From an uncultured bacterium (lineage in GTDB: Bacteria > Calescibacteriota > Calescibacteriia > Calescibacteriales > Calescibacteriaceae): a DNA stretch of 64,000 bases. The DNA lies in NCBI GenBank assembly GCA_938036315.1, contig CALHPK010000009.1, positions 1 to 64,000 on the forward strand, written 5' to 3'. Every line of letters starts with the position of its first letter. Within the stretch, counting starts at the first letter, position 1. Below, one piece after another: positions 1-64,000 of the stretch. Below the pieces are notes generated by a model, which worked only from the letters and a program-made list of their open reading frames with translations, was not told where the DNA came from and did not search any database. The position numbers were made by a program, and so were the translations under genes.

Positions 1-1
1 A

Positions 2-1294
2 AACATAGATCCCACAACATGGGAATTCAAACTTCGCAAAGGAGTAAAGTTTCACAACGGAGATGAACTTACATCGGAGGATGTGTGCTTCACAATAAAG
101 CTCCACCTTGATCCAAACACCAAATCACCAACGCAAGGAATATTGTCATCAATAAAAGATTGCCAACAGGTAGACCCATACACATTCAGGCTTATCACTC
201 ATTTCCCAGATGGTATGCTCGTATATAGACTACATATGTTCTCAGATGTCCTACCCTCGAACTTCATTAAGAAAGTGGGATTAGATAAGTTCGCAGAAAA
301 ACCAATAGGAACTGGTCCGTTTATGTTCGAAAGCTGGGAAAAAGGGATAAAAATAACCTTGACTAAAAACCCGAATTACTGGCAATCTGGATGGCCAAAA
401 TATAATAAACTCATCTTTATTATGATTCCTGAAAAGGACTGGAGTTCTGCTCTACGAAAAGGGGAGGTAGATGTTGTCTTTAACCTGAAGGGGCAAGATG
501 CAACGGTACTGGGACGACTTCCAGAGGTAAAAATTCACAAAAAGCTGGTTCACATAGGATACCAAGTTGTCATAAAGAATGTGGGACACTTAGCTGACCC
601 TGAAGTTAGAAAAGCTTTGAACTATGCTGTAAATAAGCAGAAGCTTATACAGGTTCAGGATGCTGGTTTTGGAGAAGTGATTCCATCCTTGGGGAAAAAG
701 GGAGAACTTGGCTCAGCAGCCAATGAACTTACTCCTTATCCTTATGATCCTGGCAAAGCAAGGGAAATTCTGAGTAAGAAGGGAATAACGAAAGAAAAGC
801 CACTTGTCATAAACGCACTGGTGTCAGATATAGCAGAGAAGCTTGCCAGAGCCATCAGAGCAGATCTGCTAGAAGTCGGTGTTGACCTGAAGCTAAAAGT
901 TGTACCACGCTCAGAGTGGGCAAATCTTATCCCAATAGCTAAAATGACAAAAGGGAAACCAGACTGGACCGGAGAGATGGCAATTTCTATGGTAGATAAC
1001 CCAATAAAGGATGCTGCTTTTCACTACTTCATATTCCTTCACTCAAAGGGTCCTTTCTCCCTACTTGATGAGCCCGAATATGATGAAAAGCTTTTCTGGG
1101 CACTTTCAACAGTCGACGAGAAGGAGCACGACCGCAGATTAAAAGAAGTTGACAAAATGATCTATGACAAAGCCTATATGATATTCACATACCAAAAAAT
1201 TATGACTTTGGGAGCAAGGAAAAATATAAGTATAAAAGGAATCGTAATAAACGGCCATATGGATAATATCCTGTGGAACGCAGAGATCCTATGA
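2..1294 (+). CDS. ABC transporter solute-binding protein, family 5 (peptide type), 5'-partial
   Basis: Extracytoplasmic binding protein of the SBP_bac_5 (DppA/OppA) family, which delivers peptides, nickel or sugars to an ABC importer or a receptor. The reading frame is open from the window edge, so the signal peptide and first residues are missing; 430 residues are visible. The edge encodes [20 protein letters not shown], the classic family-5 block. Further on are [19 protein letters not shown], the basic-residue-rich ligand lobe and [13 protein letters not shown]. The last codons overlap the next gene (a chemoreceptor) by ATGA, so the two are translationally coupled; this suggests a role in chemotaxis as well as, or instead of, transport. 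No permease or ATPase genes are visible. The ligand cannot be told from sequence. Confidence 0.88.
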
Positions 1295-2928
1295 AGCTGA
1301 AAAATATAAGTGTTAGATGGAGAATATTTCTTCTTCTTGGTATTATCTTCTTCTTCTTCATTGCAGTAGTAGGAACATCCTCCCTATTTCTTCATAATGT
1401 TTCTTTAAGGACTGAAACTTTATACACTAAAGCCTTTGTATCAGCCTGCAACACTACCTCTGACATCAGAGCTGGTCTCATCGAAATACAAAGAAAATTT
1501 GAAGGCACACTTCTAAAAAAAGATATCACGATGATTGATATAATAAAGGAAGAATTCGAAGACTACTTTCGCAAAGCTGAAGAACTTCTTGATTATGTAG
1601 AAAGAGGCATAGGAGCAGAAGAAAAAGAAAACTTCCTCAGCCTGAAGAATTTACTGTTCGAGTACAAAACTGATGCACAAGAGAATTTCTTTCCAGCAGT
1701 TGAATCTGAAGACTTTAAAGCAGCGGAAAGCACATTTTTCAATCTCTCAGAAAAATATGAAAGGATAATAAACTTGCTCTCAATCATAACCGCAAGTGTA
1801 ACTCTGGGAGTAGAAGCAGAGGTCAGCAAGACCAAAGAGGGAAACAGAAATATCATCATCATCTTAGGATTAGCCTCTTTGCTAATTATTGGTCTCTCAA
1901 TTGGGATAGCATTCGGTATCTCGAGAAGTATAATTCTCCCGTTAAAGCAGATATCTACCTTTCCCCAGATGATTATAAGAGCTAATATGTGGGACTTAAC
2001 TCATAAGATTCAATATAGCGCAAAAGATGAGATAGGGGTCGTAGCCCAAAGTATGAACTCTTTCATAGACAGACTAAAAGAAGTTACCGGCACAATGGTA
2101 GAGTCTTCACGAAACCTTGGCAGTATCGCCAATAATTTGAGAGACATCAGCAAAATCATTTTAGATATGACGAATAGAAACACTGATATGGCAGCACAGC
2201 TTTCAAATTCTGTAGAGGAGATGGTCGCAACACTAAAGGAAATAATAAAAAACTCTGAGGTCACGTCAGAGCAAGTTAAAACAACGCAAGAGATAGTAAT
2301 GACAGGGATAAAAGCAGTTACAAATCTTATAGATCAAGTTAAAGTTGTGGAGGAAGTTTTCAAAACAGTATACAATCTTTTCGAGAAGATGAGAGCTGAG
2401 TTCAAAAATATGCAAAAGATCATAAGTATTCTTGAGGATATAACGGTGCAGACGAACCTTTTATCTCTGAATGCCTCAATAGAAGCATCAAGAGCTGGCG
2501 AACATGGCAAGGGATTTGCAGTTGTTGCAGAGGAGGTAAGGAAATTAGCTCAAAGAACTGCTGACTTTCTCAAAAATATACAATTAACTATGAGCAAAAT
2601 AGATGGAGAAGTTGAGAGCACTTATGGAGCTATTGAAGAAGGTAAAAAAATCATAATTCAAAGTGTAGAAATCTCAAGAAAAACAGCTGAAAATCTATCA
2701 GTTATGAAGGATCAACTTACAAAACAGCTACAAGCTATTCGAGAAATATCCGCAATGGCTACACAGAAAAGGAGAACCGTTGATATCTTATCAGAAATGG
2801 CAGTTGCTGCTGCGAGCTACTCACAACAGGTTCTAGACAATATCCACAAACTCTCCTCAAATGTTCAACAAATCTACGGAGTATCGAAAGAAATAGAGGA
2901 GCTTACCTCAACCTTCAAAATAAAGTGA
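1291..2928 (+). CDS. Methyl-accepting chemotaxis protein, four-helix-bundle sensor type
   Basis: Transmembrane chemoreceptor that signals through CheW/CheA. The 545-residue product has TM1 at about 10-32, an all-helical periplasmic region at about 33-185 resembling 4HB_MCP sensors, TM2 at about 188-213 and HAMP at about 214-268. A long signalling coiled coil follows, with the conserved tip near 381-423 ([15 protein letters not shown] and [18 protein letters not shown]). ATG at 1291 was chosen because it makes an ATGA overlap with the upstream binding-protein gene; a GTG at 1273 is possible but lies deeper inside that gene. There is no C-terminal NWETF-like pentapeptide for CheR/CheB tethering. 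E. coli Tap, also a 4HB receptor, senses dipeptides through the family-5 protein DppA, so the upstream gene is the natural partner; this is inference. Confidence 0.93.
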
Positions 2929-2933
2929 ACAGG

Positions 2934-3428
2934 CTATTCCTCTCTGTATAGTTCCAAAATTTTTCTGATTATCTGGGTTGTTGATACATTTTCAACCAAA
3001 TCTACCCTTATTACCTTTCCTCCATAAGATCTGACAAAATCCGCTCCTATGATGTTGTTTTCATCCCAATCTTTACCTTTCAGAAGAATATCCGGTCTTA
3101 TCAGCCTTATAAGAGTCTCAGGAGTATCTTCGTTAAAGGGGACAACAAAATCAACAGCTTCACAAGATGCAACAATTATCATTCTGTATCCCAATGGGAT
3201 TACTGGTCTTTTTTCTCCCTTAAGTTTCTTTATGGATTCATCGGAATTTATTCCAACAAAAAGAACGTCTGCGTAATTTTTAGCTTCAAAGAACGTTTTT
3301 ATATGTCCCACGTGAATAATGTCGTAACAGCCATTTGTGAAGGCTATTTTTTTTCCTTCTTTTTTTAGTTTGTCAGATATTTCTGATGCTTTTTTTTCAT
3401 CTATTATTTTAAGCTCGGGTAATCTCAT
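2934..3428 (-). CDS. hldE: D-glycero-beta-D-manno-heptose 1-phosphate adenylyltransferase (HldE C-terminal domain type)
   Basis: Cytidylyltransferase-fold enzyme that forms ADP-heptose for the LPS inner core. The 164-residue product matches only the C-terminal half of bifunctional E. coli HldE (often called RfaE2 when separate). It has FTNGCYDIIHVGH (nucleotide-binding HxGH), VGINSDESIKKLKG, RPDILLKGKDW, GADFVRSYGGKV and the terminal STTQIIRKI. No kinase half is present in the window. It follows lspA with a 4-base ATGA overlap, so the two form an operon. With lpxB elsewhere in the window it argues for a heptose-containing LPS. Confidence 0.93.
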   Translation of the reverse strand: MRLPELKIIDEKKASEISDKLKKEGKKIAFTNGCYDIIHVGHIKTFFEAKNYADVLFVGINSDESIKKLKGEKRPVIPLGYRMIIVASCEAVDFVVPFNEDTPETLIRLIRPDILLKGKDWDENNIIGADFVRSYGGKVIRVDLVENVSTTQIIRKILELYREE

Positions 3429-3919
3429 TTTTTTACTACGATGGCTTTTATAATGATGTATATAAGTCCTAAGGTTATTACTGAGTCAGCGATATTGAAA
3501 GCTGGCCAGTGCCATCTACCAACATGGAAGTCAATGAAATCAACCACATATCCTTTTGTTAGCCTCTCATAAACATTTCCCGCAGCCCCCCCGAACATCA
3601 CTCCGATAACATAAAAAGTCTTTATATCAAAAGTTCTTGCAAAAAAGAGTAAAGCAAGCATTACCAAAATAGAAACTATATTCATTCCCCACCTGAAAAA
3701 TTCGCTGTCAAAATTTGAAAAAATTCCAAAAACTCCCCCCCTATTGACAACATAGACTATGTTTAGGAAATCTGTAATTTTTATATCTTGAAAAGGCTTT
3801 ATCTTTGCTTCAACGAGCTGTTTAGTTGCTATATCTACCACAAAGATACAAAAAGATATTGTAAAGAAGATTATCCACTTTCTAAACCCCTTTGAAGGTA
3901 CTGGGTCAGCTTTATTCAT
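3425..3919 (-). CDS. lspA: Lipoprotein signal peptidase (signal peptidase II)
   Basis: Inner-membrane aspartyl protease that removes signal peptides from prolipoproteins after diacylglyceryl transfer. The 164 residues carry four predicted membrane helices (about 14-32, 75-93, 98-116, 138-158). Conserved blocks are VVNRGGVFGIF, GGAAGNVYERL followed by VVDFID (first catalytic Asp) and PAFNIADSVI (second catalytic Asp). Canonical NxGAAFG is NRGGVFG here. Expected substrates in this window include the giant surface lipoprotein at 17.6 kb and the TRL-like lipoprotein at 47.3 kb. It overlaps the downstream hldE-type gene by 4 bases. Confidence 0.95.
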   Translation of the reverse strand: MNKADPVPSKGFRKWIIFFTISFCIFVVDIATKQLVEAKIKPFQDIKITDFLNIVYVVNRGGVFGIFSNFDSEFFRWGMNIVSILVMLALLFFARTFDIKTFYVIGVMFGGAAGNVYERLTKGYVVDFIDFHVGRWHWPAFNIADSVITLGLIYIIIKAIVVKK

Positions 3920-4018
3920 CTCAAAAAAGCTTATCTATCTGACATTCTTGTGTGACATTTTTCGGCTTTTTTACTTCAGCTTTTACAATACACTTAGCTC
4001 ATTGCAGTATATTCTTAG

Positions 4019-4068
4019 TAATAATAATATATATATACTTGATAAACGTAATAATATATATACTTGAC
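4019..4068. repeat. AT-rich direct repeat, two copies, about 25-bp period
   Basis: The string ATAATATATATACTTGA occurs twice in near-identical form about 25 bases apart, between lspA and the 138-residue hypothetical. The first copy has an extra TA. It is one of several two-copy tandem repeats in intergenic DNA of this window. No function is evident. Confidence 0.5.
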
Positions 4069-4114
4069 AACCTTTTGTTTATATTGTTCCAATATTACTG
4101 AGCTATGCTTTTAC

Positions 4115-4531
4115 TTATGAACTCGATGCTGCAGGTGCTGTAGGTAGATCAGCTTTATATATACCCTCTAAGATTTTCTTCAATTCCTGGAATATAGCAT
4201 TCTCAAAAGATCCTACTGGATAAAAATCAAGGATAGTGTCCATAATCTTTGAGGTAAATCCCCAAATACTCAAAACATTCTCCTTAACTATCTCCTTGTA
4301 GTACTGTATTTGAAGTTTATCTCTCTGTGGCATATCAAAAGTTTCTGCCAATTCTATGATTTTGAGAGCAACCCTAGCCCTTACTATAGAATTTCCAAGT
4401 CTCAAAAGTGTATCGACACACTCTGGAATATCCTGTGGATTAAGCCTCCGCGGAATACTCTGCATATCAGCTCTATTTTTGTCGATTATACCTCTTATCT
4501 CATTTACTATCTTCTCAAATTTTAACTCCAT
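4115..4531 (-). CDS. Hypothetical protein, 138 residues, helical
   Basis: Not recognised. The ATG at 4531 was chosen because GGGAGG lies about six bases upstream; the longer open frame to 4639 reads into AT-rich low-complexity sequence with no ribosome-binding site and would abut miaA. The product is mostly alpha-helical and soluble (MELKFEKIVNEIRGIIDKNR at the start). It has a central Arg/Leu-rich helix pair and ends in an Ala/Ser/Pro tail (TAPAASSS). No membrane segment, signal peptide or catalytic motif is visible. It is divergent from miaA and separated from lspA by about 195 bases that carry no clear gene. Confidence 0.7.
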   Translation of the reverse strand: MELKFEKIVNEIRGIIDKNRADMQSIPRRLNPQDIPECVDTLLRLGNSIVRARVALKIIELAETFDMPQRDKLQIQYYKEIVKENVLSIWGFTSKIMDTILDFYPVGSFENAIFQELKKILEGIYKADLPTAPAASSS

Positions 4532-4639
4532 AGCTTTCCTCCCATCTTTATATATATTTTGGATATCGTATTTCCCATTTTTATTTTTTACCTTTTGATT
4601 TTCAACTTTTTTACAATTTCTCACTGAAATTATTCTCAT

Positions 4640-5551
4640 ATGTTCCAGGCCTTGGCCATAGTTGGGGCAACTGCTTCAGGAAAGTCAGAAATAGCTGTAA
4701 AGATCTGTAGCAGACTTAGGGATAATGGAACTGAAGCCGAACTGATCTCAGTAGATTCAAGAAAAATCTATAAATACTTTGACATCGGAACTGCTAAACC
4801 TCCGAAAGTGAATTTTAAGTGGCACCTTGTAGGTATACTTGAACCAACCGAGAAATTCTCCGCAAAAAAATTTGAGGTTTTAGCTAAAAAATTAATAAAA
4901 GAAATAAAGGAGCAAAATAAAATTCCAATCTTAGTAGGCGGAACCTGGCTCTACTACAGAGCAATAGAAAAAGGATTGTTTGATGAACCAGAGGATAAAT
5001 CACTGAGAGAGAGACTCGAAAAAAAACTCCAGCAAAATGGGAAAGAATCACTGTGGGATATGCTAAAAAAAATTGATCCGAAAGCATGCGAAAAACTGCA
5101 TCCTAATGACACTTTCAGGATCATAAGAGCAATAGAGGTGAAAATAAAAACGGGTAGATCTATACTTGAACTGGGGTGGAAGGAAGGCAAAGGGGAGAAA
5201 TTTCCACTTCTCAAAGTTGGCATATGGCGAAGCGCAGAAGAACTCAAAAGGAGAATAACCCAAAGGGTAACAAAGCAAATACAAGCAGGACTCATCGAAG
5301 AAACAAGGAAGCTATACGAAAGCTTCGGAGAAAGCACTCCCCTGCTAAAATCAATTGCCTACCTTGAGCCATATCTGTATATCAGAGGAAAAATTTCGTA
5401 TGATGAAATGGTAAAGATGATGATAAAAAGAAACTTCAAATATGGAAAATACCAGATAAAAGTTTTCTCAAGGGATGGGACCATATGGTTCAAAAACGAA
5501 CAGGAATTAATCAACTTTTCAATTAGAGCACTTGGAAAACTGATAATGTAA
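4640..5551 (+). CDS. miaA: tRNA dimethylallyltransferase
   Basis: Transfers a dimethylallyl group to A37 of tRNAs reading UNN codons. The 303-residue product begins with the P-loop GATASGKS. It continues with SVDSRKIYKYFDIGTAKP (the catalytic-Asp and substrate block), PILVGGTWLYYRA and HPNDTFRIIRAIEV. The C-terminal region is slightly divergent: the usual AIGYKE motif is SIAYLEP, and the tail lacks the normal YAKRQ, reading FKYGKYQIKVFSRDGTIWF. The ATG at 4640 leaves almost no gap to the divergent frame; no clear Shine-Dalgarno is seen, so the start could be leaderless. mtaB, which acts on A37 of other tRNAs, is at 53.4 kb. Confidence 0.93.
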   Translation: MFQALAIVGATASGKSEIAVKICSRLRDNGTEAELISVDSRKIYKYFDIGTAKPPKVNFKWHLVGILEPTEKFSAKKFEVLAKKLIKEIKEQNKIPILVGGTWLYYRAIEKGLFDEPEDKSLRERLEKKLQQNGKESLWDMLKKIDPKACEKLHPNDTFRIIRAIEVKIKTGRSILELGWKEGKGEKFPLLKVGIWRSAEELKRRITQRVTKQIQAGLIEETRKLYESFGESTPLLKSIAYLEPYLYIRGKISYDEMVKMMIKRNFKYGKYQIKVFSRDGTIWFKNEQELINFSIRALGKLIM

Positions 5552-5684
5552 ATTAACAGTATAACAAGATAATTAAGTTATAAATATTTATCGGTTTTGA
5601 CAAGTTTAGGGTGTCAGTTGGTAGCGAGCGAGAATATCGGGCATTATCCCTTACGCCCCATCTTCAGATATTAACATAAAGCTA

Positions 5685-6800
5685 TTACTTTGCATAAGCC
5701 AGAATACTCCCGTCAAAGTCAAATATTAAAACTTCTGAATGGATCTGAGCTATCTCTTCGCACCTTTTTTTTGCAAGTTCCGCTAATTTTGAAAAAACCC
5801 TCACTAATCCAAAAGATTTAGCAAGCTCAGTAAATTCTCTTACGGTATTTGCCTTACTTAGAATTTCTATTATCTCTTGGTTTGAAACTTCATCTTTGAC
5901 AAGCCCGATGAGAAAATCAATATCAATATTTGACTTTTTAGCGTGAGTAAAATCCTCGCCCTTTGCAAACTTAGAAATCTTAGCAGGAAACCCAGCATAT
6001 ATAAACCTTTTTAAACCCTTTTGTTTAGCATACTTGAGAGTAAATCCTATAAAATCTCCGAGATCTACAAAAGCAACTTCTGGAATGTTATGGAGATATT
6101 TCTTTGCCAGCTCTTCACTTTGCCTTCCGGTAGTTCCCACAATGGTATCACTTCCTTCTTCAACAGCCACAGAGATCTGCCTTGCTATACTGGCTCTCCA
6201 AGCCCCGGTAGAATATGGAACAACGATGCCCAAGGTACCTAAGATACCAATTCCTCCTACAACCCCGAGTCGCTCAAGCAGAGTTTTTTTAGCTCTTTGT
6301 GCACCTTCAGGAACAAAGATTTCAACAACAAGTGATACTTCACCTTCTTTTAGCCCGACAAGTTCCAAGGCAGAGCAAACAGCCCTTTTTATCATTCTCA
6401 TCGGCACGGGAGTTATATCCGGGCTTCCGATCTCAAGCCCAAGTCCTGGTTTCGTTACCCTCCCAACTCCCTCTCCTCCCTTGATCAATATGCCTTTTTG
6501 ACTTCCTTCATAGACTCTCGCACAAATTTCCGCTCCGTGTGTAACATCAGGATCGTCTCCTGCATCTTTTATTACCGAAGCTATAGCTTCTCCGGTGAAC
6601 TTTTCTGATCGAAAAATCCTGAGCCTTGCTACTTTTCCCTTGATAGGAAGATCAACCTCTACTTCATCTTTTAAGCTTTTACCCAAAAGTAGTAAAGTCG
6701 CAGCCTTTGAAGCAGCGGAAGCACAGGTTCCGGTAGTCCATCCTTCCTTTAGCTTCCCACTTTTGATTCTTTCTGCCCTTTCTCTAGCTGTCTCCTCCAT
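5685..6800 (-). CDS. cbiD: Cobalt-precorrin-5B (C1)-methyltransferase
   Basis: Anaerobic-route cobalamin enzyme that methylates C1 of the corrin ring using SAM. The 371 residues show the CbiD hallmarks GWTTGTCASAASKAA near the N terminus, DDPDVTHGAEICARV, GGEGVGRVTKPGL, VPMRMI, a Gly-rich GGIGILGTLGIVVPYS stretch and GDFIGF. Length is normal for the family. No other cobalamin gene is present in the window and no cobalamin riboswitch is visible in the 68 bases upstream, so the gene stands apart from any cbi/cob cluster. Its start is divergent from the purine permease. Confidence 0.93.
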   Translation of the reverse strand: MEETARERAERIKSGKLKEGWTTGTCASAASKAATLLLLGKSLKDEVEVDLPIKGKVARLRIFRSEKFTGEAIASVIKDAGDDPDVTHGAEICARVYEGSQKGILIKGGEGVGRVTKPGLGLEIGSPDITPVPMRMIKRAVCSALELVGLKEGEVSLVVEIFVPEGAQRAKKTLLERLGVVGGIGILGTLGIVVPYSTGAWRASIARQISVAVEEGSDTIVGTTGRQSEELAKKYLHNIPEVAFVDLGDFIGFTLKYAKQKGLKRFIYAGFPAKISKFAKGEDFTHAKKSNIDIDFLIGLVKDEVSNQEIIEILSKANTVREFTELAKSFGLVRVFSKLAELAKKRCEEIAQIHSEVLIFDFDGSILAYAK

Positions 6801-6868
6801 CCAAGAAAGATAAAATTAATTTCTCTGAAAGTTTTGAATCACTAAAACTTCATATTATTTTAACTTTA

Positions 6869-8137
6869 GTGCGAGAGATTGTAGCTGGTTTTGCTACATT
6901 TTCAACCTTAAGTTATATAATTTTTGTTCAACCGACAATACTCTCTGGAGTTGGAGCTGATTTCTATACAGTATTATTTGCGACCTGCATTTCAAGTGCT
7001 ATAGCAACAGCTATTCTCGGTACCCTGACAAACTTCCCGTTCGCAATAGCCCCTGCAATGGGACACAATGTCTTCTTCGCAATTTTATTTTGCTCCACGC
7101 TAAACCTTTCTGTTTCACAAGCTCTGTTTATAAACTTTATATCTGCATCAGTATCACTGCTTCTTTCTTTGAGCGGAATATTATGGCTTATCATAAATCA
7201 GATGCCCAAATCCCTCAAAACAGGCATATCCTGTGGCATTGGACTTATGATAGCTCTTATAGGAGCTGAATGGGGAGGACTAATCACACAGGGAAAAGGA
7301 ACCTTACTTGCTCTTGGCGATGTAAAATCAATCCCGTTTTTAGCAACAGCAGTAGGGTTAGGGGTGGCTGGATTTTTATACGCAATTGGGGTTAGGTTCG
7401 CCGTACTTATTGGAATAATCGGCTCAACTATGTTCCTTTATTATATCGGCTATGTCTCCTTACCAGAAAAATTTGTATCTGTACCGCATATTCCTAATCT
7501 TGTTAATATAAGTTTTCATATACCAACAGACAAACTAAAGGATATACTATACGGTCTTTTAACTCTGCTTATTCTCGATGTATTTGACACTGCTGGAACT
7601 TTAGTTGGACTTTTTGAAGTTGCGAAAATATCCCCTGATAAAAAACAAATTCAAAAGGCTTTCATTTCAGATAGCTTGGGAGCAGTTATAGGCACCGTGT
7701 TGGGAACTACAACCTTGACAACATATGTCGAATCGGCGGTTGGGATACAAGCAGGTGGAAGGACAAAACTTACAGCTTTTACAATTTCGATCCTTTTTAT
7801 TGCATCCCTATTTTTTATTCCAGTAATCTCTTTGGTTGGAGCTGGAGTAAACTTTGAAGGAAAAGTTTTCTATCCTCAGATAGCTTCTGCGATGATATTT
7901 GTCGGATTTTTTATCTTAGCAACAATAAAAGAACTTGACTTTGACGATATAACAGAATCACTTCCAGCATTTATAACAATCTTGATAATTACTCTTTCCT
8001 TATCTATAACAGATGGGATAGCTTTCGGCTTTATCTCTTATACTCTCCTGAAAGTGCTGACGGGTAAATTCAAAGACATCACCCCATTAACCGTAATTTT
8101 AACCATAGTTTTTACTGCGAAATTCATTTTAACTTGA
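6869..8137 (+). CDS. Purine (xanthine/guanine/hypoxanthine) permease, NCS2/AzgA-like
   Basis: Inner-membrane nucleobase importer with about 12-14 hydrophobic helices. Family signatures are EIVAGFATFSTLSYIIFVQP at the N terminus, APAMGHNVFFA in TM3, VFDTAGTLVGLFEVA in TM8 and TTYVESAVGIQAGGRTKLTA in TM10, matching the AzgA branch. The start is uncertain: GTG at 6869 lacks a ribosome-binding site and leaves almost no residues before the first helix. The frame stays open upstream (LHIILTLVREIVAGF), so a non-ATG start 10-20 codons earlier is possible. The exact base transported cannot be assigned. Confidence 0.85.
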   Translation: MREIVAGFATFSTLSYIIFVQPTILSGVGADFYTVLFATCISSAIATAILGTLTNFPFAIAPAMGHNVFFAILFCSTLNLSVSQALFINFISASVSLLLSLSGILWLIINQMPKSLKTGISCGIGLMIALIGAEWGGLITQGKGTLLALGDVKSIPFLATAVGLGVAGFLYAIGVRFAVLIGIIGSTMFLYYIGYVSLPEKFVSVPHIPNLVNISFHIPTDKLKDILYGLLTLLILDVFDTAGTLVGLFEVAKISPDKKQIQKAFISDSLGAVIGTVLGTTTLTTYVESAVGIQAGGRTKLTAFTISILFIASLFFIPVISLVGAGVNFEGKVFYPQIASAMIFVGFFILATIKELDFDDITESLPAFITILIITLSLSITDGIAFGFISYTLLKVLTGKFKDITPLTVILTIVFTAKFILT

Positions 8138-8165
8138 AAGATTTCATCTAAAATTTTACATAGAT

Positions 8166-9674
8166 TCAAAATATCCTGTCAATATATAATGGGAAAAAGC
8201 TGAGAACTTTACAGGAGTCAATAGTTCTGAAATAGTTTATCAATTCAGATCCTTCGAACGCCCCGATTTTGAAAATTTCTGAGAAACCAATCTTTGGATA
8301 TTCTTCTATAGGCAGGTTTTTTCTATCAGAAGCTAGCTCAACCACATCTAGTACAGATCCTATTTTGTCAATGAGTTTCAGATCTTTAGCTCTTTTTCCC
8401 GTAAATACTGAACCATCTGCTATTTTTCTGACCTGCTCAAGAGGCATTGCTCTTCCCTCGGCTACCTTTTTTATAAATTCCTCGTGTTCATCTTCAGTGA
8501 ATTTCTGTAAGATCTCTCTTTCAGCTGGAGTTAGCTTTTTGAAAGGTGAGAAAATATTGCTAAATTTACCTTCTGATATATGGTGAGTTTTTATTCCGAG
8601 TTTGTTAGCAAGCCTTGATACATTAGGTTTTATGAGAAAGACTCCAATTGAGCCAACTGCCGAAAAGGGAGTCGCGAAAATTTTATTAGCAAAAATCGGA
8701 ATAAGGTATCCCCCTGATGCCCCTATTGATGATATAAATGCATAGACATTTTTCTTCTCACTTAGGATTTTAATACCTTCTGAAAGCACCTCTGCCACTC
8801 CAGCATCCCCACCGCGAGAATCAACCTTCACAACCACTGAATCAACTCTTGGATCATTCGTAAGTTCCTTCAAAATCCCTGAAAAAACCGAGGAACTTAT
8901 AAAGTTAGGATATGGATTTTCTCCTACTATACCGATCATATTCAGAATTGCAATTTTCTTTTTTGCTGGGATTTTTATCAACTGAATCTTTCTCTGGGGG
9001 TAAATTATATCTACTGCACCAAATTCTCCCTTCACTATATCGATTACTGTTTTGTCAGTAACAGCATCCCCACCCCCATTCATAACCAGAGTTTTAGAAT
9101 CGACTATTCCTGAAAAGTAGAGATCTCCACTGAATTTTTGAGTTTCATCATATAGAACGCGCTTTAGCTCTTCTATTAATCTTTTCGCATCCTGTTCAAG
9201 TTCTGGAGGGATTGTGTCCTTTGTTAAAATATCTGGGATTGCTTTCAATTTTCCACTTTTTATAGCTTCAAGTTCTATGTTCAATTTTTTAAAGAAACCT
9301 CCAAATGCATTTATGGTTGCTGAAAATCCAATAAGAATAAACCTTGAAGCAGATTGGACAAAGACCTTAGAACACCCAGATGCCAAAAATAACTCAGGAA
9401 TTCCTCCCTCCCTTAGAAAGCCTATGACTTTAACGCCTTGATCCTTTAGTCTTTTGAGTTCCGCCCGTATCTCCCATATTTCTGATAATGTCAGATTTGA
9501 AGTAAAAATATCAACTAACACCCCTTTTGCCAAGCTTCCTTTCTCGCGCAGGAAGCAAAGTATATTAAAAAGGTTCGGCTTTTTTGAAAACATCTCTTTT
9601 ATATTCCTTGATTTTGGAATGTATCCACCGACTTCAAGATATATCAAATAATTTCCTTTTTTTCTAAGTAGCAT
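8166..9674 (-). CDS. sppA: Signal peptide peptidase SppA, long (67K-type) form
   Basis: Serine protease that degrades cleaved signal peptides. The 502 residues have two ClpP-like halves. The N-terminal half carries the general-base lysine region (SGKLKAIPDILT, about residue 141). The C-terminal half carries the nucleophile region GASGGYLIP (Ser near 315), AVGSIGVFLIKPN and FTGKRAKDLKLID. This is the double-domain arrangement of E. coli SppA. Oddities: no obvious N-terminal membrane anchor (starts MLLRKKGNYLIYLEVGG), and the usual SPGG turn is SRGG. A TAAGG sequence precedes the ATG. Confidence 0.9.
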   Translation of the reverse strand: MLLRKKGNYLIYLEVGGYIPKSRNIKEMFSKKPNLFNILCFLREKGSLAKGVLVDIFTSNLTLSEIWEIRAELKRLKDQGVKVIGFLREGGIPELFLASGCSKVFVQSASRFILIGFSATINAFGGFFKKLNIELEAIKSGKLKAIPDILTKDTIPPELEQDAKRLIEELKRVLYDETQKFSGDLYFSGIVDSKTLVMNGGGDAVTDKTVIDIVKGEFGAVDIIYPQRKIQLIKIPAKKKIAILNMIGIVGENPYPNFISSSVFSGILKELTNDPRVDSVVVKVDSRGGDAGVAEVLSEGIKILSEKKNVYAFISSIGASGGYLIPIFANKIFATPFSAVGSIGVFLIKPNVSRLANKLGIKTHHISEGKFSNIFSPFKKLTPAEREILQKFTEDEHEEFIKKVAEGRAMPLEQVRKIADGSVFTGKRAKDLKLIDKIGSVLDVVELASDRKNLPIEEYPKIGFSEIFKIGAFEGSELINYFRTIDSCKVLSFFPLYIDRIF

Positions 9675-9730
9675 AACCTTACTTAACCAACGTATGTTAA
9701 CTATATAATCACATACTCTTGGGAAATGAT

Positions 9731-10771
9731 TTATTCCTCAGGTTCTGGCGTTATCACCTTTATGCTTTCATTTGAAAGTAAAATAACTGCATCAGCAGAA
9801 ACCGAAGCAGAAATTACAAAGCATTCTATTCCGGCTCCCTCCTTGCTCCTATATGCCTTTATTTTTTTAAGTATATTTTTTGCTTTTTCACTATTTAAAG
9901 ATGATGAAACTTCGATTAGAATTTTTCTCCCGTCTTTGACCACTAAATCAACTTCACCCTTTACTCCTTGATACTCAAATGTCTCTTTTTCAATTCTATA
10001 CTCTTGCCCTAAAATTGCCCTGAGAATCTCAGCTTGAGCCTTCCTGAAAACATCCTCCACCATAATTCCCCATCTCGAACCTATCCTTCCAAGAGTTTTT
10101 TTCATCTCCTTCACCTCATCCACAAGCTCCTTTATAACCAACGAGTGCCCCTTCAACATCTCAGAATGCTCCCTCAAAATCTTTGTATGCTCCTGCAAAA
10201 TCTCAGAATGCTCCCCTATCGTCTTTCTCATCTCCTTCACCTCATCCACAAGCTCCTTTATAACCAACGAATGCCCCTTCAACATCTCGGAATGCTCCCT
10301 CAAAATCTTTGTATGCTCCTGCAACGTTTCAGAATGTTCTTGTAGGATCTTTGAATGTTCCCTTAAAATCTTTGTATGCTCCTGCAAAATCTCAGAATGC
10401 TCCCCTATCGTCTTTTTCATCTCCTTCACCTCATCCACAAGCTCCTTTATAACCAATGAATGCCCCTTCAACATCTCAGAATGCTCCCTCAAAATCTTTG
10501 TATGCTCCTGCAAAATCTCAGAATGCTCATGCAGGATCTTTGAATGTTCCCTCAAAGTTTCCGAATGTTCTCGCAAGATTCTCGAGTGCTCTTCCTGAAC
10601 AGCTATTATCTGATCGAGTTTCTTAATAACCTGCATAAACTCCTCTCTTGATGGGAAAAATTCCAATAATATAGCCATTACCTCCATTTTAAACTTATCA
10701 TCTGCTCTCAAAAGTTGAGGCAACTTTTTAAGTATTCTCTCTTCCTCAGCCTTTATTTTTTCTGCTTTCAT
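9731..10771 (-). CDS. Heptad-repeat coiled-coil protein with C-terminal PD-(D/E)XK nuclease-like domain
   Basis: 346 residues in three parts. About 1-60 is a charged helical head. About 60-235 is a run of seven-residue units of the form EHSxxLx/EHTKILR, grouped into larger blocks ending GHSLVIKELVDEVKEM; three blocks occur, spaced 42 and 63 residues. The C-terminal domain (about 240-346) contains GEVDLVVKDGRKILIEVSS, an Asp followed by Glu-x-Ser where PD-(D/E)XK enzymes have D...ExK; the lysine is replaced by Ser, so activity is doubtful. It resembles proteins filed as DUF3782 in thermophiles and archaea (from memory, not searched). The long rod could be a spacer or oligomerisation stalk. It is transcribed alone. 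Confidence 0.75.
   Translation of the reverse strand: MKAEKIKAEEERILKKLPQLLRADDKFKMEVMAILLEFFPSREEFMQVIKKLDQIIAVQEEHSRILREHSETLREHSKILHEHSEILQEHTKILREHSEMLKGHSLVIKELVDEVKEMKKTIGEHSEILQEHTKILREHSKILQEHSETLQEHTKILREHSEMLKGHSLVIKELVDEVKEMRKTIGEHSEILQEHTKILREHSEMLKGHSLVIKELVDEVKEMKKTLGRIGSRWGIMVEDVFRKAQAEILRAILGQEYRIEKETFEYQGVKGEVDLVVKDGRKILIEVSSSLNSEKAKNILKKIKAYRSKEGAGIECFVISASVSADAVILLSNESIKVITPEPEE
10096..10560. repeat. Internal 126/189-bp coding repeats in the heptad-repeat gene
   Basis: Three nearly identical DNA blocks, anchored by CATCTCCTTCACCTCATCC at 10103, 10229 and 10418. Their spacings of 126 and 189 bases are both multiples of 21 (one heptad). The copies differ by only a few bases, indicating recent unequal exchange or slippage and likely length variation between strains. 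Confidence 0.85.
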
Positions 10772-10822
10772 GATCTCCTTTATATTTTAACTATTAATAC
10801 TTATCCATGGCATTTTCAGGAA

Positions 10823-10854
10823 GAGTTTCACCAAAAAAGAGTTTCACCAAAAAA
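10823..10854. repeat. 16-bp perfect tandem duplication
   Basis: GAGTTTCACCAAAAAA is present twice head to tail between the heptad-repeat gene and the N-acetyltransferase-like gene. It lies in the shared divergent upstream region, 30-60 bases from both starts, so it could fall in promoter DNA. No function is assigned. Confidence 0.7.
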
Positions 10855-10884
10855 TGAATAATTAATATTTTTTAGACTACCCAA

Positions 10885-11676
10885 ATGGACAAAGAAGAAG
10901 CAATAAAAGTATTTTTTGAAAAATTTGGTATCAATCTACAAGAGGATAAATTGTCACTCATTTCTAAAATTCTCAGGTCATTGTCTTACATACCTTACGA
11001 AAATCTGACAAAATGTGAATTTGCGAAAAAAATAATCGTGAGCCCAGAAGAACTCATCAGCAATTTTTTTAGATTTGGCGCGGGTGGAACTTGCTTTCCA
11101 ATTGTTTTTTTATTAAAAAACATTCTTGACACCATTGGAGTAAGCTCTTCCTTCATCTTAGCAGACAGAACATACGCTCAGGCATCTCACACATTCATTG
11201 TGGCGGAAATATCGAATCAAACATACATACTTGATCCAGGTTTTTTTGTGTTCACCCCTGTAAAAATCGAATCAGGCAGAAAAATATTATCTCTACCTCA
11301 GGGAAAACTAGAATTCTGTTTCTCCGGAAACACAGTGTCTGTTTCAACAATATTCGACAACGGACACAGAAAATTCAGATATTCGGCAAAACTATCAAAA
11401 GCTAGCATAGATGACTTCATCTCTGCATGGGAAAAAACATACCAGATGGAAATGATGAATCACATCATCGTTGCAAAACTTGTAAATAATGCACTAATCT
11501 ACATTAAAGATAACCATATTCACGTAATAAAGGACGGTATATCAAAAAACAGAAAAACACACTGGGAAGAAATCGAACAAAAATTATCGGAAATGGGAAT
11601 AGATCCAAAACTCTATAATAAAGCAATAAAGAACTTATTCGACCCGAGATATAGCACAAACAGATCAGATATGTAA
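10885..11676 (+). CDS. Arylamine N-acetyltransferase-like protein
   Basis: NAT/transglutaminase-fold acyltransferase that would move an acyl group from acyl-CoA through a cysteine. The 263 residues contain YIPYENLTK, GAGGTCFP with the presumed nucleophile near Cys70, SHTFIV with His near 102, and ILDPGF with Asp near 117. The His-Asp spacing of 15 matches the 107/122 pair of known NATs. The C-terminal third is divergent and is followed by a helical tail (ISKNRKTHWEEIEQKLSEMG). The substrate is unknown; aromatic amines are only the family default. It precedes the MlaD gene by about 85 bases and may be cotranscribed with it. Confidence 0.72.
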   Translation: MDKEEAIKVFFEKFGINLQEDKLSLISKILRSLSYIPYENLTKCEFAKKIIVSPEELISNFFRFGAGGTCFPIVFLLKNILDTIGVSSSFILADRTYAQASHTFIVAEISNQTYILDPGFFVFTPVKIESGRKILSLPQGKLEFCFSGNTVSVSTIFDNGHRKFRYSAKLSKASIDDFISAWEKTYQMEMMNHIIVAKLVNNALIYIKDNHIHVIKDGISKNRKTHWEEIEQKLSEMGIDPKLYNKAIKNLFDPRYSTNRSDM

Positions 11677-11760
11677 AAATCCAAATTTAATATACAAGAC
11701 TAAATTTAGAAATCTCAAAAAACTAAACTAATAGAGTAAATCAGCACTAAGATTTAAATT

Positions 11761-12714
11761 ATGGAGGAGAAAAAAAATTTAGTTATACTGAGTATCGTAG
11801 TTTTGATATCTATTGCAGCTTTTATCTATCTTGTTATAAAGGTAGGAAAAATCGGGGTTGGGAGGTACAAAACTTATTATGCCATCTTTGATAGTACAAA
11901 GGGATTGGCTCAGAAAGCAGATGTAAGACTCGGCGGAATCAAAGTCGGCTTCGTAGAAAAAATGCAAATTATTCTCAATGAAAAAGAAGTAAAAGTCAAA
12001 ATTCAAATGAAAATTGCATCCGATACCCCCATAAGGAAGGACTTCGAAGCTCAAATAAGAATGAAAAGTCTGCTTGGAGAAAAATATATTGAACTTATTC
12101 CTACAGGCGAGGGAGACACAAGTCTAGCGGAAGAGAATTTTACAATAACCAGAACTAGAATACTTTTCGAACCAGATGAGCTAATCATGGCATTAAAACC
12201 ATTTGTAGATTCAGTAAATCCCGATCTAATAAAGGATCTTAGCAAAGTTATCCCAACTTTAGTAAATAGTTCTCAGCCTCTCATCGATAATACTTCAAAG
12301 ATTCTTGAGTCTTTATCAGATATTCTCCCCAAAACCCAAAAACTCATCGAAGATTTTACCAGCATATCAGACAAACTTATATCCCTTGTTGATGTGCTTT
12401 CAAGAAATCAGAACGCAATAGATAGATCTTTAAGCACCCTTCCACAGCTTACCGAATCAACAAATAAACTGATCACGAATATATCAGGAACTATATCCCA
12501 AGCAGATCTTCTGCTCTCGATCCTTAGAGAGTATCAAAACAGTCTTACACATTCAGTTGCAACTTTACCTCAATTGCTTTCTGAGAGCTTGAAAACAATC
12601 CAATTTATAAACTCAACAATCCCAGAATTCCAAGAATTACTAACCTCCACCACCAAAACTATTATCAAGCTTCAAGAAGTTCTAGACAAAGGGGTAAAGG
12701 TCAGAATATTCTAA
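11761..12714 (+). CDS. MlaD/MCE-domain lipid transport protein
   Basis: Inner-membrane-anchored periplasmic protein of the MCE family, which forms hexamers that shuttle phospholipids between membranes. The 317 residues comprise a TM helix at 7-27, an MCE domain at about 36-115 (YAIFDSTKGLAQKADVRLGG, VGFVEKM, LLGEKYIELIP), then about 190 residues of predicted helix with recurring Leu/Ile and little Gly. ATG at 11761 is the first codon. The usual partners (MlaE permease, MlaF ATPase) are not in the window. The gene lies directly upstream of the flagellar rod cluster, with 53 bases between. Confidence 0.87.
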   Translation: MEEKKNLVILSIVVLISIAAFIYLVIKVGKIGVGRYKTYYAIFDSTKGLAQKADVRLGGIKVGFVEKMQIILNEKEVKVKIQMKIASDTPIRKDFEAQIRMKSLLGEKYIELIPTGEGDTSLAEENFTITRTRILFEPDELIMALKPFVDSVNPDLIKDLSKVIPTLVNSSQPLIDNTSKILESLSDILPKTQKLIEDFTSISDKLISLVDVLSRNQNAIDRSLSTLPQLTESTNKLITNISGTISQADLLLSILREYQNSLTHSVATLPQLLSESLKTIQFINSTIPEFQELLTSTTKTIIKLQEVLDKGVKVRIF

Positions 12715-12741
12715 TGTAAAGCTAATAGGAAAAAGTTTCCC

Positions 12742-12756
12742 TGGCACACTTTTTGT
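12742..12756 (+). promoter_or_regulatory. Candidate sigma-54 promoter (-24/-12) at flgF
   Basis: TGGCAC-N5-TTGT gives GG and GT with the exact 10-base spacing of sigma-54 promoters; the consensus -12 is TTGC, so one key base differs. The predicted transcription start falls at or within a base or two of the flgF GTG codon, which would make flgF leaderless. Sigma-54 control of flagellar rod and hook genes is known in several lineages, but no sigma-54 or activator gene is in the window. Confidence 0.4.
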
Positions 12757-12767
12757 AATGATACAGC

Positions 12768-13589
12768 GTGGGGCTTTCTCATCAGGCACTTTACATAGCT
12801 ACTGCTGGCGCCTACGCAAACCAAAGAAAACTAGAAACAGTAGCTAATAACTTGGCAAATGCATCAACACAGGGATACAAAAGAAACATCGCAGTATTCG
12901 AAGGACTTTACGAGCCACTATCTCCAATAACCCCTCTGTCACCAAAACTTTATTCTGATCTCCACAAGGGACAATTCAGTCAAAAGATGATACTCCTTGA
13001 TGAAACCTATATTGATTTTTCGGAAGGAACTCTTATTGAAACATCTGCCCCTCTTGACATTGCCATATCAGGAAAAGGATTCTTTGCCGTACAAGATGAA
13101 GATGGAAACATAAAATACACAAGGGCAGGAAATTTTTCACTATCTCCCACAGGAGAAATAATAACGCAAAATGGATATAAGCTTCTCGGGGTAAAAGGTA
13201 AACCAATAAGAATCCCATTTGAACAGTGGGCTCCAGAAGATATAGTTATAACCCAAAATGGAGAAGTATTTGTAGGAGTAAGGCACGGAGAAAAGAGAAA
13301 AAGTCTATTTATAGATAAGATCGCAGTACACAACATCCCACAGGATATAACAATATCCAAAAAAATAGGCGAAAATCTTTATGAAGTTACTGATATGACC
13401 TATGTGGAAGATGCCGATCCTGATAGCTATAAAATACTACAAGGTTTTTTAGAGTCATCAAATGTAAACCCAATCACAGAAATGATGTCAATCATCGAAG
13501 TCCAGAGAATATACGAAGCAAACTTGAGAGTAATCTCAGCAGTCGACGGAACAATCTCAACATCTATAAGAAGTATAGGGAGGATCTAA
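12768..13589 (+). CDS. flgF: Flagellar basal-body rod protein FlgF-like
   Basis: Proximal-rod subunit exported by the flagellar type III apparatus. The 273 residues have the N-terminal rod signature (ATAGAYANQRKLETVANNLA, then NASTQGYKR), the middle block LDIAISGKGFFAVQDEDGNI plus YTRAGNFSLSPTGEI, and the C-terminal helix GFLESSNVNPITEMMSIIEV. It is assigned FlgF rather than FlgG by order, since the next rod gene fits FlgG better, and by its more divergent N terminus. GTG at 12768 is the only reasonable start; no ribosome-binding site is visible and a sigma-54-like element lies just upstream. It heads the flg run. Confidence 0.87.
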   Translation: MGLSHQALYIATAGAYANQRKLETVANNLANASTQGYKRNIAVFEGLYEPLSPITPLSPKLYSDLHKGQFSQKMILLDETYIDFSEGTLIETSAPLDIAISGKGFFAVQDEDGNIKYTRAGNFSLSPTGEIITQNGYKLLGVKGKPIRIPFEQWAPEDIVITQNGEVFVGVRHGEKRKSLFIDKIAVHNIPQDITISKKIGENLYEVTDMTYVEDADPDSYKILQGFLESSNVNPITEMMSIIEVQRIYEANLRVISAVDGTISTSIRSIGRI

Positions 13590-13591
13590 AT

Positions 13592-13753
13592 ATGAAAGAG
13601 AATCCAGAATATGAACAAACAATGTCGACAAAATGGAGAGACATAAACAGGAAAAGGTTGGATATAGATAAGAAAACAGATATAAAGGAAGAGAATAAAG
13701 AGAGAAATTTAGACCTCAATAAAAACAAAAAATGTAAAAGAAGGAGGTGTTAG
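13592..13753 (+). CDS. Small charged ORF between flgF and flgG, 53 residues
   Basis: Unrecognised small protein, MKENPEYEQTMSTKWRDINR at the start, ending in a Lys/Arg-rich tail with two Cys (KKCKRRRC). It has a good ribosome-binding site (GGGAGG about eight bases upstream, overlapping the end of flgF) and its stop codon lies just after the AAGGAGG that serves flgG, so it fits the tightly packed operon. The product is hydrophilic, with about half its residues Lys, Arg, Glu or Asp, and has no membrane segment. It may be a lineage-specific small protein, or a spacer whose open frame is fortuitous. Confidence 0.5.
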   Translation: MKENPEYEQTMSTKWRDINRKRLDIDKKTDIKEENKERNLDLNKNKKCKRRRC

Positions 13754-13755
13754 AT

Positions 13756-14550
13756 ATGTTTAGAGCACTCTGGTCTGCAGCAACAGGAATGATAGCACAG
13801 CAACAAAATCTTGATACAATATCGCATAACTTAGCAAATGTGTCAACCCCTGGCTTTAAAAAGTCCAGAGCTGAATTTGAAGATCTTATTTATCAAGATT
13901 TACTTATACCCGGAGCCGAAACTTCGCTTCAGAGTACCCATCACCCAACTGGAGCACAAATAGGAGCCGGAACTCGTCTTTCAGGTATAACAAAAATTAT
14001 GTCTCCAGGCGAACTTGTAGAAACAACGCGAGAACTTGATTTAGCTATTGACTCGGAAGGATTTTTCCAGATCCTCCTCCCAAATGGTCAAATAGCATAT
14101 ACAAGAGCAGGAAATTTCCAGAAATCAGAAGATGGAGTAATAGTAACTCCAAAAGGCTACCCACTCTTCCCAGAAATCGTAGTACCGCAAGAGATTGTTC
14201 AAATTCAAGTAAGCCCAGATGGAGCTATCATAGGAATAATTCCTGGACAAGAAAGTTCTCCAGTAGTACTTGGGCAAATTGAACTTGCAAGGTTCATCAA
14301 TCCCGCGGGACTTAAAGCCATTGGTGATAATCTATTTGTACAGACATTCTCATCTGGAGATCCCATCGTGGGAATTCCCGGAGAGGAAGGATTCGGTAAA
14401 ATTCTTCAGGGATTCCTTGAAATATCAAATGTAAATGCTATCCAAGAAATGATAGCAATGCTCCTTGCTCAAAGAGTATATGAGATGAATTCAAGAGCAA
14501 TTACAGCTTCAGATAATATGTTAACATCAACCGTAAATATAGTGAGATAG
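13756..14550 (+). CDS. flgG: Flagellar basal-body rod protein FlgG
   Basis: Distal-rod subunit. The 264 residues match FlgG length (about 260) and begin MFRALWSAATGMIAQQQNLD, followed by TISHNLANVSTPGFKKSRAE. Then come the rod middle motif LDLAIDSEGFFQI with YTRAGNFQKSEDG, and the C-terminal QGFLEISNVNAIQEMIAMLL and RVYEMNSRAI. ATG at 13756 was preferred to an upstream in-frame GTG because AAGGAGGTG sits seven bases before it and the resulting N terminus matches the family exactly. It is followed by flgA after 15 bases. Confidence 0.95.
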   Translation: MFRALWSAATGMIAQQQNLDTISHNLANVSTPGFKKSRAEFEDLIYQDLLIPGAETSLQSTHHPTGAQIGAGTRLSGITKIMSPGELVETTRELDLAIDSEGFFQILLPNGQIAYTRAGNFQKSEDGVIVTPKGYPLFPEIVVPQEIVQIQVSPDGAIIGIIPGQESSPVVLGQIELARFINPAGLKAIGDNLFVQTFSSGDPIVGIPGEEGFGKILQGFLEISNVNAIQEMIAMLLAQRVYEMNSRAITASDNMLTSTVNIVR

Positions 14551-14565
14551 GAGGTAAGAAAATCT

Positions 14566-15207
14566 ATGAACCCTCTGCTTTTAGTAATCGCTATGCTTAC
14601 CCAAGATGATGTCTCAGACGCAGTTAGACAGAATGTAAGTTGTTTAGACTGCGAAATCAAAATTCTTTCCATTCATATCCCACCTAACAAGAACATTGAA
14701 GAATTCGAATCCATAGAACTTATATCCCGCGACTCAAAAAGTTTCGGACGAAAAGTCTTTACAGCATATTTCAAACAAGGAGGAAAAAATTTCATTGGAA
14801 CGGTATTTGCATATGTAGATAAAAAAGTCATGACCCTTGTAGCACAAAAAAGATTATCAAGAGGCGACAAAGTAAATCTCGAAGATTTTGAGGTAAAAGA
14901 AATGTATCTTACAACCCTCCCACAGGATTATATATCCCCTTCAGATCTGAAAGGAGAAGAAATACTAAAGGTTCCCCTTGCAAAAGGCGAAATTTTGAGA
15001 AAAACCCATCTTGAGCAAGAGTATTCAATAAGAAAAGGAGATAAAATAAAGATAGTTCGCAATTCAAGGAAAATATACCTTGAATTCCCGGGACTCGCTC
15101 TTCAGGATGCCAAATATGGTGAACAAGTAAAAGTGAGGAATTTAAGTTCAAACAAAATTATCTACGGAACTGCAAAGGAGGGAAAAATAGTTGAAATCAA
15201 TGATTGA
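14566..15207 (+). CDS. flgA: Flagella basal body P-ring formation protein FlgA
   Basis: Periplasmic chaperone for P-ring (FlgI) assembly. The 213 residues have a short hydrophobic N terminus (MNPLLLVIAML) and a SAF-type domain (LVAQKRLSRGDKVNLEDF ... LKVPLAKGEILRKTHLE). The C-terminal FlgA block is KGDKIKIVRNSRKIYLEFPG, then ALQDAKYGEQVKVRNLSSNK. AGGAGG lies 13-14 bases before the ATG. The 3' end carries a perfect 12-bp tandem duplication spanning the stop codon. Length and position between flgG and flgH are as in proteobacterial clusters. Confidence 0.92.
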   Translation: MNPLLLVIAMLTQDDVSDAVRQNVSCLDCEIKILSIHIPPNKNIEEFESIELISRDSKSFGRKVFTAYFKQGGKNFIGTVFAYVDKKVMTLVAQKRLSRGDKVNLEDFEVKEMYLTTLPQDYISPSDLKGEEILKVPLAKGEILRKTHLEQEYSIRKGDKIKIVRNSRKIYLEFPGLALQDAKYGEQVKVRNLSSNKIIYGTAKEGKIVEIND

Positions 15208-15222
15208 TGAAATGATTGATGA
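15199..15222. repeat. 12-bp perfect tandem duplication spanning the flgA stop codon
   Basis: AATGATTGATGA occurs twice head to tail. The first copy holds the last two codons and stop of flgA (AAT GAT TGA), and the second repeats them in the same frame. It lies immediately before the GAGGTG ribosome-binding site of flgH. Confidence 0.85.
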
Positions 15223-15232
15223 GGTGAAAAAT

Positions 15233-15931
15233 ATGAGCTATAAAAAATGGAATTCTGTTGTAACCGCAGCAATTTTCCTATCCATTGCCATTACCTGCTT
15301 CAGATGTGCACAAAAAAATTCTCCTCAGATCCCACAAACGCAAAATATCGAAGAGATAGAAAAAGAAATTTCTCCAAAAGATACACAAGAGGGATCTTTA
15401 TTTTATGAAGATTCTCCTTTTGTTAATTTATACGCTGATACAAAAGCAAAAAGAACTGGAGATATCATCATTGTAAGAATAGTGGAGAATATAGTAGCCA
15501 AAAACGATCAGAGGAAAGAAACCGCTAGAACATCAAATATAAAATATGGAGTTGGAGCACAACTTTCTAAGACAAAAGGGCTTGAGGGATTGAACTTAGG
15601 AGCAGATGCAGAAGGTAAAAATGAATTTTCATCAAAAGGAAGTCAGAAAAGCCAAAATCAATTTATTGCCGAAGTCGGGGCAAGGATAATAAAAGTTCTA
15701 CCATCTGGCAACTTCATAATAGAAGGAGAAAAATACATAAAGCACAATGATGAGATACAAAAGATATATGTAAGGGGAATCGCAAGACCCCAGGATATAA
15801 TGCACGATAACTCTATCCTCTCAACATCTCTAGCAGACGCAAGAATCGAATATATATCTGAAGGGGACTTCGGCAGAAAAATGAAGCAGGGTTGGCTACA
15901 AAGAATCCTTGATTTTATATCCCCATTCTGA
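15233..15931 (+). CDS. flgH: Flagellar L-ring protein FlgH
   Basis: Outer-membrane L-ring component. The 232 residues begin with a signal peptide (VVTAAIFLSIAITCF). Cys residues at its end could be lipidated, but the surrounding lipobox (CFRC) is poor. Mature-protein motifs are VNLYADTKAKRTGDIIIVRI, VLPSGNFIIEGEKYI and VRGIARPQDIMHDNSI. ATG at 15233 was chosen because GAGGTG lies about eight bases upstream; earlier ATG and TTG codons overlap the end of flgA inside a 12-bp repeat. It is followed directly by flgI. Confidence 0.93.
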   Translation: MSYKKWNSVVTAAIFLSIAITCFRCAQKNSPQIPQTQNIEEIEKEISPKDTQEGSLFYEDSPFVNLYADTKAKRTGDIIIVRIVENIVAKNDQRKETARTSNIKYGVGAQLSKTKGLEGLNLGADAEGKNEFSSKGSQKSQNQFIAEVGARIIKVLPSGNFIIEGEKYIKHNDEIQKIYVRGIARPQDIMHDNSILSTSLADARIEYISEGDFGRKMKQGWLQRILDFISPF

Positions 15932-15932
15932 T

Positions 15933-17054
15933 ATGATGGAGAATAAAAACAAGCTTACCGTACGCATCCTGATACTCATTGGGGTTATAGCAGGAACTCT
16001 TACACCCGGAAAATCTTATCCTGCAAGGATAAAAGATATTGCACAAATTGAAGGAGGAAGATCAAATTTTTTAGTTGGATTCGGAATAGTTGCAGGACTC
16101 AGAGGAACAGGAGACATAATATCTCCTAATCTCACGGTTCAGACACTTATAAATCTTCTGCAGAAGATGGGGATAAGGCCAGATCCTACCGCTCTGAAAA
16201 GTTTTGGGATTATGGCTCCAAGAACTCTTCGTCCCCGTGATTCAGCAATATGTATGGTAACAGCTGAACTACCCCCTTACGCCAAGGCCGGAATGAGAAT
16301 TGATGTCCAAGTTTCAGCAATTGCAGATGCAAGAAGCATAAGAGGAGGACAGCTAATACTTACACCTCTTTTCGGACCAGATGGCAAAATATGGGCACTA
16401 GCACAAGGACAGATCATAACAGGGGGTAAACAGATCGGAGATTCTCCTGCGACCTTGGATTTCGGCTTCCCAACTGCCGGAAGAATCCCATCAGGAGCAA
16501 TCGTTGAGAAAGAAATTAGCCCACCTTTAAACGACAAAAAATTCATAAGGATTTTTCTTAACTCTGCAGATTTCACCACAGCTAAGCTTGTTGCTGATGC
16601 AATAAATCAGTTTGCAGAAGTAGGGCTTGCATATGTGCAGGACGCAAGAACTGTTTTAGTTGTAATTCCTGAAGAATTCACAGGAAGGGTCGCTGAATTT
16701 ATATCATTGATAGAAACACTCGAAGTTACTCCAGATGCTCCTGCAAAGGTCGTGATAAATGAAAGAACAGGAACAGTTGTTATGGGTAAAAATGTAGGAA
16801 TTTCAGAAGTAGCGGTGGCTCACGGAGGCATAATAGTTAAAATAAGGAAAGAACCTTCACCCCTACCTCCCGAGTTTGCCGCCACCGCTGAACAATTTGA
16901 GGAAAGAAAAGTAAATATTATGGCTCCAGCAGTAACAGTTGATGAGCTCGTGTCAGAACTTAATAAAATCGGAGCATCACCACAGGACATAATCTCTATA
17001 CTGCAGGCAATAAAAGAAGCTGGAGCCCTACAAGCCCACATATCAACACAATAG
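15933..17054 (+). CDS. flgI: Flagellar P-ring protein FlgI
   Basis: Periplasmic ring around the rod in the peptidoglycan layer. The 373 residues have a signal peptide (ILILIGVIAGTLTPGKSYPA) and the diagnostic blocks RIKDIAQIEGGRSNFLVGFG, IVAGLRGTGD, ALKSFGIMAPRTLRPRDSAI, GMRIDVQVSAIADARSIRGG, ERTGTVVMGKN and VDELVSELNKIGASPQDIIS. The ATG at 15933 follows the flgH stop by one base; a TTG at 15909 is in frame but inside flgH. A normal-length family member. Confidence 0.96.
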   Translation: MMENKNKLTVRILILIGVIAGTLTPGKSYPARIKDIAQIEGGRSNFLVGFGIVAGLRGTGDIISPNLTVQTLINLLQKMGIRPDPTALKSFGIMAPRTLRPRDSAICMVTAELPPYAKAGMRIDVQVSAIADARSIRGGQLILTPLFGPDGKIWALAQGQIITGGKQIGDSPATLDFGFPTAGRIPSGAIVEKEISPPLNDKKFIRIFLNSADFTTAKLVADAINQFAEVGLAYVQDARTVLVVIPEEFTGRVAEFISLIETLEVTPDAPAKVVINERTGTVVMGKNVGISEVAVAHGGIIVKIRKEPSPLPPEFAATAEQFEERKVNIMAPAVTVDELVSELNKIGASPQDIISILQAIKEAGALQAHISTQ

Positions 17055-17089
17055 AAATATGAAAGAAATAGAAGATCAAAAATAAAAAT

Positions 17090-17431
17090 ATGAGAGAACT
17101 GAAAAGTCAAATCAAAACAAGGTTCAGCATACAAAATCCAGATACAGCTTATGATATCCGATCTTTACTAATTTCAAAAAATAAGGATAAAATCATAGAT
17201 AAAATTGCTACAGAATTTGAATCCTTCTTCACAAGGGAGCTTCTCAAGAATTCCTTCAAAATCCAAGCAATGGAAAACTATGGATATTTCTATCATGAGC
17301 TTATCTTCGATATTCTTTCCAAAACTTCATCGTTCGGAGTAAGGGAATACCTTAAGGAAGCAATCATGTTGCAGATCGAGGCAATGCAAAACGGATTCAT
17401 TAGAACAAAATCATCCATAGGAAAATTTTAA
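17090..17431 (+). CDS. FlgJ N-terminal-like rod-binding protein
   Basis: 113-residue cytoplasmic or exported protein placed directly after flgI, where flgJ usually lies. IATEFESFFTRELLKNSF, NYGYFYHELIFDIL and SFGVREYLKEAI follow the pattern of the FlgJ rod-binding (rod-capping) domain (AAxxFExxFLxxMLK ... GxxDMLxDQxxxxLA ... GIxxxL). The peptidoglycan hydrolase half of proteobacterial FlgJ is absent, as in many non-proteobacteria. The call rests on weak similarity plus context. Confidence 0.65.
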   Translation: MRELKSQIKTRFSIQNPDTAYDIRSLLISKNKDKIIDKIATEFESFFTRELLKNSFKIQAMENYGYFYHELIFDILSKTSSFGVREYLKEAIMLQIEAMQNGFIRTKSSIGKF

Positions 17432-17636
17432 ACTACTATACCAATATCTCTATTTCTGATCCTGAAATTCTAATATCTTATGAATATCAAAGAGTACCAA
17501 CCTAACAAAATTATATACTCTAAAACTTAGGATAAACTTTAAAAATGAAAAAGTGATTTCCGATTTAGACTATCTGTATATATAAAGAAGAACTTATGAT
17601 AAAAGGTAAAAACACAATGACTAAAGGATATAGTAA

Positions 17637-20600
17637 ATGATGTCTAAAATAAGAAAATTGATGAATCCCAAATTATCAACTTCAATTCTGGCAATCTTAA
17701 TTCTTTCAGCCTGCGCAAGGGGACCTGGTAAACCTTCTCCAAAATTCAAAATAATAGAATTTTTTCCCCCCGCTGGATTTTCCATACCAGTCACAACGTT
17801 TACAATCAGAATAGTTTTTTCTCGCCCTCTTGATGAAGGAACGGTAACCCAGGAGAACATAAAAGTCCTCAGAAATGAAATAGAAATTTCAAAAAAAATA
17901 GAGATAGTAGATCGACAAAAGATAGAAGTAATTCCATCTATTTTCACTTCCGGCAAATACAAAGTGGTAGTATCCCGCAATATAAAAAGCTTCATCGGAG
18001 AAACCCTCGAGGAAGATTTCTCATGGGAATTCTTCGTAGGCGGAGTAACAGAGGGAGAAGTTATCGTCCCGCCCCCGCAACTCCCAACACTTGTAAAGAA
18101 AATTTATCCACCACATCTTGGACTTGCCAGAACAGATACCATCGTCTATGTCATATTTTCAAAACAGGTAGCAAATATAAACACAACAAACTTTTTTATT
18201 CAAGATCTATCAGGAAAAATAATAGAATCATCTCTGATCTACCTTGAAGATGAAAGTATTGCTATACTCAAACCCAAAAATCCTTTACTCCCCTCTACTT
18301 ATTACATTGTTAATCTAAAGGCTGGAATAGTAGCTATAGATGGAGAAAAATTAACACAAGATGTGGTTTGGCTCTTCAGAACAATCGGTGAAGTCTCAGA
18401 TACCATCCCCCCAGAAGTTATATTCATATCACCTGAAAACGGGGAAGTAAATGTACCAATAACAACAAAAATTCTAATAATCTTCTCAGAAAATATAGAT
18501 TCTAACTCAGTTCCCGGAAATGTAAAAATTCTGGAAGATGGCACAAAAGAAATACCGTATACATACAACTACAATCCTTCTATATTTTCCTTAACTCTCA
18601 ATCCGGCTGGGCTTCAACTAAACAAAACCTATGCAATAGTCATAAGAAACTTAAGAGACTTAGCCGGAAATGTAATGACAAAAGATGTGTTGTCCTATTT
18701 CTCAACAGGACCAACAATATCTATACCACCAATACCACCACCTGGAGGACCCGACACAACTCCTCCAGAAGTTATTCAAGTCCAAATAGACGGAAGAACA
18801 GTCGATCTTACAAAATTATTCCAAGGAGCTTCAACTCTACCCGTTATCAGAATCTTATTCTCAGAAAAAATAAATCCGAACTCAGTAAATTCTACAACTG
18901 TCTTCTTATCAGATGGAGTAAGCCTTGTTCCGTCGGTCATAGCAGTAGATCCGGAACTTCTTTCAATTTCACTGACCCCAAGCTCGTTTTTACAGCTCAA
19001 CAAAACTTATTGGCTGTTTATTACAAATGGCATTGAAGATCTGGTAGGTAACAATCTTACTAACCCGGTAACTTTCGCCTTTACAACATTCGGAATATCA
19101 ATAGTATCACCGACAGAAAACCAATATCTCAGAGAAATAATAAATATAGAGGTTCAGTTTTCAGGTACTCCAAAAAGGATAGAAATATGGATAGATTCAT
19201 CAAGGATAAGAACGATAACTTCTCCTTCAAATTCTCCTGTTGTCATCACAGAAGATACACGGGCACATCCGGACGGCAAAAAAACTATAAAAGCCATAGG
19301 ATATTATGATAACGCCTCCGTCTCCTTTTCAGTTCAGGTTACATTTGATAACTCCCCACCATCAATAGCAGTACAATTCCCACCGGCAGGAGCATTCCTG
19401 AAAGGAACAACAAATATTATATCACTTGTCAACGATTCTCCAGACGGTATACTAAAAAAGACAGAACTTTATATAGATGGAGTCTTCCACTCAGCTACGA
19501 CCTCCCCAACAATACCACCGAACATATTCTCATTTACAATAGATACCACCTCACTTTCAGATGGTAATCACTCAATTGAAATAAAATCAGAAGATATTGC
19601 GGGAAATAGAAATTCATCTGGAACTATACCTATAAGAGTTGATAACACACCCCCAACCGGAAGCTTTGTGTCACCACAAGATGGAGCATTTGTAGGAGGA
19701 GTAGTTACCATAGAAGCTTCTGCATCTGACAACATACAAGTAAAGCGCGTGAGATTCTTTGCAAACTCTACACTAATTTGTGATTCAATAAACCAAAACT
19801 GCGAAGTCTCATCTCCGCCATATAAAATTTTATGGAACTCAACCCTAATATCTTTCAGTCCTACCCTCCTTACCGGAGTAGTTGAAGATATGGCTGGAAA
19901 TACTTTTGTTTTCTCAAGAAACATAACAGTAGATAACATTCCACCATCTGTTGGTATAAACTTACCCTCCCCTGCTTCCTATCTCAGAGGTATCACGATT
20001 GTAAGAATTTCTTCATCAGATCCGTCAAGTGTAACTGCTATCTCTGTTTTCATAGATAATACACAAATCGGAAGTATACTGAATCCACCTTCTCCCGTTG
20101 ATATCCCATGGAATACCTTGAGTTTCTCCGATGGGGCAAAAAACATAAGAGCGGTAGCATATGACAAAGCTGGTAATTCTGCCTCACACCAAATAATCGC
20201 AATAGTAGATAATACTCCCCCATCTGGAAGCATAATATCTCCTCCGAATGGAACATATACCAATTCATCTGGAGTAACAATTCAGGTCAATGCTACAGAC
20301 AACATTCTTGTTGACAAAGTTGAATTTTTCCTTGATAACAACTTCAAGGGCTCCGCAAGTTCTTCTCCATATTCAATAACTGCAGACATAATTCTTGAAC
20401 CTGAAGGTACCCACAGCATTACCGCAGTAGTGTACGATAAAGCAGGAAATATATTCACCACAGCTCCGGTAACGTTCATAATAGATAGAACTCCCCCCGA
20501 TGTGTATTTCATAACTCCTACAACCGATCAAGTAGTAGAAGGAACTCAAACTGTGAGAGCCTTCTCTTCGGATTCAAACATTGTAAATATTATTTCTATC

Positions 20601-23096
20601 TCTGCTGGAACAAATAATTTGGGAAGCTGTACCATAAATTCTCCATCTGGAACATGTATTAAAAACTGGGCAACATCTGGAGATGCCGATGTTATCCTAA
20701 AAGCTGAAAGCAAAGATAAGGCTGGAAATACAGCAATAACCCAGATTGTAGTCATTGTTGATAATCTGTTCCCCTCGGTGAGTGTAACATCTCCTTCAGA
20801 TGTGTATCTGGTATGTCCCACTTCAGTAGTTCTTGGTGGGAGTGCATCTGATGGGAATGGTATCACAGCCGTCGTAATTAGGCTCATCGATGTATCTACA
20901 TTATCAGTCTCAGCTTCTTATGTTTTCTCTTTCAATCCAGCAACCTCACCTGTTTCAGCTTTTGCTACTCCATCACCTGCTGAATGCGGTTCAGATGGAC
21001 AAAAACGTGTAGATGTTACAGCATATGATAAAGGAGGAAAATCAAAAACAGCCTCAAAATTTTTCAGAAAAGATAATACTCCACCAGGGATTACAATAAC
21101 ATTTCCCCCTCCGAATGAATGTGTTTCATCTGTGACAAAAATTTCTGTCTCATACTGCGATGATATATTCTTAAAAACTTTGACATTCTACGTTGTTGAT
21201 CTTGCATCGGGAACATCTACAACAATTCAATCTGTAAATGTAGGGTCATCTATAAGTTGTGCGTCCCCTCAAACGATGAGTATAAACTGGAATTCTTCAA
21301 ACTTTGCTAACGGACAATATGCAATCAAAGTCGTAGCGGTAGATGGAGCTCAGAACAGTGCCACACAGACTGTAAATATCATAATAGATAATTCACCACC
21401 GACTGTCACAATAACGAATCCATCAAATAACTCAAGTATAGCTGCTCCCATAATGGTAATAACCACTTTGGGGGACGCGCAGTGTGCACCACCGACTTAT
21501 CCTTTCAGAAAGGTTGAGTACAAAATTGCAGTTTCTGGAACCTCAAGCTTCTCCTCCTCAATACAAGACTGCTCGACAACTGGCAGAATCCCATGCACTG
21601 ACACAAATGTTGGGAGTGGTACATCATCTTTCACATGGTCAGCAACAGAGTACTGTGGATTCTTCAAGGTAAAAGCAGTTGGATACGATTATGCTGGGAA
21701 CTCAGCAGAACATACAATCACGGTCAAAATCCAACCCCCAGGCTGTCCAATTGAAGAATCCTGGAGCCCATTTTCAGCTCTCAGCTCAATAAGAAATACC
21801 CCAATAATAAGGGATTTGAATTCTGATGGGAAAGGAGAAATAATCTTCGGAACAGATAGTGGTAGAGTTTTTGCGGTATCCGGTGTTAATGGTAGCGCTG
21901 TTGCGCAGAATTCCTCAGCGGTTGGCAGTCCAATAAGGGTAAATCTCCTGGAGGTAGTTGTTTCCTCCTTAAGAAGGATTATATTTGGGACAGGCGACAC
22001 TGATCGGAAAATAAGAGCACTTCACACCTCCCCACCACTTAGTGATTTTGCGTTTGTATCAACTCAGACCGCCATATTCTCCCCAGCTGTAACTATCTTT
22101 TCCGACGGTTCAACATCGGTCATAGCAGTTGGAGATCTTGCGGGACGAATCTCAATCTACGAGATCGGAAGCTCTGGATTTACTCTTCGCAGTTGCCTTC
22201 CGGCCGGCACTCCTTTGGACTGCGCCTTGAACTCCACACCAATCACAGATATGAACAACGATTCTCAACCAGATATCCTATCCACCCCATTGCCAATTGA
22301 CCTGAATCAAGATGGAATCTACGACACACTCATCGTAACAGCAACAGATGGCTATGTCACAGCAATAGATATTGCAACAAGAGCTAAAATATGGACTTAC
22401 TACACAGGATCACCCCTTGATACTTCCCCTGTACTTACTGACCTTAATTCAGACACAATCCCGGAAATTCTCGTCACAACACGAGGGGGAGGTGTCTGCT
22501 GCTTTACCACAGCAGGAGGAATATGTCCAGGTTGGCAATCAGCATCAAATTGTATCTCAGTAGGAGGACAGATTTGGAGCGAACCTGCAGTTGCAGATAT
22601 AGATTCTTGTCTCGGCATAGGAGACACCAATAAGGAGATAGTAGTCGGTAACTCTGGAGGTAACCTCATTATTCTTTCAAATCAAGGATTCATAAAATCG
22701 CAAAGAAGCTTAGGTTCGCCGATAGTGTCTACTCCAGCTTTAGTAGATATAGATGGTGATGGATGTGCTGAGATATTCGTTGCCACCTTAAATGGCAGAA
22801 TCCATGGACTCAAACTTAAAAACCTTTCAGGCTCCCTATATCCTGATTATATTACTGGATTCCCTGTATCAACTGGAGGGAACATCTCCGCAAAGGTATC
22901 TCCTATTTTATGTAATGTGGATTCAGACCCCAATTTGGAACTCATAGTTGTCAATGATGCTGGATTACTGAGAGTTTTTGATCTTGGGGTTGGGGCATCA
23001 GCAAGTACTGTGAAGTGGTTGCCTGGAGCTTCATTCTGCGAACTTGGAGTCTGGGGATGTCAGCGCAGATGGGAATCCCAAATTTGCGGATACTGA
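17637..23096 (+). CDS. Giant surface lipoprotein with SbsA/Ig-like repeats and FG-GAP/propeller domain
   Basis: 1819 residues. It has a lipoprotein signal with lipobox ILSAC (Cys26). About four SbsA-type Ig-like (Big_5) domains fill 35-485, with DTxPPEV starts and IxFSExI strands. Eight or nine Ig-like modules of about 90-105 residues cover 490-1365, each ending near D-(N/R)-(T/S/I)-P-P. A C-terminal propeller runs from 1370 to about 1805, with IRDLNSDGKGEIIFGTDSGR, ITDMNNDSQPDIL, LTDLNSDTIPEILVTTRGG and LVDIDGDGCAEIFVATLNGR, which are FG-GAP/EF-hand-like calcium loops. It probably projects from the outer membrane as an adhesin or matrix protein. The last 20 residues (CELGVWGCQRRWESQICGY) do not look native; the +1 frame gives a better continuation. 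It is about 200 bases downstream of the flg cluster and not clearly part of it. Confidence 0.85.
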   Translation: MMSKIRKLMNPKLSTSILAILILSACARGPGKPSPKFKIIEFFPPAGFSIPVTTFTIRIVFSRPLDEGTVTQENIKVLRNEIEISKKIEIVDRQKIEVIPSIFTSGKYKVVVSRNIKSFIGETLEEDFSWEFFVGGVTEGEVIVPPPQLPTLVKKIYPPHLGLARTDTIVYVIFSKQVANINTTNFFIQDLSGKIIESSLIYLEDESIAILKPKNPLLPSTYYIVNLKAGIVAIDGEKLTQDVVWLFRTIGEVSDTIPPEVIFISPENGEVNVPITTKILIIFSENIDSNSVPGNVKILEDGTKEIPYTYNYNPSIFSLTLNPAGLQLNKTYAIVIRNLRDLAGNVMTKDVLSYFSTGPTISIPPIPPPGGPDTTPPEVIQVQIDGRTVDLTKLFQGASTLPVIRILFSEKINPNSVNSTTVFLSDGVSLVPSVIAVDPELLSISLTPSSFLQLNKTYWLFITNGIEDLVGNNLTNPVTFAFTTFGISIVSPTENQYLREIINIEVQFSGTPKRIEIWIDSSRIRTITSPSNSPVVITEDTRAHPDGKKTIKAIGYYDNASVSFSVQVTFDNSPPSIAVQFPPAGAFLKGTTNIISLVNDSPDGILKKTELYIDGVFHSATTSPTIPPNIFSFTIDTTSLSDGNHSIEIKSEDIAGNRNSSGTIPIRVDNTPPTGSFVSPQDGAFVGGVVTIEASASDNIQVKRVRFFANSTLICDSINQNCEVSSPPYKILWNSTLISFSPTLLTGVVEDMAGNTFVFSRNITVDNIPPSVGINLPSPASYLRGITIVRISSSDPSSVTAISVFIDNTQIGSILNPPSPVDIPWNTLSFSDGAKNIRAVAYDKAGNSASHQIIAIVDNTPPSGSIISPPNGTYTNSSGVTIQVNATDNILVDKVEFFLDNNFKGSASSSPYSITADIILEPEGTHSITAVVYDKAGNIFTTAPVTFIIDRTPPDVYFITPTTDQVVEGTQTVRAFSSDSNIVNIISISAGTNNLGSCTINSPSGTCIKNWATSGDADVILKAESKDKAGNTAITQIVVIVDNLFPSVSVTSPSDVYLVCPTSVVLGGSASDGNGITAVVIRLIDVSTLSVSASYVFSFNPATSPVSAFATPSPAECGSDGQKRVDVTAYDKGGKSKTASKFFRKDNTPPGITITFPPPNECVSSVTKISVSYCDDIFLKTLTFYVVDLASGTSTTIQSVNVGSSISCASPQTMSINWNSSNFANGQYAIKVVAVDGAQNSATQTVNIIIDNSPPTVTITNPSNNSSIAAPIMVITTLGDAQCAPPTYPFRKVEYKIAVSGTSSFSSSIQDCSTTGRIPCTDTNVGSGTSSFTWSATEYCGFFKVKAVGYDYAGNSAEHTITVKIQPPGCPIEESWSPFSALSSIRNTPIIRDLNSDGKGEIIFGTDSGRVFAVSGVNGSAVAQNSSAVGSPIRVNLLEVVVSSLRRIIFGTGDTDRKIRALHTSPPLSDFAFVSTQTAIFSPAVTIFSDGSTSVIAVGDLAGRISIYEIGSSGFTLRSCLPAGTPLDCALNSTPITDMNNDSQPDILSTPLPIDLNQDGIYDTLIVTATDGYVTAIDIATRAKIWTYYTGSPLDTSPVLTDLNSDTIPEILVTTRGGGVCCFTTAGGICPGWQSASNCISVGGQIWSEPAVADIDSCLGIGDTNKEIVVGNSGGNLIILSNQGFIKSQRSLGSPIVSTPALVDIDGDGCAEIFVATLNGRIHGLKLKNLSGSLYPDYITGFPVSTGGNISAKVSPILCNVDSDPNLELIVVNDAGLLRVFDLGVGASASTVKWLPGASFCELGVWGCQRRWESQICGY

Positions 23097-23163
23097 TATC
23101 TTTATTGCCATTACTGAAACTATTATCGCTAAAAGATATTCATATATGAAATATTTGGAATAA
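23014..23163 (+). other. Out-of-frame continuation of the giant lipoprotein, dockerin/EF-hand-like loop
   Basis: In the frame one base ahead of the lipoprotein, an open stretch runs from 23014 to a TAA at 23161-23163. It encodes LESGDVSADGNPKFADTDIF followed by IAITETIIAKR. The Asp/Ser/Asp/Gly/Pro/Asp spacing is that of a dockerin or FG-GAP calcium-binding loop. The in-frame end of the lipoprotein has no such motif. This indicates a frameshift (mutation, phase variation or read error) between about 23014 and 23060. Confidence 0.6.
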
Positions 23164-23173
23164 CCGCAAGTTT

Positions 23174-24553
23174 TCAGCTCAGCTTCTCTATAGCATCTTC
23201 AATAGCTTTCATCTTCGCTTCTGTTTCAAAATATTCTCTTTCTGGTACTGAGTAGTAGACTATTCCAGCTCCAGCCTGTATTCTTATTTTTTCTGAGAAA
23301 CAAAATGCAGTTCTTATTGTAATTGCACTATCCATATTCCCATCTGCAGAGAAATATCCAACTGCTCCTGCATAAGGACCTCTTCTTTCTTTTTCAAGCT
23401 CGGCTATTATTTTTGCGGACTCAATTTTAGGTGCTCCTACAACAGTTCCAGCTGGGAAACATGAGGACAAAATTTCTATAGGACTTCTATCTGATTCTCC
23501 CTCCACCTCTGAGACGATATGCATAACGCGAGAGTATTTTTCTATATATCCGTATCTTTTCACCTTTACGGTTCCCGCTTTGCAAACTTTTCCTAAGTCA
23601 TTTCTTGCCAAATCAACAAGCATAAGATGCTCAGCTAATTCTTTTTCGTCGCTAAGAAGCTCTTGCTCGAGCCTCCTATCCTCTTCCGGGGTTTCGCCCC
23701 TTCTTCTCGTCCCAGCTATGGGTTTGGTTTCTACCTTCTTATCCTCAACTCTGACAAGTACCTCAGGCGAAGTTCCAGCAATTTTTACATCATCAAAATT
23801 CAGAAAGAACATATACGGCGATGGATTTAACACCCTTAGGATTCTGTATAGCGCGAAAATGTCTATTTTTCCCATAATCTCCTTTGCTCTTGAAATTACA
23901 ACTTGAATAGCATCACCTTCGTATATCCTTCTTCTTGCTTTTTCAACCATATCTTCAAACTCAGCTTTTTGAGTTTTATCTATTACAACCTTAGCTTTTC
24001 TCCTTTTCTTTGGTTCCACCTTAACAGCATCTATAGATCTTTTGCATACCTGCACAATTTCTTTCGATGTAACATCATCGGCAAGAATTATAACTTCTTT
24101 TTTGAGATTGTCAAAAATGAGCACATTTGGTGAGAAAACAAGATACAAATCCGGAATTCCAAAAGATTCTTTTCCTTCCTTTGTGTCCACTTTTTCAAAG
24201 ATAGAAAACATATCGTAGCTTACATATCCAACAAGCCCCAGTGGGATTCTTTTTATCCCAAATTCATTCTTCATAAGCTCAAAAACTCCTGAATAATTTT
24301 CCATTATAGAAGCCATTATGGTGGTGAAGTCATCAATGAGTTTTTTATATTCAAGCTGACGGTCAAATTTATCTGGGATAGTATAAAGTATCTTCGCCTT
24401 TGGCTTTCCGAATCCTAAAAATGAGTATCTTCCCCACTTCTCAAAATCTTCTGAACTTTCGAGCAGATATTTGGGCTCAAACCCTACCTTCTCTAACTTG
24501 AGAAAAATTGAAATCGGTGTCTCAGTATCAAGAAAAATCTTCTCTACTTTCAT
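23174..24553 (-). CDS. trpE: Anthranilate synthase component I
   Basis: Converts chorismate plus ammonia or glutamine to anthranilate, the first step of tryptophan synthesis. The 459 residues hold the regulatory LLESSE motif and GRYSFLGFG in the N-terminal half. The catalytic half has PYMFFLNFDDVKIAGTSPEV, KPIAGTRRRGETPEEDRRLE, EHLMLVDLARNDLGKVCKAG, SSCFPAGTVVGAPKIESAKI and RGPYAGAVGYFSADGNMDSA. PIAGT, not the PIKGT of PabB, supports TrpE. ATG at 24553 is preferred to a TTG nine bases upstream. No trpG, trpD or other trp gene is adjacent, so the amidotransferase must be elsewhere. Confidence 0.92.
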   Translation of the reverse strand: MKVEKIFLDTETPISIFLKLEKVGFEPKYLLESSEDFEKWGRYSFLGFGKPKAKILYTIPDKFDRQLEYKKLIDDFTTIMASIMENYSGVFELMKNEFGIKRIPLGLVGYVSYDMFSIFEKVDTKEGKESFGIPDLYLVFSPNVLIFDNLKKEVIILADDVTSKEIVQVCKRSIDAVKVEPKKRRKAKVVIDKTQKAEFEDMVEKARRRIYEGDAIQVVISRAKEIMGKIDIFALYRILRVLNPSPYMFFLNFDDVKIAGTSPEVLVRVEDKKVETKPIAGTRRRGETPEEDRRLEQELLSDEKELAEHLMLVDLARNDLGKVCKAGTVKVKRYGYIEKYSRVMHIVSEVEGESDRSPIEILSSCFPAGTVVGAPKIESAKIIAELEKERRGPYAGAVGYFSADGNMDSAITIRTAFCFSEKIRIQAGAGIVYYSVPEREYFETEAKMKAIEDAIEKLS

Positions 24554-24591
24554 ATTTTTCAACCGGTCGACAAATCTTTTTTAAATTAAAA

Positions 24592-26001
24592 CTAGTCTGC
24601 CTTCTTCTGATTGCTTTTCATTTTTCTATATATAGGTTCTCTATTTGCCTTTACTATATCGACCCTCTTGACGAACTGCTTCTGGGGAACTCTCTCAAAA
24701 TATTCTGGGTTCTGATGAGAAAGATCGAATAACTTAAGCATAGCGGAAGCAAACCTATCTAATGTTTCTTTGGTTTCAGTTTCTGTCGGTTCAATCATAA
24801 TAGCCCCCCTAACTATTATTGGGAAATAGATTGTCGGCGGATGAAATCCTTCGTCCTGGATGGCCTTAGCAATATCTTCTGTCTTTACCCCTAGTCCAAC
24901 CTCGCTCAGAACAAATTCATGTTTGCACTTTCTTTTGTATGGGATATGATACTTTTCTGATAATCTTTTTGCCAAATAGTTAGCATTCAGCACAGCAATT
25001 TGTGATGTTTTCCTGAGACCTTCATCTCCGAGTAATTTTATATATGCCCACGCTCGCAGAATAGCTGGAAAATTTCCGTAGAAGCTTTCTATTTTTCCAA
25101 CGGAACTTTCCGCATTTGAAAAATCTAGCCGGTATAAAAAGCTGTTTTCGTTATGTTTTCTCTCTATCCGCGGATATGGAAGATATTTTTCAAGGAATTT
25201 CTTTACAGCAACTGCCCCACCCCCCGGTCCTCCTCCACCGTGTGGCGTTGAAAAAGTTTTATGTAGATTAAGATGGACAAAATCAAAACCAAGATCTCCC
25301 GGCCTAACAAGACCTACAATTGCATTGAGATTAGCTCCATCAAGGTATACCAAAGCTCCTGCACTGTGAACCAACTCAATGACTTTTTCTATATTTTCAT
25401 CAGCAAGCCCAAGAGTATTAGGATATGTAACCATAAAAGCTACGGTATCATCTCCGAGCTTCGATTTCAGATCTTCTATATCAACATTTCCCCTTGTATC
25501 GCTTTTTACCTCTTTTACTTGGAACTTCCCCATCGAAGCCGATGCAGGATTTGTACCATGAGCAGAATCCGGGACAAGAACACATTTCCTTTGGAACTCC
25601 TTTTTCTCAATAAAGTATTTTTTAGCAATTTGAAGAGCCAAGAGCTCCCCATGAGCTCCTGCGGCAGGATGAAGAGAAACCGCATCCATGCCAGTTATTT
25701 TACACAAAAATTCCTCAAGCTCAAACATAATCTGCAAAGCTCCTTGAGCAAACTCTTCGTACAAAGGATGAAGAAAAGTAAACTCTCGAAAAGAAGCAAT
25801 CTTTTCATTTATTCTTGGATTATACTTCATTGTGCACGAACCAAGAGGGTAAAATCCATCGTCAACCCCCCAATTCGCTTTCGACGCAGTATAGAGTTCT
25901 TTCACAAGTTCTCTCTCTGGAACTTTTTCAATATCTATCTTTTCTCTCTTTTGCATACAATGGATTTTATGTATCTCAGATGAACAATCTGTATTCACCA
26001 T
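24592..26001 (-). CDS. gcvPB: Glycine dehydrogenase (decarboxylating) subunit 2, P-protein beta half
   Basis: PLP-dependent half of the split glycine cleavage P-protein. The 469 residues show WGVDDGFYPLGSCTMKYNPR, LHPAAGAHGELLALQIAKKY, VLVPDSAHGTNPASASMGKF and NLHKTFSTPHGGGGPGGGAV with the PLP lysine. The C-terminal region reads IMIEPTETETKETLDRF. In organisms with split P-protein, gcvPA usually lies directly upstream with gcvH and gcvT; none is here, so the subunits are scattered. The start ATG at 26001 follows a TATAAATT sequence with no ribosome-binding site. It shares its strand with trpE, 38 bases away, and may be cotranscribed with it. Confidence 0.93.
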   Translation of the reverse strand: MVNTDCSSEIHKIHCMQKREKIDIEKVPERELVKELYTASKANWGVDDGFYPLGSCTMKYNPRINEKIASFREFTFLHPLYEEFAQGALQIMFELEEFLCKITGMDAVSLHPAAGAHGELLALQIAKKYFIEKKEFQRKCVLVPDSAHGTNPASASMGKFQVKEVKSDTRGNVDIEDLKSKLGDDTVAFMVTYPNTLGLADENIEKVIELVHSAGALVYLDGANLNAIVGLVRPGDLGFDFVHLNLHKTFSTPHGGGGPGGGAVAVKKFLEKYLPYPRIERKHNENSFLYRLDFSNAESSVGKIESFYGNFPAILRAWAYIKLLGDEGLRKTSQIAVLNANYLAKRLSEKYHIPYKRKCKHEFVLSEVGLGVKTEDIAKAIQDEGFHPPTIYFPIIVRGAIMIEPTETETKETLDRFASAMLKLFDLSHQNPEYFERVPQKQFVKRVDIVKANREPIYRKMKSNQKKAD

Positions 26002-26095
26002 AATTTATAGTTAAACTCGGCTTGGAAGCATAAAACATTCTCAACTGTTATTCTTATTTATTCTTCCCACTGATATTTTGGATTCTTTTCCAAAC

Positions 26096-26155
26096 TTTGA
26101 AAGAGCCCTCTTCGAAAAAGCCTTCTTTGAAAGAGCCCTCTTTGAAAGAGCCTTC
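26096..26155. repeat. 15-bp tandem repeat, four copies
   Basis: Four head-to-tail units of TTTGAAAGAGCC(C/T)TC, with one variant TTCGAAAAAGCCTTC, lie between gcvPB and tRNA-Arg. The 15-base period leaves open frames on both strands (ALFEKAFFERALFERAF on the plus strand), but no gene is supported. Confidence 0.85.
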
Positions 26156-26279
26156 TGTCCCTCACCTCAAAAACTCTCAATAGGGAGTGAGCAAAGATCA
26201 GTTCGAGTACCTTCTTTTCTACCTTTTTATTTGAAAGAATCAACATTTGTGTGGACTATGATAATTTTTACTATTGATT

Positions 26280-26352
26280 GTCCCTGTAGCTCAGAAGGAA
26301 GAGCACGGTCCTCCTAAGTCCGGGGTCGCGGGTTCAAATCCCGCCAGGGACA
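26280..26352 (+). tRNA. tRNA-Arg (anticodon CCU)
   Basis: A complete 73-nt cloverleaf: acceptor GTCCCTG/CAGGGAC, D arm GCTC/GAGC, anticodon stem CGGTC/GTCCG around loop CTCCTAA (anticodon CCT, reads AGG), and T arm GCGGG-TTCAAAT-CCCGC, with discriminator A. The anticodon stem has one U-U mismatch (positions 30/40). CCA is not encoded; the genome reads ACCC. The gene ends nine bases before the M50 protease start. Confidence 0.93.
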
Positions 26353-26361
26353 CCCTAATTT

Positions 26362-27375
26362 GTGCAAATCCTTGTCCGAAAATCTGATTATACACTTATT
26401 CACATATACAAATCGTTTTTCCTACTTGTATCTTTTAAAAAATTAGAATTCCAAATAGTTGAGCTTTCAATAAAATCAGAGGATAAAGGTAAAAAGCTTC
26501 CAGAATTAATAACAACACCAGCCGGCGTTTCATTACACCTGAGATGGGATATAACAATAACTAAATTACACATCATTCTCTTATTTCTCACAATTTTATC
26601 CACAACCTTAGTTGGAGCAATGCTACAAGGGATATCTCCGATCTCTACAGATATCTGGAGAGGATTATATTTCTCTATCCCGTTAATTTTGATTCTGTTC
26701 TGCCATGAGCTTGGGCACATATTTGCTATGTGGAAAAATGCGGTAAGAAGTACATTCCCTTACTTTATACCTGCACCAAATATAATAGGAACTTTCGGGG
26801 CGGTTATGATTCTAAAAGAGAGGGTACACAGAAGCTCAGAAATCGTAAGAATCGGAGCCGCGGGACCAATCGCAGGGTTCATCTGTGCAATACCAATTTG
26901 TATCTTGGGGCTTTATCTTTCATCTACAGCCGAGATCAAACACGAAACAGGATTGATAAAACTCGGAACCCCTCTTATATTTCAAATCTTACAAAAGCTT
27001 GTTTTCGGAGAAATCCAAGGAAACAAAGATGTATTGCTCTCACCAGTAGCATTTGCAGGCTGGATTGGTTTTTTTGTAACAGCAATAAACCTTATACCAG
27101 TTGGACAAAGCGACGGAGGACATATTGCATTCGGACTCTTCCCACGACTGCATCGCTTAATATCTTCTGTATTCGTTATAACCCTGTTCACACTTGGAAT
27201 AATATTCTGGGTAGGATGGATCGTCTGGGCTATAGTTATAGCCTTCCTTAGCCTTAGAGCACCTTCTTACACTCCAGAATACGATATAAGCAAAAGCGAA
27301 AAATTAATCGGTTTAGCATCTATTGCTATCTTTATACTTACATTCGTCCCAACACCAATAAGCGTAGAACTATAA
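26362..27375 (+). CDS. M50 (site-2 protease family) membrane metalloprotease
   Basis: Intramembrane zinc protease or related membrane peptidase. The 337 residues have about seven hydrophobic segments. CHELGHIFAMW carries the HExxH zinc site, FGAVMILKER and AAGPIAGFICAI follow, and NLIPVGQSDGGHIAFGLF contains the third zinc-ligand region (LDG becomes SDG). This layout matches EGY1-like M50 proteins. GTG at 26362 is nine bases from the tRNA-Arg end; the next internal Met is about 75 residues in, so GTG or another non-ATG start is likely. The last codons and stop are repeated 13 bases downstream. The substrate is unknown. Confidence 0.85.
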   Translation: MQILVRKSDYTLIHIYKSFFLLVSFKKLEFQIVELSIKSEDKGKKLPELITTPAGVSLHLRWDITITKLHIILLFLTILSTTLVGAMLQGISPISTDIWRGLYFSIPLILILFCHELGHIFAMWKNAVRSTFPYFIPAPNIIGTFGAVMILKERVHRSSEIVRIGAAGPIAGFICAIPICILGLYLSSTAEIKHETGLIKLGTPLIFQILQKLVFGEIQGNKDVLLSPVAFAGWIGFFVTAINLIPVGQSDGGHIAFGLFPRLHRLISSVFVITLFTLGIIFWVGWIVWAIVIAFLSLRAPSYTPEYDISKSEKLIGLASIAIFILTFVPTPISVEL

Positions 27376-27388
27376 GTTAGAACTATAA
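27363..27388. repeat. 13-bp tandem duplication spanning the M50 gene stop codon
   Basis: TAGAACTATAA at the end of the M50 gene, including its TAA, is repeated exactly 13 bases later. It is one of several stop-codon-spanning duplications in the window. Confidence 0.7.
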
Positions 27389-27400
27389 TATAATAACCTC

Positions 27401-27458
27401 ACAATAGATCTGGATACAAAAAATTACAAACAATAGATCTGGATACAAAAAATTACAA
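27401..27458. repeat. 29-bp perfect tandem duplication
   Basis: A 29-base unit beginning ACAATAGATCTGGATACA and ending ATTACAA is present twice with no difference. It lies between the M50 gene and the TM2 gene, just before a second, unrelated duplication. Confidence 0.9.
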
Positions 27459-27470
27459 AAAATCCAGTTG

Positions 27471-27526
27471 ATAAATTTATAAAATTTTATATCTTTCCAT
27501 AAATTTATAAAATTTTATATCTTTCC
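27471..27526. repeat. 28-bp perfect tandem duplication containing palindromes
   Basis: A 28-base unit starting ATAAATTTATAAAATTTTAT occurs twice without a mismatch and ends four bases before the TM2 start codon. Each unit has two overlapping perfect palindromes, ATAAATTTAT and ATAAAATTTTAT. It could hold duplicated operators or a duplicated -10 element (TATAAAAT). Confidence 0.9.
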
Positions 27527-27530
27527 TAGT

Positions 27531-27923
27531 ATGCTAAAAGATGAATTGCTAAAACTTGTTGAAATAGAATTCCTCAGAAGGAAAAAAGATGTGTCTACAG
27601 CATATATCTTATGTATATTTTTTTGGTTTCTCGGAATACATAAATTTTACCTTAACAAGATAGGAGAAGGAATCCTCTATATCTTACTACCACCACTTTC
27701 CTTATTTTTCACAATATCTGGTTTTTTTTCATTAAATAGCACATTTTTCCACTTTGGGATCTTCGTCGCAGGAGTTACAATCTTATACATAATATATGAC
27801 CTTTTAACCCTTTGGAAACAAGTCGAAAATTCAAATTATAACATATACAGGAGTATTTTTGAAAAAATCTGCGGAGTACCTTATGAGAATATAATCCAGA
27901 AAGGAGTTGATGAGAATGTCTGA
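27531..27923 (+). CDS. TM2-domain membrane protein
   Basis: Small inner-membrane protein of 130 residues. After a short basic N terminus (FLRRKKDVSTAY) comes the TM2 pattern: helix one CIFFWFLGIHKFYLNKIGEG, then a hydrophobic hairpin and a final helix ending IYDLLTLWKQVENSN. TM2 proteins have no settled biochemical function. The start has no Shine-Dalgarno and sits directly after the duplicated 28-bp unit. Its stop codon lies in a 9-bp imperfect duplication (TCTGAAGAA, TCTGAAGAC). Confidence 0.78.
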   Translation: MLKDELLKLVEIEFLRRKKDVSTAYILCIFFWFLGIHKFYLNKIGEGILYILLPPLSLFFTISGFFSLNSTFFHFGIFVAGVTILYIIYDLLTLWKQVENSNYNIYRSIFEKICGVPYENIIQKGVDENV

Positions 27924-27964
27924 AGAATCTGAAGACCATTACCTAACATAAACAAGGACTGAAG

Positions 27965-29344
27965 ATGATAAAACTTAAATCTCCAAAGGAGAGTATTTGT
28001 GAACCTAATTTCCAGCCGAAACCTCTTCCCGAATTTCCAGGGTTTTCAAAGATTATAGGTCCCGGCATAGTGTGGATGGCACTGGCGCAGGGCTCCGGTG
28101 AACTTATATGGTGGCCATATCTTATTGCAAAATATGGCACAGCCCTGCTCCCTTTACTTGTACCATCAGCCCTTATCCAACTCCCCCTTACATATCACAT
28201 CGGCAAATATTCAATGCTCACAGGAGAAAGTATATGGAGAGGATTTTTCAGAATTTCCAAGAAATTTACCTTCATCTTCTGGTTACTTATGAACTTTTCA
28301 TTTTTTTGGTTTGGAGCATTTGTCGTAGCTGGAGGAACTGCTCTGACAGAACTCATACCACTAGGATTATCACCCAAAATAGCGTCAACACTATGGGGAT
28401 ACATCCTTATTTTCACAATGTTTTTAATCTTACTGAAGGCAAGAAAAACTTATGATATCATTGAAAAATTTATGTGGCTTGTTGCCATAGGAACTTTCTC
28501 TGGATTACTCATCTCTTGTTTCCACCCCAATGTCACACAAAAATTCGGAGACTTTCTAAAAGGATTTTTCTCATTGAATATCAAAGCAATAGACCCTAAA
28601 GATTATGAAAAAACAATAACCGCTATAACTTTTATGGGACTCGGAGGATTCTGGTCCCTTTTCTACTCTTACTGGGTATTAGACAAGGGTTTTGGCATGA
28701 GTTACTTTAGCAAAGGTGAATTTAACTTCGGGTTCATCCCATCTTCAGAGTCTTCGGTTACTGCTTTCAGGAAGTGGAAAATAGCACTCGCTACTGATTC
28801 ATCAATAGGAACCGTGGGAAATCTCATAACGACTTTTATGACATGCTTTCTTGCCTTTGCCATATTACACCCCAAAGCTGTTTATCCTGAAGGCTACAAG
28901 ATTGCAGTTGTTCAATCTGAATTTTTCGCAGGATGGTTCGGGAATCTCGGGAAGAAAATTTTCCTCTTTTCATCTGCTCTCTTCCTCATAGACACGTGGA
29001 TAACAACTGCAGATACCCTATCTAAGATAAACATTGACATAATCAAAACCTACGGGGCAAAAGTAGATGAAAAGAAACTATATAAAATGATCCTTACGAT
29101 TATCACTGCTATAACATGTATTACTTTACCTATCGCACAACCAGGGGAACTTATTGTTTTCTCCGCAATGGTAGGATTTGTCGGAATGGTAATTTTCTCT
29201 TTTCTTATCCTTTATCTTATACATATAAAGCTCAAAAAACTCTTGCCCGAAAAGGTAAAGCCCACTAAATTTTCCCTTGCTCTGATGCTTATAAGCTCCA
29301 TAGCATATCTTACAATGTTTATTTTGTACCTGATGGCAAGATGA
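27965..29344 (+). CDS. Nramp-related membrane transporter lacking canonical metal motifs
   Basis: 459-residue protein with about 11 membrane helices of the Nramp/APC fold. The first helix reads GPGIVWMALAQGSGELIWWP, where true Nramps have the metal ligands DPGN. The sixth-helix region reads TFMGLGGFWSLFYSYWVLDK instead of MPHN. The region resembles Nramp-like transporters annotated in Planctomycetes and other bacteria (from memory). Missing metal-binding residues argue against Mn/Fe transport; the substrate is unknown. ATG at 27965 is preceded by GGACTGAAG, a weak ribosome-binding site. Confidence 0.75.
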   Translation: MIKLKSPKESICEPNFQPKPLPEFPGFSKIIGPGIVWMALAQGSGELIWWPYLIAKYGTALLPLLVPSALIQLPLTYHIGKYSMLTGESIWRGFFRISKKFTFIFWLLMNFSFFWFGAFVVAGGTALTELIPLGLSPKIASTLWGYILIFTMFLILLKARKTYDIIEKFMWLVAIGTFSGLLISCFHPNVTQKFGDFLKGFFSLNIKAIDPKDYEKTITAITFMGLGGFWSLFYSYWVLDKGFGMSYFSKGEFNFGFIPSSESSVTAFRKWKIALATDSSIGTVGNLITTFMTCFLAFAILHPKAVYPEGYKIAVVQSEFFAGWFGNLGKKIFLFSSALFLIDTWITTADTLSKINIDIIKTYGAKVDEKKLYKMILTIITAITCITLPIAQPGELIVFSAMVGFVGMVIFSFLILYLIHIKLKKLLPEKVKPTKFSLALMLISSIAYLTMFILYLMAR

Positions 29345-29412
29345 CTTTGTGAACTGGCACTCCAAAATTTTTAAACTTAAGAATTAGATGGAGAACCACT
29401 GAATACCCAAAA

Positions 29413-30405
29413 ATGATCATCGAAGCTCTATCACTTACAATATTTGTATTAGTAAAGGATATAAAATCTTTTGAATTCGGAGAATTTACACGAATAGCCA
29501 TAGAAATGCGCGAAAAAATCGATTTTAATTTCTCAGCAGGAGAAAAATACATCAAAATCATCTTTAACAAAGATATAATAACATCAAAAGCAAAAAAACA
29601 CAAAAACTTTGATATAGAAATTAAAGGAAAAGTTCTAAAAATAAATTTCGGGAAACAAATAAGCTTCGCAAAGTACTTTGTAATACCATTTCCATACAAA
29701 ATTATTGTTGATGTCAGCTTTGCTCAAATGGAAATTGAAGATATAATCCAGAGCGGAGAGAAAAAACCAGTTATAGTAATCGATCCGGGACATGGCGGGA
29801 AGGATCCGGGTGCAGTTTTTGGTAATCTGAGGGAAAAAGACATAACTCTGAAGACTGCAAAATTACTCTACGAATTGATAAAAGAGGATGGGAAATTCGA
29901 TGTGTTTATGACGAGGGATTCTGATAAATTCTTAGAACTTGAGGAAAGAAGTGCTCTTGCTAATTCTCTGCAATGCGACGTGTTCATCTCAATACATGTC
30001 AACTCCGCTCCCTCTTACCACGCACACGGTACAGAAATATTCTACTTTTCAAAAAATTATTCAAAATACGCAATGAAAGTTGCATCCAAAGAAAACGGTA
30101 TAAAACTAAATGAAGATTTTCCCATAGTGTTTGACATCTCCACAGATTTCAAAGAAGATGAGAGCAAGGAGCTTGCAGATCTGATAGCACGGGAGTTTTG
30201 GAACAAAGGTGAAAAAGTAAGAACCAAAGAAGGAGCTCCGCTTTACGTCCTAGCTGGAACATATTGTACTGCAGTTCTTGTTGAAATAGGATTTATAACA
30301 AATCTCCTAGACAGAGAAAAATTACAATCCGAAAGTTTCCTAAAAAAAATAGCAATCGCTATATACAATGCAATAAGAAAATACAATTTCAAAAATAGTA
30401 TATAA
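29413..30405 (+). CDS. N-acetylmuramoyl-L-alanine amidase (AMIN + Amidase_3)
   Basis: Zinc amidase that cleaves the peptide stem from peptidoglycan, as in E. coli AmiA/B/C for daughter-cell separation. The 330 residues begin with a short hydrophobic segment, then an AMIN-like beta domain at about 15-105 (FTRIAIEMREKIDFNF ... YKIIVDV). The catalytic domain at about 120-325 has VIVIDPGHGGKDPGAVFG (zinc His), LREKDITLKTAKLL, SLQCDVFISIHVNSAPS (second zinc His) and AVLVEIGFITN (catalytic Glu). The N terminus is short for a full signal peptide. It is convergent with a small gene one base away. Confidence 0.88.
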   Translation: MIIEALSLTIFVLVKDIKSFEFGEFTRIAIEMREKIDFNFSAGEKYIKIIFNKDIITSKAKKHKNFDIEIKGKVLKINFGKQISFAKYFVIPFPYKIIVDVSFAQMEIEDIIQSGEKKPVIVIDPGHGGKDPGAVFGNLREKDITLKTAKLLYELIKEDGKFDVFMTRDSDKFLELEERSALANSLQCDVFISIHVNSAPSYHAHGTEIFYFSKNYSKYAMKVASKENGIKLNEDFPIVFDISTDFKEDESKELADLIAREFWNKGEKVRTKEGAPLYVLAGTYCTAVLVEIGFITNLLDREKLQSESFLKKIAIAIYNAIRKYNFKNSI

Positions 30406-30406
30406 G

Positions 30407-30742
30407 CTATCTCTTCTTCTTCACTTCACTCTTTTTCTCACTTTTATCCTTGAATGTTACCTCAACTCTTATCTCCACAGCAGTATCAAGAAGAACTTTT
30501 TTCATAAGTCCAATGACATCAATTGATCTGAGAAACTGTCTGAGCTCTTTGCGCAAAACATCTGTGATGTTCTTAACCAAAATTTTTGAAATGTTCAGCC
30601 CTTTTTCGGTCAGAAGTCCTAAAATTGAAATTCCAATCCCGGGAAGGCGAGAAGTTAGGAATTTTTTCAGCTCCTCTGAGACCTCCATCCTCCTTCCTCT
30701 TTCCTCAGCCTCCCCGTGATCAACTTTATCTTGATACTTCAT
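30407..30742 (-). CDS. Hypothetical protein, about 111 residues
   Basis: Not recognised. The product is helical and highly charged with no membrane segment. The middle (LPGIGISILGLLTEKGLNIS) is amphipathic, and TAVEIRVEVTFKDKSEKKSE gives a beta strand followed by a Lys-rich tail. ATG at 30742 was chosen; a shorter start at 30688 (MEVSEELKKF) has AGGAAGGAGG directly abutting it. It is convergent with the amidase gene and has no partner on its strand. Confidence 0.6.
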   Translation of the reverse strand: MKYQDKVDHGEAEERGRRMEVSEELKKFLTSRLPGIGISILGLLTEKGLNISKILVKNITDVLRKELRQFLRSIDVIGLMKKVLLDTAVEIRVEVTFKDKSEKKSEVKKKR

Positions 30743-30924
30743 CTTATAAAATTTTAACAATTATCTGCTCAAATATCCTTTAATTTACGGAGGTATACCT
30801 TAGTCTATAATGCTACTACTCTCTCACTTGCACCATAATATACTAACATAAATCTGGTATTAGATAACCACCTTTCACACTCAAGAACAAATCTGTTTCA
30901 CCAAGGGGAATTTTTCTCCTTTGA

Positions 30925-31677
30925 CTATTCCAGTACAATTTTTCCCTCTTTCATTATGGATGATATTTCTTGAGGATTCTCTAACAAAAAATTAACTATC
31001 CACGGCACACCTTTTACAGCTCTGCTTTTTATATGGCAAAAGTTGGCAGGGAGATTAAGTGACTCATCTGGATCTATACAAAAACAATATGCGTCTGGAC
31101 GAGTATAATACACAAGGTTCGCAGCCGGATATACCTTCAACGATGTACCAACTACTATGAAAATATCAGCTTTCTGAACTTCGCTGTAGGCAATCTCCAT
31201 ATTCTCCACTGCTTCACCGAATAGCACAACATTATGTCTCAATTGAGATCCACCCTCGCACTTGTCTCCCAATCTTAAATCAATAGTCCTATCATCTGTT
31301 ATATCTATATCGTAATAATGAGGAGTTGGACACATACACTTATTTTGTGTAATAAGACCATGAAGATGGATAACTTTTGTGCTCCCTGCTCTCTCATGCA
31401 GATTATCAATATTTTGTGTGATAACAACGGTATTGTATTTTTTTTCGAGGCTGGCTATAGCATAATGTGCAGCGTTCGGTTTCGCTTCAAGGATCTTTCT
31501 GCGACGAATATTGTAAAATTCGAGAACTTTTTCAGTATTCCTTACTAAAGCGTCAATAGTAGCAACCTCCTCTATAGGATACTTAATCCATAGACCATCC
31601 ACATCTCTAAAGGTAGGAAGTCCGCTCTCCCGCGAAACTCCAGCTCCAGTAAAAACGACAATATATCTTATTCTCAT
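30925..31677 (-). CDS. cobB: Sir2-family NAD-dependent protein deacylase
   Basis: Removes acetyl or other acyl groups from lysine using NAD. The 250 residues contain VFTGAGVSRESGLPTFRD, VITQNIDNLHERAGSTKVIH, the catalytic His in HLHG, VVLFGEAVENM and VVGTSLKVYPAANLVYY. The zinc module is reduced: CMC and later KCEGG supply three Cys instead of four in two CxxC pairs. The short form resembles Bacteroidetes-type sirtuins. It starts MRIRYIVVFTGAG with almost no N-terminal extension. Confidence 0.9.
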   Translation of the reverse strand: MRIRYIVVFTGAGVSRESGLPTFRDVDGLWIKYPIEEVATIDALVRNTEKVLEFYNIRRRKILEAKPNAAHYAIASLEKKYNTVVITQNIDNLHERAGSTKVIHLHGLITQNKCMCPTPHYYDIDITDDRTIDLRLGDKCEGGSQLRHNVVLFGEAVENMEIAYSEVQKADIFIVVGTSLKVYPAANLVYYTRPDAYCFCIDPDESLNLPANFCHIKSRAVKGVPWIVNFLLENPQEISSIMKEGKIVLE

Positions 31678-31791
31678 AAGATAATTTTATCAGTCTTTAT
31701 AAACTTCTAACTCTTCATACTGTAAAAATTTATCTTTCTCCTTACTCTTTTTTATCTCTTTACAATTTCCAAAAAAATTAAAAAGAGTTGC

Positions 31792-32841
31792 TTATTCTTC
31801 AATCATAATTTGAGCGATTGTTTTGAAATCAAAGCCCCTGAGAAGACTGTAAAGTTCATCTCCAACTCTTGTAAATTTCTTTTCATTGTGTTCAACTTTT
31901 TTTAGACCATCTATTATATTGGTAGAAGTTGCACTTTCTTGAATGAATTCAGGGTATATTTCATCGTTGAGGATGATGTTCGGTAAAGACACAAACTTTA
32001 CATTTACAAGTCTTTTGGCTATTTCAAAGGGGAACTTCGGTAATTTGTAAAACACAACCGCTGGCTTTTTAAGCAGTGCAGCTTCTAAGGAAGCAGTTCC
32101 AGAGGCGCATATTACAGCATCAGAAATATGCATTACCCACCTTGAAAGATGAGTGGGAAAAATTTTCACATTGCTATTTTGTATTTGTATGGGGAAATCT
32201 GTCGGTATTAGAATTACTGAAGGACTAAGCTCTTTTGCTAATTCATTGACAAGTGACTCGTGGCTTCTGATTTCAGATATTCGTGAGCCCGGAAGAATGG
32301 CGTATCTTTTACTACCTGCTAATTTTATTCCATCTTCTATCTTCTGTCTTCTCCAATCTCTCATCTCATCTTCTATTATTCTGCACAGAGGATGACCAGT
32401 AAAAACCCCTCTTTTTGTCCATATATTTCGTTCAAATGGGAACACAAAAAGAATTTTGTCAGCTATCTTTTCCACAAGTTCCTTTCTATGCGGACGCCAT
32501 GCCCAGACCGTAGGGGGAATATAAAAAACCACCTTTATTTTTCTGTTAGTTGACTTTATCACTGTCCCAAGAAGGATATTGAAGTCCGGGGAATCTACAA
32601 GTATTGCAAGGTCCACTTTTGCATTTGATAGGAAATTAAGGGTTTCAAGAAAAACATTGAAGAATCTGAGCTGAGGAATCCCAATAGTTCCCAAGAAATT
32701 GCTATGATCGTTACGGTATATAGGTATAGTTTTTTTGTTTATTCTTATCACTGAGTATATGTATTCTTGGTCAAAGTAGGGAATTATTCTTGATAGGTAA
32801 AGCTTTGCGGAGGGTTCAAAAGCTGAAATAAGAATTTTCAT
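31792..32841 (-). CDS. lpxB: Lipid-A-disaccharide synthase
   Basis: GT-B fold membrane-associated glycosyltransferase joining UDP-2,3-diacylglucosamine and lipid X. The 349 residues hold LVDSPDFNILLG (catalytic-region Asp), VVFYIPPTVWAWRPHRKEL, GHPLCRIIE, AILPGSRISEI, ICASGTASLEAALLKKPAVV and LPNIILNDEIYPEFIQESAT. The N-terminal signature normally AGExSGDxxGA is ISAFEPSAKLYLSR: Glu is kept but Gly-Asp is lost. ATG at 32841 was chosen because the longer frame would run into the divergent tRNA. lpxA, lpxC, lpxD and lpxK are not in the window. Confidence 0.88.
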   Translation of the reverse strand: MKILISAFEPSAKLYLSRIIPYFDQEYIYSVIRINKKTIPIYRNDHSNFLGTIGIPQLRFFNVFLETLNFLSNAKVDLAILVDSPDFNILLGTVIKSTNRKIKVVFYIPPTVWAWRPHRKELVEKIADKILFVFPFERNIWTKRGVFTGHPLCRIIEDEMRDWRRQKIEDGIKLAGSKRYAILPGSRISEIRSHESLVNELAKELSPSVILIPTDFPIQIQNSNVKIFPTHLSRWVMHISDAVICASGTASLEAALLKKPAVVFYKLPKFPFEIAKRLVNVKFVSLPNIILNDEIYPEFIQESATSTNIIDGLKKVEHNEKKFTRVGDELYSLLRGFDFKTIAQIMIEE

Positions 32842-32892
32842 TTTTAAGGAAATATATAATTTTAAAAGATGTAATCGGAGAAATTTCAATTT

Positions 32893-32968
32893 GCCCCCGT
32901 AGCTCAATAGGAAGAGCAGGGGACTTCTAATCCCCAGGTTGCGGGTTCGAGTCCCGCCGGGGGTACCA
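32893..32968 (+). tRNA. tRNA-Arg (anticodon UCU)
   Basis: Cloverleaf with acceptor GCCCCCG/CGGGGGT (G1-U72 wobble), D arm GCTC/GAGC, anticodon stem GGGGA/TCCCC around loop CTTCTAA (anticodon TCT, reads AGA), T arm GCGGG-TTCGAGT-CCCGC, discriminator A and an encoded CCA at 32966-32968. It is divergent from lpxB, 51 bases away. AGA is the main Arg codon of neighbouring genes. Confidence 0.95.
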
Positions 32969-33301
32969 CAATGAGTTTCTTTGCACCTGCCCGCATTCTA
33001 CTTATTACAGAATTCATCATACTGTAAAATCTCATCTTCAGATTTCAAAAGATCTTCCTTGAATATGACTCGAATATAATAGGAAAATATTTCTAAACTT
33101 CATTTGTGTAAACTCAAATATTTCTACTTGATTTGAACATTTTTTACTTTATACTACCGCAAAAGACAAAAAGAATAATTTGCCAAAAGATTTATAGTGG
33201 CAGATTATATACAATACAATCACTTGTTATAATTTATAAAAGTATTCTTAAATTTGTAAAATAAATAATTACAGGATTTTTATAATGGTTAAATTTTAAT
33301 T
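32969..33301. other. Intergenic region upstream of fliM, no gene seen
   Basis: About 330 AT-rich bases after tRNA-Arg(UCU). No open frame with a ribosome-binding site and no strong terminator hairpin after the tRNA was found. A TATAAT at 33281-33286 lies 15 bases before the fliM ATG and could be its -10 element; no good -35 accompanies it. Confidence 0.5.
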
Positions 33302-34432
33302 ATGATGCAACCTAAAAAACCGCCAAGAAGACTTGGCAAAGAGGAGGAAGAAATAAAGGAAAAAGAAGCCAAAGCTGAAGCTAAGAAGCCAAAAGAAGAA
33401 CCCCGACAGTTATTGACTCAGGAGGAAGTAGATGCACTCCTTATGGGACTGCGAGGGGGAGAAATCAAAATTAAAGAGCCAACCTCTGAAGAACTGCAAA
33501 GAGCTGCCGAAAAATACCCAAGATATGATTTCAAAAAGGTTGGGCGCTTCATCTCTAAAATGAGGCTTCCGGCTCTGGAGGTAATACACAGGAGGTTCTC
33601 AACAGATGCTCGGTCTATCCTCTCAGTAGCTCTCCAAAAAATTATGGATATCTCTATGCTTGATACAACAGTTGGAGAATTCGGGAATTTTATAGATAAT
33701 GTACCTCTCCCAGCTCTTTTTGTTGTTATCACAATGAAACCTATGAGAGGATTTTCCCTGTGGGTTCTCGAAGCCCCGCTTGTACTTGCTATCATCGATA
33801 TACTACTCGGAGGCCAAGGAAGAGCTATAAAAGCAGAAGGAAGAGAATTTACAAGAATAGAGCAGAGACTCATAAGAAGGGTTCTCTCCACAATATTAAA
33901 ATCTTATCAGACCGCATGGGAACCAGTAATTAGAATCTATCCTGAAATAGTAAGAGTTGAAAGTCATCCACAATTTGCTACTATAGTACCCGAGTCAGAC
34001 CTTGTTGTATATACCCGATATGACGTTGATCTGGGAATGATTTCTGGAAAAATGTATGTTGCTATTCCATATTCTACACTTGAGCCTATAAAGTCACAGC
34101 TTCAAGCTGGCTATCAACCCACAAGTCTTGAGATCGATAGAAAATGGGTTGAAAGGTTAGTGGAACAGCTGAAAGCCTGTCCGGTTTCTGCCACTGTTGA
34201 ACTTGGGAGAGTTAAATTAACTCTGGAAGAGCTCCTAAAACTCAAAAAAGGAGATGTACTTGTGCTTAATTCCTCTCCATATGAAGAATCTGCAGTCGTG
34301 TATATCCAGAATATACCAAAATTTTGGGGTATCCCAGGAGTATCCGGAGAGAAAAAATCCATCTTTGTAACAAAGCTTATCCCGTCAAGGGATGAAAAGA
34401 AACTTGATATCTTAAGAAGGTTACTGGTGTAG
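33302..34432 (+). CDS. fliM: Flagellar motor switch protein FliM
   Basis: C-ring protein that binds phospho-CheY to switch rotor direction. The 376 residues begin with a Lys/Glu/Pro-rich stretch (RLGKEEEEIKEKEAKAEAKK) before the CheY-binding motif LTQEEVDALL at about 38-47, which sits at the extreme N terminus in typical FliM. The middle domain (about 75-260) has YDFKKVGRFISKMRLPALEV and WVLEAPLVLAIIDILLGGQG. A C-terminal SpoA-like domain (about 285-355) is LEELLKLKKGDVLVLN. It is encoded alone, away from the flg cluster and from fliN/fliG. Confidence 0.94.
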   Translation: MMQPKKPPRRLGKEEEEIKEKEAKAEAKKPKEEPRQLLTQEEVDALLMGLRGGEIKIKEPTSEELQRAAEKYPRYDFKKVGRFISKMRLPALEVIHRRFSTDARSILSVALQKIMDISMLDTTVGEFGNFIDNVPLPALFVVITMKPMRGFSLWVLEAPLVLAIIDILLGGQGRAIKAEGREFTRIEQRLIRRVLSTILKSYQTAWEPVIRIYPEIVRVESHPQFATIVPESDLVVYTRYDVDLGMISGKMYVAIPYSTLEPIKSQLQAGYQPTSLEIDRKWVERLVEQLKACPVSATVELGRVKLTLEELLKLKKGDVLVLNSSPYEESAVVYIQNIPKFWGIPGVSGEKKSIFVTKLIPSRDEKKLDILRRLLV

Positions 34433-34484
34433 GTGAAAAGAAAATTGCTGAGTAAGTGAATTTTGTTGATTTTGCACCTTTCAG

Positions 34485-35390
34485 ATGCGCCTGAAGGTTG
34501 GAACTCGTGGAAGTAAGCTCGCCATAAAGCAAGCAGAAATATTCATTAATTCGCTTTCGGAAAAATTGAGCGAGCTCGGAGAGAAGGCAGAATTTGATAT
34601 AGTCATAGTGAAAACAAAGGGTGATAAAATTCTTGATTCCCCGTTGAGTAAGGTACCAGGTAAGGGCTTTTTTGTCAAAGAGCTTGAGGAAGAACTTATA
34701 AATGGTAATATCCATTTTGCGGTCCATTCCCTAAAAGATGTCCCGACCGATATTCCAGAGAAGCTTACGCTCGCAGCCTTTATGAAAAGAGAATCACCAC
34801 ACGATGTTATCATAGGTTTAACACCAGATGATATTCGCGCACTAGGAAAGGAAAGAAAAATAAAAGTAGGTACATCTTCTCTACGCCGCGAAATTCAACT
34901 TATTGAAAAATTTGGGAATTTGATAGAAATCATCCCACTACGAGGTAATTTAGATACTCGTATAAATAAGATCAAGCAGGGAGCCTGCGATGCTATTGTT
35001 GTCGCTTACTGTGGAGTCAAAAGACTCGGACTCGAAAACCTTATATCATACAACTTCACCACAGAAGAGTTCTTATATCCCCCAGGACAAGGAATAATTT
35101 CCATTGAGACAAAAAAAGATTCAGAATACGAGTCCATTGCTAAACTTGTTGATGACAAGGTATCAAGGTTTCTGGGAGAAATTGAAAGAGGAATACTCAA
35201 GTATGTTGGAGGCGGCTGTAATATACCTGTCGGCATATGCACCATCTGTGATGATAAGCTATATGTGAGATTCAGAGTCTTTGGTAAGATTGAATACGAC
35301 AGAACATTTGAGAGATTCTCTTTTGACTCATCACAAATCCTTGAAGATGTGCTAAGAGATTTAACAAGGATAGGTATAGTTTCTTCATAG
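34485..35390 (+). CDS. hemC: Hydroxymethylbilane synthase (porphobilinogen deaminase)
   Basis: Polymerises four porphobilinogens to hydroxymethylbilane in tetrapyrrole synthesis. The 301 residues show VGTRGSKLAIKQAEIF, VKTKGDKILDSPLSKVPGKG, FAVHSLKDVPTDIPEKLTLA (catalytic Asp), VGTSSLRREIQL, LRGNLDTRINKIKQGACDAI and GGGCNIPVG with the dipyrromethane-binding Cys near 245. Length matches the family. No other hem gene is adjacent. ccmF, which handles heme for cytochromes c, follows after about 80 bases on the same strand. Confidence 0.96.
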   Translation: MRLKVGTRGSKLAIKQAEIFINSLSEKLSELGEKAEFDIVIVKTKGDKILDSPLSKVPGKGFFVKELEEELINGNIHFAVHSLKDVPTDIPEKLTLAAFMKRESPHDVIIGLTPDDIRALGKERKIKVGTSSLRREIQLIEKFGNLIEIIPLRGNLDTRINKIKQGACDAIVVAYCGVKRLGLENLISYNFTTEEFLYPPGQGIISIETKKDSEYESIAKLVDDKVSRFLGEIERGILKYVGGGCNIPVGICTICDDKLYVRFRVFGKIEYDRTFERFSFDSSQILEDVLRDLTRIGIVSS

Positions 35391-35473
35391 AACAAGCCTT
35401 GCCACTTATGTTTATTCATTCGATTTTATCTTGATTTTTGGAAATCCTCTACCAAGGGTATAACATAGAATGA

Positions 35474-37357
35474 ATGGATTTCATACCTGTTAATTTGAAA
35501 ATAGGGGAGTTTTTAGTTTTGTCTGCATTGCTTTTATCATTGCTCGGATTCTCGCTTTCGGTTTACTACAACAGACAACTACATATCTATCCTCAAAGAT
35601 TATGTGACACTACACTGCTGAACAGAATTGAGGGAATCATTTCCTTGGTTCTGTTTTTTGCCTGCCTTACGATGATTATGTCACTTGTCAAGGGGGATTA
35701 TTACATACGATTTGTGGCAAAACATTCAAATTCACAGGTACCGCTGATTTTTAGGATATCTGCCCTGTGGGGTGGTCAGGAGGGGTCTATACTTTTTTGG
35801 AGTTTTCTGATGTCTCTGATAATCTTTGCATCCGGTAAGAAGCCCCCTATTGCGCATCTTATCACATTCTTCACTTTAGGTTTCTTTGTTTTTCTCAGTA
35901 CCTTTGTATCTAAAGCTTTTGAGTTTATGTATCCATTCCCAACTGAAGGGAGAGAGATGAACCCACTTCTTCAGCATTTTGGTATGGCTCTTCACCCTGT
36001 CTTTCTTTATATTGGTCTGACAAGCACCGTTGTACCTTTTGCACTGTACACAGGCAAGATATTAAGTGGGGAGTGGAATTATAATTTCTTTTACAGAAAG
36101 TGGGCTTTGTTCAGTTGGAGTTTTCTGACAGGTGGAATAGTAATCGGGGGTTGGTGGGCGTATGCTGAACTTGGCTGGGGTGGATACTGGGCATGGGATC
36201 CTGTTGAGAATGCATCTTTTCTACCTTGGCTCACACTTACCGCCTTCCTCCACTCAGCTATGTTCGAAACAAAGTTCAGAACTCTAAAGCTTTTTAACTT
36301 CGCTCTTATTTCTCTAACCTATCTTTTGGCAATGATCGGCACATTTCTTGTAAGAAGCGGACTTTTCATTTCTGTCCACTCTTTCGTTCAAAATCCAGAG
36401 CTGGGTATAGCTTTTATCGTTTTCATCTTTGCAATCGTTGCATTCGTCATTTATATACCTATTGTGTACAGTGAAAAATTCAAAGCTAATCTCTCAGTGA
36501 AATCTCTATTTTCAAGAGAGTTTTTTATTCTCGTCGGAGTTGTCTTGCTTCTTTCGATGTGGGGAACAGTTTTTATAGGAACTATATTCCCTGTCATTTA
36601 TGAATCATTCACAGGTGAGAAAATATCATTTGGTAAGCCTTTTTTCAATAAACCATTTGCTTTCCTCTCTCTACTTTTGATTTTATCAATGAATATTGGA
36701 CAGCATATACCCTGGGGAAAAGCTACGCACACTTTGAAATTTTTTTTGATCCCAGGGTTGCTCTGTTCAGCAGTAGGCATTACATCCTTTATTCTTTCCG
36801 GTAAAAACCTTGGAATAGCTATATCACTAACCTTAATATCACTAGGTATATTTTCAATAATATCTGAATGGATAAAATATGGAGTAAAAATCGGAAGATT
36901 TTTCCCAATTGTGGCACACCTTGGCTTCTTCATTATGGCAATCGGAATCACTTTCTCTCAAATCTCTTACAAGGAGGGAGAGTTTTTTCTCTCAATAGGA
37001 GAGGAGATCAAGTTCTCAGGTTACTCTATAAAGCTACGCGAAATAGTCCAAATAAACGGTCCAAATTGGATAAGCATAAGAGCTAATTTTGAAGTAAGAG
37101 AAGGTAGCAACAGTAATTCTTACTTTCAGGTTCATTCTGAAAAAAGGTTTTACTTCACATGGGAGGAACCAACTACCGAAGCAGGAATAAAGTGGGGATT
37201 CCTCAAAGACTTTTACATAGTGTTCGTAAAGTTGGAAAGGGAAACCGGGAAATTATATATTAAGGTGTGGGAGAATCCAGGTGTATCTTTGATATGGATA
37301 GGCTCTGCGCTGATGTTTTTTGCTGGTATAGGTAATTTCATAAGGAAGAGAAAATAA
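35474..37357 (+). CDS. ccmF: Cytochrome c maturation protein CcmF
   Basis: Integral-membrane subunit of the system I cytochrome c heme lyase. The 627 residues have about 15 helices. The N-terminal half has the LWGGQEGSILFWSF motif and the periplasmic WWD heme-handling motif WAYAELGWGGYWAWDPVENA with SFLPWLTLTAFLHSAMFETK after it. A soluble periplasmic domain lies near residues 490-600, and a final TM helix precedes the basic end (NFIRKRK). It implies c-type cytochromes although other ccm genes are not in the window. It is likely cotranscribed with hemC. Confidence 0.93.
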   Translation: MDFIPVNLKIGEFLVLSALLLSLLGFSLSVYYNRQLHIYPQRLCDTTLLNRIEGIISLVLFFACLTMIMSLVKGDYYIRFVAKHSNSQVPLIFRISALWGGQEGSILFWSFLMSLIIFASGKKPPIAHLITFFTLGFFVFLSTFVSKAFEFMYPFPTEGREMNPLLQHFGMALHPVFLYIGLTSTVVPFALYTGKILSGEWNYNFFYRKWALFSWSFLTGGIVIGGWWAYAELGWGGYWAWDPVENASFLPWLTLTAFLHSAMFETKFRTLKLFNFALISLTYLLAMIGTFLVRSGLFISVHSFVQNPELGIAFIVFIFAIVAFVIYIPIVYSEKFKANLSVKSLFSREFFILVGVVLLLSMWGTVFIGTIFPVIYESFTGEKISFGKPFFNKPFAFLSLLLILSMNIGQHIPWGKATHTLKFFLIPGLLCSAVGITSFILSGKNLGIAISLTLISLGIFSIISEWIKYGVKIGRFFPIVAHLGFFIMAIGITFSQISYKEGEFFLSIGEEIKFSGYSIKLREIVQINGPNWISIRANFEVREGSNSNSYFQVHSEKRFYFTWEEPTTEAGIKWGFLKDFYIVFVKLERETGKLYIKVWENPGVSLIWIGSALMFFAGIGNFIRKRK

Positions 37358-37413
37358 GCCCAAGGAGCGGGTTCAGGATGCTACAACCTGGTAAGAATAT
37401 AACTTGTGGTATA

Positions 37414-37459
37414 GATCCAGTCGACAATTCTAAGTAAGATTCAGTCGATCAATCCTAAG
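37414..37459. repeat. Imperfect 24-bp tandem duplication spanning the trxB stop codon
   Basis: GATCCAGTCGACAATTCTAAG (37414 on) and GATTCAGTCGATCAATCCTAAG (37438 on) are adjacent imperfect copies. The second includes the last codons (LGLID) and stop of trxB on the minus strand, so the gene's end is repeated downstream of it. They differ by two substitutions and one gap. Confidence 0.7.
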
Positions 37460-38400
37460 TTTTCCAGAAATCTTTGAGCATCTAAAGCGGCCATGCAACC
37501 AGATCCGGCAGCTGTTATTGCCTGTCTATATTTTGGGTCTTGAACATCTCCGGCAGCGAAGATCCCTTGAACAGAAGTTTCTGTCGATTTGTCTTTGCAT
37601 ATTATATATCCAGCTTCATTCATCTGAACTTTGCCCTTCAGAAAATCTGTGTTAGGCTTGTGACCTATTGCTATAAATACCCCATCTACCCTGAGCTCTT
37701 TCTTTTCCCCTGACTCAACATCTTTTGTTATTAATCCTTCTACTCTACCCTTTTGGGCATCGACTATATCTTCGACTACTGAATTCCACACGAAAGATAT
37801 CTTAGGATTTTTAAATGCTCTCTCTTGCATTATTTTTGATGCCCTGAGCTTGTTTCTTCGGTGGACTATGATAACTTCTGAGGCAAATTTTGTAAGGAAC
37901 AGAGCTTCCTCTATGGCCGAATCCCCTCCCCCAATGACAGCTACTCTCTTATTTTTGAAAAATGCTCCGTCACAAGTCGCACATGTTGAAACTCCCCTGC
38001 CCAAAAGTTTTCTTTCCGATTCAAGTCCCAGAAGTTTTGAACTTGCTCCTGTCGCTATTATTACAGTCCAAGATAAGAATTCCTTCCCTGAATCAGTTTT
38101 CACCTTGAAGGGGATCTTCTCCGCTGGTACCCCCACTTCAATGTCTACAACACTTTCGTATATAATTTCTGCTCCGAATTTTTCTGCTTGTTTTTTCATA
38201 AGCTCCATAAGATCTGGTCCCATCACTCCGTTGGGGAATCCCGGAAAATTTTCAACCTCTGTTGTGAGCATAAGCTGACCTCCTGGCTGAATCCCCGCTA
38301 TTATCAATGGTTTGAGAAGAGCCCTTGCAGCATATATTCCAGCAGTGTACCCCGCAGGACCTGAACCTACTATTACTACATTCTTTACCTCATCGTGCAT
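37441..38400 (-). CDS. trxB: Thioredoxin reductase
   Basis: FAD/NADPH flavoenzyme that reduces thioredoxin. The 319 residues have the N-terminal dinucleotide motif VVIVGSGPAGYTAGIYAARA, the redox centre CATCDGAFF, the NADPH-binding VAVIGGGDSAIEEALFL with HRRNKLRASK, GVFIAIGHKPNTDFL, and GIFAAGDVQDPKYRQAITAA. Length and motifs are normal. The start MHDEVKNVV is 27 bases from the divergent Ig-like gene. Confidence 0.96.
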   Translation of the reverse strand: MHDEVKNVVIVGSGPAGYTAGIYAARALLKPLIIAGIQPGGQLMLTTEVENFPGFPNGVMGPDLMELMKKQAEKFGAEIIYESVVDIEVGVPAEKIPFKVKTDSGKEFLSWTVIIATGASSKLLGLESERKLLGRGVSTCATCDGAFFKNKRVAVIGGGDSAIEEALFLTKFASEVIIVHRRNKLRASKIMQERAFKNPKISFVWNSVVEDIVDAQKGRVEGLITKDVESGEKKELRVDGVFIAIGHKPNTDFLKGKVQMNEAGYIICKDKSTETSVQGIFAAGDVQDPKYRQAITAAGSGCMAALDAQRFLENLGLID

Positions 38401-38427
38401 AAAATATACTTAAACTTATAATTATAT

Positions 38428-40785
38428 ATGAAGAATTTGAAAAATTCAATAAAATTTAATCCGATAAATCTCATTTTGATTTTCTTCTCAACTGCAATTA
38501 TGTCTTTTTCTTCTGCCCAAAGTGCTAGTATAATGGTGGTGGAGTTCCAAAATATCCAAGATTTCGACGAAAGAAAATATTTTGATCTTGGATATTACCA
38601 AGAAATAAAGGCTTTCAAGCTCGATGGTTATTATGATAACACTTATGGATACGGAAGATATATTTTCTGTATCAATGGAAACTATATGTACACGGATTGT
38701 CCATTTGGGATTGTGGATATTGGTCCAGCCGGGTTCTCACATCCTGCAAGAGTAATAGTTCCTATCAATCTTATCTCTCAAGCTATACTCAGATATAACC
38801 GAGAGGTTGATTTCTCGATACCAATCTCTTCCGTTCTCGAAATACTCCCAGAGATAAAAACAGTAGTGGATAATCTATATCATAAAGCTATTTTCACCAC
38901 AAAGATGGTTAGTATCTCCCTATATTATGATTTCCCTGAGAATGAGGTCAAGTTCATTCAGAAAAATAGCTGCTTTGAGAAATTTCCTCATATATTTTTA
39001 GCAGATATAAAAACTGAAATATCTTCTTTTTTCGGCAAAGATGTATTCCTGACCGTGAGATTCTCAATCCCTTTGACTATAGATTTTCTAAGTTGGATCC
39101 CTGATACAAGATACATAGAAGGTGAAATTCCGATCAAAAGAGGTACATTGTACCCTGTTTTTGGTGTATGTGACACAAACATAAATGTGTACTATGTATC
39201 TGAAATCAATTTAAGAGGTAAACCTGGCATATATTCTGAGATTATTGCAAAGAAGCAAACCGAAGAAGAAGTAAGAAATTTTGAGGAGAGGTTCAAAAAA
39301 GTCCTTTCATATGTTATCTATAACTACCTTTCTAATTTTGATTTTAGACCTGTAGCTTTTGTCCTCTTTCCAGAACCACTTGCAGATATAAAGAAAATCT
39401 ACCCTGCTAAGATAACTACTTCAGATGGAATAATCCTGGATGCTATAGCTTGTGAATTCGATAACAAAGGAATCGGTCTTTCCGATAATCCAAGGCTGTA
39501 CATAGTTGGTTCTCCTAATCTTATTTCTAACTCAGAGTTTATTGAATTGAAAGTTGCAGGAGATGATCAAACCCAACAGATATCTTTCTCTTTGGATGGG
39601 GGAGTTTGGAGCGAATGGATAAGAAAAGGAAACGATGAACTATATTCCCTTCAGGTGTCCAACCTTCTTACTGGACCTCACCAATTAAGAATTATAGGAA
39701 GAAATATATTTGGAAATGTAAATGAATCCCCATATAAATTGGACTTTTACATTGATAGAACACCACCAAACGTAAAATTTGATGTACCTCAGTTTTCAAA
39801 CAAATTGAAGATAGATCTTGAAGGGGAAGATGATTCAGGTTTAGAAATTTTTGCTGATATTGTTGTACGTGATGAGAAAGGTAAAGTAGTATTCAAGACA
39901 CAAAAAAGATTTCTACATCAGGCTCAAATTCTTGAGGAGAATATAAATGAGGGGAGATTTGAAGTTGTCTTAAGATTTTCAGATCTTGCTGGAAATACTT
40001 CGGAATTTTTCAAAAGGTGGATGGTTATAGATAAAACACCTCCTCAAATTGTTCCGGTTCAGCTTCCTGAACGAAAGATGAAAAAGACCGATGTGAAGAT
40101 AGTTATCAAAATGAAGGATAATTTCTTTTCTTCAGGAATAGTAGATTACTATATAGCGGAAGCTCTGTCAGAAGGTAGGATGATCTGCTTTTCACAATTC
40201 GGTGAAAACCACTCAAAGATGATAAATGAGCCCTATGGAGAGATAGATATAAGAAGTCTTGAACCGAATAAATGGTATCATATGTGCTTCAGGGGACGAG
40301 ATTTAGCAGGTAACGTTAGTCCGATTTTTGAGACTGATTTTTTTATTGATACTACCCCTCCAAAGGTGACTGTTGTTTCATTTCCACCGAGAATAACATC
40401 TGAAAGAAATGTTCTAATTTCCTTTGAGGTTTCTGACAATATATCTTCTCCTGATAAAATTGGGATTTTTTGGGAATTGAACCCGTTAGCTGGTGAGCGG
40501 AGATCTTTTTTCAAGGGGAACCTTGTAAATGTGATGGTCTCTGGTCTGCCGGATGGATTGTATAGGTTTTCAGTTTACGCAGTAGACGAAGCTGGGAATA
40601 TGAGTAGAGCTGAAGAAGTTGAATTTGTGGTCAGTACTGTTTTGAAAAAGTTGGGAATTGGGGGGGGAAAGCTTCTTTCTTGCCAATCTTCAAGTTTTAT
40701 CTCTCAGATCAACATCATATTATTAATTGCTGTTGTCTTTCTCTTCTATCTGATAAAGGCAAAGGGTAAGTCGAGGAATATATAA
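38428..40785 (+). CDS. Exported Ig-like-repeat protein with C-terminal membrane anchor
   Basis: 785-residue unrecognised envelope protein. It has a signal peptide (INLILIFFSTAIMSFSSAQS), an N-terminal region of about 330 residues without known motifs, and then at about 360-750 four or five Ig-like beta modules marked by IDRTPPNVKF, IDKTPPQIVP and IDTTPPKVTV. The C-terminal TM helix INIILLIAVVFLFYLI precedes a basic tail (KAKGKSRNI), so the protein is probably held in the inner membrane with the bulk in the periplasm. Its Ig-like modules resemble those of the giant lipoprotein at 17.6 kb. TATAAT lies six bases before the ATG. The stop codon lies in a 13-bp tandem duplication. Confidence 0.75.
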   Translation: MKNLKNSIKFNPINLILIFFSTAIMSFSSAQSASIMVVEFQNIQDFDERKYFDLGYYQEIKAFKLDGYYDNTYGYGRYIFCINGNYMYTDCPFGIVDIGPAGFSHPARVIVPINLISQAILRYNREVDFSIPISSVLEILPEIKTVVDNLYHKAIFTTKMVSISLYYDFPENEVKFIQKNSCFEKFPHIFLADIKTEISSFFGKDVFLTVRFSIPLTIDFLSWIPDTRYIEGEIPIKRGTLYPVFGVCDTNINVYYVSEINLRGKPGIYSEIIAKKQTEEEVRNFEERFKKVLSYVIYNYLSNFDFRPVAFVLFPEPLADIKKIYPAKITTSDGIILDAIACEFDNKGIGLSDNPRLYIVGSPNLISNSEFIELKVAGDDQTQQISFSLDGGVWSEWIRKGNDELYSLQVSNLLTGPHQLRIIGRNIFGNVNESPYKLDFYIDRTPPNVKFDVPQFSNKLKIDLEGEDDSGLEIFADIVVRDEKGKVVFKTQKRFLHQAQILEENINEGRFEVVLRFSDLAGNTSEFFKRWMVIDKTPPQIVPVQLPERKMKKTDVKIVIKMKDNFFSSGIVDYYIAEALSEGRMICFSQFGENHSKMINEPYGEIDIRSLEPNKWYHMCFRGRDLAGNVSPIFETDFFIDTTPPKVTVVSFPPRITSERNVLISFEVSDNISSPDKIGIFWELNPLAGERRSFFKGNLVNVMVSGLPDGLYRFSVYAVDEAGNMSRAEEVEFVVSTVLKKLGIGGGKLLSCQSSSFISQINIILLIAVVFLFYLIKAKGKSRNI

Positions 40786-40798
40786 GAGGAATATATAA
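40773..40798. repeat. 13-bp perfect tandem duplication spanning a stop codon
   Basis: GAGGAATATATAA, which holds the last codons (R-N-I) and TAA of the Ig-like membrane protein, is repeated exactly once head to tail. A degenerate third unit (AAGGAAAAT) may follow. Confidence 0.85.
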
Positions 40799-40826
40799 AA
40801 GGAAAATCTCTCATTTTTACACTTTT

Positions 40827-40854
40827 TTGCAAAAATGCATTATACTATTATATA
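40827..40854 (+). promoter_or_regulatory. Candidate sigma-70 promoter for the HDOD gene
   Basis: TTGCAA, a 16-base spacer and TATATA precede the HDOD-domain gene. The predicted transcript would start about 12 bases before its ATG, with no Shine-Dalgarno between. Confidence 0.35.
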
Positions 40855-40873
40855 CGGGGTATGTATAAAATAA

Positions 40874-41782
40874 ATGAATGTAGTTATGGTATCAAAAGGG
40901 ACAATCAATCGGGAGCTAATACAGAGAATAAAGGAGGCAATACCCCCTCTACCACATATTATCAAGAATATCGTTAATTTCACCTATTATGAAGAAGTAT
41001 CGGTAGATAAGCTGGCAGAAGAGATAACAAAGGAACCAGAGCTAGCGGGTGAGATCTTGAAGTTCATAAATTCTAATGTATTTTCACTGGTTAGAGTTAA
41101 TTCGCTTCAACATGCCATAGTTGTTCTTGGAACTTACAATATCGCCAGGATATCTATTGCGTTTTGGGTGAAAAAGTTGATGGGAGAAAAGATTCTAGAG
41201 GGTTATCTTCAGAGGAAAAATGAACTTGCAATCCAATCATTTGTGGGAGCTTATGCCACAAAAAGGTTATGCAGTCTGATAGCTCCAGCTCTGGAATATA
41301 CCGCTTTTACAGCTTCAGCTTTAAGAAACGTAGGGAAGATGATTTCCGATTCTTATGTGTTCCTGACCAGAAAAGATATAGTGTCAGAAATGTTTAAGGG
41401 AAAATCGCTTGTAGAAGCTGAAGAAAGCATATTCGGAATCTCATTCCCAGAGATAAACTATATTGTTGCTGAATCTTGGGGGCTAGGGGATGAGCTCAGA
41501 ATTCCCATAAGGTACTTCAAAAGACCTGAAACGCTCCCTCCAGATGTTTCTGCCGATATCAAACTTATAACCTACGCCGTACATCTTGGGGACATTGTAG
41601 CGCAGATGTCAGGAATAGGAGCAAGCTTTGACAACATTATAGATAGATTTTCAAGAAACACTTTCATCGTCCTCAAGATAGATGAAACAACAATCGAAAA
41701 TCTACTAGCAGAACTTTGCGCAAGAGCAGATCTAATACTTAGTGAGTTTTTCGGAGCTGAATTGAAAGAGATTGGAAAGTAA
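40874..41782 (+). CDS. HDOD-domain signalling protein
   Basis: 302-residue cytoplasmic protein with an HDOD domain at about 15-210, a catalytically silent HD-GYP relative used in signalling, often near chemotaxis or stress genes. It has IPPLPHIIKNIVNFTYYEEV, VDKLAEEITKEPELAGEILK, FINSNVFSLVRVNSLQHAIV and VLGTYNIARISIAFWVK, the usual HDOD blocks. No metal-binding HD pair is evident. The C-terminal 90 residues are unassigned. It may relate to motility control given the MCP and flagellar genes in the window, but no direct neighbour supports this. Confidence 0.82.
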   Translation: MNVVMVSKGTINRELIQRIKEAIPPLPHIIKNIVNFTYYEEVSVDKLAEEITKEPELAGEILKFINSNVFSLVRVNSLQHAIVVLGTYNIARISIAFWVKKLMGEKILEGYLQRKNELAIQSFVGAYATKRLCSLIAPALEYTAFTASALRNVGKMISDSYVFLTRKDIVSEMFKGKSLVEAEESIFGISFPEINYIVAESWGLGDELRIPIRYFKRPETLPPDVSADIKLITYAVHLGDIVAQMSGIGASFDNIIDRFSRNTFIVLKIDETTIENLLAELCARADLILSEFFGAELKEIGK

Positions 41783-41981
41783 AATACATTAGTGAAGATA
41801 TCTAGGATATCATACTTTAAGACTCTAAGCTCCTCTTGAGATAAGAAAACTTTAATCTAAGATCTGATAGAGAAACTCTTCAATACAATTTTGAACAAGA
41901 GAAATTTCTATCAGTAAAGAATAAATATATTCTAAAGCGTATATATACACCGCAAGGGCTTAGAAGAAATGAATTTTTATC

Positions 41982-42012
41982 TTATGTAAGTTTACGTATG
42001 ATAATTACATAA
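41982..42012. promoter_or_regulatory. Inverted repeat before anmK
   Basis: TTATGTAA and TTACATAA form an 8-bp perfect inverted repeat with a 15-base loop, ending one base before the anmK ATG. No ribosome-binding site is present. It could be an operator or a translation-control hairpin; chance in AT-rich DNA cannot be excluded. Confidence 0.35.
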
Positions 42013-42013
42013 T

Positions 42014-43105
42014 ATGCTGTGCCTTGGAACTCTTTCAGGAACTTCTATGAACGCCAAAGAATTTATTTTGTGCGAAATAAAAGGAGAAAAAATTATACCG
42101 CTTGATTACCTATCTGAAAAATTTGACGAAGCAGATAAGTTGAGAGAAATTGTGCTCAGGGTATCAGCTATTGATCTTGAAACAATAGCACTTCTTCACG
42201 ATATTGTTGGAATGTCATTTGCCAGATCGCTCAAAAAATTTTTGAAGAGAGTCGGCAATAAACCAAAAGTTATAGGATTCCACGGACAAACTATATTTCA
42301 TAAAGAGATAAAAACACCCAATGAGAAGATGACAGGAGTAAAAGCTATAACTTTGCAGATAGGAGAAGTATCTTTTTTATCAGCGGTCGCTAAAGTACCG
42401 GTTATTTATGACTTTAGAAAGAGTGATATATCTGCAGGTGGAAGGGGAGCTCCACTTTCCCCCCTTATTCACTACGTACTTTTCAAAAATGTATCTAAAA
42501 AAACCTGTGTTTTGAATCTCGGAGGTATAGCAAATATATCTCTGCTAGATAGCGATTTCAGAAAAGTGAGAGGAGAAGATGTCGGTCCAGCTAATGCCAT
42601 TTTAGATTTTGTGTCAAGGAAAAAGCTCGGAGCGGATTACGATAAAGATGGATTTTTTGCAAGTCAAGGCAAAGTAATTTCGGGCATATCCCAAGAAATG
42701 TTTAATTTTTTCAAGGAAACAAAAAGTAAGACATTAGGCATCGAGGTCGAAAAAGCTAAATCGATGATCGAAAAATATCTGGATCATTACAGAGCAGAAG
42801 ATATATTAAGGACCCTATTGGAAGTTTCCGTAAGTCTTATATCTGAGAGGATAAAGAAAGCTAAGGCGGACGTAGTTATAATTTGTGGCGGAGGAGCAAG
42901 AAACAAATTTATGTTGAAAAGATTGAGCGAAGAAATAAAGTGTCCCCTTTACACATCCGAAGAATTCGGAATAGCTCCAGAATATATCGAACCGATTCTT
43001 TTCGCTTACCTTGCTTATCTCAGAATAAACGGCAAAAAAATAGATATGAGGAATATAACTGGTTCAAGTTTCCCATACCTTCCTGGGAAAATATGTGAGA
43101 TTTGA
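42014..43105 (+). CDS. anmK: Anhydro-N-acetylmuramic acid kinase
   Basis: Converts 1,6-anhydro-MurNAc from peptidoglycan turnover to MurNAc-6-phosphate. The 363 residues have an N-terminal LGTLSGTSMNAKEF, VIGFHGQTIFHKE, YDFRKSDISAGGRGAPLSPL, CVLNLGGIANIS, GEDVGPANAILDFVSRK (catalytic DxGPxN region) and VIICGGGARNKFMLKRLSEE. The usual SGTSxDGID is SGTSMNAKEF, so the first Asp-Gly is replaced. Other recycling enzymes (murQ, nagZ) are not nearby. The start lacks a Shine-Dalgarno. Confidence 0.9.
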   Translation: MLCLGTLSGTSMNAKEFILCEIKGEKIIPLDYLSEKFDEADKLREIVLRVSAIDLETIALLHDIVGMSFARSLKKFLKRVGNKPKVIGFHGQTIFHKEIKTPNEKMTGVKAITLQIGEVSFLSAVAKVPVIYDFRKSDISAGGRGAPLSPLIHYVLFKNVSKKTCVLNLGGIANISLLDSDFRKVRGEDVGPANAILDFVSRKKLGADYDKDGFFASQGKVISGISQEMFNFFKETKSKTLGIEVEKAKSMIEKYLDHYRAEDILRTLLEVSVSLISERIKKAKADVVIICGGGARNKFMLKRLSEEIKCPLYTSEEFGIAPEYIEPILFAYLAYLRINGKKIDMRNITGSSFPYLPGKICEI

Positions 43106-43251
43106 TTTTTATCTGATCTTTTAGCTCAGTCTCAATTTATCTTTTTGATTCAATCGATGACTATCTTCTGATTTAATTGATCACTCAGGTAAATCGTCGA
43201 TTTTAGGATTTTACATTGTCACTCAAAAGGATTCCTAAAATTAAAGGGTTG

Positions 43252-44169
43252 ATGATAAAAATATTTATAGGTGAGAATTCCGGGTTCTGTTTCGGCGTAA
43301 AAAGAGCAATAGATAAAGCAGAAGAAATTGCTAAACATAGCAAAGTCGCAACGCTGGGATATGTAATTCATAATCCTCAGGCAATTGAAAGACTGAAAAG
43401 AAAAGGAGTTCAAATTATAGAAGATCCAAATAATTTCCGTTCTACCGATTTGAATGGGACAGAGCTTGTTATAAGAACTCATGGAGTTAGGAAAGAGATG
43501 TATGAACAATTGAAAAGGAGTGGGCTGAAATTTTTTGATGCAACCTGCCCATTTGTTATAAGATCGCAGAGAATTGTTGAGAAATTCTCCAGTTTAGGAT
43601 ACAGTGTCGTGATTTTCGGAGATCCAAATCATCCTGAAGTTGTTGGCGTTGTTTCATTTTCAAAAAGTAAAAATATATTTGTCGTACGTAAACCAGAGGA
43701 AGTCGATAATATTCCATTTACGAGAAAAGTTATAGTTGTCTCCCAGACAACACAGAAATTAGATGATTTTACTGAGGTTGTCAAGAAAGTTCTTCAGAAG
43801 GCTTTTGAAGTTAGAGTTTTCAACACAGTCTGTGAAGTTACCGTTGAGGCACAAAGGGAGGCAAAAGAAATCGCCGAGCTCTCAGACGTGGTTATGGTTG
43901 TCGGAGGAAAAATGAGTTCAAATACAGATAAACTTTATAAGGTCTGCAAAGATTTAGTTAAATCCTATAAAATTGAAACAGCTGATGAAATTCAACAAGA
44001 GTGGATCCAGAAAGCAGAGAAAATAGGAATAGTTGCAGGAACTTCAACCCCTGATTTCATTATAAAAGATGTAATCAGAAAGATAGAGGAAATAAAAAGA
44101 GATTCTGCTGAGATTATAAGAATCGGTAGGAAGAACAGATTTTCAGCCGAACACTTCGAGTGGGAGTAA
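43252..44169 (+). CDS. ispH: 4-hydroxy-3-methylbut-2-enyl diphosphate reductase
   Basis: Last enzyme of the MEP isoprenoid pathway; a [4Fe-4S] enzyme forming IPP and DMAPP. The 305 residues carry three cluster cysteines at about 13 (GFCFGVKRA), 99 (DATCPFV) and 194 (NTVCEVTVEAQ), plus NHPEVVGV and KMSSNTDKL for diphosphate binding. ATG at 43252 was chosen because AAAGGG precedes it and it places the first Cys at the family position; a TTG at 43216 is in frame. ispG, the previous enzyme, is at the other end of the window (63.6 kb). Confidence 0.93.
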   Translation: MIKIFIGENSGFCFGVKRAIDKAEEIAKHSKVATLGYVIHNPQAIERLKRKGVQIIEDPNNFRSTDLNGTELVIRTHGVRKEMYEQLKRSGLKFFDATCPFVIRSQRIVEKFSSLGYSVVIFGDPNHPEVVGVVSFSKSKNIFVVRKPEEVDNIPFTRKVIVVSQTTQKLDDFTEVVKKVLQKAFEVRVFNTVCEVTVEAQREAKEIAELSDVVMVVGGKMSSNTDKLYKVCKDLVKSYKIETADEIQQEWIQKAEKIGIVAGTSTPDFIIKDVIRKIEEIKRDSAEIIRIGRKNRFSAEHFEWE

Positions 44170-44401
44170 TAAATAATTCTGTCTGGAAGTAATAGCTTAT
44201 CTTGGTTCGCTATTTAAGATTGAATTTTCATCATTTTGTGATTGAATGTTTATGGTTCTTGATCTCCCAATTTTTGCACTACACTTACTGAAATGGATAA
44301 TTAATTTCCAAAGTTAAATAGAAACCTTAAAATTTGTCCAGTTTCATAAATTTATTTACTTTTTAATTAATTTTGATAAAAAATAAAAGGAGGTATAGGT
44401 T

Positions 44402-44731
44402 ATGAGAAGATTAGGAACATTAATTGGGATTATGTTTTTGCTTTTCATCGGTCTGCCAGGTTACGTTCTTCATTCTTCTCCTCTTTTTGTCATATCACAA
44501 TCGCAAGCACAAGAAGGGGTTGAGGAAAAGGTAATAAAGGTTGATGGTATGACCTGTAGAAAATGTGAAAAAGCTGTAGAGAAAGAGGTAAAGAAGGTAT
44601 CTGGTGTTATAGAGGTCAAAGCAGATCACAAATCTGGAACTTGCAAAGTCAAAGTCAAAGCTGGAACAAACTTAGAGGATATCAAAAAAGCTATAGAAAA
44701 AGCTGGATACAAGCCAGTGGGAGAGAGTTGA
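44402..44731 (+). CDS. Secreted heavy-metal-associated (HMA) domain protein
   Basis: 109-residue periplasmic metal-binding protein resembling MerP/CopZ domains. A signal peptide (LIGIMFLLFIGLPGYVL ... SQAQ) is followed by one HMA domain at about 42-107, with the metal site GMTCRKCEKAVEKEV and the partner strand KSGTCKVKVKAGTN. AAAGGAGGT lies eight bases before the ATG, one of the best ribosome-binding sites here, and a strong terminator follows, so the gene is a separate transcript that may be well expressed. No copper or mercury ATPase is adjacent. Confidence 0.85.
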   Translation: MRRLGTLIGIMFLLFIGLPGYVLHSSPLFVISQSQAQEGVEEKVIKVDGMTCRKCEKAVEKEVKKVSGVIEVKADHKSGTCKVKVKAGTNLEDIKKAIEKAGYKPVGES

Positions 44732-44748
44732 TAGTTGCTCAGCATATA

Positions 44749-44790
44749 AGGGGGAGGACTTTTCCTATAGAGTCTTCCCCCTCTCTTTTA
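44749..44790 (+). terminator. Rho-independent terminator after the HMA gene
   Basis: A 12-bp stem AGGGGGAGGACT/AGTCTTCCCCCT, with one G-T pair and a 10-base loop, is followed by TCTCTTTTAT. It is the strongest terminator-like hairpin seen in the window and ends the HMA transcript before the FadL-like gene. Confidence 0.85.
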
Positions 44791-44828
44791 TGTAGAAAAA
44801 CATCTCAATTGTTTTTATAATTATATCT

Positions 44829-46193
44829 ATGAACCTTATAAATTATAAGATAAATTATAATTATAAGGAAATACACAGGATAGGAATCATTTCGGTTTTT
44901 TCCTTTTTCCTACTTATAAATAAGTTATGGGCAGAACCATTTGACTTTTACTGCGCTGGTTCTCACTCACGTATTATGGGGTGTGCAGGAGTAGGGGGTA
45001 CTTCGGGATACGAAGCAACTTATCTCAATCCGTCTCTCATCCCTGCGAAGAAAAATCTTGGAGTCGGGTACCTTTTCTCATCCCAAAAGGTTGATGTAAA
45101 ACTTGATGGACAAAAGATTGATAAGCTAGGGAATCCACTGCAAAATGTTTCACAGTTGAATGTGGGATTAGCTATCCCCCTATCTAGTCTTCCTCTATTT
45201 GAAGAGAATGAAGTTTCCAGGAATATATCTGTTGGACTCGCAGGGTTACTGCCAACAGGCAAACAGCTCATAAGAATAGGGACTATAGATACAAAAACTC
45301 CATCAACACTGCTTTATGGTAACAGAAATACTCGGTTTTCTATATATTCTGGATTAGGCGGAAGAGTTCCGATCGATAGATTCAAATTTTACTTGGGTGC
45401 AGGTGTTCTTACACTCGCAAATCTACCTATAATCATTGAGGCTAATTTATCTCCCGATAAAGACCTTGTCATTATTGATGGTGCGTTGGAACCAACTATA
45501 GGATTTATAGGGGGACTAGCTTTTGAATTTTCCGATGAGAATTTTTATGGAAGGGTGGGAGGAGTCTACAGAAGCTCCACTAAAATAGAGATTCCAACAA
45601 AGGTTATAGTCTATATGGTTGGAGAGCAGGTTTTATCTCTTTCTGCTAGTTTGTTCGATGCTTTTGTCCCATCCTATTTTGGAGGTGGAGTTGCTGGTGG
45701 CTATAAATTCGGGAAAATGGGTGTAAATTTGGCCTTCGACTTTCTAAAGTATAGGTTCTCTGAATTCAAGTTTCAAATTTTGGAAGTTTTAGAAGCCCAC
45801 CCTGAATCGGTTGGAAATATCCTAAGTGAGGTAACCAGTAAGAAAATCCCAGATCTTCAAGATGTTAATGTCATAAGAGGAGGTATTAATCTTGATATAG
45901 GCGATATTGTTGAAAAAATCGACCTGATTTTGGGAGCTGGCATTTCTCTTTTCCCAAGTCCTCTGTTATCTCAGAATGATGTTCTGACAGTAGATAGTGA
46001 TAGAACTGTGCTAACTGGAGGTATCGGAGCAAGATTTCCTTCTCCTGCATTCATTAGGGGTAAGGTGGAATTTATAATTTCGGGTGGGATCCAAAAGCTT
46101 TCCAGCAAGAAGTTTGAGTCACCCAAAGGAAATAAATCATCAATCGAAGGTACTCTGCCTATGGTTTCGGCAGTTCTTAACGTTCTGTATTAA
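44829..46193 (+). CDS. FadL/TodX-like outer-membrane protein
   Basis: 454-residue outer-membrane beta-barrel of the FadL family, transporting hydrophobic compounds. The signal peptide (IISVFSFFLLINKLWA) is followed by EPFDFYCAGSHSRIMGCAGV and GGTSGYEATYLNPSLIP, the characteristic N-terminal hatch block. Many Gly-rich amphipathic strands follow, for example GLAGLLPTGKQLIRIG, GGLAFEFSDENFYGRVGGVY and YFGGGVAGGYKFGKMGVNLA. The substrate is unknown. It follows the HMA terminator, so it has its own promoter. Confidence 0.82.
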   Translation: MNLINYKINYNYKEIHRIGIISVFSFFLLINKLWAEPFDFYCAGSHSRIMGCAGVGGTSGYEATYLNPSLIPAKKNLGVGYLFSSQKVDVKLDGQKIDKLGNPLQNVSQLNVGLAIPLSSLPLFEENEVSRNISVGLAGLLPTGKQLIRIGTIDTKTPSTLLYGNRNTRFSIYSGLGGRVPIDRFKFYLGAGVLTLANLPIIIEANLSPDKDLVIIDGALEPTIGFIGGLAFEFSDENFYGRVGGVYRSSTKIEIPTKVIVYMVGEQVLSLSASLFDAFVPSYFGGGVAGGYKFGKMGVNLAFDFLKYRFSEFKFQILEVLEAHPESVGNILSEVTSKKIPDLQDVNVIRGGINLDIGDIVEKIDLILGAGISLFPSPLLSQNDVLTVDSDRTVLTGGIGARFPSPAFIRGKVEFIISGGIQKLSSKKFESPKGNKSSIEGTLPMVSAVLNVLY

Positions 46194-46248
46194 TTTTATT
46201 CATTGGTTGCAGGCAGATAGTCAATCGCTAGAGTGGGTGTCCAAATCT

Positions 46249-47019
<771 letters not shown>

Positions 47020-47310
47020 CCCTTTTGAATTATAATCCGATATTTTATCTTTTGCAATTTTCTGAGCTTTTGTCCAGGAGATCGGAATTTCTGAATTTAA
47101 CTAGATGATATTTGCTATACTACGATGTAAGGAGCTCTTCTCTGATTAATTCTGTGAAAAGAACACAAGATATGAACTACTACTGAGCTACTACATATTA
47201 ATATATTTCCTAACGAAAATAAAAATTTTGCATTTTTAGTATCTTAATTCTTCACATCTAAATAACAATTAATCTCCCGATTAGATGGGGGATAAAAGGA
47301 GGTAACAAAG

Positions 47311-47613
47311 ATGAAAAAACTTGTATTGGTAATACCGTTGGTAATATCTTTAGCCGGATGCATAATTAACCCGCTTATTGGTGGCTTATACACTGGGGTC
47401 CAATACCATTTTGGAGATCATCCCCAAGAAAAAGGGGAAAAGAGAGGAGAAAGTTGTGTAAGTAATATATTAGGGTTGATAGCTACGGGAGATGCTTCTG
47501 TTAGAGAAGCAATGAATAAAGCTCAAATAACTAAAGCAAAATCAATAGATTACAAGATGACCAATATATTGGGACTGTATGGTGAGTTTTGCATTATAGT
47601 CACCGGTGATTAA
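47311..47613 (+). CDS. TRL-like lipoprotein
   Basis: 100-residue lipoprotein with signal and lipobox SLAGC (Cys17). The mature part has the TRL-like pattern: ESCVSNILGLIATGDASVRE, then AQITKAKSIDYKMTNILGLY and CIIVTGD. TRL-like proteins (named for a tRNA-associated locus) have no established function and occur in diverse bacteria and spirochaetes. AAAAGGAGGT lies nine bases upstream, and a GC-rich hairpin follows, so the gene is a well-defined monocistron. No tRNA lies next to it. Confidence 0.78.
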   Translation: MKKLVLVIPLVISLAGCIINPLIGGLYTGVQYHFGDHPQEKGEKRGESCVSNILGLIATGDASVREAMNKAQITKAKSIDYKMTNILGLYGEFCIIVTGD

Positions 47614-47630
47614 TAATCTTATAGTACTTT

Positions 47631-47656
47631 GGAGCTCTGGTAAAGGCCAGAGCTCC
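47631..47656 (+). terminator. Hairpin after the TRL-like gene
   Basis: Perfect 10-bp stem GGAGCTCTGG/CCAGAGCTCC with a 6-base loop (TAAAGG), starting 17 bases after the stop. The following bases (GATTCTACTAAATTTTAG) are only weakly T-rich, so it may be a terminator of modest efficiency or a 3' mRNA stabiliser. Confidence 0.65.
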
Positions 47657-48136
47657 GATTCTACTAAATTTTAGTATCCTGAAGGTTGGGTTCAACCTCA
47701 CTGCTATTTGCAAAAAACTCATAAAATGCCTACAAATATGGATTTGACTCAGATCTACCAATTTCGAATCTATGCAAAATCTTGGTACATTCCATCTTGA
47801 GCAGAAAAAAATTTTTCATCCTGACTGAATAGGTGAGCATCCTCCGGTACATCAGATCATCATTTGAACTTTGGAATCATGAAGAAAATATAAGAGATAG
47901 CACCTAAGTATGTGAACACTAATCATAAGGACTTTTATAGGATATCTGCTTCAAAGGTTGTAAGATCACATTGTAAGATCACATTGAAAGTAATTATAAG
48001 AGATATTATTCTTATGCTTATGAAATATATTTGAAAAAACAGTGGTCGTATATAGTAAAATAGCAGATAAAGAGTTATTATCAAAAAAGTTTGCTTTTAC
48101 TAAAAAATTGTGGAACAGCTAAAAATAAGATTTGCT
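47657..48136. other. Intergenic region before the epimerase gene
   Basis: About 480 bases with many stop codons in all frames and no supported gene. It contains a perfect 13-bp tandem repeat (TTGTAAGATCACA at 47958 and 47971). The next gene's ATG at 48137 has no clear ribosome-binding site. Confidence 0.5.
47958..47983. repeat. 13-bp perfect tandem duplication
   Basis: TTGTAAGATCACA occurs twice head to tail in the intergenic region upstream of the epimerase gene. Confidence 0.75.
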
Positions 48137-49117
48137 ATGAAGATCTTTGTCACAGGAGTAGCTGGCTATATAGGTACAAGCTTTGTAAAGGAAGCCAAGG
48201 CCAAGTTAGGAAGGAATGCAGAAATAGTCGGTATAGATGTTAAGGATCTACCTCAAGATCTTGACATTCAGTTCAGCAAAGTAGATATTCTCAACTATGA
48301 CGAGGTGGAGAAACTCAGCAAAGGTTCTGATGTTGTAGTGCACATGGCCTTTGTTCTAAATCCCCCTAAAGATAGGGAGCATGCACGCAGGGTTAATATT
48401 GATGGGACAAGAAACATTCTCCGAGCAGCGCAGAAAAATAATGTGAAAAAAGTTATTGTTTTAACTTCTGCCTCGACATATGGGGCACATCCGGACAATC
48501 CTTTGTTTATGAGAGAAGATCATCCACTGCGGGGGGATTTGAATTTTGGTTTCTGGTACCCTGAAGATAAAGCTGTACAGGACAGAATAACTCAGATATT
48601 TATGAAAGAAAATCCTGAAATATCCACTTATATAGTTAGACCAGTAATAGTCTTTGGCGAGGGTGTAAACAACTTTATATCACAGGGCTTTTTCAATCCT
48701 CCCGTTGTAGGAATCTTCAATAAAAATATACCTTTCCAATATATACACGAAAGTGATGTTTCAAGAGGAATTCTACTTATGATTGAGAGGGATTTGTCAG
48801 GACCGTTTAACCTTTCAGGATCTGGAGTTGTAACAATGAAGCGATCTGCTGAGATTATGAGAAAACCTGCTATTTATATCCCGCCATTTTTACACAGACC
48901 TATGTACGAATTTATGGTCAGAGCAAAGATTATTGATCCTCTTCTCCCATTTGCCGCTATAGACTTTTTTAAGTATCCCTGGACTCTTAATACACAGAGA
49001 GCTGAAGAGGAGCTCGGATTCAAACCCGAATTAAGTTCTGAAGATGCCTTCACAAGAGCATGGCTCTGTTACAAACACAAAACAAAGAGATTAAATACAT
49101 CAAGAATCACAAAATAG
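48137..49117 (+). CDS. NAD-dependent epimerase/dehydratase (extended SDR)
   Basis: 326-residue Rossmann-fold sugar-nucleotide or related SDR enzyme. It has MKIFVTGVAGYIGTSFVKEA (GxxGxxG), VVHMAFVLNPP, NIDGTRNILRAAQ, VIVLTSASTYGAHPDNP, the catalytic Tyr-Lys in WYPEDKAVQD, and IVRPVIVFGEGVNNFIS. The C-terminal substrate domain is divergent, so the exact sugar is unclear. ATG at 48137 was chosen over a GTG at 48110 because it begins directly at the Rossmann strand. It is not in a polysaccharide cluster. Confidence 0.82.
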   Translation: MKIFVTGVAGYIGTSFVKEAKAKLGRNAEIVGIDVKDLPQDLDIQFSKVDILNYDEVEKLSKGSDVVVHMAFVLNPPKDREHARRVNIDGTRNILRAAQKNNVKKVIVLTSASTYGAHPDNPLFMREDHPLRGDLNFGFWYPEDKAVQDRITQIFMKENPEISTYIVRPVIVFGEGVNNFISQGFFNPPVVGIFNKNIPFQYIHESDVSRGILLMIERDLSGPFNLSGSGVVTMKRSAEIMRKPAIYIPPFLHRPMYEFMVRAKIIDPLLPFAAIDFFKYPWTLNTQRAEEELGFKPELSSEDAFTRAWLCYKHKTKRLNTSRITK

Positions 49118-49341
49118 CTCAAAATTTTGAAATTTTAGACACTAATATTAATATTCCGTAAACTTTGTCAAAGTCTCCAATATTAAAAATCCACAAAGAG
49201 AATTTCTTTGTACAATCTTGAATAAGATAAATTTTGTCCACAATGAGCAAAATGCATGTTTATAGAATCTATTTTAAGAAGGAGAAAAAATAAGTTCAGA
49301 AGCTGTGAAGAATTTTATGGAATTTGGAAGTTTTAGCTAAG
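49118..49341. other. AT-rich spacer after the epimerase gene
   Basis: Together with the degraded frame that follows, this makes about 540 bases between the epimerase and ssb genes without an intact gene. No tRNA, strong hairpin or supported ORF was found in this part. Confidence 0.45.
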
Positions 49342-49566
49342 ATGGATACTACTATGGATATCACTGAAGAGCTGAATTATTCAATAAAAGCTGAGATGCT
49401 CGAAAGAAAAAGATACATAATCTTTGAAGAAAATAAAATAGTCTAAATGATGTAAAAAATTAAAAATAAAGATGGAGTTAAGTTTTTAGTAAAAAAAGAA
49501 ATAAGAGATTTTTCAGTAGTATACACAAAAGGAAATAAATTATTTAGAAAGAATAAATTTGAATGA
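49342..49566 (+). pseudogene. Possible degraded small ORF with two in-frame stops
   Basis: A single frame reads MDTTMDITEELNYSIKAEML then ERKRYIIFEENKIV, stop, MM, stop, KIKNKDGVKFLVKKEIRDFS then VVYTKGNKLFRKNKFE, stop. The parts either side of the two TAA codons are in the same frame and look protein-like (charged and Ile/Lys-rich like neighbouring genes). It could be a gene of about 75 residues inactivated by substitutions, or chance in AT-rich DNA. The family is not recognised. Confidence 0.3.
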
Positions 49567-49655
49567 ACAAGCTATTGTAGTAAAGTAAATATATAGGTAT
49601 GAAGAGTTAAGGAAGCAGAATGCAAATATAAAAGAGAATAAAAAGGGTTGAAAAA

Positions 49656-50150
49656 ATGATAAACAAAGTTATTTTATTAGGGAATTTGGGAGGAGATCCT
49701 CAGGTGAAGTTTTCTCAGAATGGTACGATGGTGGCTATTATGAAGCTTGCTACTACGGAATATGTGAAAAAGAATGGAAATCTCAGCCCTATTACAGAAT
49801 GGCATACTGTATATGCTTATGGAAAGTTGGCAGAGTTTTGTAGTGAGCTCAGAAAAGGAGATAAAATCTTTGTTGAAGGGAAATTAAGAAAAGTATCATT
49901 TGAGTCAGACAATAAAATTTTCAGAATTTCGAATATTATAGCAAAATCGGTAAAGCTTGTATCTCGTAGAATTTCTTCTAACAGTATAACTATACCTGTT
50001 AATGAAGAGGTGGTAGATCCTTTAAATCCAAACGAGAGCGGTTCCCTTTTGAATGGAAATTTATCGCCTAAAGATGAGTTTGCTACCGATACTGTTGAGA
50101 TTTTCTCAGAAGAGGATACACCCTTATCTGATGATTCAGATCTATTTTGA
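49656..50150 (+). CDS. ssb: Single-stranded DNA-binding protein
   Basis: OB-fold tetrameric SSB for replication and repair. The 164 residues contain MINKVILLGNLGGDPQVKFS, ITEWHTVYAYGKLAEFCSEL, LRKGDKIFVEGKLRKVSFES and the acidic interaction tail DDSDLF (canonical DDDIPF). The linker is rich in Asn/Pro/Glu. AAAAGGG lies nine bases before the ATG. It is not next to rpsF/rpsR as in many genomes. Confidence 0.95.
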   Translation: MINKVILLGNLGGDPQVKFSQNGTMVAIMKLATTEYVKKNGNLSPITEWHTVYAYGKLAEFCSELRKGDKIFVEGKLRKVSFESDNKIFRISNIIAKSVKLVSRRISSNSITIPVNEEVVDPLNPNESGSLLNGNLSPKDEFATDTVEIFSEEDTPLSDDSDLF

Positions 50151-50172
50151 TATCTACCTTACAAATATGGTA

Positions 50173-50667
50173 TCATTTTGCTATTTTCCATAATCTTTCA
50201 AATTCATTATTGAATTTCTTGATGATGTCAGGTGCTTCGTAAATGAAAACGCAGTTTTCATCATTCATTTCCTCCGCAGATGCTGTGAAATTGTAGGAAC
50301 CGGTGATTACAAATTTATCATCGATTATCATAAATTTGTGATGCATCTTAGGGATGATAAATCTCTTTTTAGTATCAGAGTAATCGGCTATTTTTACTCT
50401 CACACCGTTTTTTATGAGAAAGCTGTGCTTTGAGAATTTGCTTTGGGCTTGCTCTCCATCTGTTATAACTCTTATATCTACACTATGACTTTTCCTGATA
50501 AGTGCTTCACTTATTTCTCTTGATGTGAATGAATATACAGCTACTTTTATTGACTTTTCAGCAGATTCAATCGCATTTATTATTTTATCTTTGCAACCAT
50601 CTGTTGCTGAGAAAAAAACCTCCACCCTTACTAGAATGAGAAAAGATGCAAAAATTGTAGTAAGCAT
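50173..50667 (-). CDS. Phospholipase D-superfamily Nuc-like endonuclease, exported
   Basis: 164-residue single-HKD protein of the Nuc/PLD family, which dimerises to hydrolyse phosphodiester bonds, usually DNA. An N-terminal hydrophobic segment (TIFASFLILVRVEVFFSA) suggests export. Then come IESAEKSIKVAVYSFTSREI, and MHHKFMIIDDKFVITGSYNF with the HxK...D catalytic signature, followed by TASAEEMNDENCVF. It is convergent with ssb. Confidence 0.85.
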   Translation of the reverse strand: MLTTIFASFLILVRVEVFFSATDGCKDKIINAIESAEKSIKVAVYSFTSREISEALIRKSHSVDIRVITDGEQAQSKFSKHSFLIKNGVRVKIADYSDTKKRFIIPKMHHKFMIIDDKFVITGSYNFTASAEEMNDENCVFIYEAPDIIKKFNNEFERLWKIAK

Positions 50668-50752
50668 AGCACCAAGAAAGTATTATGAATTTATCTTTAA
50701 GATAAAAAGCACAGGAAAATTTTCTGATTAAAGAATTATTATATTTTCTAAT

Positions 50753-51706
50753 GTGAAAGTTGCCATTATTTGTAATACTAATGCAGCAAAAGTTAAGAAG
50801 GGCATTTCAGAAAGGGTAAAAGCAATCCTCAAGCACCATGCCATAGTTGTGGCTGAAACCTCAAATTCAGAAGAACTTGAAGGCATCGTGTCGCGCTACA
50901 TAGATGAAGCAGATGTTTGGTGCTTCATCGGAGGTGATGGAACTTTAAATAGAGGACTTAATATCCTGTGGCAGAAAACCGGTATGAAAGACGAGATACC
51001 CATTCCAGTCCTACATGGGAAGGCCGGAAGTCTTAACGCAATACCAATGAAAGTCCCACTAAAAGGAGATCTAGACGATATCCTCATCAGGTTTTATGAC
51101 CTGATCTCCCAGCTTGGAAACTCCGGCAGAATCCCCAGAGATAACATAAGGAAATTCGGAACTATAAGAATCGATCCTGATAAACCCAATCATTCTATGC
51201 TCTGCTTTACCTTCTTCTTGGGGGTTCCCTTTCTCATATCGAAAGAGGTTATACAGCAAAAACTTGATTCTCACAGATCAATTATGCAGTTTGTATACTC
51301 AACTATAGCAAAGTTTGTTGTAGGAAGGGACTCTCACAAATTCATAAGGAAGATAAAAGCGGAAATAGAGATTGAGGGGAAGAAATATCTATATCAGCAA
51401 CATTACGTTATTGTCGGTTCTGTCTTCAGAGAGCCAGCTTTGTTTTTCAGACCATTTTTAGAACCCGAAAAATACAAAAACGGCTTCTACTTTTTGGTAT
51501 ATTCTGGAGATGCATGGACAGCTCTCAGGAATTTCAGAATTTACGCCAGAGGTATAAAAACTCCACCACACTCTTTTAGCGATATAGCATCTGAAGTGAA
51601 AATTAGTGCTACGAGTGGAATGAATTTTGATGGAGAGCTGATAGATTCGTCACACCTGAAATTCAGAGCTACTGTAGGACCTACCGTGAATCTCATAAGA
51701 GTTTAA
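50753..51706 (+). CDS. Diacylglycerol/lipid kinase-family protein
   Basis: 317-residue member of the DAGK catalytic-domain family (YegS/DgkB-like). The nucleotide loop CFIGGDGTLNRGLNIL is intact, and VLHGKAGSLNAIPMKVPLKG resembles the GTxNxxA substrate block with Gly-Ser in place of Gly-Thr. MNFDGELID near the end matches the family DGE motif. GTG at 50753 is the first usable start. The substrate could be diacylglycerol, a sphingoid base or another lipid. Confidence 0.75.
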   Translation: MKVAIICNTNAAKVKKGISERVKAILKHHAIVVAETSNSEELEGIVSRYIDEADVWCFIGGDGTLNRGLNILWQKTGMKDEIPIPVLHGKAGSLNAIPMKVPLKGDLDDILIRFYDLISQLGNSGRIPRDNIRKFGTIRIDPDKPNHSMLCFTFFLGVPFLISKEVIQQKLDSHRSIMQFVYSTIAKFVVGRDSHKFIRKIKAEIEIEGKKYLYQQHYVIVGSVFREPALFFRPFLEPEKYKNGFYFLVYSGDAWTALRNFRIYARGIKTPPHSFSDIASEVKISATSGMNFDGELIDSSHLKFRATVGPTVNLIRV

Positions 51707-51713
51707 TCTGATA

Positions 51714-53336
51714 TTATGTTTTTAATTTTGTAAGTTCTCCCAGAGCCAGGTCTATTGCGTTTGCAACCTCCGCAGCTAATGACAATTTAAAATTCCCTTT
51801 TTGTCCTGCAACCATTTCCCCTGCTATCCCGTGAACAAAAACTCCAAGTACAGCTGCTTCAGATAGAGAATAGCCTTGTGCCAAAAACCCTCCTATCACT
51901 CCTGATAAAACATCTCCCGTACCTCCTGTGGCAAGCTCTACTCCTCCCGACATGTTTATGAAAAAATTTTCTCCATCTGATATTATCGTTCTGAAACCTT
52001 TGAGAACAGCTATTCCTGAAGGAGAAATTTTATCGGCAAGCTCCTTGACATTCAGGATCCTATCTTTCTGGATCTCTCCGACGCTTTTTTTGAGTAACCT
52101 TGCTGCTTCCCCGGGATGGGGAGTAATTATTGCTTTTAGTCCTCTTATAGATTCAAGCCCGATATCAGCGAGTATATTTAGGGCATCTGCATCAAAAACT
52201 GCGGGTATCTGAAGCTTTTTCAATTTCTCTATGATGTGAATCAATAAATTTTTGACATCGCTTTCCTGCCAGATTCCCGGACCCACAACAACTGCTGATT
52301 TATTTTCTACAAACTCGTCGAAGAGTTCTTTTGCTTCTTCAGAGAAACTTCTCCCCTTTGCTGGGGCCGGTATCACCATATACTCTGCAGCACCCTGCGC
52401 CACTGGAGTGTAAACACATTCAGGAACCATCAGGGTTACAAGTCCAGCTCCAGTTCTTAACGCTCCTTTCCCTACAAGAATTGCCGCACCAGCTCTTCCC
52501 AAACCCCCAGCAACACATAGGAGATGTCCAAAGCTTCCTTTATGCTGTGTTGATAACCTTTCTTTTACAATGTATGACGCTACACGCTTTGACAGAAGAA
52601 TGAACTTTGATTTCTCCCATATATGCCGAGGAATTCCTATATCACATATTATAATCTCTCCTGTATAGTGTATAGACTCTCCTATGAACAGACCAATTTT
52701 CGCTGGCGCGAATGTAACAGTTTTATCAGCTCTAATCGCAACAGGACGTGGAATCCCTGTATCCGAATCAAGTCCAGATGGTATATCAACAGCTACTATG
52801 TAAGTATCTTTATTCTCTTGCCGCGTTGCATTTACAAGTTCTATCACGTCTAAGAAATATTTGTTTTCAATATTTCGTGATATCCCAGTACCGAATATTG
52901 AGTCAATTATTACACATTTTTGAGGTATAAGGGTTCTCAGATCTTGTGGGGTTTCTATTTTGAATATTGGTATACCTAATTTTTTGACAATCTTATAGTT
53001 AATTTCTGGATCTCTCCCAAGTTTTTTTTCATCAAAAAGTGATGCTATTTTTACTCTATATCCTGCGTTAAAGATATGCTTTGATGCACAGAGACCATCT
53101 CCGCCGTTGTTTCCTGATCCAGCTATAACTATAACATCCTTTAAATTTTTCTTTTTCAGAACCTTTATCGTCTCCTCTGCTACTGACTTCCCTGCATTTT
53201 CCATAAGTAGTATTGTGGGTATGCAGAAGTTCTCCTCCGCTTCTGTATCTGCTTTGCGAGCTTCCGCTTTTGACACAACCTTTACTTCCTTTATATCCTC
53301 TAAATTCACCCCCTCTATTATCTCTTGCAAGCTCAT
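51714..53336 (-). CDS. nnr: Bifunctional NAD(P)H-hydrate epimerase/dehydratase
   Basis: Repairs hydrated NAD(P)H. The 540 residues fuse an N-terminal YjeF_N epimerase (IAGSGNNGGDGLCASKHIFN, FGTGISRNI, VAVDIPSGLDSDTGIPRPVA, ADKTVTFAPAKIGLF) at about 1-225 to a C-terminal ADP-dependent dehydratase at about 235-540. The second half has GHLLCVAGGLGRAGAAIL, VVGPGIW, FDADALNILADIG, IITPHPGEAARLL and ATGGTGDVLSGVIGGFLAQG. This is the same order as E. coli Nnr. It is divergent from mtaB. Confidence 0.95.
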   Translation of the reverse strand: MSLQEIIEGVNLEDIKEVKVVSKAEARKADTEAEENFCIPTILLMENAGKSVAEETIKVLKKKNLKDVIVIAGSGNNGGDGLCASKHIFNAGYRVKIASLFDEKKLGRDPEINYKIVKKLGIPIFKIETPQDLRTLIPQKCVIIDSIFGTGISRNIENKYFLDVIELVNATRQENKDTYIVAVDIPSGLDSDTGIPRPVAIRADKTVTFAPAKIGLFIGESIHYTGEIIICDIGIPRHIWEKSKFILLSKRVASYIVKERLSTQHKGSFGHLLCVAGGLGRAGAAILVGKGALRTGAGLVTLMVPECVYTPVAQGAAEYMVIPAPAKGRSFSEEAKELFDEFVENKSAVVVGPGIWQESDVKNLLIHIIEKLKKLQIPAVFDADALNILADIGLESIRGLKAIITPHPGEAARLLKKSVGEIQKDRILNVKELADKISPSGIAVLKGFRTIISDGENFFINMSGGVELATGGTGDVLSGVIGGFLAQGYSLSEAAVLGVFVHGIAGEMVAGQKGNFKLSLAAEVANAIDLALGELTKLKT

Positions 53337-53394
53337 ATTTTTAATTTTCTAAACTTTTTCACCATTGATCTATGAATACATTATTTTACAATTT

Positions 53395-54765
53395 ATGAAA
53401 ATTTTCGCAAAAAATTTCGGATGCAAAACCAATTTTTTTGATCTATACTCCATCTTGGGAAGAATCAAAGAAGTAGTAGGAGAATTTTCCATTGTTGATA
53501 GTATTGAAGAAGCTGATCTGGTTATTCTTAACTCCTGTTCAGTGACGGTGGATGCTGAAAGAGAAGTTGCAAAGTGGAACAGACGGGCAAAATCATTTGG
53601 GAAAAAAGTCGTACTTTCAGGCTGTATCCCAAATCTTCATCGGGTCAAGGCAGATTTAGTTTTAGGTGCAGGTAATTATTCTATTTACAATATTAGGAAA
53701 CTACTGAAAACTGAAGAGGGTCTCCTTCAAAAGCCTGAAAGATTCTTCAGAACTGAATATAGCATAAACGATGACCTTGATTATTTTATGAAAATTTCTG
53801 ATAGATATAGTAGGACAAGGGTCTATCTCAAAATTCAGGAGGGGTGTTCGAGGTTTTGCTCCTTCTGTTCGATCCCCCTATCTCGTGGAGCTCCAAGATA
53901 TGCAGATTACAACAAAGTAATAGAGAAGATATACGAACTTGGAGAGATGGGGGTCAGAGAAGTCGTTCTGGTTGGTACTCACATTTCGCTGTATGGTGAG
54001 GACGGAAAGCACCACAGGAAGGATCAAAAAGAGACTGGATTAGGGAAACTTGCAAAGCTTATCGCATCGCATTTTTCTTCATCGAATATAAAAATAAGGT
54101 TTGCTTCTTTATCTCCGGGAGAAATAGGAGATGACTTTATTTCAGCTCTTGAGTCTGCAAAGAAGATTTTCTGCTCGCACTTCCATATTCCCGTTCAATC
54201 AGGCTCAAATAGAGTTCTTAAAGCTATGAGGAGGTGGCACACATTTGAAGACTTCGTATACGATGCAGAGAAACTTCTTAAAATTTTCCCAGATGCATGC
54301 ATCGGGACAGATATTATAGTTGGATTTCCAGTCGAAACAGATGAAGATTTTGAAGAGACGTACAAAAATATAAAGCAAATGCCTCTGGGGCATATTCATG
54401 TTTTCCCATATTCAAAAAGACCACGAACTCCGGCAAGTCTATTGAAACCTTTACCAGAAAAAGTTGTGAAGGAAAGAGAAGAAAAGATGCTCTCCCTTTC
54501 TCAGGAAAAAAGGATGAACTTTATTCAACAGTTTCTTGGAAAGCAGAGAGAAATCATCGTAGAAAATATATCTGATGATAAGATTTTTGGGACTACTGAT
54601 AACTACTTAAATGTGATTGTGGAGTTAAGTTGGCAAGATAACCAAAGATCGGTTCACATAAAGGAGGGAGACTTAAAGTCGGTTCTTATAGATTCTGTTA
54701 CCAAAGTTGGCAGCAGAATTTTTGCAGTCGGAAGATTAACTGATAGAGTATTCAATCCTTCCTAA
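53395..54765 (+). CDS. mtaB: tRNA t6A37 methylthiotransferase MtaB
   Basis: Radical-SAM enzyme that adds a methylthio group to t6A37 of tRNAs. The 456 residues have an N-terminal UPF0004 domain with three cluster Cys (NFGCKTN, LNSCSVT, LSGCIPN) and the radical-SAM loop CSRFCSFCSIPLSRGAPRYA. IPVQSGSNRVLKAMRRWHTF and DIIVGFPVETDEDFEETYKN follow, and a C-terminal TRAM-like region includes DKIFGTTDNYLNVIVE. ATG at 53395 was chosen; the upstream TTG at 53365 would add non-family residues. The start lacks a Shine-Dalgarno. Confidence 0.9.
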   Translation: MKIFAKNFGCKTNFFDLYSILGRIKEVVGEFSIVDSIEEADLVILNSCSVTVDAEREVAKWNRRAKSFGKKVVLSGCIPNLHRVKADLVLGAGNYSIYNIRKLLKTEEGLLQKPERFFRTEYSINDDLDYFMKISDRYSRTRVYLKIQEGCSRFCSFCSIPLSRGAPRYADYNKVIEKIYELGEMGVREVVLVGTHISLYGEDGKHHRKDQKETGLGKLAKLIASHFSSSNIKIRFASLSPGEIGDDFISALESAKKIFCSHFHIPVQSGSNRVLKAMRRWHTFEDFVYDAEKLLKIFPDACIGTDIIVGFPVETDEDFEETYKNIKQMPLGHIHVFPYSKRPRTPASLLKPLPEKVVKEREEKMLSLSQEKRMNFIQQFLGKQREIIVENISDDKIFGTTDNYLNVIVELSWQDNQRSVHIKEGDLKSVLIDSVTKVGSRIFAVGRLTDRVFNPS

Positions 54766-54911
54766 ATGAGGAAGAGCCCATGGATGAGAGAGAGTCCACG
54801 TCCTTAAAGCTTTATACTCATCTGAAACTCCAAAAGAAATATTTCAAAATAAGACATATAATGATGGGAAAATAGAAGAAGTGCCGAGATGAATTTGCAA
54901 TATAATTATTT

Positions 54912-54950
54912 TCTGATTTTTATGAAAATTTCTACTTTGTAAAAATCAGA
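54912..54950. promoter_or_regulatory. 10-bp perfect inverted repeat upstream of the MaoC-like gene
   Basis: TCTGATTTTT and AAAAATCAGA are separated by a 19-base loop, about 50 bases before the MaoC-like start codon. It is AT-rich and may act as an operator or a weak terminator for mtaB. Confidence 0.4.
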
Positions 54951-54999
54951 CTCAAATAAATGATGTGATATGGAATTAATTTAGCTGACTATCTAAAGC

Positions 55000-55422
55000 A
55001 TGAGCTCTGAAGAGATAAAATTTTCAATGGATATAATTGGAGAAGATGGAGAATGGATTGAAGAAGAGTTCTGTACCAAAGATGTCGAAAAATTCTTAGA
55101 TGCAATAGGAGAAGATAAAGAGCTCCTCAAACAATTCCTTAACACAAGAGTTCTACCCCCAACATTCCTAACAATCTTCAGAAAAGGAAGACCAGATCCA
55201 AATATCCAAGGTTTCAAAACTTTTTTGCACGCAGAACAAGAATACGAAATATTTTCTACACCAAAATCAAATAAGGTAAGGTATAGAACCCGTATCGAAA
55301 ACATATACAAAAAACAAAGCAAAAAAACAGGAAAAGATATGATCTTTGTCGTCTTTGAAACCGAATTCTTCTCGGAAGGCGAAATCTTCGCAAAGGGAAA
55401 ATCCACACTCGTATTTCTGTAA
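55000..55422 (+). CDS. MaoC-like (FAS1-type dehydratase N-terminal) hotdog protein
   Basis: 140-residue single-hotdog protein. FLTIFRKGRPDPNIQGFKTF, LHAEQEYEIFSTPKSNKVRY, TRIENIYKKQSKKTGKDMIF and VVFETEFFSEGEIFAKGKST follow the pattern of MaoC_dehydrat_N domains, the first half of 3-hydroxyacyl dehydratases. The catalytic half (D-x4-H) is not seen here, so it may pair with a separate subunit or have another role. It lies about 100 bases upstream of panB on the same strand. Confidence 0.62.
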   Translation: MSSEEIKFSMDIIGEDGEWIEEEFCTKDVEKFLDAIGEDKELLKQFLNTRVLPPTFLTIFRKGRPDPNIQGFKTFLHAEQEYEIFSTPKSNKVRYRTRIENIYKKQSKKTGKDMIFVVFETEFFSEGEIFAKGKSTLVFL

Positions 55423-55518
55423 GTCTATATATAAATTAACAGAAAAATTTTACTGTATTATCCAGCGACACTAATTTTTACTGTGAGGCTGAGACCCCTG
55501 ACGGCTCAGACCTTAAAT

Positions 55519-56274
55519 ATGAGAACTGCTACAGATATAGTAAAACTCAAAGGACAGAAAAAGATAATAGCCCTGACATCGTACACTTACCTCTTTGCAA
55601 AAATAGTAGATGAATTAAGTGTTGTCGATATAATCCTTGTGGGAGATTCAATGTCACAGGTCCTGTTCGGAGAGAGAACTACAGCAACTATACCCCTTGA
55701 CATTATGATATGGTGTGCAAAAAGTGTCAGAAAAGCTGTCAAAAACGCTATGCTCGTGTTCGATATGCCATTCGGAACCTTCTACTCAAAAGAAGTTGCA
55801 CTCCAAAATGTAATAAAGGTCGTAAAAGAAACAGATGTAGATGCAGTAAAAATAGAAGGAGGCAGTGAAAAGGAAGAAATAATATCAGAAATCGTCGAGC
55901 TTGGGGTCCCGGTTATGGGGCACATAGGGCTACTACCTCAAAAGGTAAGAATCTCAGGATACAAGAAACAAGGAAAAACTGAGGATTCAGCTAAAAAAAT
56001 ACTCGAAGACGCAAGAGCAGTAGAACAAGCAGGAGCTTTCACGGTTGTTCTGGAAGCCGTAGAAGAAAACCTAAGCGAAAGGATAACAAAAGAGCTCAAA
56101 ATCCCAACAATAGGCATCGCCTCAGGAGATAAGTGTGACGGCAAAATCGCAGTCCTTGAAGATATAGTCGGGCTTACTCAACCACCACCTAAACACATCA
56201 AACCTTACGATAATCTCGCTCAGAAAATCAAAGAAATAGTTATAAACTACGCAAAAGAAAACGGAGGAGGATAA
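55519..56274 (+). CDS. panB: 3-methyl-2-oxobutanoate hydroxymethyltransferase
   Basis: First committed enzyme of pantothenate synthesis. The 251 residues have IIALTSYTYLFAKIVDELSV, DIILVGDSMSQVLFGERTTA (metal-binding Asp), VFDMPFGTFYS, VKIEGGSEKEEIISEIVELG, VPVMGHIGLLPQ and IGIASGDKCDGKIAVLEDIV. ATG at 55519 fits the family start better than the GTG at 55483. It is followed by panC after 28 bases and panD beyond. Confidence 0.92.
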   Translation: MRTATDIVKLKGQKKIIALTSYTYLFAKIVDELSVVDIILVGDSMSQVLFGERTTATIPLDIMIWCAKSVRKAVKNAMLVFDMPFGTFYSKEVALQNVIKVVKETDVDAVKIEGGSEKEEIISEIVELGVPVMGHIGLLPQKVRISGYKKQGKTEDSAKKILEDARAVEQAGAFTVVLEAVEENLSERITKELKIPTIGIASGDKCDGKIAVLEDIVGLTQPPPKHIKPYDNLAQKIKEIVINYAKENGGG

Positions 56275-56302
56275 GAAGAATAAAAACTATAAAAGAAAGG
56301 TT

Positions 56303-57271
56303 ATGAAAGTTATAAGAAATATAAAAAAAATGCAGAGCGAAGCAGAAAATCTCAGACTAAAAAAGAAAAAAATCGGATTTGTCCCAACTATGGGATATCT
56401 ACATAACGGGCACATAAGGCTAATCAAGGAAGCAAGAAAAATCTCCGATGTCGTAGTAGTTAGCATATTTGTCAACCCAAAGCAGTTTGGCCCCACAGAA
56501 GACTACGAGAGGTATCCCCGCAATGAAAAGAGAGATCTATGGATCTGCAAAACAGAAAATGTAGACTACGTTTTTATCCCGTCCGTGAAAGATATGTATC
56601 CGGTAGGATTCCAAACATATGTAGAAGTTGAAGAACTGGAAAAAACTATGTGCGGAGTTTCAAGACCTGGACACTTCAGAGGAGTTGCCACCGTCGTTTC
56701 AAAACTATTCAATATAGTAAAACCTCATTTTGCTTTTTTTGGACTCAAAGATTATCAGCAGGCTCTTATTGTGAAAAGAATGATAGAAGATTTGAATTTT
56801 GATATAAAAATAAAGTTTGTTGAAACAGTTAGAGAACCCGATGGATTAGCACTGTCATCAAGAAATTCTTATCTCTCACAAGACGAAAGAAAGATAGCTA
56901 GTTCTATACCAGAATCATTAGTCCTAGCTCAGAATCTGGTAAAACAAGGAGTAAAAGAAGTTCCTAAAATAGTCTCAAAAATCAAAGAAAAACTTGAAAG
57001 CGCCGGGGCAAAAGTAGATTATATTGAAGTTGTAGATCCGGATACATTGGAAAGATTGAAAATTGTGGAGAATGGGAGAAAATACCTTGTTGCTATTGCT
57101 TGTTTTGTTGGTAAAACACGTCTCATTGATAATTTCTTTTTCGACGGAAAGCGGCTCAGAAATTTTCCCAAAATAAAAAATCTCCAAGAAAATGAGGGAT
57201 TTATTAAAGATGTAAGCGCAGAAAATGGAGGTAAACATCATGAGGATACTTCTAAAGTCAAAAATACATAA
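56303..57271 (+). CDS. panC: Pantothenate synthetase
   Basis: ATP-dependent ligase joining pantoate and beta-alanine. Motifs are KIGFVPTMGYLHNGHIRLIK (HxGH), VSIFVNPKQFGPTEDYERYP, GHFRGVATVVSKLFNIVKPH, FGLKDYQQALIVKRMIEDLN and REPDGLALSSRNSYLSQDER (KMSKS-like SSRN). The 322 residues exceed the usual 280 by a C-terminal tail of about 40 charged residues, whose end overlaps panD by 32 bases. The body is intact; the tail may have been added by loss of an earlier stop. Confidence 0.95.
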   Translation: MKVIRNIKKMQSEAENLRLKKKKIGFVPTMGYLHNGHIRLIKEARKISDVVVVSIFVNPKQFGPTEDYERYPRNEKRDLWICKTENVDYVFIPSVKDMYPVGFQTYVEVEELEKTMCGVSRPGHFRGVATVVSKLFNIVKPHFAFFGLKDYQQALIVKRMIEDLNFDIKIKFVETVREPDGLALSSRNSYLSQDERKIASSIPESLVLAQNLVKQGVKEVPKIVSKIKEKLESAGAKVDYIEVVDPDTLERLKIVENGRKYLVAIACFVGKTRLIDNFFFDGKRLRNFPKIKNLQENEGFIKDVSAENGGKHHEDTSKVKNT

Positions 57272-57593
57272 TGCAGTTGTAACCGAGGCAAATATAAACT
57301 ATGAAGGCTCTATATCTATACCTGAAAATCTTATGGAAGAGGCAGATATTATAGAGGGTGAGCAAGTTCATGTCTACAATATAACCAATGGCGCAAGGTT
57401 TATAACTTATGCCATAAAAGACTATGACGCTAAGATAGCAGTAAATGGCGCAGCTGCAAAGCTCTGTTTCCCAGGTGACAGAATAATAATCGTCGCATTT
57501 GGAGTCTACTCAGAAGAAGAATCGAAAAATCATAAAGCGAAAATAGTAATAGTCGATAATCAGAACAGAATAATAAAAAAATATGAAAAATGA
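57240..57593 (+). CDS. panD: Aspartate 1-decarboxylase
   Basis: Pyruvoyl enzyme making beta-alanine for PanC. The 117 residues show MRILLKSKIHNAVVTEANIN, the self-cleavage site YEGSI (Gly23-Ser24, normally 24-25), and VHVYNITNGARFITYAIKDY then NGAAAKLCFPGDRIIIVAFG. ATG at 57240 is preceded by GGAGGT and lies inside the end of panC, so translation is coupled. It completes a compact panB-panC-panD operon. Confidence 0.96.
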   Translation: MRILLKSKIHNAVVTEANINYEGSISIPENLMEEADIIEGEQVHVYNITNGARFITYAIKDYDAKIAVNGAAAKLCFPGDRIIIVAFGVYSEEESKNHKAKIVIVDNQNRIIKKYEK

Positions 57594-57622
57594 TAAGCTC
57601 GGACTGAGTATGCTGATGAACT

Positions 57623-57678
57623 GAGTATGCTAAAATAGAGCCTCATATATGAGTATACTAAAATAGATCCCCATATAT
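57623..57678. repeat. 28-bp tandem duplication spanning the rmlB stop codon
   Basis: Two adjacent 28-base units (25 of 28 identical) begin GAGTATGCTAAAATAGAG (57623) and GAGTATACTAAAATAGAT (57651). The second holds the last codons (I-Y-G-D-L-F) and stop of rmlB on the minus strand; the first is an extra downstream copy that would encode I-Y-E-A-L-F and a stop. Confidence 0.85.
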
Positions 57679-58662
57679 TCTCCTTTTATGTTCCTCAAAC
57701 TCCGGAGAATTCCTAATCTTTTCCCATATATTTCTATTTTCAATGTACCACCTTATCGTTTTTTTTAGCCCTTCTTCAAATGTGGTCTTGGGCTTGAATT
57801 TTGTATGTTTCCCTATTTTTTCTGATTTCATCGCATATCGAAAATCATGCGCAGGTCTATCTTTCACAAATGTGATGAGTGAAGTTGGTTTCCCAAGTTC
57901 TTTCAGAATCATCTTAGCTACATCAATATTCCTTTTCTCTTGCCCGGCTCCCATATTGTATGTTTCCCCTTTGCGTCCCTTCAGAGCACAGGCAATCAAC
58001 CCCTCAGCACAGTCCTCTACGTAAAGCCAGTCCCTTACATTTCGACCAGTCCCGTATATTGGAATGGGCTTGTTATCAATCGCATTGGTTATGCATAGCG
58101 GAATGAATTTTTCAGGATACTGGTATGGGCCGTAGTTGTTCGATGGTCTGACAACAATCACTGGGACCTTGAACATATGAAAGTACGCCTGGGCAAGGAG
58201 ATCTCCAGCAGCTTTCGAAGCAGAATATGGCGAAGAAGGATTCATCGGCGACATCTCAGTAAAGTATCCCTTTTTTATCGAACCATAGACCTCATCGGTT
58301 GAAACATGAATGAAAACTCCAACACCACGCCTCCTTGCAACATCTAACAAAGTGTATGTCCCGAAAATATTTGTTCTGAGAAATTTCGGATGATCATATA
58401 TAGATCTATCCACATGAGATTCTGCCGCAAGATGGAAGACAATATCTAATCCCCTTGAGAAAATTTCATCTACAATACCTTCATCACAAATATCCCCCTT
58501 TATGAATTCAATCTTATCCTTTACCGGTAGTAGATTCTCCGGATTTCCAGCATATGTCAGGACATCAAGAACTATTACTTTTGATCGCGGCAGTTTTTCT
58601 ACAATCTTGTGAACAAGGTTGGAACCTATGAATCCCGCTCCTCCTGTTACTAAAATCCTCAT
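57658..58662 (-). CDS. rmlB: dTDP-glucose 4,6-dehydratase
   Basis: Makes dTDP-4-keto-6-deoxyglucose for rhamnose and other deoxysugars of LPS or glycans. The 334 residues contain RILVTGGAGFIGSNLVHKIV, VFHLAAESHVDRSIYDHPKF, VSTDEVYGSIKKGYFTE (catalytic region), PYSASKAAGDLLAQAYFHMF, VRPSNNYGPYQYPEKFIPLC and GRNVRDWLYVEDCAEGL. It is of normal length and well conserved. rmlA, rmlC and rmlD are not in the window. Its 3' end is tandemly duplicated. Confidence 0.94.
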   Translation of the reverse strand: MRILVTGGAGFIGSNLVHKIVEKLPRSKVIVLDVLTYAGNPENLLPVKDKIEFIKGDICDEGIVDEIFSRGLDIVFHLAAESHVDRSIYDHPKFLRTNIFGTYTLLDVARRRGVGVFIHVSTDEVYGSIKKGYFTEMSPMNPSSPYSASKAAGDLLAQAYFHMFKVPVIVVRPSNNYGPYQYPEKFIPLCITNAIDNKPIPIYGTGRNVRDWLYVEDCAEGLIACALKGRKGETYNMGAGQEKRNIDVAKMILKELGKPTSLITFVKDRPAHDFRYAMKSEKIGKHTKFKPKTTFEEGLKKTIRWYIENRNIWEKIRNSPEFEEHKRRIYGDLF

Positions 58663-58746
58663 GTGGATAATTCTATTGTAGAAGTTTTTTGATTTCGCTT
58701 TTCCAAGTTTTTGATTTTTCCAGTATCCCTCACTTGAGTCAGCTGA

Positions 58747-59832
58747 CTAAATTCTGACTTCTGATGAGAGAAAGAATTTGATTTTTTCTTTCGCATCCGG
58801 TATCTGAATATCCGACATTCTCCTTTGGATTTCATCCCTTATATCTTTGTGGAGTAGTTGAAAAAGGTTTACTTCAAATTTATTTAAGTTCGTCTGCTCA
58901 GCTATGAAGCAGGCATCTTTGAGCAAAGATATAGGATTTTTAAATTGGTGGTTTCCAGCTGAGTGGGGCAATGGAACGAATATAGCTGGCTTTCTGGCAA
59001 TAGCTACCTCAAAGACTGTCCCAGCTCCGCCCCTTGCTACTACGAAATCACACAATCCATAGTAATACCCCGGTCTTTCAGTAAAAGGGAAAACTTCTGC
59101 TTCAATCCCAATATCTCCGTAAAACTTTTGGGCTCTTTCATAGAAAAGATCTCCTGTCTGGTGGAAGATCCGAATTCTTGGGATGCTTCTACTGCTGGAA
59201 ATTATTTTCCTTAAAGCTTCGATAAAAAGGATGTTAAGTCCAACTGCACCTTGGCTCCCGCCTGATATAAAAATACTTACTTCCCCGTTTTTCTGCTCCT
59301 TGTTCTTCTGCTCGATCCCAAGCTGTAGGTCTTTGTTGAACTTTTCCCTTATGGGCAACCCAGTATATTTTATCTTTCTCCTCACAAATCTTGGAAACTC
59401 TGTATCCTTGAAAGAGACAAAAATTCCATCAGAAAGTACAGATAATATCTTGTTGGCGAGTCCTGGAACTGTATTTTGCTCATGTATGAAAACTTTCTTT
59501 TTCAAGATTTTTCCAGCAAGGCACACAGGACCGCTAACATATCCTCCAAAGCCTATAATCACATCAGGATTTATTGATTTTATGATGCTAAGCGCGGATT
59601 TTAAAGCTCCAAAGGATGACATTATCCCTTCGACAGCCTTCAGACCTTTCCCAGTAATTGGCTTTACCTCTATAAAAAACTTCCTACCCGGAATCTGATC
59701 AACAAATCTCTGCTCGACTTTTCTCGATCTGCTAGTTATGAAAAATACTTCTGAGTCCCCTACGGATTCAGCTAAAGCTATTGCAGGAACTATATGACCT
59801 CCCGTTCCTCCCGCTACTATGCATATTTTCAT
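58747..59832 (-). CDS. murG: UDP-N-acetylglucosamine--N-acetylmuramyl-(pentapeptide) pyrophosphoryl-undecaprenol GlcNAc transferase
   Basis: Makes lipid II at the cytoplasmic face of the inner membrane. The 361 residues hold the N-terminal loop VAGGTGGHIVPAIALAE, IGFGGYVSGPVCLAGKILKK, HEQNTVPGLANKILS, FISGGSQGAVGLNILF, VARGGAGTVFEVAIARKPAI and PLPHSAGNHQFKN. All key motifs are present. It is away from a dcw (mur/fts) cluster. A 12-bp palindrome AGTCAGCTGACT overlaps its stop codon. Confidence 0.95.
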   Translation of the reverse strand: MKICIVAGGTGGHIVPAIALAESVGDSEVFFITSRSRKVEQRFVDQIPGRKFFIEVKPITGKGLKAVEGIMSSFGALKSALSIIKSINPDVIIGFGGYVSGPVCLAGKILKKKVFIHEQNTVPGLANKILSVLSDGIFVSFKDTEFPRFVRRKIKYTGLPIREKFNKDLQLGIEQKNKEQKNGEVSIFISGGSQGAVGLNILFIEALRKIISSSRSIPRIRIFHQTGDLFYERAQKFYGDIGIEAEVFPFTERPGYYYGLCDFVVARGGAGTVFEVAIARKPAIFVPLPHSAGNHQFKNPISLLKDACFIAEQTNLNKFEVNLFQLLHKDIRDEIQRRMSDIQIPDAKEKIKFFLSSEVRI

Positions 59833-60027
59833 CTGAGATTTGCTCTGAATTTAGGAATTTTTCTCCAGAATTAAGTTAATACTAATTTTTCTTGATCATC
59901 CTTATTGAAGAACTTTAGGAATAGCTCTGATGTTGAAATTCATCCAGCTGTATATGTATATATATAAGATATTTCACAGGAATGAGTAACAAATAGCACC
60001 GGCATGATATGATAGAAATTTTAAGAT

Positions 60028-60993
60028 ATGGCAGAAAAACTAAAAAAAATCTTTCATAGAATAAGTGATATTGCAAAAATAGGTCTGCAGAAACTATATC
60101 CATCCTGTAGCATTTGTGTCGGGGACAAAGAGAATTTTTTTGTAGATTACTACAACTGCGGTAAAGAAAGTCTTTTTGACATTGCATCACTAACCAAACC
60201 AATAGCTGGGAGTTCTATAATTCTTTCACTTGATATTCTGTATCAAAAAATTGCGGATGTCCTTCCTCCTCCTGAGACGGACGAAGATGAAAAAAAGAAA
60301 ATAGAAGTAATTGATATTTTGGAACATAAAGGGGGGTTCCGTGCACATCTACCGCTCTTTGAAGGAGAAACTCCAGGGAAAAATACAAGAGAAAAAATAA
60401 TGAAAAAAGCCTGGAATGCTCCACTACAAAATAAACCAAAAGAAAAGACAATCTACAGCGACATAGGATTCATATGCCTTACATACTTTGTAGAGAATTT
60501 CACATCGAAAAGAGTAGATGAACTTTTCAATCGGATAAGATCAGAAATAGGAATGCAAAATACCTTCTTTTTCGAGAATATTCCAGAAAATAGGAAAAAA
60601 GACGTAATCCCTACATCGGATAATTTCCGAGTGCACGATGAAAACTCATTTTTTATGAATGGAGTTTCTTTACACGCAGGACTTTTCTCAAATGTAGAAG
60701 ATATAGCAAAATTCTGCATATACATCATACAAGAAAGAAAAGAAGATCTTAAAGAGGTCGGAGGCAAGGAATATCTTTTGGGATTTGATACATTCAGAAC
60801 TAACAGCAAAGTACTTCTTGGACATCTTGGGTTTACAGGATGTGGGTTCTGGATAGACATCAAGAAAGAAACCTATGCAATCTTCCTGACAAATAGAGTA
60901 TATCCTTCGGTAGGGAGGTATCCATCAAAAGCGCCCGAAGAGTTCCTAAAACTAAGAGAAAGTGTGTGGAAAACTCTTGCGTCCTGCGAGTAA
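60028..60993 (+). CDS. Beta-lactamase-family serine hydrolase
   Basis: 321-residue protein of the class C beta-lactamase/AmpH/esterase family. FDIASLTKPIAGSSIILSLD contains the SxxK nucleophile motif (SLTK). VIDILEHKGGFRAHLPLFEG matches the LLxHxSGL block, and TIYSDIGFICLTYFVENF contains YSD in place of YSN. No signal peptide is apparent. It could be a peptidase or esterase acting on cell-wall fragments, not an antibiotic-resistance enzyme; the substrate is unknown. A 15-bp tandem repeat follows a few bases after the stop. Confidence 0.78.
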   Translation: MAEKLKKIFHRISDIAKIGLQKLYPSCSICVGDKENFFVDYYNCGKESLFDIASLTKPIAGSSIILSLDILYQKIADVLPPPETDEDEKKKIEVIDILEHKGGFRAHLPLFEGETPGKNTREKIMKKAWNAPLQNKPKEKTIYSDIGFICLTYFVENFTSKRVDELFNRIRSEIGMQNTFFFENIPENRKKDVIPTSDNFRVHDENSFFMNGVSLHAGLFSNVEDIAKFCIYIIQERKEDLKEVGGKEYLLGFDTFRTNSKVLLGHLGFTGCGFWIDIKKETYAIFLTNRVYPSVGRYPSKAPEEFLKLRESVWKTLASCE

Positions 60994-60998
60994 GATGT

Positions 60999-61028
60999 GA
61001 AGTTGAAAAACTGGAAGTTGAAAAACTG
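60999..61028. repeat. 15-bp perfect tandem duplication
   Basis: GAAGTTGAAAAACTG occurs twice head to tail between the serine hydrolase and nuoI genes, beginning six bases after the hydrolase stop codon. Confidence 0.75.
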
Positions 61029-61056
61029 AAAGTCTGATAAATTGCCAAAATCCCAA

Positions 61057-61587
61057 ATGAAATTGCTAAAACACAAAAAACTCTCTAAAAAGCTAAATTT
61101 ATTTATTATGCTTGAAAAAGGATCCCCCACAGAAGCTACAGGAATAATAGCTCCCCCTGAGACCAGATACAAAAATGTTGAGAGAACACCATCTTTGACA
61201 GAAAATCTGTATGTTAAAGCTATTGAAGGATTTAAAGTTACCATAAAGAATCTTTTCCAAAAAAAAGTAACTATAAGGTATCCAGAGGAGAGAAAGGAGC
61301 TTCCAAAAGACTATAGAGGTAGACACTACCTCGATACAGAAAAATGTGTAGCATGTGAATTCTGCGCCGCTGCATGCCCTGTTAACATAATTTTTATCGC
61401 TGGGGAACCACATCCAGAAAAAATAAGGCATCCGCGCATCTTCAACATAGATATACTCAAGTGTATATTTTGCGGATACTGCGTTGAAGCCTGTCCAACC
61501 GGAGCATTGCAGATGACCGATGTCTATGAACTTTATTCACCAGAAAGATTCATCCTAACAATAGATGAACTTGCAAGAAAACCATAA
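61057..61587 (+). CDS. nuoI: NADH-quinone oxidoreductase subunit I-like ferredoxin
   Basis: 176-residue protein with two [4Fe-4S] motifs, CVACEFCAAACPVNIIF and CIFCGYCVEACPTGALQMTD, preceded by the subunit I pattern FKVTIKNLFQKKVTIRYPEE and GRHYLDTEKC. In complex I it links the peripheral arm to the membrane arm. No other nuo gene is present, so it stands alone. ATG at 61057 was chosen; ATG at 61108 is also possible and neither has a ribosome-binding site. Confidence 0.82.
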   Translation: MKLLKHKKLSKKLNLFIMLEKGSPTEATGIIAPPETRYKNVERTPSLTENLYVKAIEGFKVTIKNLFQKKVTIRYPEERKELPKDYRGRHYLDTEKCVACEFCAAACPVNIIFIAGEPHPEKIRHPRIFNIDILKCIFCGYCVEACPTGALQMTDVYELYSPERFILTIDELARKP

Positions 61588-61623
61588 AAACTAAAGTAAG
61601 CCCAGATCCTGATTCTAAAAGTT

Positions 61624-62736
61624 ATGCTATCTCCTCAAAGGATAGCAAGCTACATCATTATATCTTTATTCACCATAATAATCGTGATTGGTAACATAAA
61701 TATGTGGAGCATATCCAAAAAACTAGGAGACCATTCATATTTTGACAAGTACTCTCTCATATCTATTTTTTCTATATTATCATTTTTTATAGGGAATGTT
61801 ATAGGAAGGAAATCCTATAAACTGATTTTCTGGATCGGAGTAATAACCTTCATAACCGGTTTAGCTTTACTCATACTTGTTGATTTTTATGGGACAACAA
61901 TTTTTGGAGCAAAAAGGTGGGTATACATTGGTGGAATGAGCATTCAGCCAACCGAAATCATCAAAGTTCCTATAGCCATAATATCGGCTTATCTTTTGGC
62001 GTCATACCGTCCGTCGAAGTTTCTGCTAATCTCTCCTATTATTTTTATTATACCGATTGCGTTGATTGCTGATCAGCCCGATTATGGCTCAGCTCTGATA
62101 ATTTTCTTGATCTTCTACATATGCATAATCTTATCCGAAATACCATTAAAAATAACCCTATCTATATCCGCTATCATTTTAGTAATCTCACCAATAGTAC
62201 TTTGGAACTGGGGATTAAAGGAGTATCATAAAGAGAGAATAAGAGCTCTACTGAACCCAGAAGAAAATGTTCTGACTTCTGCATATCAGACAATACAATC
62301 TAAAATAGCAATAGCAACTGGGGGGCTCAAAGGAGTAGGATTTGCCCAGGGATATCATAGCAGTGGTAAATGGATACCGAACCTTCCTTCAGATTTTGCA
62401 TTCGTATCCATAGCAGAAGACTTCGGGTTTATAGGAGTATCTTTAACACTTATTCTACTGTTCGGATTCATAGCTTCCTTACTATATAAGGCATTCGTAT
62501 CGTCAAGTAGATTTCCTCAGCTCCTACTATCCATAACAGCTGGAATCCTTGCAGAACACACTACAATTAACCTTTCTATGCTTGTTGGAATCATTCCAGT
62601 TATAGGCATACCACTGACTTTGATCTCTCACGCAGGAACTCATAATGTATCAATTTCATTTCTAATTGGAATATGCTACGGAATTAGAGATGAAGAGAAA
62701 AGATTCAAATTTATTCACTATGACGAAATAAAATAA
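61624..62736 (+). CDS. rodA: Rod-shape SEDS peptidoglycan polymerase RodA
   Basis: 370-residue SEDS glycosyltransferase with about 10 helices. IFGAKRWVYIGGMSIQPTEI, IADQPDYGSALIIFLIFY and HKERIRALLNPEENVLTSAY match RodA/FtsW; so do QTIQSKIAIATGGLKGVGFA, LPSDFAFVSIAEDFGFIGV and NLSMLVGIIPVIGIPLTLIS. The usual PLPLISYGGS near the end is PLTLISHAGTH, losing the Tyr-Gly-Gly. It is RodA rather than FtsW by length and the QPD-x-G motif. It is separated from nuoI by 36 bases. mreB and pbp2 are not nearby. Confidence 0.88.
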   Translation: MLSPQRIASYIIISLFTIIIVIGNINMWSISKKLGDHSYFDKYSLISIFSILSFFIGNVIGRKSYKLIFWIGVITFITGLALLILVDFYGTTIFGAKRWVYIGGMSIQPTEIIKVPIAIISAYLLASYRPSKFLLISPIIFIIPIALIADQPDYGSALIIFLIFYICIILSEIPLKITLSISAIILVISPIVLWNWGLKEYHKERIRALLNPEENVLTSAYQTIQSKIAIATGGLKGVGFAQGYHSSGKWIPNLPSDFAFVSIAEDFGFIGVSLTLILLFGFIASLLYKAFVSSSRFPQLLLSITAGILAEHTTINLSMLVGIIPVIGIPLTLISHAGTHNVSISFLIGICYGIRDEEKRFKFIHYDEIK

Positions 62737-62881
62737 TAAGAATAAGAAAAGAAAGTTCACCCGCGTTCACCCGTCACCTAAATACGTAAAAAAAGTCAAA
62801 AAATAGTTAACTAAATTAATCATTTATAAAATAAACGTAAATATAAAATTATAAGATTATATCTATCAGGAGTATAGATGT

Positions 62882-63592
62882 ATGATATCTTCTAAAGAAA
62901 CAAAAGATCAGACTGGCTTTTCTCCTTTCAATCCTATATTTTTTGAGCAGGAGGCGGGAAGCAAAATCGTAGTACTTATAGATAAAATATCTAAAGTCTT
63001 AAGAAATAGTATGTGGGATAAAGTTCAAAAATACGACATCACAGCAACGCAGGGCTTTATTCTCGTATATCTTCTCTACAGTAGAGAAGAAAGAAGAAAT
63101 ATAAGTTCTATATCCGAAGACTTTAGAGTTTCAAAACCAACTATATCACGATCAGTTGATATACTTATTAACAAAGGTTTCATAGATAAAAAAGTAAATG
63201 AGAAAAACAAAAGGATTCACATCATCTCGCTAACTCCAAAAGGACTCGAAGTCGCGCAAGAACTATCCTCGTTCGCTACAGATATGGCAAAAATAGTATC
63301 CACAACTTTGACACCTAAAGAAAAGGGGAGTATAATTAAAGCTCTCCTGCTTTTAGCAAATAAACTCTGCAATGAGAAAATGATAGGGGAAATTAACTCA
63401 TGCGTAAGGTGTGCCTTTTTCTCTCAAGACTGGAAAACTGCAGATAATTTCTGGTGCTCAAAACTCAAAATCTTTCTCACAGTAGAAAATATAAGAATAG
63501 ACTGTCCATATTTTGAACCAATCCTGAAAAAAGAGGTAATAAGAAAAAGAGGGAGAAGAAAGGTAGCATCAGAGAAAAAATCTGAACTATGA
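62882..63592 (+). CDS. MarR-family regulator with C-terminal cysteine cluster
   Basis: 236-residue winged-helix regulator. The MarR core at about 25-160 has KYDITATQGFILVYLLYSRE, ISEDFRVSKPTISRSVDILI (recognition helix) and IDKKVNEKNKRIHIISLTPK (wing). A C-terminal extension at about 170-215 carries four Cys: CVRCAFFS, then FWCSKL, then IDCPYFEP. This C-x2-C-x14-C-x14-C set could bind an iron-sulfur cluster or zinc and sense redox or metal. The tail is basic (KKEVIRKRGRRKVASEKK). The 3' end is partly duplicated across the stop codon. The targets are unknown. Confidence 0.85.
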   Translation: MISSKETKDQTGFSPFNPIFFEQEAGSKIVVLIDKISKVLRNSMWDKVQKYDITATQGFILVYLLYSREERRNISSISEDFRVSKPTISRSVDILINKGFIDKKVNEKNKRIHIISLTPKGLEVAQELSSFATDMAKIVSTTLTPKEKGSIIKALLLLANKLCNEKMIGEINSCVRCAFFSQDWKTADNFWCSKLKIFLTVENIRIDCPYFEPILKKEVIRKRGRRKVASEKKSEL

Positions 63593-63613
63593 GGAAAAAA
63601 ATATGAACTATAA
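63572..63613. repeat. 21-bp imperfect tandem duplication spanning the MarR gene stop codon
   Basis: GAGAAAAAATCTGAACTATGA (gene end including stop) is followed directly by GGAAAAAAATATGAACTATAA, 17 of 21 bases identical and in the same frame (K-S-E-L stop, K-Y-E-L stop). Confidence 0.7.
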
Positions 63614-63615
63614 CC

Positions 63616-63999
63616 TTATCTACCTTCGCTTTGCTTTACTATCTCGAGAAGTTTTTTTGATATCTCTTCTGAGGATTTACCGACTTTGAGCCTTGGTTCT
63701 CCTCCAATATATATTATAGCTGAAGAACCCCCACCAACAACCCCAAAATCGGCTATGTATGACTCCCCTGGACCATTGACAACGCACCCCATCACAGCAA
63801 CAGAGGATTTCAAACCAAGCCTTATTACCTCTTTCTCTACTTCTTCTGCTATTTTCATTACATCAATCTGAGTTCTCGCACAGGTTGGACAGGCAACAAC
63901 CTTACCCTCCTCATCTCTCAGACCCAATGATTCAAGAATCCTCTTCCCAACTATTACTTCCTCAACCGCTGGAGCAGCGAGCGAGACTCTTATTGTGTC
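63616..63999 (-). CDS. ispG: 4-hydroxy-3-methylbut-2-en-1-yl diphosphate synthase IspG, C-terminal part (5' end outside window)
   Basis: MEP-pathway [4Fe-4S] enzyme that makes HMBPP, the substrate of IspH. The visible C-terminal domain starts DTIRVSLAAPAVEEVIVGKR at the window edge, then LGLRDEEGKVVACPTCARTQ with two cluster Cys, VAVMGCVVNGPGESYIADFG with the third Cys and the catalytic Glu, and a Gly-rich VVGGGSSAIIYIGGEP end. The frame is open to the edge, so the N-terminal barrel lies beyond. It is convergent with the MarR gene. Confidence 0.93.
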   Translation of the reverse strand, partial: DTIRVSLAAPAVEEVIVGKRILESLGLRDEEGKVVACPTCARTQIDVMKIAEEVEKEVIRLGLKSSVAVMGCVVNGPGESYIADFGVVGGGSSAIIYIGGEPRLKVGKSSEEISKKLLEIVKQSEGR

Positions 64000-64000
64000 T

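Follow-up and report, generated by a model that had tools for sequence, protein, structure and literature searches.

The window analysed here, a stretch of 64,000 nucleotides, forms the start of contig C9 in the 1.87 Mb genome of an uncultured bacterium of the Calescibacteriota (G000; 32 contigs, 85% complete). It opens with the truncated gene of a family-5 solute-binding protein (SBP), whose PF00496 match reaches 221.8 bits against a cut-off of 32.4, followed by the gene of a methyl-accepting chemotaxis protein (MCP) with the make-up of a transmembrane receptor, namely two membrane spans, a partial HAMP domain and a signalling domain (Table 1). The first-pass annotation had reported that the last bases of the SBP gene, ATGA, also contain the start codon of the MCP, and this overlap was confirmed. 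The convergent downstream neighbours (window 2934-3919), a cytidylyltransferase-like gene and signal peptidase II, are unrelated to the pair.

Table 1. Features of the SBP-MCP locus in the window and sensor genes found beside MCPs in related genomes
Feature	Position	Strand	Basis
Family-5 solute-binding protein (SBP_bac_5), C-terminal 430 residues	2..1294	+	Pfam PF00496, E 1.9e-65; open at window edge
ATGA, MCP start codon overlapping SBP stop codon	1291..1294	+	ATG 1291-1293, TGA 1292-1294; sequence
Methyl-accepting chemotaxis protein, 545 residues	1291..2928	+	Pfam MCPsignal, E 2.5e-32; stop 2926-2928
TM1 (about 1303-1401), predicted periplasmic four-helix-bundle domain, TM2 (about 1840-1944)	1303..1944	+	Hydropathy; AlphaFold2; fold matches
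HAMP domain, partial match	1993..2082	+	Pfam PF00672, residues 235-264, 26.1 bits against a cut-off of 25
MCP signalling domain	2269..2796	+	Pfam PF00015, residues 327-502; same place in a second PF00015 search (five genomes)
Peripla_BP_6 and MCP, G002	L096:3510-4601 with MCP L096:1907-3490		
Peripla_BP_6 and MCP, G004	L095:3622-4599 with MCP L095:1972-3498		
Cytochrome P460 genes	L078:704-1198 (G002); L083:2394-2921 (G004); L093:3452-3895, L089:535-1071 (G001)		
ODP genes	L090:2866-3702; L094:2899-3678; L097:2921-3736; L088:891-1679		

The missing N-terminal part of the SBP is supplied by another contig of the same genome, C18 (52 kb), the end of which is identical to the first 118 bases of the window; the join is based on this exact 118-base overlap. 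Across it the SBP frame is continuous for 505 codons, reaching a signal-like N-terminus, and the 20 kb upstream on C18, with open reading frames read by eye, hold an ExbD-like gene, the gene of a protein without a Pfam match, and unrelated genes. Each of the other four family genomes analysed contains an orthologue of the SBP (69-72% identical), the best match outside the family being 33% identical. When read by eye, the N-termini of these four orthologues resemble Sec signal peptides and carry no lipobox, and the two other SBP_5 proteins of G000 show a cysteine at a lipobox-like place. An AlphaFold2 prediction from the five SBP sequences was poor (pLDDT 57), and no claim made here rests on it.

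The N-terminus of the G000 protein itself consists of a hydrophobic segment that lacks a standard start codon, with no ATG, GTG or TTG in frame on C18 between an in-frame stop and the mature protein. This site lies at about 300-360 of C18 (L011, minus strand), which joins window position 1. The cause may be a mistake in assembly, an unusual start or decay of the gene. If the gene had decayed, only the MCP would be active in G000, a reading to which the missing start codon lends some weight; it is nevertheless very improbable, as the site lies at the end of a metagenome contig, where assembly errors may occur, the signal-like segment has a strong ribosome-binding sequence ahead of it, and the remaining 505 codons form an open frame that shares about 70% identity with the four orthologues.

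On the receptor side, the two transmembrane stretches flank a periplasmic part of ~150 residues, for which no Pfam family scored over its cut-off (TarH reached 15.7 bits against 25.2, and 4HB_MCP was not among the matches). AlphaFold2, applied to the sensory region with an alignment of four orthologous fragments, predicted four helices with a mean pLDDT of 82.7 (2-76, 79-104, 109-138 and 142-218, with the membrane spans falling within the first and the last of them). A Foldseek search of this model against the PDB gave no match at E 0.001 or better, the best matches being the chemoreceptor four-helix-bundle (4HB) domains of Vc1313 and MCP2201 and the LytSN domain of the XylFII-LytSN complex. 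In VIA-align comparisons, MCP2201 superposed with Z 16.3 and LytSN with Z 15.3 (rmsd 2.0, 121 residues); since designed bundles reach a similar Z of 16.6, these matches show the fold and nothing more. The four-helix bundle proposed in the first-pass annotation for the periplasmic part is thus supported by the predicted model and its superposition on known 4HB sensor domains. The four-row alignment of the sensory region contains only seven invariant columns, a scarcity that would be expected of a receptor whose ligand is held by the SBP and not by the MCP itself.

To place the pair in its lineage, five genomes of the family (G000-G004) were compared, representing three genera, one of which comprises G001, G003 and G004; records of relatives include Bacterium HR19 (G003), the hot-spring-type MAG BF2.bins.44 and Candidatus Calescibacterium sp. 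SKYB43. All five genomes have an MCP directly beside the SBP and on the same strand. The SBP comes first in two genomes (a 4-base overlap in G000 and a gap of 14 in G002), and the MCP in the other three, with a gap of 7 in both G001 and G003 and of about 80 in G004. The G003 MCP ends in AGG AGG TGA, which doubles as the ribosome-binding site for the SBP, and the genes flanking the pair differ between genera. As an observation apart, the coding sequence of the SBP-linked MCP in G001 falls into two frames (L047:4042-4422 and 4557-5729), and the 95%-identical gene of G003 is intact; a sequencing error or recent decay may account for the split.

None of 31 control SBP_5 loci carried an MCP in the sequence examined. 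These controls, which are not a random sample, comprise 25 loci of other families (the best-scoring one per genome, with flanks of ~1.5 kb) and six loci of the family's own two paralogous SBP_5 types. With the same flank as that of the 25, an MCP was detected at all of the family loci L018-L021. At one outside SBP_5 locus with 6 kb flanks (L050), an MCP was found on the other strand, not adjacent but at a distance of about 2 kb. A rough estimate puts the chance of a same-strand SBP_5-MCP neighbour at ~1% per genome (seven MCP matches in a genome of about 1,900 genes, a number that is itself an estimate). Chance adjacency was rejected in view of the occurrence of the pair in all five family genomes, against none of the 31 controls.

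The two partners have evolved at very different rates. Between genera, the SBP retains 69-73% identity, close to the values with G000 of the lipoprotein SBP paralogue (68-69%) and the OppB-type permease (68-73%), both slow like the SBP; for the region from TM1 through the sensory domain of the paired MCPs, the corresponding value is 15-24%. Over their whole length, the paired MCP of G000 and those of G001, G003 and G004 are 27-30% identical, compared with 31-59% for other reciprocal-best MCP pairs with G000, and the paired MCPs of G000 and G002 are not reciprocal best hits within the set compared. For phylogenetic analysis, the 51 PF00015 rows in the five genomes were reduced to 40 distinct loci by setting aside seven weak or partial rows (six places), the broken gene L084 (two fragments), the identical copy L086 and two rows that are second stretches of genes already in the set. 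In the resulting tree, whose alignment includes sensory parts where alignable, the five SBP-linked MCPs form one group (support 98/93) nested in a larger group of 11 MCPs (92/94). A tree of the signalling domain only (34 rows, after six of the 40 without the tip motif used had been dropped) retained the group of 11 (87/84); the five paired MCPs came together in only 36% of its 200 bootstrap trees, a result of drift in the long G002 row. Judged from these sequences, common descent of all five paired MCPs is likely, but not certain.

Could the two genes be ancestral neighbours kept by descent without any cooperation, with the change of order arising through duplication and differential loss? The small sample (five genomes, three genera, one order change) would allow for this, hidden paralogy could explain why the branches of the paired MCPs are so long, and some MCP neighbours without a sensing role are likewise conserved: an epimerase with no evident sensing role lies beside the MCPs L075, L076 and L072, and adjacency alone is therefore not proof of a functional link. 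However, the pair stays together while the flanking genes differ between genera, the coding regions overlap or are separated by only 7-14 bases in four of the five genomes, and secreted binding proteins are encoded next to other MCPs of the group of 11 as well, which makes purely neutral linkage improbable.

For model bacteria, the predicted ligands of SBP_5 proteins are described as almost exclusively di-, tri- and oligopeptides (PMC9602780), and in Sphingomonas an SBP of an oligopeptide-type system is reported to bind pectin and trigger chemotaxis (PMC7055323). The first-pass annotation had drawn a tie to dipeptide sensing by way of DppA, which proved weak: the SBP falls far below the cut-offs of all named NCBIfam SBP models, with no equivalog reached (for DppA, the orthologue L048 scores 76 bits against a cut-off of 1005), and the W-x-G-D stretch is altered, with a 9-residue insertion and a proline at the aligned aspartate position, where the alignment is uncertain. 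In DppA, the aspartate of this stretch holds the peptide N-terminus. Since the stretch is disrupted and the segment around it hardly varies across the family, the sequence makes a non-standard ligand plausible. Assignment to a single compound was rejected in view of the absence of any equivalog match and of the mixed character of the nearest solved relatives (the peptide ABC SBP 8upi, 5u4o, AgaA, and the agrocinopine protein AccA). The ligand would be oligopeptide-like or another small organic molecule.

Taken together, the two genes probably encode a chemoreceptor made of two pieces, in which the SBP, once loaded, docks on the bundle of the MCP. In such a system, the SBP would be exported to the periplasm and close around a small organic ligand; by analogy with MBP-Tar, DppA-Tap and the docking of XylFII on helices H3/H4 of LytS, the loaded form would then dock on the four-helix-bundle domain of the neighbouring MCP and shift its signalling state in a ligand-dependent manner, and the MCP would relay the signal by way of its HAMP domain and coiled coil to CheA/CheW and on to the flagellum. 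All five genomes carry CheW-family and flagellin genes, and genes for chemotaxis and flagella have been described for Calescamantes (PMC4791363). This interpretation draws on the pairing itself, kept in all five genomes with the order swapped in one genus and absent from the 31 controls, and on the grouping of the paired MCPs (98/93) and the lack of any permease or oligo_HPY ATPase match on C18. The predicted 4HB fold, being that on which XylFII docks in LytS, the signal-like orthologue N-termini without a lipobox and the scarcity of invariant sensory residues also speak for it. Several points weigh on the other side: with the sensory region at 15-24% identity and the SBP near 70%, no conserved docking surface is evident from the alignments; the MCPs of G000 and G002 are not reciprocal best hits, and the 36% grouping in the signalling-domain tree is low; the epimerase cases show conserved MCP neighbours with no sensing role; and in G000 the SBP lacks a standard start and the C18-C9 join spans 118 bases.

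Whether the SBP also takes part in import is a separate matter. The first-pass annotation had suggested a ligand-sensing pair serving taxis and not import, unless transporter genes lay upstream. Such an upstream operon was rejected, as neither the 20 kb read on C18 nor the genome-wide profile searches for BPD_transp_1 (PF00528) and oligo_HPY (PF08352) revealed a permease or Opp/Dpp-type ATPase anywhere on the 52 kb of that contig, and the nearest permease or oligo_HPY match on C9 lies at 118 kb. Hence the full ABC transporter operon that would have spoken against the pair did not appear, and the idea of a functional pair was strengthened by linkage that survives an order swap in five of five genomes and by a sensory fold matching the SBP-receiving fold of XylFII-LytS. 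Exclusivity for taxis, on the other hand, gained no such support, given the Opp-type genes scattered through the genome: the OppB- and OppC-like permeases of G000 lie on C12, C15 and C25, its two oligo_HPY ATPases are encoded on C23 and C10, with no linkage among these genes, and each family genome has exactly two such ATPases and scattered OppB/OppC-type permease genes. With transporter genes dispersed in this way throughout the lineage, missing linkage says little about import.

Under these circumstances, the SBP may be a subunit of a single scattered Opp-type importer that serves the MCP as well, much as MBP serves both MalFGK and Tar; this is given slightly less than an even chance. Linkage would then show the taxis partner only, because the lineage does not keep these transporter genes together, and this reading fits the two-piece receptor, differing from it in exclusivity alone. 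The unlinked permeases, with exactly two oligo_HPY ATPases per genome, agree with such a dual role, as does the slow evolution of the SBP: being about as conserved as the OppB-type permease and the lipoprotein paralogue, it could still have an added import role and feed the scattered transporter. The more obvious importer subunit, however, is the second SBP_5, a lipoprotein whose best-fitting model is OppA (224.9 bits) and which is kept in all five genomes. A binding protein used for taxis only, with no importer, as with BasB and CosB, is rather unlikely. It would accord with the permease-free C18, with the distance of the nearest match on C9 and with the availability of another SBP_5 for import, but absent linkage is weak evidence where transporter genes are scattered, and an SBP that stays strongly conserved next to a drifting receptor gives a hint of some further constraint.

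The two-piece arrangement proposed for the window pair may also have counterparts elsewhere in these genomes. At least 17 of the 40 MCP loci, a lower bound because only part of the neighbours were Pfam-scanned (29 proteins, of which five are transporter genes or genes upstream of the SBP on C18), lie beside genes for stand-alone sensors: the five SBP_5 pairs of the window type, two Peripla_BP_6 proteins, two small secreted-like proteins, four cytochromes P460 and four ODP proteins. The Peripla_BP_6 genes (branched-chain amino acid type) lie directly upstream of an MCP in G002 and G004. The small proteins have signal-like N-termini, and their genes (L082:3467-4051 in G004 and L079:3575-3997 in G001) overlap the MCP start; they are 38% identical to each other, gave no Pfam, NCBIfam or PDB match of note, and may resemble small PstS-like binding domains. 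All nine MCPs with secreted binding-protein-like neighbours fall in the group of 11.

Cytochrome P460 genes are found upstream of four MCPs belonging to one MCP group (twice in G001, one of them 415 bases away, and once each in G002 and G004), and possibly encode a haem-based stand-alone sensor; a search of openly licensed papers found none carrying both "cytochrome P460" and "chemotaxis protein". Di-iron proteins of the ODP family are encoded upstream of four short MCPs without predicted membrane spans, identified by Pfam in G001, G002 and G004 and by 86% identity to the G001 protein in G003. In Treponema denticola, a stand-alone ODP is described as genetically coupled to an MCP without a sensing module of its own (PMC7666581), and the ODP-MCP pairs in four of the five family genomes resemble this oxygen-taxis pair. 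Three further MCPs, again of one group, are followed by genes for DUF2231-like membrane proteins (L091:2746-3309, which is below the Pfam cut-off, L092:1483-1959 and L086:1403-1891).

From this pattern it is tentatively proposed, with the balance somewhat against it, that many chemoreceptors of the lineage consist of two pieces, an MCP that evolves fast and would no longer bind ligand, and an exchangeable sensor encoded next to it. One related set of MCPs would dock SBP_5, Peripla_BP_6 or a small secreted protein, and other groups would use P460 or ODP; in the window-type pair, present in every genome, the partner would carry the specificity and stay constant while the bundle drifts. Searches covering openly licensed papers found none on such lineage-wide pairing of MCPs with separate sensors, and this habit is a more novel lead than the SBP-MCP pair itself.

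Several known systems offer comparisons. Kokoeva et al. are said to have described in 2002 gene neighbourhoods of BasB/BasT and CosB/CosT that lack transporter genes. BasB and CosB belong to SBP families other than family 5. Both couples share with the window pair a binding protein with its own transducer and, reportedly, no transporter genes alongside; they are archaeal and their ligands are known, whereas the window pair is bacterial, of family 5, and accompanied by an Opp-type set elsewhere in the genome. In Halobacterium salinarum, BasB and CosB are reported to co-purify with BasT and CosT (PMC3579733). DppA-Tap is alike in combining a family-5 SBP with an MCP as sensor partner, and unlike in the identity of the SBP, as the distance from the DppA model indicates. 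In Escherichia coli, dppA forms part of a transporter system and has no genetic linkage to tap. DppA is described there as mediating Pro-Leu sensing by Tap (PMC12584664).

For the predicted docking platform, a parallel comes from Clostridium beijerinckii, in which XylFII is described as recognised by the four-helix-bundle sensor domain of LytS, docking on H3/H4 (PMC9769921). LytSN resembles the MCP sensory model at a Z that designed bundles also attain; LytS is a histidine kinase and XylFII belongs to an SBP family unrelated to that of the window protein, whereas the window receptor is an MCP. The Treponema denticola pair differs in being an oxygen sensor joined to an MCP without membrane spans, the window MCP being a membrane protein with a periplasmic partner. 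According to one account, 3 of 11 studied SBP-chemoreceptor couples are adjacent (PMC11113362). SBP-mediated chemotaxis is already known, and linked genes are the exception for chemoreceptors; the window pair is unusually well conserved and finds its best match in BasB/BasT and CosB/CosT.

Activation of a 4HB chemoreceptor by a loaded SBP is difficult to study where the partners are unlinked and shared with importers. In the window pair, the partners are named by the genome itself and several natural versions are available, each combining a constant SBP with a highly variable receptor domain, so that the surface needed for docking and the handover of specificity to the SBP become testable; proteins from a thermophile should, in addition, be stable. 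The conservation of this pairing in a hot-spring lineage, even with the gene order swapped, suggests that the SBP and its receptor jointly sense a nutrient.
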